NCBI GenBank assembly: GCA_903869075.1
Contig: CAIPXZ010000678.1
Coordinates: 1 to 32,511, forward strand
Length of the DNA: 32,511 nt
Reading direction: 5' to 3'
DNA from: an uncultured Myxococcales bacterium
GTDB taxonomy: Bacteria; Myxococcota_A; UBA9042
Part shown: positions 1-32,511 of the stretch, piece by piece
How the letters are laid out: every line of letters begins with the position of its first letter
Position numbering within the stretch: the first letter of the stretch is position 1
Position numbers and translations under genes: made by a program
Notes under the pieces: generated by a model
Seen by the model: only the letters and a program-made list of their open reading frames with translations
What the model was told of the DNA's origin: nothing
The model's database searches: none

Positions 1-2073
1 ATCTTGCGCGACCAGATCGCCGCGGCGTGGCTGGATTTCCTGCGCGCTGAGTGCGCCGTCCAGCCGGTGCTGCTGCTGCTGGAGGACCTGCACTGGGGCG
101 ACCGCGCGTCGGCGGACCTGGTTGAGCTGGCGCTGCGCGAGTTGCAGGACGCGCCGCTGCTCGTCGTCGGTTTTGCCCGTCCGGAGGTGGCAGAGCACCT
201 GCCGGGGCTGTGGAAAGGTCGCGCGCAGGAGCTGCCGCTGCGGCCGCTGGGGCGCCGGGCGTGTGAACAGCTGGTGCGGCAAGTGCTGGGCGCGGGCGTA
301 GCGGCGGAGCTTGTGGCGCGTATTGTCGAGCAAGCCGCAGGCAACGCGCTGTTCTTGGAGGAACTAATCCGCGCCGCGGCGGCGGGCAAAGCGGATCGGC
401 TGCCGGCGACGGTGCTGGCGATGCTGCAGGCGCGCATCAGCCGATTGGACACGGAGTTGCGCCGCGCGTTGCGGGCGGCGAGCGTGTTTGGCGAGGCGTT
501 TGTCGCCGGCGGAATGCACGCGCTGCTGGGGCCGCCGACGACGCCGGAGGACGTGGCGGTGTGGCTGCGCGAGCTGCAGCGCCACGAAATTGTGGAGTTG
601 CCGCGGGATGTTGCGGCCGATGACGGCGCGCCGTTGCGGTTTCGCCACGCCCTGATGCGCGAGGCGGCCTACAGCCTGCTGACGGATGACGACCGCACGC
701 TTGGCCATCGACTGGCCGCTGAATTTCTCGCGGCGCGCCAAGATGAACCGGCGGTTATCGGTGGCCACTGGCTGCGGGCGAATCGGCCGGCGGAGGCGGT
801 GCCGTGGTTCCGGCTGGCGGCGGAGCGCGCGTACGACCGCGATGACCACACATCCGCGGGGCAGCTGGCGATGCAGGCGCTGGCGGGCGAGCCGCAGGGC
901 GAGGAGCTGGGCGTGCTGTTGGCGCTGGACGCCGACGCGCGGGTGTGGCGCTGGGAGTGGGCGGCGGCGATGACGCAGTTTGACGCCGCGCTGGCGCTGC
1001 TGCCGCCGGGCGGCGTGTGGTGGTCGCGCGCGGTGCAGGGGCGCTGCACGCTGCTGGCGTACCGCGGCACGGTGGACAGCGGCCTGCTGGCGCTGTGCGA
1101 GCAGTTCTTGGCGACGGAGCCGCTGCCGGGCGCGACGCTGGCGTACGCCAACTGCGCCGCGTACATCGCCAGCGGCTGTACGCAGGTCGGCTTGACGGCG
1201 CTCGGCGCGACGTTGCTGGCGCGCATCGACGCCGTGCTGGGCCCGGACGATGGCCATTATCCGGCGCTGGGCGCGTGGCGGCGGCTCGTGAACTGCACGT
1301 ATCTGCGCCACACCCATGATGATTTGGCGGCACAGGTGGTCGCCGCAACCGCGGCCGTGCAGCTGTACCGGGACGTGGGCGCCTCGGCGATGATGCTGGG
1401 GATCGCGCACGACGTGCTGGGTGAGATCCTGTGCCGTGTCGGCGATTTTACCCAAGGTTTGCAGATGTTGCGCGACGCGGTGGCGACGGCGCAGCGCGGC
1501 GACGTGGCGTATCTTGTGACGCATGGGCGGCAATGCCTGGCCAACAGCCTCATTCTCGCGGGCGCGCCGGACGAGGCGGCGGCGACGGCGCAGGCGCTGT
1601 TGGCGACGCCGGGAATTTCGCCGGGCTTTCAGGCGATGGCACGTCACGTCCAAGCGCAAGCCAGCTTGGCGCAAGGAGATCTGGTCACGGCTGAGGCCGA
1701 AGCGCGCGCGGCAATTGCGCTCTCGCCGCACACGCCGATCCGGCGGCTGCAGATGCAGGCGACGCTGGTGCGGACACTGACGGCGGCGGGGCAGCTGGCG
1801 GAGAGTCAAGCGGTCGCGGCGACGGCGCTGGCGGAGATGGCGGGCTACGATGGCGGTGGCTATGCCGAGCTGGCGGTGCTGATGGCGGCGTCGGCGTCGG
1901 CCGAAGCGGCGGGTGCGCCAGCTGAGGCGGCTGCCCTGCGCCGCCGCGCGCGCGCGAAACTCAACGCTGACGCTGCGCTTTTTGCCGACCCGGCGGCGCG
2001 CCACCGCTTCCTGACCGCCGTGCATTTGCACGTCGAAATTGCCGGTGCGGTTCCGGAAAATACCGCAATTTGA
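1..2073 (+). CDS. AAA-type ATPase with C-terminal TPR-like helical repeats (5' partial)
   Basis: The reading frame is already open at base 1, so the N-terminus lies outside the window. The visible 690 or so residues begin in a STAND/AAA_16-type ATPase: LLLLEDLHWGD at about residues 22-32 is the Walker B segment and GFARPEV follows as the sensor strand; the Walker A motif is not in the window. A winged-helix-like region follows (ASVFGEAF, FRHALMREAAYSLL, about residues 130-235). From about residue 255 to the end the protein is Ala/Leu-rich helical, as expected for TPR-like repeats. This order is typical of the C-terminal half of large Myxococcota Ser/Thr protein kinases or adenylate cyclase-linked regulators, so the missing part may be a kinase domain (inference). 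It would act in the cytoplasm as a signalling ATPase. It ends 13 bp before the next gene and may be cotranscribed with it. Confidence 0.85.
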   Translation: MLRDQIAAAWLDFLRAECAVQPVLLLLEDLHWGDRASADLVELALRELQDAPLLVVGFARPEVAEHLPGLWKGRAQELPLRPLGRRACEQLVRQVLGAGVAAELVARIVEQAAGNALFLEELIRAAAAGKADRLPATVLAMLQARISRLDTELRRALRAASVFGEAFVAGGMHALLGPPTTPEDVAVWLRELQRHEIVELPRDVAADDGAPLRFRHALMREAAYSLLTDDDRTLGHRLAAEFLAARQDEPAVIGGHWLRANRPAEAVPWFRLAAERAYDRDDHTSAGQLAMQALAGEPQGEELGVLLALDADARVWRWEWAAAMTQFDAALALLPPGGVWWSRAVQGRCTLLAYRGTVDSGLLALCEQFLATEPLPGATLAYANCAAYIASGCTQVGLTALGATLLARIDAVLGPDDGHYPALGAWRRLVNCTYLRHTHDDLAAQVVAATAAVQLYRDVGASAMMLGIAHDVLGEILCRVGDFTQGLQMLRDAVATAQRGDVAYLVTHGRQCLANSLILAGAPDEAAATAQALLATPGISPGFQAMARHVQAQASLAQGDLVTAEAEARAAIALSPHTPIRRLQMQATLVRTLTAAGQLAESQAVAATALAEMAGYDGGGYAELAVLMAASASAEAAGAPAEAAALRRRARAKLNADAALFADPAARHRFLTAVHLHVEIAGAVPENTAI

Positions 2074-2074
2074 T

Positions 2075-2080
2075 AGGAGG
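2075..2080 (+). promoter_or_regulatory. Shine-Dalgarno AGGAGG for the GST-fold gene
   Basis: A perfect AGGAGG lies 6 nt before the ATG at 2087 and 1 nt after the stop of the preceding gene. It decides the start: the in-frame upstream start at 2039 lies inside the previous gene and has no such site. Confidence 0.85.
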
Positions 2081-2086
2081 TTCGCG

Positions 2087-2815
2087 ATGTTGACGCTGTT
2101 CCAACTGCCCCGCGCGTGGGGAATTCCCAACCTCAGCCCGCCGTGCGCCAAGCTGGAGACGTGGCTGCGGATCGCTAAAATTCCCTATGAAGTCGGGCTG
2201 TTCGACACAGAACACGCGCCCAAGGGCAAATTCCCCTACATCCAGGACGACGGTCCGCTGGCTGGCGACGCGACCCTGCTGCTGGACGGGCTGCAGGCGC
2301 GGTACGGTGTCGATCCCGACGCGCAGCTGGCGCCGGCGGAGCGCGCCGTCGGGCTGGCGTTCCGGCGGATGCTCAAGGAGGATTTCTACTGGGCGATCGT
2401 GTCCTTTCGCTGGCGGCCGGAGGCCAACTTCGCCTTGATGCGCGCGGCGTTTGACGGCTTCCTGCCGCCGGTTGTGCCGGCCGCAATGCGCGCGCAGATC
2501 ATCGACGGCGCCCGCGCCAACTTGCTGGCGCAACTGCAGCACCAGGGCATGGGTCGCCACACGCTGGACGAGGTCGCTCGGCTGGGCATCGCCGACTTGA
2601 CCGCCGTGGCCGATTACCTGAGCGACAAGCAGTACTTCCACGGCGCGCAGCCGACGACGACCGACGCGACGGTCTACGCGGCGCTGAGCAACGTCATCGA
2701 CGCGCCGGTGCCGAGCCCGCTGCGGGATTTTGCCTTGTCCCGCGCCAACCTGGTGGCGTACACGCGGCGGATGGAAGCGCAGTTCTGGCCGGAGCTGGCG
2801 GCCGCGCGCAGCTAG
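2087..2815 (+). CDS. Glutathione S-transferase family protein (metaxin/FAXC-like)
   Basis: This 242-aa protein has the two-domain GST layout. The N-terminal thioredoxin-like half carries PPCAKLETWLRIAKIPYEV (about residues 17-35), then PKGKFPYIQDDGPLAGDATLLLDGL, which matches the family pattern PKGK-P-[IV]-DG-x-x-x-[DG]-[ST] where the gamma-glutamyl group of glutathione would sit. The C-terminal half is helical, ending near a TTTDATVYA segment. PPC rather than a catalytic Tyr/Ser start motif resembles the metaxin/FAXC-like GSTs seen in bacteria and eukaryotes, whose substrates are mostly unknown. It is soluble with no signal peptide. The start is fixed by AGGAGG at 2075. Its stop shares a CTAG with the stop of the convergent patatin gene. 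Confidence 0.85.
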   Translation: MLTLFQLPRAWGIPNLSPPCAKLETWLRIAKIPYEVGLFDTEHAPKGKFPYIQDDGPLAGDATLLLDGLQARYGVDPDAQLAPAERAVGLAFRRMLKEDFYWAIVSFRWRPEANFALMRAAFDGFLPPVVPAAMRAQIIDGARANLLAQLQHQGMGRHTLDEVARLGIADLTAVADYLSDKQYFHGAQPTTTDATVYAALSNVIDAPVPSPLRDFALSRANLVAYTRRMEAQFWPELAAARS

Positions 2816-3966
2816 CCTTCCAGGCTGCGGCCATCGCGCTCCGGTCCGCGCTCCAGCCACGCGCGCGCGGCGTGGCGGCCTTCCTCGTACATCGCCAGCA
2901 TTGCGCCGCGCTCAAAGTACAAGTACGAGCCGGCGTCAAAATGCCCCGACGGCTGCGGGCGAATCGCGCGAAACAGCTCGACTTGCCGCAAATCCGGGTC
3001 GCCGTGCTGCGCGGCGATGGCGTTGCGATCCAGCAGCAGCTTGCGGTCGGTGTTGTAGGCATTTTCAAGGAACGTGTCGGCGAGCCGCTCGATGGCGCCG
3101 CCCAGCGTCGACATCGGCTGCGCGGCGTGGCCGGGACCCATCGTCACGAGCACCGGCACGATCCGGTGTGCGCCGAGCGCCACCGCTGGCGCCATCGGCG
3201 AATTCACGAGCAAACCGCCGTCCCACAGCTCCATCTCGCCGACCTGCACGGGGTTGAAAAGCAGTGGAATCGACGCGCTGGCGAGGATCATATCCAGCGA
3301 AATCACCGGCTCGTAGCGGTAATGCTTGCTCGCCGACGTCACTTTTTCCGGCTTGTGGTTGACGATGCGGATGACGCTGCCGGTCCTTGCGTCCACCGTG
3401 TTGATCGCCAGCTTGACGCGCGTCGACCGCAGTTCCCGCGCGCCGATCGCCTTGGCCAAGCGGTCACGCACCGGCTCGGTCGAGAAAAGGTAGGTTGACT
3501 GGATGCCGGCCAGCAGCTGGGAAATCGTGTCAAAACGTGCGGTTAGCAGGAATTCAAGCAGCATCGCCAGCCGGCCACTCTCGCGGTACCAGCGGTGCTT
3601 GCGCAGCAGCCCGCCGAGGATCCGCACCTCGCGCTCGCGCCGCCCCAGCGCGCGCAGCGGCTCCTGCAGCACAAGCCGCTGCAATTCCTGGCCCAGCGAG
3701 CGGAAAAACGACTCGTTGGCGATGACGGGCGGGTTGTCCGCGAGGTCCAGCCAGAACGCCAGCAGGTCGTCCGGCTCCAGCCCCGCGGCGATGAGCGCGC
3801 CGTTCAGCGCCCCGGCGGACGTTCCGCTCAAGACGTCCGGCACGTCGCGAAAGCCGTTGGGATGCTCGCGCAGCGTCTTCCACACGCCGACCTGAAACGC
3901 GCCACGCGCGCCACCGCCGGAGAGAACCAGCGCCAAAGGCCGCTGCGGATCGGGGGAAAGTGCCAT
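2812..3966 (-). CDS. Patatin-like phospholipase family protein
   Basis: This 384-aa protein is predicted to be a serine lipid acyl hydrolase using a Ser-Asp dyad. The N-terminus has the oxyanion-hole glycine stretch LVLSGGGARGAF (about residues 15-26), the nucleophile elbow GTSAG with Ser50, and the dyad aspartate in LWDGGLLVNSP (Asp249). All three elements are present and correctly ordered, so it should be active on phospholipid or another acyl ester. No signal peptide is visible. The ATG at 3966 is chosen because it sits just before the patatin fold; the frame stays open farther upstream but codes for low-complexity, Arg-rich sequence there. A GAGG lies close upstream. The gene converges with the GST gene, their stops sharing CTAG, and diverges from the small gene at 4138. 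Confidence 0.9.
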   Translation of the reverse strand: MALSPDPQRPLALVLSGGGARGAFQVGVWKTLREHPNGFRDVPDVLSGTSAGALNGALIAAGLEPDDLLAFWLDLADNPPVIANESFFRSLGQELQRLVLQEPLRALGRREREVRILGGLLRKHRWYRESGRLAMLLEFLLTARFDTISQLLAGIQSTYLFSTEPVRDRLAKAIGARELRSTRVKLAINTVDARTGSVIRIVNHKPEKVTSASKHYRYEPVISLDMILASASIPLLFNPVQVGEMELWDGGLLVNSPMAPAVALGAHRIVPVLVTMGPGHAAQPMSTLGGAIERLADTFLENAYNTDRKLLLDRNAIAAQHGDPDLRQVELFRAIRPQPSGHFDAGSYLYFERGAMLAMYEEGRHAARAWLERGPERDGRSLEG

Positions 3967-4137
3967 TGGCTGCCTCGGTTTGTCAGGCGCGCGGCTGCGC
4001 CGTGTGGACTCTACCAGCCCGGTGGCGCTCGGCAAAAAAGCCACCAGCCGCCGCGGTTGCCGGCGTTGCCCATTGACGCGCCCCGGCGCAAGCGCGATCC
4101 TCACCGTGGCCGCCGAGGCCCTTTTCGCGGAGCGCCC
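3967..4137. promoter_or_regulatory. Divergent intergenic region with a GGTGGC/GCCACC hairpin
   Basis: This 171-bp gap separates the patatin gene (minus) from the 81-aa gene (plus), so promoters for both are expected here. Visible elements are an inverted repeat, GGTGGC at 4021-4026 and GCCACC at 4040-4045, with an A-rich loop, and a TTGACG at 4073-4078 that could be a -35 box for the plus-strand gene. No convincing -10 box accompanies it. Function is uncertain. Confidence 0.3.
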
Positions 4138-4383
4138 ATGTACGCCGTGACCCTCAAATCCTTCCCGCATGAAAAATTCCACCGCTTGGAGCGCGTCGTG
4201 CAAAAGCACACGAGCGGCAAGCTGGAATACGCCGATCGCAACGCGCTGCTCGCCAAGGTGGAAGCCGGCCAGCCGCAGGTCGTGGCGCGGTATGTGGAAG
4301 AGCACGTCGCCGAGAACGTTGTGCTGGAATACAAGCAGCACGGCGCGGTCGCGGAGTGGGCGGAAGAAGGCGCCGCGGCGTGA
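4138..4383 (+). CDS. Small uncharacterised protein upstream of moaA
   Basis: This 81-aa charged, soluble protein begins MYAVTLKSFPHEKFHRL and has a high share of Glu, Lys and Val. No signal peptide, membrane segment, metal motif or known domain is recognisable. The sequence looks like a short beta strand followed by amphipathic helices. The ATG at 4138 is the first plausible start; the longer upstream frame is antisense to the patatin gene. Its stop (TGA 4381-4383) overlaps the GTG start of moaA, so the two are probably translationally coupled. That suggests, but does not show, a link to molybdenum cofactor synthesis. The coding character rests on position, frame and coupling rather than homology. 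Confidence 0.65.
   Translation: MYAVTLKSFPHEKFHRLERVVQKHTSGKLEYADRNALLAKVEAGQPQVVARYVEEHVAENVVLEYKQHGAVAEWAEEGAAA
4365..4370 (+). promoter_or_regulatory. Shine-Dalgarno-like AGAAGG deciding the moaA GTG start
   Basis: AGAAGG lies inside the end of the 81-aa gene, 9 nt before GTG 4380, which overlaps that gene's stop (GTGA). The alternative GTG at 4356 would add eight Arg/Gly-rich residues and has no equivalent site. Confidence 0.55.
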
Positions 4384-5465
4384 GCTTGCCTAGCCGGTGC
4401 GCTGAACGGCCGACTGCGGCGTTGGGCATCGGCGGCGCGGTGCGCCCGGACGTGCTGCGTAATCCCTTTGAGCTCGTGGACTTGCAGCGGCGGCGCGTGG
4501 AATACCTGCGGCTGTCAGTGACCGATCGCTGCAACTACCGCTGCAGCTATTGCATGCCGGCGGCCGGCGTCGACGTCGTGCCGCGCGCGGAACTGCTTGA
4601 TTTTGCTGAGATGGTCGCGCTGACGCGGGTGTTCGTGCAGCTCGGCGTGCGGCGCGTGCGGCTGACCGGCGGCGAGCCGCTGGTGCGGCGCGGCATCGTC
4701 GACCTCGTGGCGCAGCTGGCGGCGATTCCCGGCGTCGACGACCTGGCGATGACGACGAACGGTCACCTGCTCGCGGAACTGGCGGCGCCGCTGCGGGCGG
4801 CGGGCTTGCAGCGGCTGAACATCAGCATCGATACGCTGGAACCTGCGCAATTTGCCAAGGTGAGCCGCGGCGGCGCGCTGCAGCCGGTGCTGGACGGCAT
4901 CGCGGCGGCGCAGCGCGCGGGCTTTGCCGCGATCAAGCTGAACGCGGTGACGCTCAAGGGTCTGAACGACGACGCGCTGGTGCCGCTGTGCGATTTTGCC
5001 GCTGAACAGCAGCTCGTGCTGCGGCTGATCGAGTACATGCCGATTGGCGTGGACGCGTTTTGGGGACCGGAGACGTGGCTGCCGGTCGCGGAGGCGCGCG
5101 CGCGGGTCAGTGCGGCCTACGCGCTGGAGCCCGATGATTCCGGCGAAATTCCCGGCGGCGGACCGGCGCGCTACTGGCGCGGACGGCACCGGCAGAGCGG
5201 GCAGGAACTGCGCGTCGGCTTCATCTCGGCGGTCAGCGAGAAATTCTGCGAGGCGTGCAACCGCGTGCGCCTGAGCCCAACCGGCACCTTGCGCGAGTGC
5301 CTGTCCGCCCGCGGTGCGCTCAGCTTGCGCGACATGCTGCGTGCCGGCGCGACCGTGGAGCAGCTGACCGCGGCAATCCGCGATGCGATGGCGGGCAAGG
5401 TCGACGGGCACGCCTATGACGCGGCGGTGCCGACGTTGGAGTCGATGAGCGCAATCGGCGGCTAG
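4380..5465 (+). CDS. moaA: GTP 3',8-cyclase (molybdenum cofactor biosynthesis protein A)
   Basis: MoaA is a radical-SAM enzyme that, with MoaC, converts GTP to cyclic pyranopterin monophosphate in the first step of molybdopterin synthesis. The 361-aa product carries the SAM cluster motif CNYRCSYC (Cys51, Cys55, Cys58), RLTGGEPLVR for SAM binding, TTNG, and the C-terminal GTP-binding cluster CEAC plus a third Cys (Cys290-x2-Cys293-x13-Cys307), the exact MoaA spacing. It ends in the conserved Gly-Gly tail (SAIGG). It is slightly longer than the usual 330-340 aa because of about 25 extra N-terminal residues. It is coupled to the preceding 81-aa gene by a GTGA overlap. No other canonical moa gene lies next to it. 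A MoeB-like gene is found 9.5 kb away, without evidence of co-regulation. Confidence 0.95.
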   Translation: MSLPSRCAERPTAALGIGGAVRPDVLRNPFELVDLQRRRVEYLRLSVTDRCNYRCSYCMPAAGVDVVPRAELLDFAEMVALTRVFVQLGVRRVRLTGGEPLVRRGIVDLVAQLAAIPGVDDLAMTTNGHLLAELAAPLRAAGLQRLNISIDTLEPAQFAKVSRGGALQPVLDGIAAAQRAGFAAIKLNAVTLKGLNDDALVPLCDFAAEQQLVLRLIEYMPIGVDAFWGPETWLPVAEARARVSAAYALEPDDSGEIPGGGPARYWRGRHRQSGQELRVGFISAVSEKFCEACNRVRLSPTGTLRECLSARGALSLRDMLRAGATVEQLTAAIRDAMAGKVDGHAYDAAVPTLESMSAIGG

Positions 5466-5483
5466 CTGCCTGACATCGCGTGG

Positions 5484-6701
5484 CTACTTGCCCAGCAAGG
5501 CGTGGACGCCGCCAAACGCCAGCGCCAGCCCGGCGGCGAGCCCGGTGAAGGTCAGCGCCAGCCGTCGCGGCGTCGGCTGCGGCGCCGGCGGCAGGTCGCG
5601 CGACAGCACGAGCCCGGCCACCAGACCCGACACCAGGCCGCCGATGTGCGCGCCGTTGTCGACGACCTGCAGCGCGAAACCAAGCGCGAGGTTCAAGACT
5701 GTGAACATCGCCGCGCTGCGCAGCAGGCTGCGATACACCTGCATCGGCACGGAGTTGCGGCGCGACAGCGCGAAGCCGAGCATACCGCCCATCACGCCGA
5801 AGATAGCGCCCGAGGCGCCGACGGAATAGTTGCCGCTGCTGCTGAGCGTCCACGCGAGCGAGAGCAGCGACCCGCCGATCGCGCTGGTCAGGTAGACGCC
5901 GACGTAGGCGACCGGGCCGAACAGCCGCTCGGCCAAATCTCCCATCGATCTGAGCACATACATGTTCATCGCGATGTGCAGCAGGTTGGCGTGCAAGAAC
6001 GTGCACGCCAGCAGCCGCCAGGTCTGGCCGGCGGTCACTGTGAGCGGCACGGAGTTGGCGCCCAGCTTGACCAGCGTCGCGTTGTCAAAGCCGACCAGCG
6101 GGCTTGTGCCGTCGCCCAGCGCCACCAGCACACAGACGACGAACATCGCGATGTTGGCGCCGATGATCCACGGCGTCGCCGCAACGGTTGGCGAGGCGCG
6201 CCGTAGCCGCTCAAAAAACACATCAGGATTGCGGGGATCGCCCAGGCCGGCGAGGTGTTCCAGCGGGTTCGTCGCCGCCAGCGCCGCCGTGGCGTTGGGC
6301 GCAAAAATCGCCTGCAGCAACGCCGCCGTGCGCGTGCCGTAGCACTGCTGGTCGAGCGCGGAAATGCCAATTATCTCAAGGCGATACGTCGCTGCGAGCG
6401 TGCGCAGCGTTGCTGGCCGCACGGTCGGCACGTCCATTGGCAGCACAACGACTTGCGGCGGCAGCGGTCCCGCCAGCACCTGCGTGAGCCACGCCTCCAG
6501 CTGCTCCGGCGTCGGCGCCAGCCACGGCAGCACGACCCACACGCCCGCCGGCAGCGCGCCGCCCGGCGGCACTTCCAGCGCCACCGCCGCCTGTTTCCAG
6601 TTCTCCTCGGTCACGCGGCTGGCGTACTGACCGCCCTGCGCGAGCAGGAATTGCTGCACGCGGGCGGAGACGTCGTGCGGATTGGCGTGCGGGTGCGGCA
6701 T
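5484..6701 (-). CDS. Rhomboid family intramembrane serine protease with soluble N-terminal domain
   Basis: This 405-aa protein has about 185 soluble residues followed by a rhomboid core. The core shows the TM2 motif HANLLHIAMN (H-x4-H-x3-N, the oxyanion-side residues), the catalytic GASGAIFG with Ser297, and the catalytic His in NGAHIGGLVSG (His352). The 55-residue Ser-His spacing is close to E. coli GlpG. A final hydrophobic helix (ALTFTGLAAGLALAFGG) makes a seventh membrane span likely. It should cleave transmembrane substrates in the inner membrane. The N-terminal domain, rich in Pro, Leu and Val, is not recognised. The ATG at 6701 is chosen because residues before it read as non-protein-like Arg/His-rich sequence; its Shine-Dalgarno is weak. 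The gene converges with moaA, with 18 bp between stops. Confidence 0.9.
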   Translation of the reverse strand: MPHPHANPHDVSARVQQFLLAQGGQYASRVTEENWKQAAVALEVPPGGALPAGVWVVLPWLAPTPEQLEAWLTQVLAGPLPPQVVVLPMDVPTVRPATLRTLAATYRLEIIGISALDQQCYGTRTAALLQAIFAPNATAALAATNPLEHLAGLGDPRNPDVFFERLRRASPTVAATPWIIGANIAMFVVCVLVALGDGTSPLVGFDNATLVKLGANSVPLTVTAGQTWRLLACTFLHANLLHIAMNMYVLRSMGDLAERLFGPVAYVGVYLTSAIGGSLLSLAWTLSSSGNYSVGASGAIFGVMGGMLGFALSRRNSVPMQVYRSLLRSAAMFTVLNLALGFALQVVDNGAHIGGLVSGLVAGLVLSRDLPPAPQPTPRRLALTFTGLAAGLALAFGGVHALLGK

Positions 6702-6791
6702 CAGGCGGACCAGCCTACACGACGCCTGCGGTGGCGCAAACCTGTGACAAACCGCGACGTGCGTGTGCTGGCTACAACCCCGCATCGGGTC

Positions 6792-6797
6792 TACAAT
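6792..6797 (+). promoter_or_regulatory. Possible -10 box TACAAT
   Basis: TACAAT matches the sigma-70 -10 consensus at five of six bases and lies 27 nt before the lipoprotein start codon. A TGGCTA 17 nt upstream (6769-6774) is a poor -35 candidate. It would give a leader of about 20 nt. The evidence is sequence similarity only. Confidence 0.3.
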
Positions 6798-6824
6798 TCC
6801 CCACGGACAAACGGGAGGTGCTGC

Positions 6825-7280
6825 ATGTTCAAGTTCATCGTGACCCTGGCCCTGTTGGCAACGGCGTGTGGCGGTCCGACCGTCGTCAAGGAAGAGCGGT
6901 ACGTGCCGCGCGGACCTGACGCGCCACGTCCGCAAAAAGACACTGATTTCTTTGCTGAATTCGTCGGCGATCACCACCCAGTCGGCAAAGTCTTTCGCCT
7001 GCAGGGCAAGCCGGTGGCGATCGACGGCCCGAACGTCATCGTCACGCTCGTCAAGTCCGACTGGGCGACAATGACCACGCCGGGCGGCAAGGAACACCGC
7101 GAAGCCACTGCGCAAATCATGGTCCAGCAGGGCGCGGAGAGCCACAACGTCTCCATCAGCCAAGGCGACGACGGCGTGGCGTTCAACGTCCGCATCACCG
7201 TCAAAGGCGCCGGCGAGGACTACAACAAGGCGCGGCTGGACTACCTGCCCTGGGTCGACTGCCAGGTCGACGCGCTGTAG
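6825..7280 (+). CDS. Small uncharacterised lipoprotein
   Basis: This 151-aa protein has a short lipoprotein signal: MFKFIVTLALLATAC, with Cys15 as the predicted lipid-modified residue, followed by Gly-Gly. The mature part is polar, with a Pro/Arg-rich stretch (VPRGPDAPRPQKD) and then a beta-rich segment containing VGKVFRLQGKPVAIDG and VTVKG-like strands. No family is recognised. The start is supported by GGAGG at 6814-6818, 6 nt before the ATG. It is divergent from the rhomboid gene with a 123-bp shared upstream region. Its last 40 bp overlap the 3' end of the convergent SDR gene, so the two antisense transcripts could interfere. Confidence 0.8.
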   Translation: MFKFIVTLALLATACGGPTVVKEERYVPRGPDAPRPQKDTDFFAEFVGDHHPVGKVFRLQGKPVAIDGPNVIVTLVKSDWATMTTPGGKEHREATAQIMVQQGAESHNVSISQGDDGVAFNVRITVKGAGEDYNKARLDYLPWVDCQVDAL

Positions 7281-8029
7281 CTGGCGGTCGGGTTCATCCG
7301 CTCAAACAGTTGCGTGCGCTCCTGCGGCGTCGCGTTGACGAGGTGCGCGGCGCCGGCGATCGCGATCTCCGGGTGGTCCAGCTGCAACCCGACGAGGATC
7401 TCCGCCACCGCCTGACGCACCGGGATGCCGCGATCCAGCTGACCGCGCTTGGCGCGCGCGCCGCGATCCAGCTCGGTGTCGACAGTCGGCGGAATCACTT
7501 CAAAAACCCGGATGCGCGTTGACCGCAGCTGATGCCGCAGCGCCGCCGTCCAAGCGTGCACCGCGGCCTTCGTCGCGCAGTAGACCGGCATGGCGGCGAT
7601 CGGCGCAAACGCCAAGCTTGAGGAAACATTGATGATTGCTGCATCCGGCCGCGTCAGCAGGTGCGGCATCAGCGCCGCCGTCAGGTACAGCGGCCCCTCG
7701 AAATTGGTGCGGATCTCGTTGTCGCCGGCCTCCAGCGCCGCCACGCCTTCGCGCAGGTCGATCAGCCGCTGTATCCCGGCGTTGTTGACGAGCACGTTGA
7801 CGCCCAAAGCCACCGCCCACGCGGCAAGTGCTTGACAATCATCAGGTTTGCTGACATCGCCGACCTTGATCTGCAGCGCCGGCACCTTGGCCTGTGCCTC
7901 GCGCAGCCGCACCTCGCGCCGCCCGCACACGAGCACACGGTTGCCCTCGCGCACAAGCGCCTCCGCCAAGCCCAGACCAATGCCCGTCGCGCCGCCGGTA
8001 ATCAGCACCGTTTGTCCTGTGATCTTCAT
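7241..8029 (-). CDS. DltE-like short-chain dehydrogenase/reductase
   Basis: This 262-aa NAD(P)-dependent SDR has the full classical set: the cofactor loop TGGATGIGLGLAEAL (from about residue 10), NNAGIQR, the catalytic serine in INVSSSLAF, and YCATK with Tyr150 and Lys154. NNAGIQ and the PP-V-DTEL segment after the active site resemble the DltE/YusS-like oxidoreductase group. The substrate is unknown. A strong Shine-Dalgarno GAGGAG at 8036-8041 lies 6 nt from the ATG and overlaps the stop codon of the nitroreductase gene just upstream, so the two form an operon with likely translational coupling. Its 3' end overlaps that of the convergent lipoprotein gene by 40 bp. Confidence 0.92.
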   Translation of the reverse strand: MKITGQTVLITGGATGIGLGLAEALVREGNRVLVCGRREVRLREAQAKVPALQIKVGDVSKPDDCQALAAWAVALGVNVLVNNAGIQRLIDLREGVAALEAGDNEIRTNFEGPLYLTAALMPHLLTRPDAAIINVSSSLAFAPIAAMPVYCATKAAVHAWTAALRHQLRSTRIRVFEVIPPTVDTELDRGARAKRGQLDRGIPVRQAVAEILVGLQLDHPEIAIAGAAHLVNATPQERTQLFERMNPTASYSASTWQSTQGR

Positions 8030-8035
8030 GACCTG

Positions 8036-8041
8036 CTCCTC
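8036..8041 (-). promoter_or_regulatory. Shine-Dalgarno GAGGAG of the SDR gene
   Basis: On the minus strand GAGGAG stands 6 nt before the ATG at 8029 and shares bases with the nitroreductase stop codon (8042-8040). It fixes the SDR start, although the frame is open farther upstream, and suggests coupled translation. Confidence 0.75.
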
Positions 8042-8825
8042 AATCCAGCCGGGCGTGGCCCCAGGCGTTGTGGTGACAAAAATCGCCGATGTCGCGCCGC
8101 ACGCGCAGGTGCGTGGCCGCGGGCGCGAGCGGGTAGCCGATCCGGCAGCTGAAGCCGATGCGGAAGTGCGCGGGAAAATGCAAGATTGTGCGCACTTCGT
8201 CTTCGACATCGGCGCCGGCGAGGTTGGCGCTGAGCGCGCTGATGATGTGCAAACCCAGACCCAGCGCCGTCGCGGTCAGCCAGAGGTTTTCCATGACGCA
8301 CCCCAAGCTGATGAAGCCCAGCGCGTCGTGCTCGGAGCCCGGCGCGCGCTCGTCGGCGTCGTACACCACGACCAACAGCAGCGGTCCGCCCAGCAGCGTG
8401 TCGTGCAGCGATCGCGCCTCGCTTGGCGCCAGCCGCCCTTCACGCGCGGCTTCGGTGCGCCACGCCGGCGGAAACGTCTCCGCCAGCACGCCGCGTTTGC
8501 GCGCCAAAAACTCCGCATGGCTGAAGGACATTTGCCGGTAGTTCTCGCGGAGGAACGCCGGGCTCACGCCTGAGCGCACGTGGCCGAGACGCGCGATCAC
8601 CGTCGGGTCGTCCACGGCGATGATCGCGAAATTCTGCATGTTGTGCGCCGTCGGCGCCCAGCGCGCCGCCTCCAGCAGCGCCTGCAACGCCGCGTCGGGC
8701 ACCGGCCGCGTCACGTCGAACGGCCCGCGACTTGAATGCCGTTTGAGAATCAGCTGTTGGAGCGGGGCGGCGTCAGGCTTCGCCTCCCCTTGCGCCGTCG
8801 CGGCTGGGTGGGCTTGCTGCACCAT
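8040..8825 (-). CDS. Nitroreductase family protein (FMN-dependent oxidoreductase)
   Basis: This 261-aa protein is predicted to be a flavin-dependent NAD(P)H oxidoreductase of the nitroreductase superfamily. Signature parts are the phosphate-binding start ILKRHSSRGPF (about residues 27-37), LLEAARWAPTAHNMQ with the FMN-ring contacts, and the C-terminal half with LGFISLGCVMENLWLTATALGLG, the usual dimer and flavin segment. An approximately 25-residue polar, Ala-rich N-terminal tail precedes the fold. The start is set by AGGAGG 5 nt upstream of the ATG at 8825. It is the first gene of a pair with the SDR gene, 10 bp apart, so both may act on one carbonyl or quinone substrate (inference). The substrate cannot be read from the sequence. 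Confidence 0.9.
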   Translation of the reverse strand: MVQQAHPAATAQGEAKPDAAPLQQLILKRHSSRGPFDVTRPVPDAALQALLEAARWAPTAHNMQNFAIIAVDDPTVIARLGHVRSGVSPAFLRENYRQMSFSHAEFLARKRGVLAETFPPAWRTEAAREGRLAPSEARSLHDTLLGGPLLLVVVYDADERAPGSEHDALGFISLGCVMENLWLTATALGLGLHIISALSANLAGADVEDEVRTILHFPAHFRIGFSCRIGYPLAPAATHLRVRRDIGDFCHHNAWGHARLD

Positions 8826-8830
8826 GGCTC

Positions 8831-8836
8831 CCTCCT
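8831..8836 (-). promoter_or_regulatory. Shine-Dalgarno AGGAGG of the nitroreductase gene
   Basis: A perfect AGGAGG on the minus strand, 5 nt before ATG 8825, decides for this start over the in-frame ATG at 8900. Confidence 0.8.
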
Positions 8837-8930
8837 GAGCTGTCTGCTCGGCGGCCCGAAGCGCGGGCGCGAACGCAACGAACATAGGTTGCGACGGCAC
8901 GGCGTCAACCTCGTTGCTGGCCGGGTCGCT

Positions 8931-9638
8931 TCACCGTGACCGCCGCCTCAAGGCCTGGCCCGGAGCTGGAGCGACCGCCAGCGACTCCGCCGCCTGCCGC
9001 CCTTGCGCCCACGCCCACGCGTCCACGCGCACGCCGCGGCCGGTGCCCAGCCGCAGCCGATCCTGAATGAACGCTGCCAGCGCCGCGCGTTGCGCCTGCA
9101 CCGCCGGATCGAGCCGCACAAGCGCGTTGGCATCCAGTTCCGCCCGCACCGCACCCGCCACATCCGCCAGCCGCGCCGCCAGCGTCTCGACGCAGCCGAT
9201 GCGAAACGCCTCGTGCCACTGCCGATCCTGACCGGCGCCGTGCGTCGCCGACAGCCACTCCACGCGCGGCACAAGCCACGTCCACAGCGTCGCCACCGCC
9301 GCGCGGTCGCGTTCGCGCCCCACAAGCACCAGCGCGCGGTCCTTGCCGCGGTCGAGCGTATAGGCAAAACAGCCGTTGGCCTCCGCCAGTGCCGTCGCCA
9401 GCACGGTCTTCCAGGTCCGCAGCCGCTTGGACACTTCCAGCGGCGTGTCGCGCGCGTCGGTGATCGGCTCCGCGTCCGCCGCCACCGCTTCCGCCGCGTC
9501 CAGCCACCGCTCCAGCCGATGCCGCGCGATGAGCGTCTGCGCCAGCGCCGCCGCCGCCGCCGCTTCATGGACGTTGGGCGACGTGGCCAGCGCCAGCAGC
9601 TTGCGCACGCGATCGAGCAGGGTGGCGTCGTAGGTCAT
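8931..9638 (-). CDS. DUF2786 domain-containing protein
   Basis: This 235-aa cytoplasmic protein opens with LLDRVRKLLALATSPNVHEAAAAAALAQTL in two parts (about residues 7-36), a helical motif characteristic of DUF2786, in which a KLL-A-A-S-N-EAE-A-A pattern is followed by a central domain. The middle contains ANGCFAYTLDRGKD and LVGRERDRAAVATLWTWL, fitting the region usually found after DUF2786. The C-terminus is basic (ALRRRSR). The molecular function of the family is not established. The ATG at 9638 gives the motif at its usual N-terminal place; sequence upstream in frame is Arg/His-rich and non-protein-like. A 105-bp gap separates it from the nitroreductase gene on the same strand, and it is divergent from trpS. 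Confidence 0.8.
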   Translation of the reverse strand: MTYDATLLDRVRKLLALATSPNVHEAAAAAALAQTLIARHRLERWLDAAEAVAADAEPITDARDTPLEVSKRLRTWKTVLATALAEANGCFAYTLDRGKDRALVLVGRERDRAAVATLWTWLVPRVEWLSATHGAGQDRQWHEAFRIGCVETLAARLADVAGAVRAELDANALVRLDPAVQAQRAALAAFIQDRLRLGTGRGVRVDAWAWAQGRQAAESLAVAPAPGQALRRRSR

Positions 9639-9776
9639 GCGGTCCCGGCGGCGCTGCGGCCGCGGCGGCAGTGTACAGGGCCGCGGCGGATGCGCGAGCG
9701 GCAAGGCGCGTCGCTTGCAAATCCGCCAGAATGTGCTTCCCTTCCCCGCGGCGAACATCGCCCGCACTGAGCCGCC
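9639..9776. promoter_or_regulatory. Divergent upstream region of trpS and the DUF2786 gene
   Basis: This 138-bp gap must hold promoters for both genes. A TTGCAA at 9715-9720 could be a plus-strand -35 box, but I see no good -10 box at the right distance. No terminator-antiterminator or tryptophan-rich leader peptide is visible before trpS. trpS lacks a clear Shine-Dalgarno. Confidence 0.3.
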
Positions 9777-10814
9777 ATGACGCAACCGCCCCGTCTTCGC
9801 TCCCTTTCCGGCATCAAGCCCACCGGCCAGCCGCATTGGGGCAATTATTTCGGCATGATCCAGCCGGCGATCCAGCTGGCGGACGATCACGACGCGTTCT
9901 ACTTCGTCGCCGATCTGCACGCCCTGACGACCGTGCGCGACCGGGAGGCGCTGCAGCGCGACAGCCTCGGCATCACGGCGACGATGCTGGCGGCAGGCCT
10001 GGACCCGGCGCAGAGCACGCTGTGGCGGCAGTCGGACGTGCCGGAAGTGCTTGAACTGGCGTGGCTTTTGGGCTGCGTGACGAGCATGGGCCTGATGGAG
10101 CGCGCGCACGGCTACAAGGACGCCAAGGCCAAGGGCAAGGATCTCGGTTTTGGCGCGTTTGGCTACCCGGTGCTGATGGCGGCCGATATTTTGCTCTATG
10201 ATTCCGACGTGGTGCCCGTCGGCAAAGACCAAGTGCAGCACCTGGAAATGGCGCGCGACATGGCGACCTGGTTCAACGTCGCATTCATGGGCGCGCCGGC
10301 GGGCGGCACGGTCGCGGACGTCAAGTGGGACGGTCGCATGCTGAAGAAACCCGACGCGCTGGTGCAGGCCAAGACGGCGATCGTGCCCGGCGTGGACGGC
10401 CAGAAGATGTCGAAATCGTATGACAATTACATCGCGGTTTTTGCCAGCCAAAAAGAGCTGAAAAAAGGCGTGATGGCCATCAAGACCGACTCGAAAGGCT
10501 TGGAAGAGCCCAAGGATCCAGAGACTTGCAACGTGTTTCAGCTGTACAAGCTGTTCGCCACGCCGGCGCAGCAGGCGGAGCTGGCGGCGAAGTACCGCGC
10601 CGGAAATTTTGGCTACGGCCACGCCAAGCTGGAGCTGTTGGCGCTGGCGGAGGCGCATTTTGGCCCGCAGCGCGCGCGCTATGACGCGCTGATGGCGCGG
10701 CCGGATGACCTGCGGGACATCCTGAAGACCGGTGCGCAGAAGGCCCGCGCCGTGGCGCAGCCGGTGATCGAGCGCGTGCGCGATGCGACGGGCCTGCCGC
10801 CGCGGGCGTGGTGA
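9777..10814 (+). CDS. trpS: Tryptophanyl-tRNA synthetase
   Basis: This 345-aa class I aminoacyl-tRNA synthetase charges tRNA-Trp using ATP. The ATP-binding signatures are present: PTGQPHWGN (residues 15-23, the HIGH-box equivalent) and KMSKS at residues 210-214. The tryptophan-pocket region (FVADLHALT) and the GKDQVQHLEMARD helix are typical of bacterial TrpRS, and the length matches the family. The ATG at 9777 places the first motif at the expected distance from the N-terminus. It is the first gene of an unusually tight series: the next gene starts 3 bp after its stop, and three further genes follow with overlapping start and stop codons. Confidence 0.97.
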   Translation: MTQPPRLRSLSGIKPTGQPHWGNYFGMIQPAIQLADDHDAFYFVADLHALTTVRDREALQRDSLGITATMLAAGLDPAQSTLWRQSDVPEVLELAWLLGCVTSMGLMERAHGYKDAKAKGKDLGFGAFGYPVLMAADILLYDSDVVPVGKDQVQHLEMARDMATWFNVAFMGAPAGGTVADVKWDGRMLKKPDALVQAKTAIVPGVDGQKMSKSYDNYIAVFASQKELKKGVMAIKTDSKGLEEPKDPETCNVFQLYKLFATPAQQAELAAKYRAGNFGYGHAKLELLALAEAHFGPQRARYDALMARPDDLRDILKTGAQKARAVAQPVIERVRDATGLPPRAW

Positions 10815-10817
10815 GCG

Positions 10818-11678
10818 ATGGTGGAGCCGCGCGACGTTGAAATTCTGCCGCCCGACCCGGACTGGCGCCCGCCGCACGAGCAGGTGCGCGTGTACGAGGT
10901 CATCGACGTGCCCGAAGGCGACGGCCCGGCGCGGGTCAAGCCGCAGCGGACCGGCGATGCGCGCATCGTCGCGAAGTGGGCCAAGTGGGCACTGCGCCTG
11001 TACGTTTTGGCGGTCGGCTCGATGCTCGTCGTCTGGCTGTTTGAGCCATTTGGCCCGAACCTGCTCGGCCACGTGACCGGCTGGCTGGAGGCGCAGGGCA
11101 CGCTGGGCAAGGTGCTGGTGGTGGCGGGCGTGGCGATCGGCTGCCCGCTGTTCCTGCCCGTCGGGCCGCTGGCGGTGATTCCCGGCTACGTGTACGGCAG
11201 CGTGGAAGGCACGGCGCTGGCGATCGCCGGGTCGAGCTTGGGCGGGCTGATCAACTTTTACCTGGCGCGCTGGTATCTGGAGCCGCACGTCCACGCGTGG
11301 CTGGACAAGAACCCGACGCCGGCGACGCTGTACCGCACCATCGACGCGCGCGGCGTGCGCATCGGCGTGGGGCTGCGGCTGACGCCGATTATGCACTACG
11401 GTGTGCTGAGCTTTTTGTGCGGCCTCGCGTCCATGCGCTGGTGGCAGTTCGTGCCGGCGATGGCGGTGGGCGGGCTGCCGTGGACGTCGGTGTGGGCGAG
11501 CGTCGGCGAGATGCTGCACGAAGCGCTGAAACCGATTACGCTCGGGGCCTTGGACACCAATCCGTACGCGTGGCCGATGCGCTGGGGCGGCCTCGTGCTG
11601 CTGGTGGCGCTGGCGCTGTGGGTGGGGCGGCTGGCGCGGCGGGATCTGGCAAAAGCGACGGCGGAGGCGCAGCGATGA
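10818..11678 (+). CDS. DedA/TVP38-TMEM64 family membrane protein (VTT domain)
   Basis: This 286-aa inner-membrane protein has about 55 polar N-terminal residues, a first helix (LRLYVLAVGSMLVVWLF), then a VTT-type core. The core shows GCPLFLPVGPLAVIPGYVYG (about residues 110-129), GSSLGGLINFYLARWY and a later LRLTPIMHYGVLSFLCGLA segment, corresponding to the glycine-rich re-entrant loops and the arginine/proline motif of the DedA superfamily. A last helix (GGLVLLVALALWVGRLARR) ends in positive residues. Relatives are implicated in lipid carrier or phospholipid flipping and membrane homeostasis; the specific substrate here is unknown. It begins 3 bp after trpS and its TGA stop overlaps the ATG of the GH31 gene. 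Confidence 0.87.
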   Translation: MVEPRDVEILPPDPDWRPPHEQVRVYEVIDVPEGDGPARVKPQRTGDARIVAKWAKWALRLYVLAVGSMLVVWLFEPFGPNLLGHVTGWLEAQGTLGKVLVVAGVAIGCPLFLPVGPLAVIPGYVYGSVEGTALAIAGSSLGGLINFYLARWYLEPHVHAWLDKNPTPATLYRTIDARGVRIGVGLRLTPIMHYGVLSFLCGLASMRWWQFVPAMAVGGLPWTSVWASVGEMLHEALKPITLGALDTNPYAWPMRWGGLVLLVALALWVGRLARRDLAKATAEAQR

Positions 11679-14395
11679 CGCGATATCCACGATGGCTGAT
11701 GGTGTTTTGCGTGCTCGCGGCGTGCGGCAGCAAGACGACGGGCGGGGAACTGCCGGATTTCAGCGTTGCCGATCCGGATGCAACGGACCTCGCCGACCTG
11801 ACCGATGCGGTGGACGTGACGCCGACAGACGCGACAGCGACCGACGTCGCCACAGTGCCGGTGCCGACAGCGGGCGCGGTGACGCTGACCGCCGGCCAGG
11901 CGTCGCTGGTTGTGGATCGCGATGGGCGCAGGCTGACGCTTGGATGGGCAGGCGCGGCGCGCACGAAGCTGGATCTGAACAAGCTGCGCGTCGGCCGCGT
12001 CAAGACTTGGGATCCCGACTGGAATTACGCGCCGGATGACCTCGCCGGCAACGGTCCGGACGGCCTCAGCTGGCTGCATGTGACGACCGCGGAGTGGACG
12101 CCGCACGTGCTGGCGGGCGGGATTACGGGCGTGACGCTGCTGCTGCATCTGGCTGATGACAAAGGCGTTTCCGGCCCGGACTACCAGTTGGCGATCGAGC
12201 CACGCGCCGACGGCGACTTCCGCGCCACGCTGCAGCCCGCGGACGCCCAGCTGAACGACGATCTGACGCACGACAAGGTGGCGACGGACACGCCAGTGTA
12301 CGTCGACCTCCGCGCGCAAGTACCTGCGTCAGAACGGTTTTATGGCCTTGGCGAGTACTTCGACACGCCCCAGCACCGCGGCAAAGTGCGGCACATGCAG
12401 ATCGTCATCGATACGAGCATCGACGCCGGCTACAACGAGGCGCACGTGCCGATTCCGCTGCTGATCGGCACGCGCGGCTGGGGGCTTTTCGTCGAGGATC
12501 GCCACCCGGGCATCTGGGACGTCGCGGCGGCGCAAGCGGATGAAGTGCAAGCGCTTTTTGCCCACCATCAGACGACGTTTTGGCTGTTTGCTGCGGCGCA
12601 ACCGATTGAAATTACCGGCCATTACACATCCATTACCGGCGCCAACGTGCTGCCGGCGAAGTGGGCGTTTGGTTCGCTGATTTGGCGCAATGAAAACAAG
12701 GACACGGCGGAAGTCCTGACCGACATGCAGGCGATCCGCGACAACGATCTGGCGATTTCCGGCATGTGGCTGGACCGGCCGTTTGACGTCGCCGTGAACA
12801 ATTTTGGCTTTGATCCCAAGAAGTTCCCCGATCCCAAGGCGCTCGTCGACGGCGTCCACGCCAAGGGCATGCGCATGGGCGAGTGGTCGACGCCGTACCT
12901 GGACCCGGGTCCGGGCAATCCCAAGGCGGCACATCGCGATGAGGCGGTGCAAAAAGGCTATTTTGTCACGACGCCGCTGGGCAACGCCGAGACCAAGCTG
13001 TCGCAATGGGGCGCGCCGATCGACTTGACGAACCCGGACGCGCTGGCTTTTTGGAAGTCGCTCGTCAAACAAGCGACGGACGCTGGCATCGAGGGCTGGA
13101 AAATGGACTATGGCGAGGATATCCAAGCGGGAATTCTCACGAGTCGCACGCATTACGGTTTCTTTGATGGCAGCGACGAACGCACGATGCACCACGGTTT
13201 TCACGCCTTTTATCACCGGCCGTACGCCGAGAGCCTGCCGGCGACCGGCGGCTGGCTGCTGAGCCGCGCCGGCTCGTTTGGCGATCAGGTTTATTCCTCC
13301 ATCATTTGGCCCGGAGACTTGTGTGCCAACTGGGCGCACCACGGCGAATGCGACGCGGACGGCACGACGTGCCACACCGGCGGCTTGCCGGCGTCGGTCT
13401 CGGCGTCCATCAGCCTGCCAGCCAGCGGCTACCCGCTTTTTGGCCCAGATACGGGCGGTTACAAGCACGGGCGCGCCGGCAAGGAGCTCTTCCTGCGCTG
13501 GCTGCAGCACTCGGCGTTCTCGGGAATTCTGCAAATTGGCGGCGGCGATCAGCACAATCCGTGGGATTTTGCGGCGTATCCCAGCCCGTATGCCGAAGGT
13601 GGCGTCAGCCAGTTTGATCAGGAAGTGCTGGATACCGCGCGCTATTTCATTCGCCTGCACACGCGGCTGTTTCCGTACATCTACAGCTACGCCCAAAATG
13701 CCCGCGACCACAAGCCGGGCTTGACCCGCGCGCTGGGTCTGCAATTTCCGGAATTGAATGACTTTTACGCCATTGGCGATTTTGAAGCGACCGAGTACGC
13801 GTTTGGCGAGGACCTGCTCATTGCGCCGTTTACGCAGCCCGGCGGCAAGCGCAAGGTTCTGATTCCCAAAGGACAATGGCTGGATTGGTGGACGCACCAG
13901 CCGGTCGGCTTGCCGGACGCGGCGACGGTGATCGATGTGGCGCTGCCGCTCGGGCAGTCGCCGATGTACGTGCGCGCAGGGGCCCTGATTGCGCTGCTGC
14001 GGCCGACGATTGACACGCTGGCGCCCACGACGGACGCGACCGTCGACAGTTTTGCCGGCAAGCCCGGGCGGCTGTACGTGCTGGCGACGCCCGGCAAGCC
14101 CGCGGCGCGGACGCTGTACGATGGCACGCAGCTGTCCTCGACGGCGCTGACTGGCTTTGACCCGGCGGCGTTCTTCTCGGCGCAAAAAGGCAGTGATTTC
14201 AACGTGGATGTCGAATGGCAGTTCTGGCTGGACGCCGCCGCCGCCAAGCCCAAGCCGACCGTCCAAGGCGGCGCGAGCCTCAGCGAAGCCAGCGATGACG
14301 CTACCTGGCAGACCTGCAGCAGCTGCTGGCGCTGGGATGCGGCGACGCACACCGCGGACGTCCGCGTCGCCATGGGCACGGTGTTCAGCCTATGA
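11675..14395 (+). CDS. GH31 family alpha-glucosidase-like lipoprotein
   Basis: This 906-aa secreted glycoside hydrolase has a lipoprotein signal MTRYPRWLMVFCVLAAC (lipobox LAAC, Cys17), then an Asp/Thr-rich linker (about residues 28-59), an N-terminal beta domain, a TIM-barrel and C-terminal beta domains. GH31 landmarks are YGLGEYFDTPQHRG, SGMWLDRPFDV, the nucleophile segment GIEGWKMDYGED with Asp478, and IIWPGDLCANW with Asp548 as the probable acid/base. The 70-residue spacing fits the family. It should release alpha-linked glycosyl residues at the cell surface or in the periplasm; alpha-xylosidase or sulfoquinovosidase activity cannot be excluded. A CSSC pair sits 25 residues from the C-terminus. 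The ATG overlaps the previous stop, and its own TGA overlaps the next ATG, so translation is coupled. Confidence 0.93.
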   Translation: MTRYPRWLMVFCVLAACGSKTTGGELPDFSVADPDATDLADLTDAVDVTPTDATATDVATVPVPTAGAVTLTAGQASLVVDRDGRRLTLGWAGAARTKLDLNKLRVGRVKTWDPDWNYAPDDLAGNGPDGLSWLHVTTAEWTPHVLAGGITGVTLLLHLADDKGVSGPDYQLAIEPRADGDFRATLQPADAQLNDDLTHDKVATDTPVYVDLRAQVPASERFYGLGEYFDTPQHRGKVRHMQIVIDTSIDAGYNEAHVPIPLLIGTRGWGLFVEDRHPGIWDVAAAQADEVQALFAHHQTTFWLFAAAQPIEITGHYTSITGANVLPAKWAFGSLIWRNENKDTAEVLTDMQAIRDNDLAISGMWLDRPFDVAVNNFGFDPKKFPDPKALVDGVHAKGMRMGEWSTPYLDPGPGNPKAAHRDEAVQKGYFVTTPLGNAETKLSQWGAPIDLTNPDALAFWKSLVKQATDAGIEGWKMDYGEDIQAGILTSRTHYGFFDGSDERTMHHGFHAFYHRPYAESLPATGGWLLSRAGSFGDQVYSSIIWPGDLCANWAHHGECDADGTTCHTGGLPASVSASISLPASGYPLFGPDTGGYKHGRAGKELFLRWLQHSAFSGILQIGGGDQHNPWDFAAYPSPYAEGGVSQFDQEVLDTARYFIRLHTRLFPYIYSYAQNARDHKPGLTRALGLQFPELNDFYAIGDFEATEYAFGEDLLIAPFTQPGGKRKVLIPKGQWLDWWTHQPVGLPDAATVIDVALPLGQSPMYVRAGALIALLRPTIDTLAPTTDATVDSFAGKPGRLYVLATPGKPAARTLYDGTQLSSTALTGFDPAAFFSAQKGSDFNVDVEWQFWLDAAAAKPKPTVQGGASLSEASDDATWQTCSSCWRWDAATHTADVRVAMGTVFSL

Positions 14396-14916
14396 GCGAG
14401 CACCACGGCATTCCGCGGGCGCTGGGTAAGCCGCGGCGGGACACGGGCTTGCCGCCGGTGGAGCACGTCCAGGAAAGCTGGCTGCTGGAGCTGCTGGGCT
14501 GGCAGTTGCACGAGCGCTTGCCGGCGAAGCTGGACCTGCACGGCCACCGCGCAACACGGCCGCCGTGTCTCCTCAACAGCCAGAACACATGGATTGCCTT
14601 GGACTTGTTGGCGGCGCTGCGCGACCTGCGCAGCCGTCCCCGCGCGTTCTCGCAGCAGGCCGGGCGCTACGCGGAGCTGATGCGCGGCGCGCAGCTGGAC
14701 GGCAAGCGCGTGCTGCTGGAGCTCGTGGACCCCGACGGCGCGCCGAGCGAGGCGGACCTGAAGCTCGTGGAGGCGCTGGGCAAATACCTCGACGCCGAAA
14801 TCCGCGTGCTGGGACCTGCTGAAATTCAAACGATTTTGGCGAACGCGCAGTATCCCCCGCACCTGTGCGCGCGCAACCCGCTGGCGTGGTTTCACGCGCT
14901 CACGCGGGCGCCGTGA
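14392..14916 (+). CDS. Uncharacterised 174-aa protein coupled to the E1-like gene
   Basis: No known domain is recognised. The product is soluble, without a signal peptide. The N-terminal half has Trp/Leu-rich helices (ESWLLELLGWQLHERLPAK) and a His/Cys patch (LDLHGHRATRPPCLLNSQN). The C-terminal half reads like a beta-alpha-beta fold (KRVLLELVDPDG, then an acidic helix, then AEIRVLGPAEIQTIL), with a final HLCARNP. It has no C-terminal Gly-Gly, so it is not an obvious ubiquitin-like sulfur carrier, and no rhodanese or JAB-protease motif is present. Its ATG overlaps the GH31 stop and its TGA overlaps the GTG of the ThiF-like gene. That tight pairing suggests it is a partner or substrate of the E1-like enzyme (inference). 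Confidence 0.8.
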   Translation: MSEHHGIPRALGKPRRDTGLPPVEHVQESWLLELLGWQLHERLPAKLDLHGHRATRPPCLLNSQNTWIALDLLAALRDLRSRPRAFSQQAGRYAELMRGAQLDGKRVLLELVDPDGAPSEADLKLVEALGKYLDAEIRVLGPAEIQTILANAQYPPHLCARNPLAWFHALTRAP

Positions 14917-15566
14917 CGCGCGTCGCGCTCGTGGGCTGCGGCGGTCTCGGCGTGCCGGCGGCGTGGACGCTGGCGCTGGGCGGAAAACGGCAGTTCCGCC
15001 TGGTGGACGCCGACGTCGTCGAGGAATCCAACCTGCATCGCCAAGTGCTCTATACGACTGCGGATTTTGGCCTGCCAAAAGGGGCGCAGCTGGCGGCGCT
15101 GCTGCGCGAACGTTTTGCCGCGGATGTTGAATTCGTGCCGGCGCGGCTGGATGCCGCCAACGCCGCGACGCTGCTGGAGGGCTGCGACGCGGTGTTGGAA
15201 GGCAGCGACGACGCGCTGGCGAAATTTGCCGTCAATGACTGGGCAGTCGCTCGCCCGCGGCAGCGCACGGCGGTGATCGCTGCGGCGATCGGCCGGCGCG
15301 GCCAGTGGTTTGCCGTGACGCCGCGCTCGAGCTGCTACCGCTGCCTGTTCGAGGCGCCGCCGCCGCCCGAGAGCCTGGCGACTTGCGCGATCGCCGGTGT
15401 GCTGGGACCAGTGACGGGGCAGGTTGGCGGCTACGCGGCACAAGCGCTGCTGCACGCGCTGGCCGATCAGGCGGACGCCGCGGCCGGTGCATTGGTGCGG
15501 TTGTCGCCGCGCGGTTTGCAGCGGACGGCGGTGGCGGCCGCCGCGGATTGTCGTTGCCATACCTAG
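14913..15566 (+). CDS. ThiF/MoeB-type E1-like adenylyltransferase (short form)
   Basis: This 217-aa protein is of the family that adenylates the C-terminus of ubiquitin-like proteins such as MoaD and ThiS. Seen are the Rossmann loop VGCGGLGVPAAW (from residue 6), the acidic-strand motif LVDADVVEESNLHRQVLY, the lysine in GLPKGAQLAALL, DAVLEGSDDALAKFAVND, and the TCAIAGVLGPVTGQVGG loop with the conserved Cys158. Zinc ligands are the CYRC pair (Cys141, Cys144) and a shortened C-terminal Cys-Arg-Cys (Cys213, Cys215) instead of CxxC. It lacks the about 25-residue N-terminal arm usual in MoeB/ThiF and has no rhodanese domain. GTG 14913 overlaps the preceding TGA. The partner carrier protein is not obvious nearby. 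Confidence 0.88.
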   Translation: MTRVALVGCGGLGVPAAWTLALGGKRQFRLVDADVVEESNLHRQVLYTTADFGLPKGAQLAALLRERFAADVEFVPARLDAANAATLLEGCDAVLEGSDDALAKFAVNDWAVARPRQRTAVIAAAIGRRGQWFAVTPRSSCYRCLFEAPPPPESLATCAIAGVLGPVTGQVGGYAAQALLHALADQADAAAGALVRLSPRGLQRTAVAAAADCRCHT

Positions 15567-15673
15567 TGTTGTCGCGACATTGCGCCGATTTGGCGTGACA
15601 TGCGCGGTAGTGAGACAAAATCTGTCACACTGGGTATCCGGTTCCTTGCATTGGCGCTAGAATCCTCCTATTG
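15567..15673 (+). promoter_or_regulatory. Upstream region of the phosphorelay operon with palindromes
   Basis: This 107-bp gap precedes the receiver gene. It holds a perfect 10-bp palindrome TGTCGCGACA (15570-15579), an imperfect 19-bp palindrome GTGAGACAAAATCTGTCAC (15610-15628), and a short hairpin around CGCCGATTTGGCG. A TAGAAT at 15658-15663 resembles a -10 box at five of six bases, but no good -35 box is found and it lies only about 10 nt before the ATG. The palindromes are candidate operators; no regulator is identified. Confidence 0.4.
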
Positions 15674-16087
15674 ATGCGCACCCACACTGGCACAACCTTG
15701 TCGCAAGCTGATCGCCCGCTGGTGCTGATCGTCGACGATTCCGTTGACGTCGTGCGGCTTCTGGCGCTGATTTTGGCGGAGACCTGCGACGTCATCTTCG
15801 CGACGTCGGGCGCGCAAGGCTTGGAACTGGCGCGGGCGCGACTGCCAGCGCTTGTGCTGCTTGACTTGGAAATGCCGGGGCTGGACGGCCGCGCGGTGTG
15901 GCAGCTGCTGCGCGAAGGCGCGGCGACCCGCGCGATCCCGGTGGTCTTTGTCTCGGCCGAGGACCCGCGGCACGGACCGCCGGCGGATCCTGACCTGCAG
16001 TCTGTTGGGTGGATCGCCAAACCATTCAGCGGGTTGGATGTGCAGGCAGCGGTCCGCGCGCGGCTGGCCGGAGAGACGCTGCCATGA
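15674..16087 (+). CDS. Single-domain response regulator (receiver only)
   Basis: This 137-aa protein is one CheY-like receiver with no output domain. Conserved residues are the acidic pair Asp21-Asp22 in LIVDDSVDVV, the phospho-acceptor Asp64 in LLDLEMPGLDG, the Ser of VFVSAED and the Lys of IAKPF. A 12-residue polar N-terminal extension precedes the fold. The ATG at 15674 is used; a TTG directly before it is also in frame. Its TGA overlaps the ATG of the hybrid kinase gene (ATGA), so it is likely a dedicated partner in the same phosphorelay, either taking phosphate from the kinase HPt domain or acting as a diffusible intermediate. The downstream target is unknown. Confidence 0.92.
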   Translation: MRTHTGTTLSQADRPLVLIVDDSVDVVRLLALILAETCDVIFATSGAQGLELARARLPALVLLDLEMPGLDGRAVWQLLREGAATRAIPVVFVSAEDPRHGPPADPDLQSVGWIAKPFSGLDVQAAVRARLAGETLP

Positions 16088-19000
16088 CCCCAATCGCTGG
16101 CGCTGCCGCGCGTCGGCCGTGGCAGCGGGCCGCCTGGCTCGGCGGCACCTATTTCCTGCTGGCGGTTGGTGCCGCGCTGTTGCGGCGCGATCCGGAAAAT
16201 GTGGCGTTCATTTGGCCCGCCAACGCGGCGGCAGTCGCCGTGATCGCACGGGCGCCGCGGGCGGCCGCGGGGTGGAAGTACCTCGCGGTCGCCGTGGCGA
16301 CGCTGCTTGCGAACCTGCTCGCCGCCGTGCCGCTGGGTGTGAACCTCGGCGCGACGGCGGGCAACCTCGCGGACGTTGTCCTGGGCACCTGGCTCCTGCG
16401 GCGGTATGTGCGGACGCACGCGGTGGGCGTGAACCTGGGATCGGCGGCGCGCGCGCTGGCGGTGACGTGCCTGCTGGCGGCGCCGCTGGGCGGGCTGATT
16501 GGCGCGACGGCGATCGCCCAGACGGTGCACACGCCGTGGGCCAGCGTCTTTTCGACGTGGTATTTCGGCGACATCGCAGGCTATTGCCTGCTGCTGGTCC
16601 CGGGCCTCGCCGTGACGCGCGCGGCCTGGCGGTCGCTGCGCGATCCCGGCGTGCTGGCGGAGCTTAGCCTCCAGGTGCTGGTGCTGACGCTGACGGTGAT
16701 GCTGGGCTGGCAGGTCGTGCGCTTTCCGTTCGTGCTCATCGCTGTGCCCGCGACGTGGGTCGCGATGCGCAACGGCCTGCTGCGCGGCACGCTGGTGGCG
16801 TTGGTGACGCTCGTCGTGCTGCTCGTCACGTTTCGCCTGCACCTGTGGCAGCTGCCGGACCACGCGCTGGGTTCCAGCCCGGCGGCGCTGTGGTTTCCTT
16901 CGGTCGCGTTCATCCTGTTTGCGGTGCAAGTTGGCTTGATTGCGGATGATTACCGCGAGCAGGCACGGCTCCTGGCGGCGAGTGAGCGGCGCGTAGCGAG
17001 CGCGCTGGAGGCGGCGGCAGGCGGCTTCGTCGTCGCGGATTACCTGGGGCGCGTGCGGCTTGTGAACGGCCGGGTGACCGAGTTGCTGCGCGAGCCGCGG
17101 ACGGCGATCCTCGGCAACCTTTGGCGCGACCTGCTGCCGACGGCGCAGGCGGAGGAAATCCTCGAGACGACGCGGCGGCTGATTGAAGCCGGCACCGGCG
17201 CTTTTGACCTCGAACAGGCCTGGCCGCAGCCCGACGGCACCAAGGCGTGGATTCACATCCGTGGCTCGCTGCTGCCCGACGACGAGGGCGGCGGCGAAGT
17301 GGTGCTGCAGCTGGACGACGTGTCGGCGCGGCGCGTCGCCGAGGACCGCGTGCGCGCCGCGTTCGAAGAGCTGACGAGCATCATCGACCACATCCCGGCA
17401 ATGATTGGCTATTGGGACGCGGAAAACCGCAATCGTTTCGCGAACCCGGCGTATGCCGCGTGGTTTGGCCTGACGCCGGACGCGCTGCGCGGCCGCTCGC
17501 TGCCGGACGCGCTGGGCGAGCGCCGCTGGCAGAGCGTGCAGCCGCTCGTCGCCGCCATGCGCGGGCTGCAGCCGCAGACGTTCGAGGGCCACAACACCGA
17601 CAGCGCCGGCCAGACGCGGCACCTGTTCGCGACCTACCTGCCCAACGCCGTCGACGGCGTGTTCCAGGGCTTTGCCGTCATCGTTTCGGACATCACGCCG
17701 GTCAAAGTGGCGCAGGAGACGCTGGCGGCGGCCAAGGAGCAGGCGGAGCAGGCCAGCCGGCAAAAGAGCGCCTTCGTCGCCAACATGAGCCATGAAATCC
17801 GCACGCCGCTCAACGCGATTTTGGGCGCGGCCTGGCTGCTGGAGCGCCACGACATGGGCGCTGAGCAGCGGCAGTATCTGGAGCTGATCCGCACCGCCGG
17901 GCAGTCGCTGCTGGGGCTGCTGAACGACGTGCTGGATTTCTCGAAGATTGAGGCGGGCAAGCTGGACATCGCCCACGAGCCGATCGCCCTGGACAGCCTG
18001 CTGGCGTCGGTCGCGGCGATGATGGTGGCGACGGCGGGGACCAAGGATCTCGAACTGATTGTGCGCGTGGCGCCGGACGTGCCGCGCGCGCCGGTGGGCG
18101 ATGCGCTGCGGCTGCAGCAGGTGCTCGTCAACCTTGTCGGCAATGCCATCAAGTTCACCGCGACGGGCGAGGTGGAGCTTGCCGTGACGTGGACGCCGGC
18201 GCCGGACGGCACGCCTGGGCTGACGTTCGCGGTGCGCGACACCGGCATCGGCATGTCGCCCGAGCAGCAGGCGCTGATCTTCGCGCCGTTTGCCCAGGCA
18301 GACGCGTCCATCAACCGGCGCTTTGGCGGCACGGGGCTGGGCCTGGCGATCACGCGGCGGCTCGTCGAGGCGATGCGCGGCGCGATCCGCGTCGAGAGCG
18401 CGCTCGGGCAGGGCACGACTTTTACGGTGACGCTGCCGTTGCCGCCGGGCGATGCCAGCGCGCCGCCGCTGCACGACACGCCGCGGACGATTCCGGTAGC
18501 GCTTGTCGTCGACGACAGCCCGGCAGCGGGGTTGGCAATCGCCGAGCTGATCGCCTCGTGGGGCTGGCTGACCGATCGCGCGACGAGCGCGGCGGATGCC
18601 TGGAAGCTGATCCGCGCGCGGCAGCAGCGGCGGCAGGGGTATGATCTGGCGGTGATCGACCGGCAGATGCCGGAAACCGACGGCCTGACGATGCTGGCGC
18701 AGCTGCGCGCCGATCCGTGGACGCGGGCGTGGCCGACGGTGCTGGCGGAGCGGGCGGCGCAGTGGGCGGAGCGGCCGCCAGAGAGCGCGGTGACGCAGGC
18801 GGATGGCACGGTGCCCAAGCCTGTGGCGCCGCACGCGCTCGCCGAGGTTGTGCACGCGGCGCTGGCCGGTCGTCACGGCGCGCCGGCGCTTGCCCCGTCG
18901 CCGCCGGAGCTGGCGCCGCCGCAGCCGCTAGCCGGGCTGCGGCTGATGCTTGTGGAAGACAATCCGCTGAATCAGGTCGTGGCCCGCGGCGTGCTGGAGC

Positions 19001-19920
19001 AGGCGGGCGCGCAGATTGAGGTGCACGACAGCGGCGCTTCGGCGCTGGACCGGCTGCGCGGCGGCGCGCAATTTGCCGCGATCCTCATGGACATCCAGAT
19101 GCCGGAGATGGACGGCTTTACCGCGGCGCAGCTAATTCGCGGCGAGCTGGGCTTGCAGGTGCCGATCGTCGCGCTGACCGCTGGCGTGCTGCCCGATGAG
19201 CGTGCCCGCTGCCTCGCGGCGGGGATGGACGAATTTGTGCCCAAGCCGCTGGACGTGCCGCACTTGCTGGCGGTGTTGGCGCATGTGACCGGGCGCTCGC
19301 CGCTGGTGCCGCCGCCGGCGCGCGTCCCGACGCTGGGTCGCCAGCCAGAAGAGGCGGCGTTCGCGCCCGACGATCTGCTGGCCGCGCTGGGCCGCGACCC
19401 GGAGAGTCGGCAGGCGTTCTTCGAATTGGTGCGCGAGTTCATTGCCGAGGACGTGCTGCCGCTCGCGCGCGCGGAGGCCGCTTGGCAGCAAGGGGAGCGG
19501 GTAGCCGCAGCGGCGCAGCTCCATGCTTTGCGCGGCGCGGTGGGCACGCTGGGCGCGCTGCAGTTCGCGGCGGTCTGCCGCAAGCTGGAACAGCGGTTGA
19601 AGGAGCAGCCAGCGCGCGTCGAACACCGGCATTTTGTCGCGGCGCGCGATGCCCTGGCGCAAGCCGTGGCGGCGGCGCGCGTGTGGCTCGACGAGCAACC
19701 GCAGCTGCCCGTGGCGATGGTGGCGGAGCCGGAGGACCGCGCGCGGTTCGTGCTCTGGCTGCGGGCGCAGGACTTCCGCGCTTGTTCGGTGTGGCTGGGC
19801 GTGCGGCCGCGGCTGGCGCAGGAGCTGGCGGCAGCGGACCTCGAAGCGCTGGATACGGCGATGGCGGGCTTGGATTTTCCGGCGGTGCTGGCGCACCTGG
19901 CGCGGCTGGGGCTGGCCTGA
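16084..19920 (+). CDS. Hybrid sensor histidine kinase (MASE1-PAS-PAS-HisKA-HATPase-REC-REC-HPt)
   Basis: This 1278-aa inner-membrane sensor starts with a multi-span MASE1-like domain (about residues 15-290, including FIWPANAAAVAVIA). Two PAS domains follow (about 305-425 and 430-550), then HisKA with NMSHEIRTPLN (phospho-His570), an ATPase domain with DTGIGM and GGTGLGLAI, two receivers and an HPt. Receiver 1 has VVDDSP and Asp859 in VIDRQMPE but lacks the conserved Thr/Ser (PTVLAERA). Receiver 2 is complete, with VEDNPLN and Asp1003 in MDIQMPEMDG. The HPt carries His1147 in LHALRGAVGTLGA. A tail of about 100 residues follows, of a kind often found after HPt domains. It overlaps the receiver gene by 4 bp and ends 3 bp from the convergent GH57 gene. 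Its signal is unknown; the flanking GH31 and GH57 genes make carbohydrate sensing a possibility only. Confidence 0.95.
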   Translation: MTPIAGAAARRPWQRAAWLGGTYFLLAVGAALLRRDPENVAFIWPANAAAVAVIARAPRAAAGWKYLAVAVATLLANLLAAVPLGVNLGATAGNLADVVLGTWLLRRYVRTHAVGVNLGSAARALAVTCLLAAPLGGLIGATAIAQTVHTPWASVFSTWYFGDIAGYCLLLVPGLAVTRAAWRSLRDPGVLAELSLQVLVLTLTVMLGWQVVRFPFVLIAVPATWVAMRNGLLRGTLVALVTLVVLLVTFRLHLWQLPDHALGSSPAALWFPSVAFILFAVQVGLIADDYREQARLLAASERRVASALEAAAGGFVVADYLGRVRLVNGRVTELLREPRTAILGNLWRDLLPTAQAEEILETTRRLIEAGTGAFDLEQAWPQPDGTKAWIHIRGSLLPDDEGGGEVVLQLDDVSARRVAEDRVRAAFEELTSIIDHIPAMIGYWDAENRNRFANPAYAAWFGLTPDALRGRSLPDALGERRWQSVQPLVAAMRGLQPQTFEGHNTDSAGQTRHLFATYLPNAVDGVFQGFAVIVSDITPVKVAQETLAAAKEQAEQASRQKSAFVANMSHEIRTPLNAILGAAWLLERHDMGAEQRQYLELIRTAGQSLLGLLNDVLDFSKIEAGKLDIAHEPIALDSLLASVAAMMVATAGTKDLELIVRVAPDVPRAPVGDALRLQQVLVNLVGNAIKFTATGEVELAVTWTPAPDGTPGLTFAVRDTGIGMSPEQQALIFAPFAQADASINRRFGGTGLGLAITRRLVEAMRGAIRVESALGQGTTFTVTLPLPPGDASAPPLHDTPRTIPVALVVDDSPAAGLAIAELIASWGWLTDRATSAADAWKLIRARQQRRQGYDLAVIDRQMPETDGLTMLAQLRADPWTRAWPTVLAERAAQWAERPPESAVTQADGTVPKPVAPHALAEVVHAALAGRHGAPALAPSPPELAPPQPLAGLRLMLVEDNPLNQVVARGVLEQAGAQIEVHDSGASALDRLRGGAQFAAILMDIQMPEMDGFTAAQLIRGELGLQVPIVALTAGVLPDERARCLAAGMDEFVPKPLDVPHLLAVLAHVTGRSPLVPPPARVPTLGRQPEEAAFAPDDLLAALGRDPESRQAFFELVREFIAEDVLPLARAEAAWQQGERVAAAAQLHALRGAVGTLGALQFAAVCRKLEQRLKEQPARVEHRHFVAARDALAQAVAAARVWLDEQPQLPVAMVAEPEDRARFVLWLRAQDFRACSVWLGVRPRLAQELAAADLEALDTAMAGLDFPAVLAHLARLGLA

Positions 19921-19923
19921 CGG

Positions 19924-22900
19924 CTACTGCTCGGTGATGACCGTGCCCGGCGCCTGCGTGCCCGACGGCTGCGGCCGATCGGCGAAGATGTCGGCCACCG
20001 TCTCTTTCTTTGTTGCCGGCACTTGGGATACCGTAAAGCCGCGTTCTGTCAGGGGAAATTCTTCAGTGCCATTCCACTGGCCCTCGTTGGACGGCAGGCC
20101 AATCGTGTACTTGTAGTGGATGGCCGTGCCCTTGGCCAGCGGCACGACGAGGCTCCAGACCTGGTCGTTGGCCTTGGCGTCGCCCTGCAAGCCATCGTCG
20201 CGCAAGGCGATTTTGTTGGGCACCCACGCCGTCTTCATGCCCAGCTTCGGGTCGTTGCCGGCGATGTAGACGATGCCGGTGCCCTTGGGCGGCGGCGGCG
20301 TGTTGATGTTGCCGTAGGTGTTGATCGCAATGGATTTTTCCGAGACGTCGCAGGTGAATGTGACGAAGACCGCCGAGGTCGGGTCGTCGACGAAGACCTG
20401 GGAGTTCAGCGACGGCGCGAGGTCGGCGGACTTGCCGTTGGTGGCAAACACGAGCTGCGCTTCCAGCGGGTCGCCAGCGACGATGCCGATGTCCGTGTAG
20501 GGAATGAAGAATTCCAGCAGCGTGCCGCCCTTGACCGGCCCAGCAAGCACGCCGTTGAATGGCGTTGGGGTGATCGCCGCCCAGTTCTGCGTGCCGTCGG
20601 ACTTGCGCAGGGTCGTCGTCGCCACGCCGCCCGCCAGATCGACCCACAGCTCGCGCGCGGCGCCCTTGCCCTTCCAGGTGAACGCGTCGCCAAAGCGCGA
20701 GAACAGCGTCGCCGGGTCCTCCTGCGTCTGCCCAGTCGCCAGGTTGACGATGTGCTTTTGCGACAGGTAAACGCCCAGCCCGCCGGTCGCCTTGGACAGG
20801 TCAAAGTTGTGCTGCACCGCGAGGAACAGGCCGTCTTTGCCGTTGTAGGTGCCAAAGCCGTAGTAAACAGTGGCGATCCAGTCGTCCGGGTTGGCGATGG
20901 CGCCGGACGAGTCGCTGTCAAAGAAGAAGCCGCCTTTTGTCGACCACTCCGACTCGTTGGGCGTGAACATGCCGTCCAGCGTCGGCGGCGGGTCGAGCGG
21001 TCCCTGCGGCGCCTGCGGGTTCGCCTGGATGATCGGTTTGAAGTCCGGCAGCGCGATCGTCGCCTTGCCCAGCAGCTTGAGCGCCGCGTTCATCTGCGCG
21101 TACATGCCCGCGAGGTGCGTCCGAAACGCCGTGTCAAACGGCGAGTCGTCGTTGGACGGCGAGGTCTCGTCGCCGCCATACCACCAAAACCAGTCGGAGC
21201 CTTCGGCGGCGTAAATCTCGTCAAAAGCCTTCCACGTGTGCCAATCCGCCGTCGTCTGGTCGACCGGCTCGGGCGCCTTCGGGTCCGGCTGCGTCAGCCC
21301 GGAAGCCTGCAGGTCCATGCGCGCGGTGCGCAGGTATTCCCAGCCGGTATTTTCCTCGGTTTCGCCAATCCAGATCGCGAAGTTGCCGCCGATCCATGAG
21401 CCCGGGAACAGCGGCTCCACCTCGTTCAGCCCCGTCAGCGGGTGCGCCGGCACGTTGCGCGCCGGGTTGCCCAGCAGGTACTCGCTGCCGGTCACGGAGA
21501 TGATCTCGCCGGCGGCCTGGCTCTGCGTCAGGCGGCTGTAGAGCGCGATGAAAAAGCCTTTGCCGTCATGCTCTTTGCTGAAGGTCTCCCAGGCGTTCTC
21601 GCCGTCGAGGATGAGCGTGATGACGCGGTCCGGCGCGCCAAAGCTCGGGGCTTGCGACGAGACGTTCTTGATCAAGTCGTCCGCCGCATCGGTGCCGACC
21701 ATGCCCTGATACTTGAAGCCGATGTCGTTCGACATGTTCGTGTTGCGGAAAAACACCGCCATCGCCTGCGTCGGGTCGGTGATTGGCCCGACGTTGGTGT
21801 CCGTGTCCACGCGCCACGGACCCTGCGGCGCGCCGCTGACGTCCGCCACCGCGCCGCCGGGCTTGAAGCCCTTGGACGCCGCCAGGACCGCCTGGTCGGT
21901 CGCGACCCAGTTGATGTTGAACTTGCGGAAATGCTGGATGACCGCCTCTGCCACCGAGCCCTCGCCCGGCCACATCCCGCGCGGCGGCTGGCCGAAAATG
22001 TTCGTGTAAAACGCCACGGCGCGGCCGACCTGCGCGTCGGCGTCCTGCGGAAACTGGAACGGCGGCTCCGGCTTGGGATCGTACGGCTGGCCGTAAGCCT
22101 CCAGTTCCGTGTCGTGCACAAGCGGCAGGATCGGGTGATAGAACGGCGTCGTGGCAATTTCGATCTGGCCGGTGTGCAACGCCGCGTCGTAGAACAGTTT
22201 TTTGTGGATCGGGATCACGGCCTTGATGATCTTGACCTCCTCCGCGACGATGCGATTGGCCAGCGCTTCGCTCATCGGCACCTTCAGCGTGAACGTGGCG
22301 TTGGTCGGCGCCGAGGCGGAAATGATGTCGGTCAAATCCACGACGTCGCCGGTCGGCAGCGCCACCGGACCGTGCAGGAAATCCGGGTCAAACCACGCGA
22401 TCTCAAACCAGATCTTCAGCGCCAAAAAATCGTCCTTGGTCAGCGTTGCCGGGTTCTTGTCGCGCAGCGCCGCGTAGGCCGGGAAGCGGTCCATCAGCAC
22501 CGGCGAGGTCGACACGCACGACCACGGATCGGCGTACAGCAGGCCAATTTGCTTGGTCGTCGCGGTCGCGGGGTCCGGCGTCGGCTCCAGCAGCAGGTCG
22601 ATCCACGGGTCGGTGTGGCCCTTCCACTTGGCCAAAAAGCCAGCGGCGTCCACGGTGTTCTTCTTGGTGTCGACAAACGGCGCCAGCCGGTCGATGTAGT
22701 ACGGAATCATCTGGTTCAACAGCACCGGCGTGATGTTGATGGTCATGTGCACGTCGGGATAACCCTGCAAAATCGCGGCCATGTCGTAGTAATCTTTGGT
22801 CGCGTGCTTGCGCACCCATGGCGAGGTGAGCTGGTCGGCGATCGGGTCCAGGTACGTCGGCTGGTGCTGGTGCCACATGATCTGCACGTAGACAGTGCGC

Positions 22901-23616
22901 TTGATGGTCGCCTTGTTCAGGCTCGTGCTGATCGGCTGACCGTCAAACGCCTTGATCGTCTTGACCAAAACCTTGTAGGTCAGCGCCGGATTGACCGTCT
23001 GCGCCGGATCCAGCGTCAGCGTCACGAACTGCGGATCCGCGCCCGCCTCCGACTGCAGCACGTTCAGCGTGCCCGTCGACGAATCGGTGATCGAAAAGCT
23101 CTTCGGGTTTGTCACCGTCGTCGGATCGACCGGCTTGTTGAAGCGCACTTTCACGTTCTTGCCGTCCGGCGAAAACGCGCTCTGAACGGTCAAGCTGCCC
23201 GATGGCCACGCCGAAGCATCGCCGCCCGCGTCCGGCGTCGCGGTGTCCGGCGCGATCGTGTCTGGCTGCGGAGTGTCGCCCACCGGCAGGTCTTGAAGCG
23301 GCGCATCCTGCACCGGCACATCGGCAATCAAGTCAGGCAGTTGCGTGTCCAAGCCCGGTCCGGCATCGCCGTCCGCCAGCTGGCTGTCCGGCTGCACCGT
23401 CGCGTCCTCGCCCGGCGGCACATCGACCGGCGGCTTCTGCGCGCCGTCGCTCAGCGTCACGGTGATGTCCAAGCCGGCGCCGTCCAGCGTCTGGTTGTAG
23501 GCGGTTCCCGGACCCTGCCACGCGTCGTCCAACGGCACGCGCGCCTCCGTCTCGGGCGCACGCGCACAGGCAACACACGCGGTCAGAACCAAAATCGCCA
23601 AAATCCGCTGTGCCAC
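19924..23616 (-). CDS. GH57 family glycoside hydrolase lipoprotein with carbohydrate-binding-like domains
   Basis: This 1230-aa secreted alpha-glucan-active enzyme has a GTG start, lipobox LTAC (Cys14), an Asp/Pro-rich linker (about residues 60-130), and a bacterial Ig-like domain (VKVRFNKPVDPTTV). The GH57 catalytic region follows, with motif WHQHQP (His249, His251), nucleophile Glu552 in GMWPGEGSV, and acid/base Asp671 in LILDGENAWE. WWYGGDETSPSNDDSPFD marks a later family segment. The C-terminal half has a beta domain like those of glucodextranase-type enzymes and a last domain with VYIAGNDPKLG and HYKYTIG, resembling starch-binding CBM20/CBM48. Most GH57 enzymes are cytoplasmic, so lipid anchoring and extra binding domains are notable. 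The exact activity (amylase, amylopullulanase or dextranase-like) cannot be set. It is divergent from the Cys-rich lipoprotein gene. Confidence 0.92.
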   Translation of the reverse strand: MAQRILAILVLTACVACARAPETEARVPLDDAWQGPGTAYNQTLDGAGLDITVTLSDGAQKPPVDVPPGEDATVQPDSQLADGDAGPGLDTQLPDLIADVPVQDAPLQDLPVGDTPQPDTIAPDTATPDAGGDASAWPSGSLTVQSAFSPDGKNVKVRFNKPVDPTTVTNPKSFSITDSSTGTLNVLQSEAGADPQFVTLTLDPAQTVNPALTYKVLVKTIKAFDGQPISTSLNKATIKRTVYVQIMWHQHQPTYLDPIADQLTSPWVRKHATKDYYDMAAILQGYPDVHMTINITPVLLNQMIPYYIDRLAPFVDTKKNTVDAAGFLAKWKGHTDPWIDLLLEPTPDPATATTKQIGLLYADPWSCVSTSPVLMDRFPAYAALRDKNPATLTKDDFLALKIWFEIAWFDPDFLHGPVALPTGDVVDLTDIISASAPTNATFTLKVPMSEALANRIVAEEVKIIKAVIPIHKKLFYDAALHTGQIEIATTPFYHPILPLVHDTELEAYGQPYDPKPEPPFQFPQDADAQVGRAVAFYTNIFGQPPRGMWPGEGSVAEAVIQHFRKFNINWVATDQAVLAASKGFKPGGAVADVSGAPQGPWRVDTDTNVGPITDPTQAMAVFFRNTNMSNDIGFKYQGMVGTDAADDLIKNVSSQAPSFGAPDRVITLILDGENAWETFSKEHDGKGFFIALYSRLTQSQAAGEIISVTGSEYLLGNPARNVPAHPLTGLNEVEPLFPGSWIGGNFAIWIGETEENTGWEYLRTARMDLQASGLTQPDPKAPEPVDQTTADWHTWKAFDEIYAAEGSDWFWWYGGDETSPSNDDSPFDTAFRTHLAGMYAQMNAALKLLGKATIALPDFKPIIQANPQAPQGPLDPPPTLDGMFTPNESEWSTKGGFFFDSDSSGAIANPDDWIATVYYGFGTYNGKDGLFLAVQHNFDLSKATGGLGVYLSQKHIVNLATGQTQEDPATLFSRFGDAFTWKGKGAARELWVDLAGGVATTTLRKSDGTQNWAAITPTPFNGVLAGPVKGGTLLEFFIPYTDIGIVAGDPLEAQLVFATNGKSADLAPSLNSQVFVDDPTSAVFVTFTCDVSEKSIAINTYGNINTPPPPKGTGIVYIAGNDPKLGMKTAWVPNKIALRDDGLQGDAKANDQVWSLVVPLAKGTAIHYKYTIGLPSNEGQWNGTEEFPLTERGFTVSQVPATKKETVADIFADRPQPSGTQAPGTVITEQ

Positions 23617-23621
23617 TGCAA

Positions 23622-23627
23622 CCTCCC
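23622..23627 (-). promoter_or_regulatory. Shine-Dalgarno GGGAGG deciding the GH57 GTG start
   Basis: On the minus strand GGGAGG stands 5 nt before GTG 23616. This start puts a clean lipoprotein signal at the very N-terminus. The frame continues upstream to 23877 but would bury the signal peptide and run into the divergent gene. Confidence 0.8.
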
Positions 23628-23757
23628 GCACACCAACCCGCGCTGAGCATACAGGTTTGCCGGGGTGGATCGCTAGGTCCGCGACGCGTCCGCGGTTGCC
23701 TTTGTCTCGTGGCAATCGCATCATGAGGCACTGGCGGCTGTGATCCCGGCCGCCTGC

Positions 23758-23762
23758 GGAGG
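23758..23762 (+). promoter_or_regulatory. Shine-Dalgarno GGAGG deciding the GTG start of the Cys-rich lipoprotein
   Basis: GGAGG lies 5 nt upstream of GTG 23768, giving a protein that begins directly with a signal peptide. Confidence 0.75.
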
Positions 23763-23767
23763 CAGCG

Positions 23768-25315
23768 GTGCGTGCAGTCAAGATTTCGTGTGCAATTTCG
23801 CAGCTCTGGCTGCTGGCCGCCGTGGCGATCGCCGGATGCGGCACCAAGTACACGTGCCCGGAAAATTTCGTCGTCAACGGATCGCTCTGCGTCTGCCCGG
23901 AAGTCGGCTTTCACCAGGACGGCGTGACCTGCATCAAGGACGACGTTCCGGCCGACACAACGACCGCGGACACGCTCAGCGACGTCGCCGACACAGCCGG
24001 CAGCGAGCTGTCCGGCACGGACAATGACACCGCGACCGACCAGCCCGGTGACGTGACCGGCAGCGACACGCCCGGACCCGACGTGCCGTACGACAGCGGA
24101 CCGGCGAAAAAGGTCGTCGGCGCTGCGTGCACGGACGACATCGATTGCGTCGGCGGCCTGCAGTGCTTTTCGTGGCCGAAGGGCTACTGCACGATGACGC
24201 CATGCGCCGCCACCGGCACGCCGTGCCCCGGCAACGCGCAGTGCTGGACGAGCGACGCCACCGCGCCCGCCGTCTGCAGCCAGGCGTGCGATACGGTCAA
24301 CGACTGCCGCGCCGCCGACGGCTACGGCTGCAAGCGCTTGTCGACGCCGTTCGGTGGCATCGACGCCAACTTGTGCCTGCCGGCGGGCGCCAGCAAGGTC
24401 GGCATGGGCTGCACCAAGCCGCTGGACTGCAGCGGCGACAACACCTGCCTCACCGACATGAACGGCGGCTACTGCGCGCGCATCGGCTGCAGCGCCACGG
24501 ACCCGTGCGACGCCGACGCCTCGTGCGTCATGCGCAACGGCTCGTTCGTGTGCCTGAAGACCTGCCTCGCCGACACCGACTGCGCCATCGCCACCAAGCA
24601 GAGCCGCAAGTGCGTCACCAAGACCGACGTCAAGAAAAAGACCGTCCAGGTCTGCCTCGATTCCGTCAAGGCGGCGCCCGTCGGCGCGGCGTGCGTCGCG
24701 GATCTCGACTGCGACTCCAAGCTCTGCTCCATCTTCGCCAAGGGCACCTGCTCGGTCGGCGGCGCTGTCTGCCTGACCGACGTCGAGTGCGGCGCCAGCG
24801 CGCCGTGCAACATCCCCAAGGACGGCTCGCTGGACAAAGGCGTCTGCTCCGCAGCGTGCGACACCAACAAAAACTGCCCGACGGGCGGCTTCTGCGTCGG
24901 CCAGGGCAACACCGGCACCGGCACGTGCTCCGGCACGTGCAAGGGCCCCGGCGACGCGGATTCCTGCGGCGGCGTGCCGGGCATGACCTGCCTCTTCGGC
25001 CAACCGCTCGTCACGCCCACCGGCGTCACGCAGCCCGGCTACGCCTGCGCGCCTCGGGCTGCCGGTACCGCCGGCGCCGACTGCACGAGCAACGCCGACT
25101 GCGGCAAGGGCACCAACTGCATCGTCAACGCCCAGGCCAACGGCGGCTACTGCGCCACGTCGTGCGACACCACGCCGTGCCCGTTCGGCAGCGCCTGCGC
25201 CGACCTCGGCATCAAGATGTGCGAGCGGATGTGCGGCATTGACGAAGACTGCCCGCCGCTGTTCGTCTGCAAGCAGGACAACCAGGCCGGCACCAAGGTC
25301 TGCACGCTGCCGTAG
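23768..25315 (+). CDS. Cys-rich repeat lipoprotein
   Basis: This 515-aa product has a GTG start, a signal peptide ending in IAGC (Cys24), a short Cys-containing module (about residues 25-56), an Asp/Thr-rich linker (about 58-110), and then about 400 residues of repeated Cys modules. These follow a loose pattern, VGAAC-D-DC-G-C and GGYC-C with DxDC pairs (for example GAACTDDIDC, GMGCTKPLDC, GAACVADLDC), at intervals of roughly 50-60 residues. The many paired cysteines indicate an exported, disulfide-bonded protein anchored to a membrane or the cell surface. There is no enzymatic motif. Such proteins are common in Myxococcota and have no established role. It converges with the giant Cys-rich gene across a 275-bp gap and shares its style of linker and Cys-module, but its repeat type is different. 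Confidence 0.9.
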   Translation: MRAVKISCAISQLWLLAAVAIAGCGTKYTCPENFVVNGSLCVCPEVGFHQDGVTCIKDDVPADTTTADTLSDVADTAGSELSGTDNDTATDQPGDVTGSDTPGPDVPYDSGPAKKVVGAACTDDIDCVGGLQCFSWPKGYCTMTPCAATGTPCPGNAQCWTSDATAPAVCSQACDTVNDCRAADGYGCKRLSTPFGGIDANLCLPAGASKVGMGCTKPLDCSGDNTCLTDMNGGYCARIGCSATDPCDADASCVMRNGSFVCLKTCLADTDCAIATKQSRKCVTKTDVKKKTVQVCLDSVKAAPVGAACVADLDCDSKLCSIFAKGTCSVGGAVCLTDVECGASAPCNIPKDGSLDKGVCSAACDTNKNCPTGGFCVGQGNTGTGTCSGTCKGPGDADSCGGVPGMTCLFGQPLVTPTGVTQPGYACAPRAAGTAGADCTSNADCGKGTNCIVNAQANGGYCATSCDTTPCPFGSACADLGIKMCERMCGIDEDCPPLFVCKQDNQAGTKVCTLP

Positions 25316-25590
25316 CCGGTCTCGCTGCTGCCGCGTCAAGCGCAAATTCTGCCGTAGTTACGCGGGTCTGCGCCGATTTGGCCGCTGTCGATCTGCGCCC
25401 GCGCGCGGCGCCAGCGGCGGCCAGGGCCCGCGCGCGGTCTGCGGCAACGGCGGAAGTTCGCTCGAGGTAGTCGCGGTTGGTCGCAGCAGCGGCGACGCGC
25501 CTGGCCGATGCATCCGCCCGCGCTCAGGCGCGCTGGCGATCGGCGCTCAGCGCCGCGGGAGCGGACCCGACGTCGCCGCGTGGCGCTGGT
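25316..25590. terminator. Convergent intergenic region with GC-rich hairpins
   Basis: No gene is supported in this 275-bp gap between two convergent genes. Two hairpins stand close together: CGCGC-TCAG-GCGCG (25519-25532) and the perfect inverted repeat CGGCGCTCAGCGCCG (25541-25555). A tract with two copies of CCCGCGCGCGG lies at about 25408-25438. No T-run follows the hairpins, so an intrinsic terminator of the classical kind is not shown. They could act as bidirectional transcript ends or mRNA-stabilising structures. Confidence 0.35.
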
Positions 25591-28500
25591 TCACGGGCTG
25601 CAGCAGAGGATGCCGGTGACTGGCGCCCAGCCCGCAGCGTTGGTCTTGGAGCAGCCGAGCAGCGTCGCCGTGCCGCCGTTCGTGTCAGCGTTCGGCGTGC
25701 AGGACGTCGGCGTGGCGGCGGCGATGGTGCCGCAGCTGCCGCCGACCGCCGCGACCGTCATGTCGTTGGTCTGGTCGGTGCAAGTGTTGCAGCCGCCGGC
25801 GCGGTTGGACGCGTTCATGACCCAGCAGCCGGCGGCCGCGCCTTGGGACGCGGTGATTGTCGCGAGCAGCGCCTTGTCCGCCGCGCTCGTCGAGCAGATG
25901 TGCCAGCCGGTCTGGCAGAGCGCCGCGGCGCTGGCGCCGTTGTTGACAGTGCCGGTGAAGTTGCCGCCGCATGCGGCGATCTTCGGCTGGCTGGCCGGCG
26001 GCGTGATGTTCTCGCGCGTGCCGTCCGCGCAGCCTTCCTGCTTGCACGTGGACGAGCAGCCGTCGCCGTTCACCAGGTTGCCGTCGTCACACGTCTCGCC
26101 GAGCGCCGCGGTCAGGATGCCGTCACCGCACTTGCCGGCGATGCAGCCGCCGTTGACGCAGATATTGGTGCCGCCACAGCCAGTGCCGTTGGTCACGCTG
26201 GTGTAGACGCAGCCGCCGGGCGCGACGCAGGAGTCGGTCGTGCACGGGTTGTTGTCGTTGCAGGTGACGGCCGCGCCGCTGCAGGTGCCGCCGGCGCAGA
26301 TGTCGGGGTTGGTGCACGCGTTGCTGTCGTTGCACGCCAGCGTATTGTTGGCGTGGGCGCAGCCGGTCGTCGGGTTGCAGGTGTCGGTGGTGCAGACCTG
26401 GGCGTCGTCGCAGTTGAGCGCGCTGCCGGCGGTGCAGGTGCCGGCTTGGCAGCTGTCGCCGACGGTGCAGACGCTGCCGTCTGCGTCGCAGCCAGTGCCG
26501 TTGACCACGGGCGTGAACACGCAGGCGCCGGTGCCGGTGTTGCAGCTGTCCGTCGTGCAGCTGTTGCCGTCGTTGCAGATCAGCGCCGGGCCAGGCGCGC
26601 AGGCACCGCTGGCGCAGGCGTCGCCCTGGGTGCAGGCGTTGCCGTCGCTGCAGGTCGCGTTGTTGTTGACGTGGACGCAGCCGTTGACGGCGTCGCAGCT
26701 GTCATTGGTGCACGGGTTGCCGTCGTCGCAGCTGAGCGTGCCGGCGGCGACGCAGGCGGTGCCCACGCAGCTGTCGTTCGGCGTGCAGACGTTGTTGTCG
26801 GCATTGCACGCCGCGCCGCTGTTTTGTGCCGCCGGGCTGCAGACGCCGGTCGCGGGCGCGCAGGTGTTCTTGGCGCACGTCGTGTCGCCGGTGGCGTCGC
26901 AGGTGACGATTGTTGCCGGATTGACGACGCACGTGTGGCTGCTCAGCTGGCAAATCAGCGTGCCGTCGCAGAGGTTGCCGTTCTCCAAGCCCGCGCAATC
27001 GGCGGTCTTTTGGCACTGGCAGGTGCTGGCGCCGCCGACGCAGACGCCGGCCGCGCAGGCGTCGCCCTGCGTGCAGCTGTTGCCGTCGTCGCACGGCGCG
27101 GTGTTGTTGGTGTGGCTGCAGCCGCTGGCGGGCAGGCAAGCGTCGGTCGTGCACGGGTTGGCGTCGTCGCAGGCGGTGGCGACGTTGATGGCGGTGCCGG
27201 CGCACAAGCCGCCGCCGCAGACGTCGTTCTGCGTGCAGGCGTTGCCGTCATTGCAGCCGAGGCTGTTGTTGGTGAAGACGCAGCCGGTGGCCGGGGCGCA
27301 CGAGTCGCTCGTGCACACGTTGCCGTCGGTGCAGAGGATGCCGATGCCGGCGCACAGGCCGGCGGCGCAGGTGTCGCCGCTTGTGCAGGCGTTGCCGTCC
27401 GAGCACGCCGCGGTGTTGAACGCGTGCAGGCAGCCGGAGCCGGCGTCGCAGGTGTCGTCCGTGCACGGGTTGCCGTCGCTGCAGCTGACGGCGACGTTGA
27501 TGGCCGTGCCGGAGCAGACGCCGCCGCCGCAGATGTCATTGGTTGTGCACAAGTTGTTGTCATTGCAGGCGATGGCGTTGTTGACGTGCGTGCAGCCGAT
27601 CGCGCTGTCGCAGGCGTCGTTGGTGCACGGGTTGCCGTCGTCGCAGGCGACCGGCGCGCCGGCGCACTTGCCGACGTTGCAGACGTCGCCGCTCGTGCAG
27701 GCATTGCCGTCGTCGCACGGGCCGCCGGCGTTGAAGTTCAGGCACGCGCCGGTGGTCATGTCGCACGAGTCGCCCGTGCAGGCGTTGTTGTCGTTGCAGT
27801 TCTTGGCGGTGCCGGCCAAGCAGGCGCTGGCGGCGCAGGTGTCGCCGATTGTGCACGGGTTGTTGTCGCTGCACGGCGCGGCGTTGGCGCTGTGGACGCA
27901 GCCGTTGACCGGGTCGCACATGTCGTCCGTGCACGGGTTGCCGTCGTCGCAGCCGATCGCCACGCCGGCCACGCAGGTGCCGTTGCTGCACTGGTCGCCA
28001 GAGGTGCACACCGAATTGTCGGCGTTGCAGGCGCCGCCGTTGTTGACGGGCGCCAGCGCGCACTGGCCAGTCGCCGCCGCGCAGGTGTTGACGGCGCAGG
28101 CGGTGTCGTTGGCGGCGGAGCACTTGACGATTGTCGCCGGGTCGATGACGCAGGTGTGCGATGCGTCGCAGATCAACGAGCCGTCGCACAGGCTGCCGTT
28201 CTGGAACGGCACGCAGTCCGCGTTGGCCTGACACTGGCAGGTGGAAGCGCCGCCGACGCAAGCGCCCGCGGCGCAGCTGTCGTTGCCGGTGCACGGGTTG
28301 CCGTCATCGCACGGCGCTGTGTTGTTCTGGTGGAAGCAGCCGTTTGTCACGTCGCAGCCGTCGCTCGTGCACGGGTTGTTGTCGTTGCAGGCGGTGGCGA
28401 CGTCCAACGCCGCGCCGGTGCACTTGCCGGAGCTGCACAAGTCATTGTTCGTGCAGGCATTGCCGTCGTTGCACGGCAGCAAGTTGGGCGTGAAGACGCA

Positions 28501-30441
28501 GCCGGCGGTGGCGTCGCAGCTGTCGCTGGTGCAGACGTTGCCGTCGTCGCAGGTGATGGCGAAACCGGCGCAGATGCCGGCGCCGCAGACGTCGCCGGAG
28601 CTGCAGGCGTTGCCGTCGTCGCAGGGCAGGGCGTTGTCGACGACGACGCAGTCGCCCGCCAAGCTGTTGCAGATCTCAGTCGTGCACGGGTTGTTGTCGT
28701 TGCAGATGACGGGCGCGCCGGCGCCGCAGCCGCCGCCGTTGCAGGTGTCGCCGGTCGTGCAGGCGTTGCCGTCGCTGCACGGCGCCGTGTTGGGCGTGTG
28801 CTGGCAGCCGAGCACCGCGTCGCAGACGTCGTCCGTGCACGGGTTGCTGTCGTCGCAGAGTACGTTCGGACCGGCGACGCACAAGGCGCCCTGGCAGGTG
28901 TCCGGGCTTGTGCAGACAGTGCCGTCTGCGTCGCAGAACTGGCCGGGATTTTGCGCCGTCAGGCTGCACATGCCGGTGGCCGGCGCGCAGGTGTTCTTGG
29001 CGCAGACGTTGTCGGCCGAGGCGTCACAGACGATGACGCTCGCCGGGTTGATGACGCACGCGCCGGCGGTGCAAGCCAGGGTGCCGTTGCACAGGTTGCC
29101 GTCCTCAAAGCTGGCGCAGTCGGCGGTCGTCGCGCACGCGCAAGTGCTGGCGCCGCCCACGCACACGCCCGCGGCGCATGCGTCGCCGGCGGTGCAGGGG
29201 TTGCCGTCGTCACACGCGCCGGTGTTGTTGCTGTGCGCGCAGCCAGCGACGAGGTCGCAGCTGTCGGTTGTGCACGGGTTGCCGTCGTCGCAGTTGGCGC
29301 CCACGGTCAGGCCGCCGCCGCACACGCCGTTGGCGTCGCAGGCTTCGTTGACTGTGCACGGGTTGCCGTCGTCGCACGGCAGCAGGGTGGACTTGTGAAC
29401 GCAGCCGGAGAAGCCGGTGCAGCTGTCCTCCGTGCACGCGTTGCCGTCGTCGCACGAGGTCGCGGCGCCGGAGAGGCAGACGGCGTCGCTGCAGACGTCA
29501 CCGACGGTGCAGGCGTTGCCGTCGTCGCACGCGGCGGTGTTGTTGGCGTGGACGCAGGCGCCGGTGGTGTCGCAGGTGTCGTCGGTGCACGGGTTCTTGT
29601 CGTTGCAGTCGAGCTGCGTGCCGGCGCAGGTGCCGGCCGTGCAGGCGTCGTTGCTGGTGCAGACAAGGCCGTCGTCGCAGGCGGTGCCGTCCAGCGGCGT
29701 GTGGCTGCAGCCGCCGGCCGTGCAGGTGTCGGCGGTGCACGGGTTGGTGTCGTCGCAGTTGATTGTCGTCGACACGATGCAGCCGGCGGTCTTGTCGCAG
29801 CTGCTCTGGATGCACGGGTTGCTGGCGTCGCAGACGACCGCGGCGCCGTTGGTGCAGAAGCCGCTGGCGCAGACTTCGCCGGTCGTGCAGGCGTTGCCGT
29901 CGTTGCAGGCGGAGCCGTCGGCCAACAGCGGGCTGCCGACCTGGCAGGTGCCGCTCGTGCACACGGGCACGCCGCACGCGGTGACGAGCGCGGCACAGTC
30001 GGCGTCGGTTGTACATTCGGTCGTCGTCGTGACGTCGGTCGCGTCGGTCACGGTGGCGTCGCCGGCATCGGCAACGCTTGTCACGTCGCCGACGTCGCCG
30101 ACGGTGTCGCTGCCGTCCGGGTACTTGGCGTCGTAGTAGAGGCCGTCGACGCCGATGCTGCCGTCGCTGACGTCGCTCTTCGGCACGTCCTGGCCGTCGC
30201 CGTCCTTGCCAATCTGCGTGTCGTCCGTCAGCTTCGTGTCACCGGCGTCGATCGCGTCGCCGAACGTCAAACCGCCGAGGTCGTTGGCAAAGTAGCCTTT
30301 GACATTTGTCGGATCCTGCACGGCTGCGTCATCGCCGCAGGCCTGCGCGCCGGCCAGCACGAGCAGCAGCGCCAGCGCAGTGCTGCGATTTTGGCCCAAA
30401 GTTCCCCGCCCGTTCACCCGATTCTGACCGCAAATGTGCAT
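25591..30441 (-). CDS. Giant Cys-rich tandem-repeat lipoprotein
   Basis: This about 1616-aa protein starts with a signal peptide (STALALLLVLAGAQAC, Cys35; Gln at -2 is unusual for a lipobox), then an Asp-rich linker (about 53-140). About 19 units of about 51 aa with eight cysteines follow, of the form CDDGNPCT-D-CD---GC-H-NNT-PCDDGNACT-GD-C-G-C-G. Three interspersed modules of about 100 aa begin GGASTC. Near the end is one DUF4215/Myxo-disulfide repeat (GETCDDGNLVNGDGCSSTC), then a Cys-containing C-terminal domain (TGWHICSTS, CWVMNASNRAGGC) that I cannot assign. The repeats have acidic loops between cysteines, so Ca2+ binding is plausible but unproven. It is probably a long, rigid, disulfide-stapled surface protein. 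ATG 30441 is chosen for its GGGGA site 5 nt upstream; ATG 30471 and later GTG or TTG codons are alternatives. Confidence 0.88.
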   Translation of the reverse strand: MHICGQNRVNGRGTLGQNRSTALALLLVLAGAQACGDDAAVQDPTNVKGYFANDLGGLTFGDAIDAGDTKLTDDTQIGKDGDGQDVPKSDVSDGSIGVDGLYYDAKYPDGSDTVGDVGDVTSVADAGDATVTDATDVTTTTECTTDADCAALVTACGVPVCTSGTCQVGSPLLADGSACNDGNACTTGEVCASGFCTNGAAVVCDASNPCIQSSCDKTAGCIVSTTINCDDTNPCTADTCTAGGCSHTPLDGTACDDGLVCTSNDACTAGTCAGTQLDCNDKNPCTDDTCDTTGACVHANNTAACDDGNACTVGDVCSDAVCLSGAATSCDDGNACTEDSCTGFSGCVHKSTLLPCDDGNPCTVNEACDANGVCGGGLTVGANCDDGNPCTTDSCDLVAGCAHSNNTGACDDGNPCTAGDACAAGVCVGGASTCACATTADCASFEDGNLCNGTLACTAGACVINPASVIVCDASADNVCAKNTCAPATGMCSLTAQNPGQFCDADGTVCTSPDTCQGALCVAGPNVLCDDSNPCTDDVCDAVLGCQHTPNTAPCSDGNACTTGDTCNGGGCGAGAPVICNDNNPCTTEICNSLAGDCVVVDNALPCDDGNACSSGDVCGAGICAGFAITCDDGNVCTSDSCDATAGCVFTPNLLPCNDGNACTNNDLCSSGKCTGAALDVATACNDNNPCTSDGCDVTNGCFHQNNTAPCDDGNPCTGNDSCAAGACVGGASTCQCQANADCVPFQNGSLCDGSLICDASHTCVIDPATIVKCSAANDTACAVNTCAAATGQCALAPVNNGGACNADNSVCTSGDQCSNGTCVAGVAIGCDDGNPCTDDMCDPVNGCVHSANAAPCSDNNPCTIGDTCAASACLAGTAKNCNDNNACTGDSCDMTTGACLNFNAGGPCDDGNACTSGDVCNVGKCAGAPVACDDGNPCTNDACDSAIGCTHVNNAIACNDNNLCTTNDICGGGVCSGTAINVAVSCSDGNPCTDDTCDAGSGCLHAFNTAACSDGNACTSGDTCAAGLCAGIGILCTDGNVCTSDSCAPATGCVFTNNSLGCNDGNACTQNDVCGGGLCAGTAINVATACDDANPCTTDACLPASGCSHTNNTAPCDDGNSCTQGDACAAGVCVGGASTCQCQKTADCAGLENGNLCDGTLICQLSSHTCVVNPATIVTCDATGDTTCAKNTCAPATGVCSPAAQNSGAACNADNNVCTPNDSCVGTACVAAGTLSCDDGNPCTNDSCDAVNGCVHVNNNATCSDGNACTQGDACASGACAPGPALICNDGNSCTTDSCNTGTGACVFTPVVNGTGCDADGSVCTVGDSCQAGTCTAGSALNCDDAQVCTTDTCNPTTGCAHANNTLACNDSNACTNPDICAGGTCSGAAVTCNDNNPCTTDSCVAPGGCVYTSVTNGTGCGGTNICVNGGCIAGKCGDGILTAALGETCDDGNLVNGDGCSSTCKQEGCADGTRENITPPASQPKIAACGGNFTGTVNNGASAAALCQTGWHICSTSAADKALLATITASQGAAAGCWVMNASNRAGGCNTCTDQTNDMTVAAVGGSCGTIAAATPTSCTPNADTNGGTATLLGCSKTNAAGWAPVTGILCCSP
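26732..27036 (-). repeat. Interspersed module copy 3 (GGASTC module, about 305 bp)
   Basis: Codes for a distinct module of about 100 aa: GGASTCQCQKTADC, then NLCDGTLIC, a VVNPATIVTCDATGD segment, CAKNTCAPATGVC and CVAAGTLS. It interrupts the 51-aa array with six units before it and four after. Boundaries are approximate. Confidence 0.75.
27954..28255 (-). repeat. Interspersed module copy 2 (GGASTC module, about 302 bp)
   Basis: Same module as at 26732-27036 and 28862-29160: GGASTCQCQANADC, SLCDGSLIC, VIDPATIVKCSAAND, CAVNTCAAATGQC and ending CVAGVAIG. Four units separate it from copy 1 and six from copy 3. Confidence 0.75.
28862..29160 (-). repeat. Interspersed module copy 1 (GGASTC module, about 299 bp)
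   Basis: First copy in translation order: GGASTCACATTADC, NLCNGTLAC, VINPASVIVCDASAD, CAKNTCAPATGMC and ending CVAGPNVL. It follows about five of the 51-aa units. Confidence 0.75.
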
Positions 30442-30533
30442 CTTTTTCCCCAAATTTCGAACCACGCCCATGGTACGCAACCACGCCGCTGCGTCAAGCG
30501 AATCGCCGCAATGACCCGACACATTGCTCTGGT

Positions 30534-32511
30534 TCAGCGCACGCAGCGGACCGACGCGTTGCTGCTGTTGTACAACGCCAAGGTCACCCCGTCGGCGAAG
30601 CGCACGCTCCAGAATTTGCTGGGGGAATTGGCGAATACATCGCTCGTGAAAAAGGAGTCGCTCGTGCCGGTGAAAACGGCCGGCAACGTCGGCGCGGCGA
30701 GGCGGCGGTCGACAAGTGATTCGAGCTCCAGGATGCCGGGGAGGCGCCAACCGCCGCCGTCCAGCGCCAAGCCGGCGCACAAGGCCGTCGCTCCGGTCAA
30801 GTAGTTGATGTTGGACTGCCCGGCCAGCTGCCAGTTGCGCCCGGTGACGTTGTCCAGAACCCAGCCCTTGCTTGTGTCCGTGCCCCAGCGCGCGCCGGGG
30901 ACGTTGGGGGTGGTGAACGGCGAGCGCACGCAGCGGGCGCGGTACGCCGCGCTGGGCAGGTCGACGCTCGTTTGGCCTTCCTTGAAGTCGACGAGCCAGT
31001 AGTTGGCAAAGTCGATGTTCTGCACGGCCGTCCAATAGCCGCTGGCGGCGGTGCCGCTGAGGAATGGCGTGCCGATGGCAGGATTGAACGCGGTCTGGTC
31101 GCGCAGCGTCAGCAGCTCGGCAACGGTCGGCAGCCGCCAGTCCGTCAGGCCGTTCAGGTTGAGATTCTGGCAGTACAAGGTGGCATTCGTGTACGTCTTG
31201 GCGGCGCCGGAGTCGGCCTTTTGCCAGGTCAGGTAGGTGTTCTTGTCGGTGACCGTGCCGTCGCCGCTGTCGACGAGATACGTGTTGGGCGAGGCCTGGC
31301 GGATGCCCCACGCCGGATAGTCTGGCGCGCAGAGCTTGCTGCCATCGGCGAGGGTGACGAGCGGGTGCGTCGTCGGGCAGCTCTGGTTCTTGGTGATGGT
31401 CAGCACGTACGTTGGGAACGGGCCGCACGATCCGAGGAAACAGGCGAGGTTCGTGCCGCAGCTCGTGCCATTGGGCGAAACCGTGTGTTTGCAGCCGCCG
31501 ACCGGGTCGCAGGTGTCGACTGAGCACGGGTTGCCGTCGTCGCAGCTGATCGGGTTGCCGGTGCAGGCACCGCCGACGCAGAAGTCGCCGGTGGTGCAGA
31601 CGCTGCTGTCATTGCAGGCGGCGTTGACGTTGCCGTGGGCGCAACCCGTGATGTTGTCGCAGGAATCGCTGGTGCAGACGTTGCCGTCGTCGCAGTTCAG
31701 CGGCGTGCCGATGCAGGTGCCGGCGGCGCAGGTGTCGGCGGACGTGCAGGCGCTGCCGTCGCTGCACGGGATGCCGTCGGCGTTCGTCGTGTAGCAGCCG
31801 GTGGCTTTGACGCAGGCGTCGGTTGTGCAGGCGTTGCCGTCGCTGCAGTTGACCGTGTTGCCGGCGCAGACGCCGCCGATGCAGGTGTCGCTGGCCGTGC
31901 ACTTGTTGCCGTCGTCGCAGACCGCGGAGATGAAGCTGTAGACGCAGCCGGTCGTTGGGTCGCAGGCGTCGCTCGTGCACGGGTTCTTGTCGTCGCAGTT
32001 CAGCTGCGCGCCAACGCAGACCTTGTGGCTGCAGGTGTCCGCCGTCGTGCAGGCGTTGCCGTCGTTGCAAGGCGCGATGTTTTCGGTCCACGTGCAGGTG
32101 TTGCCGTTGGTGCAATTGTCGGTCGTGCAGGCGTTGCCGTCGCTGCATGCGGTCACGCTGGGCACGTAGACGCAGCCGCTCGTCGGGTCGCAGCTGTCGT
32201 CGGTGCACAGGTTCTGGTCGTCGCAGCTGATGTTGGTGCCGAGGCACGCGCCGCTGCTGCAGGTGTCGCCGGTCGTACACAAGTTGCCGTCATTGCAGCC
32301 GTTGGAGTTGAACGGGTGGACGCAGCCCTTGCCAACGACGCAGCTGTCGTCCGTGCACGGGATGCCGTCGTCGCAGTTCAGCGCGCTGCCCTTGCAGACG
32401 CCGGTTTTGCAGACGTCCCCGGTCGTGCAAGCGTTGCCGTCGTTGCAGTTGCTTGTGTTGTCGACGTTCAGGCAGCCCTGCGTCGCATCGCAGACGTCGG
32501 TTGTGCAGGCG
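30534..32511 (-). CDS. Cys-rich repeat protein with two C-terminal DUF1566 modules (5' partial)
   Basis: The frame is open through base 32510, so the N-terminus lies beyond the window. About 659 residues are visible. The first part holds about seven units of the same 51-aa, eight-Cys repeat as the neighbouring giant gene (for example CDDKNPCTSDACDPTTGC). A linker follows, then two DUF1566-type modules. The first (about 31275-30920) has GTVTDKNTYLTWQK, WRLPTVAELLTLRD, YWTAV and RCVR. The second (about 30900-30537) has WVLDNVTGRNWQLAG, WRLPGILELESLVD, FWSVRFADG and the terminal RCVR. DUF1566 is a lectin-like extracellular fold of unknown ligand in bacteria. The gene lies upstream of, and on the same strand as, the giant gene, with under 100 bp between them. 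They are tandem paralogues in the repeat part but differ at the C-terminus. Confidence 0.88.
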   Translation of the reverse strand, partial: ACTTDVCDATQGCLNVDNTSNCNDGNACTTGDVCKTGVCKGSALNCDDGIPCTDDSCVVGKGCVHPFNSNGCNDGNLCTTGDTCSSGACLGTNISCDDQNLCTDDSCDPTSGCVYVPSVTACSDGNACTTDNCTNGNTCTWTENIAPCNDGNACTTADTCSHKVCVGAQLNCDDKNPCTSDACDPTTGCVYSFISAVCDDGNKCTASDTCIGGVCAGNTVNCSDGNACTTDACVKATGCYTTNADGIPCSDGSACTSADTCAAGTCIGTPLNCDDGNVCTSDSCDNITGCAHGNVNAACNDSSVCTTGDFCVGGACTGNPISCDDGNPCSVDTCDPVGGCKHTVSPNGTSCGTNLACFLGSCGPFPTYVLTITKNQSCPTTHPLVTLADGSKLCAPDYPAWGIRQASPNTYLVDSGDGTVTDKNTYLTWQKADSGAAKTYTNATLYCQNLNLNGLTDWRLPTVAELLTLRDQTAFNPAIGTPFLSGTAASGYWTAVQNIDFANYWLVDFKEGQTSVDLPSAAYRARCVRSPFTTPNVPGARWGTDTSKGWVLDNVTGRNWQLAGQSNINYLTGATALCAGLALDGGGWRLPGILELESLVDRRLAAPTLPAVFTGTSDSFFTSDVFANSPSKFWSVRFADGVTLALYNSSNASVRCVR
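31490..32511 (-). repeat. Tandem repeat array in the partial Cys-rich gene
   Basis: About seven copies of the 51-aa unit (about 150 bp each) are visible before the window end. No GGASTC-type module is seen in this part. The plus strand shows the same recurrent CACGGGTTGCCGTCGTCGCA-like motifs as in the downstream gene. Confidence 0.8.

Follow-up and report, generated by a model that had tools for sequence, protein, structure and literature searches.

The window analysed here, a stretch of 32,511 nucleotides, comes from a lake bacterium that is a relative of the myxobacteria and carries on its minus strand a gene for a cysteine-rich, 1,616-aa predicted lipoprotein with Dicty_CTDC arrays (25591..30441), as defined by its open reading frame and translation. 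The initial annotation had placed this gene correctly at 25591-30441; the gene itself lies on the minus strand, with an ATG start codon at 30441, a coding part running from 30441 to 25594 and a stop codon at 25591-25593. Its GC3 is 0.87. A longer open frame reaching 31527 would overlap the upstream gene and is not required. The PF00526 (Dicty_CTDC) profile matches the protein over 18 stretches with 260.2 bits against a cut-off of 27 (E=4.5e-79), and the same repeat is known from the Dictyostelium matrix proteins EcmA and EcmB (PMC4931340, PMC4406040). The protein opens with a hydrophobic leader with the lipobox-like end LAGAQA|C35 (30337..30441), which fits a predicted lipoprotein signal; as a sequence pattern, a lipobox-like site after a hydrophobic leader recurs in 12 of 12 homologs examined. 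An acidic linker with 23% D+E (30016..30336) and an N-terminal array of repeats (29158..30015) precede the first of three modules.

The surrounding genes (GH57, GH31, a hybrid histidine kinase and others) are unrelated to this gene, and an inference of function from neighbours was rejected for this reason. The upstream neighbour (window 30537-32510, minus strand) encodes a CTDC array protein that ends in two Lcl_C (PF07603) stretches. Within the fetched flanks, two of five species, represented by the window and by L009/L127, have the Lcl_C gene upstream, and no such gene was flagged in L010-L012; no conserved operon was therefore found in these flanks. Elsewhere in the window, a 942-aa frame (8934-11759, minus strand) combines C-terminal DUF2786 and DUF7168 domains with a long uncharacterised N-terminal part.

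On the level of whole genomes, this slime-mould matrix repeat is massively expanded in a family of uncultured Myxococcota. CTDC candidate repeat sites number ~1,150-2,400 per genome in the window's family versus ~2-284 for listed genomes that fall outside the class, counts which show scale and not gene numbers because they are first-look, unscored candidates. The window's genome (G000) has ~1,860 such sites, which among the matches listed fall on ~78 of 806 contigs. D. discoideum, by comparison, has 14 Dicty_CTDC proteins (PMC4931340). The gene thus belongs to a very large CTDC repertoire, within which its conserved architecture sets it apart. Similar arrays were also seen in MAGs labelled Planctomycetota, Magasanikbacteria, Klebsiella pneumoniae and Proteobacteria (L017, L031, L042 and L013/L014). 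These MAGs are probably mis-binned or mislabelled, given that L014 matches G021, a member of the window's family.

Repeat hierarchy and module spacing

The arrays are composed of half-units of 24-28 aa with four Cys each. Two kinds can be distinguished, A (C-x5-C-x4-C-x5/6-C) and B (C-x5-C-x5-C-x4-C), which alternate strictly throughout the inter-module arrays, so that one A and one B form a double unit of ~51 aa with eight Cys. Beyond the Cys, conservation of the half-unit chiefly concerns D at +2, N at +4 and D at +9 or +10. Interspersed with the arrays are three 14-Cys modules, 100-102 aa long, located at aa 429-528 (module 1; 28858..29157), 730-830 (module 2; 27952..28254) and 1136-1237 (module 3; 26731..27036). 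Each module consists of a unique core of ~40-46 aa, which begins with CxC, contains six Cys and is strongly conserved in its non-Cys side chains (EDxNxCNGTLxC...VNPxT), followed by one divergent A/B double unit. This composition is indicated by hhalign, which related the last ~50 aa of the module to the A/B double unit at 95% (E=1e-8) and the core alone at 0.1%. A comparison of the core with known families gave no match. The nested repeat proposed in the initial annotation, with its half-units, eight-Cys double units and modules, is real, and of its separate ~100-aa module the three copies and the unique core stand; a wholly separate domain was rejected because the C-terminal half of the module is a divergent double unit.

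Module starts lie 301 aa (903 bp) and 406 aa (1,218 bp) apart. The first interval contains four double units (28255..28857) with half-unit lengths of 26, 25, 27, 24, 26, 28, 26 and 19 aa, an order that is fixed inside the intervals, and the second contains six (27037..27951) with lengths of 26, 25, 27, 24, 26, 28, 26, 24, 26, 28, 26 and 19 aa. The longer interval has one added block of four half-units (26, 28, 26 and 24 aa), an ancient duplication that TRF detects at 27033-27711 as a tandem repeat with a period of 312 bp. The co-occurrence of Cys amounts to 40 at lag 301 and to 43 at lag 406, against maxima of 38 and 40 in 2,000 shuffles of the inter-Cys gaps, and the residue-identity lags are strongest at 302 and 406. 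Exactly 8 and then 12 half-units separate successive modules, which agrees with the earlier count of four and six units and with spacing quantised in whole double units. The suggested ruler-type architecture likewise holds as a description of sequence geometry.

Module 3 is followed by a distal array (26131..26730) with the layout ABABABABAA, in which the first AB is the module's own; this layout is constant across all full-length homologs. Next comes a short segment matched by profiles of DUF4215 and of the myxobacterial disulfide repeat TIGR02232 (26032..26130), the latter as a single copy close to the C-terminus with 40.8 bits against a cut-off of 20.8, the former with 22.5 bits, below its cut-off. 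The chain ends in a conserved C-terminal domain of 146 aa (25594..26031) that is 81-94% identical among orthologs.

Constant intervals and evolution by cassettes

Full-length orthologs are present in four same-genus MAGs (uncultured Myxococcales) and share 72-82% identity. All four keep module intervals of 301 and 406 aa, with one exception of 407, and the distance from module 1 to DUF4215 is 1004, 1004, 1004, 1005 and 1004 aa in the five species, while the acidic linker varies from 93 to 141 aa. The sole array change is found in L012, whose N-terminal array ahead of module 1 is shorter by ~155 aa (three double units); this lone change in unit number involves whole double units, yet it lies outside the inter-module intervals. 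Among the half-units, 141 of 158 best match their positional ortholog, on the basis of which concerted evolution of the units was rejected. Contrary to the initial annotation, in which arrays between fixed modules were thought to gain or lose whole units, the number of double units is constant (four, and six in the last interval) in five species and in several further genera. What varies among these relatives is the number of whole module-plus-array cassettes.

Longer genes with the same ends are present in the window's own genome and in relatives. A 6-module paralog of 2,577-2,633 aa in four species maintains a distance from module 1 to DUF4215 of 1926 aa in all four. In the window's genome (L094, contig C540, 1-10500) this paralog is split into two frames, which may reflect either a sequencing error or a genuine break, and it is intact in four congeneric species. 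Elsewhere, 7 modules are found in G007, 9 in G013 and 11 in G021, the last in a 4,098-aa frame. All 53 internal intervals of the regular genes contain four double units, with a length of exactly 305 aa in 45 and of 301-304 aa in the others, and all 16 final intervals contain six (402-409 aa); an alignment of the 53 internal cassettes spans 305 columns. As the intervals are constant while the number of modules varies, the evolving unit is the whole ~305-aa cassette, and the protein seems to lengthen solely by whole sections of fixed length. In one irregular genus (G009; L095), the intervals are 197, 169, 201 and 455 aa and the fixed-interval rule is therefore not absolute. A separate CTDC family (L020, L032, L051) carries short BABB blocks at near-constant gaps of ~364-372 aa and is possibly another fixed-pitch architecture.

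Within the genus, the nearest neighbour of a numbered cassette is the same-numbered cassette of another species, and the cassettes inside one gene share a mean identity of 57-64%. In a tree of the modules, the first modules of long genes cluster across genera (SH-aLRT 96), the second modules do so partly (89), as do many penultimate ones (89), and middle modules cluster largely by lineage; many forks of this tree are unresolved, since the alignment has only 110 columns. In G021, cassette 3 is mutually closest to cassette 5 and cassette 4 to cassette 6 (76-77%), revealing a duplication of two cassettes. These sequence relationships are most simply read as mid-gene duplication of whole cassettes, one or two at a time, with conservation of the ends.

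A candidate surface stalk and its alternatives

Of 52 genomes in the class, 15 carry the C-terminal domain, with one to three copies each and nearly all in the window's family; a single occurrence lies in a distant family (G120). Searches for it returned no Pfam match and no convincing PDB match, and an AlphaFold2 prediction from six alignment rows gave a pLDDT of 39 and no usable fold. In G017, the domain caps a long Gly/Ser-rich stretch with a short CTDC array, and in G034 it caps a long DxDxDG-rich repeat. A 1,548-aa frame on the plus strand (L121:2396 onward) shows such a DxDxDG-rich repeat capped by the same domain; judged by eye, this repeat reads like thrombospondin type-3 (TSP3-like) repeats. 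A constant domain on differing stalks suggests that the stalks may be spacers and that the end would do the work, with the C-terminal domain as the probable working end.

An AlphaFold2 model of one cassette (module 1, four double units and module 2; 21 alignment rows) reached a pLDDT of 82 and a pTM of 0.37, i.e. high local and low global confidence. Short beta-hairpins dominate the model, and the module also has short helices. Foldseek placed the Cys-rich heavy chain of the Entamoeba Gal/GalNAc lectin as best PDB match (E=1.3e-5, TM-score ~0.1), a sequence search of the PDB with the repeat gave no match to any solved structure and a viral structure library none at E<=0.001. The pTM and the lectin TM-scores leave the predicted overall shape of the chain at low confidence. 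The Cys-rich region of the lectin is built of Cys4 pseudo-domains of 20-35 residues, in which the first and last Cys pair internally and the second and third bond to neighbours, and it forms an arc instead of a straight rod (PMC12948311). With an equal number of Cys in a similar length, the pseudo-domain makes an appealing template for the half-unit; given the arc of the lectin, straightness of the rod should not be taken for granted. A rigid rod and the joint role suggested earlier for the module are conjectural.

Taken together, the protein is read, with a probability of roughly 60%, as a lipid-anchored, disulfide-stapled surface stalk that holds its conserved C-terminal domain off the membrane. 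The lipobox, acidic linker, beta-hairpin repeats and C-terminal domain give it a stalk-like appearance, in keeping with the long extracellular chain envisaged earlier. Here, the N-terminal lipobox and the flexible acidic linker would anchor the stalk, and each half-unit would fold as a small Cys4 beta-hairpin stacked on its neighbours, with the A/B pair as repeating element. A distinct 14-Cys module every four double units, or six before the last, would set a fixed pitch of ~305 aa, and the stalk would evolve by mid-gene duplication of whole cassettes with the first and last ones staying in place. The extended shape, the disulfides from neighbour to neighbour and the display at the surface are inferred.

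A functional ruler, in which set distances between modules, length changes by whole cassettes and identically oriented sites would matter in cell-cell or cell-surface contact, is rather unlikely. Somewhat better placed, if still tentative, is the alternative of a structural register devoid of any distance function: indels other than whole double units would break the disulfide stacking and the interval would be inherited from one ancestral cassette. The cassettes are all homologous and descend from one another, so that a four-unit interval may have been inherited once and inheritance together with disulfide register could also explain the constancy; additionally, other CTDC proteins in these genomes have module-like segments at different spacings. 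On the other hand, the loss in L012 demonstrates that changes by whole double units do happen in the same gene, which counts against pure inertia, and none of the 53 internal and 16 final intervals of the regular genes has changed its number of double units.

The modules might also be periodic ligand-binding sites of a multivalent adhesin, with fixed site spacing, and not joints. Their core is modelled as confidently as the rest of the cassette and its conservation extends well beyond the Cys, yet it matches no known family and nothing points to a ligand, and this proposal is considered doubtful. A matrix or sheath like that of EcmA and EcmB, with chains released or cross-linked via Cys-rich modules as periodic cross-link sites, is less probable still. 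Such a role would agree with the shared repeat family and with the extracellular layers built by Cys-rich C4 double-unit proteins, e.g. the eggshell protein CREMP (PMC3068167); the lipobox-like site of all homologs examined points instead to membrane anchoring, and stalks of unrelated types bear one and the same conserved C-terminal domain. An assembly artefact was rejected as next to impossible: the genome is fragmented (806 contigs, 89% completeness) and its 6-module paralog is frame-broken, but four independently assembled MAGs repeat the architecture to within one residue and the units are sufficiently divergent to assemble.

Repeat proteins usually lengthen or shorten unit by unit. In this protein, the quantum of length lies at a higher level and the inside of the cassette is frozen while the linker of the same protein drifts. 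The fixed cassettes therefore offer a clean natural case for asking whether stalk spacing is under selection. The massive expansion of the repeat in this family also provides an accessible bacterial system for a repeat that has no sequence match to solved structures in the PDB search.

Comparison with known systems

Dictyostelium discoideum has 14 Dicty_CTDC proteins, of which 11 are tabulated with CTDC only and 3 with PA14 (PMC4931340). EcmA, EcmB and other PF00526 proteins have in common with the window protein a ~24-aa Cys4 repeat by profile, long tandem arrays and, as predicted here, secretion. In contrast to EcmA and EcmB, the window protein is a predicted bacterial lipoprotein with strict A/B alternation and modules at fixed pitch; it also has DUF4215 and a C-terminal domain of unmatched family and lacks PA14, which was absent from its Pfam scan. 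The Gal/GalNAc lectin is alike in its Cys4 elements of similar length and as the best structural match, and differs in that there is no sequence match, the global TM-score is ~0.1 and no fixed-pitch module is described.

The avian eggshell-membrane protein CREMP has a 59-residue repeat made of two related Cys4 modules, a and b (PMC3068167), so that paired Cys4 modules in long disulfide-rich arrays are common to both proteins. The Cys spacing of this vertebrate protein is C-x4-C-x5-C-x8-C and the available part of the source describes no interspersed module; the two are compared by description. From the same phylum as the window comes the myxobacterial TraA, a cell-surface recognition protein with a long Cys-rich repeat region, which combines PA14, Cys-rich repeats and MYXO-CTERM and whose TIGR04201 repeat has been noted to resemble PF00526 repeats (PMC3325183). 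An NCBIfam scan of the window protein at E<=0.1 detected neither TIGR04201 repeats nor MYXO-CTERM; the protein ends in ...GILCCSP and its predicted anchor is the N-terminal lipobox, as opposed to the MYXO-CTERM of TraA. Apart from the remark on TraA, no open-access papers were found that deal with bacterial PF00526 repeats or with DUF4215. The half-unit belongs to a known kind, of which the fixed-pitch cassette architecture is a new form.
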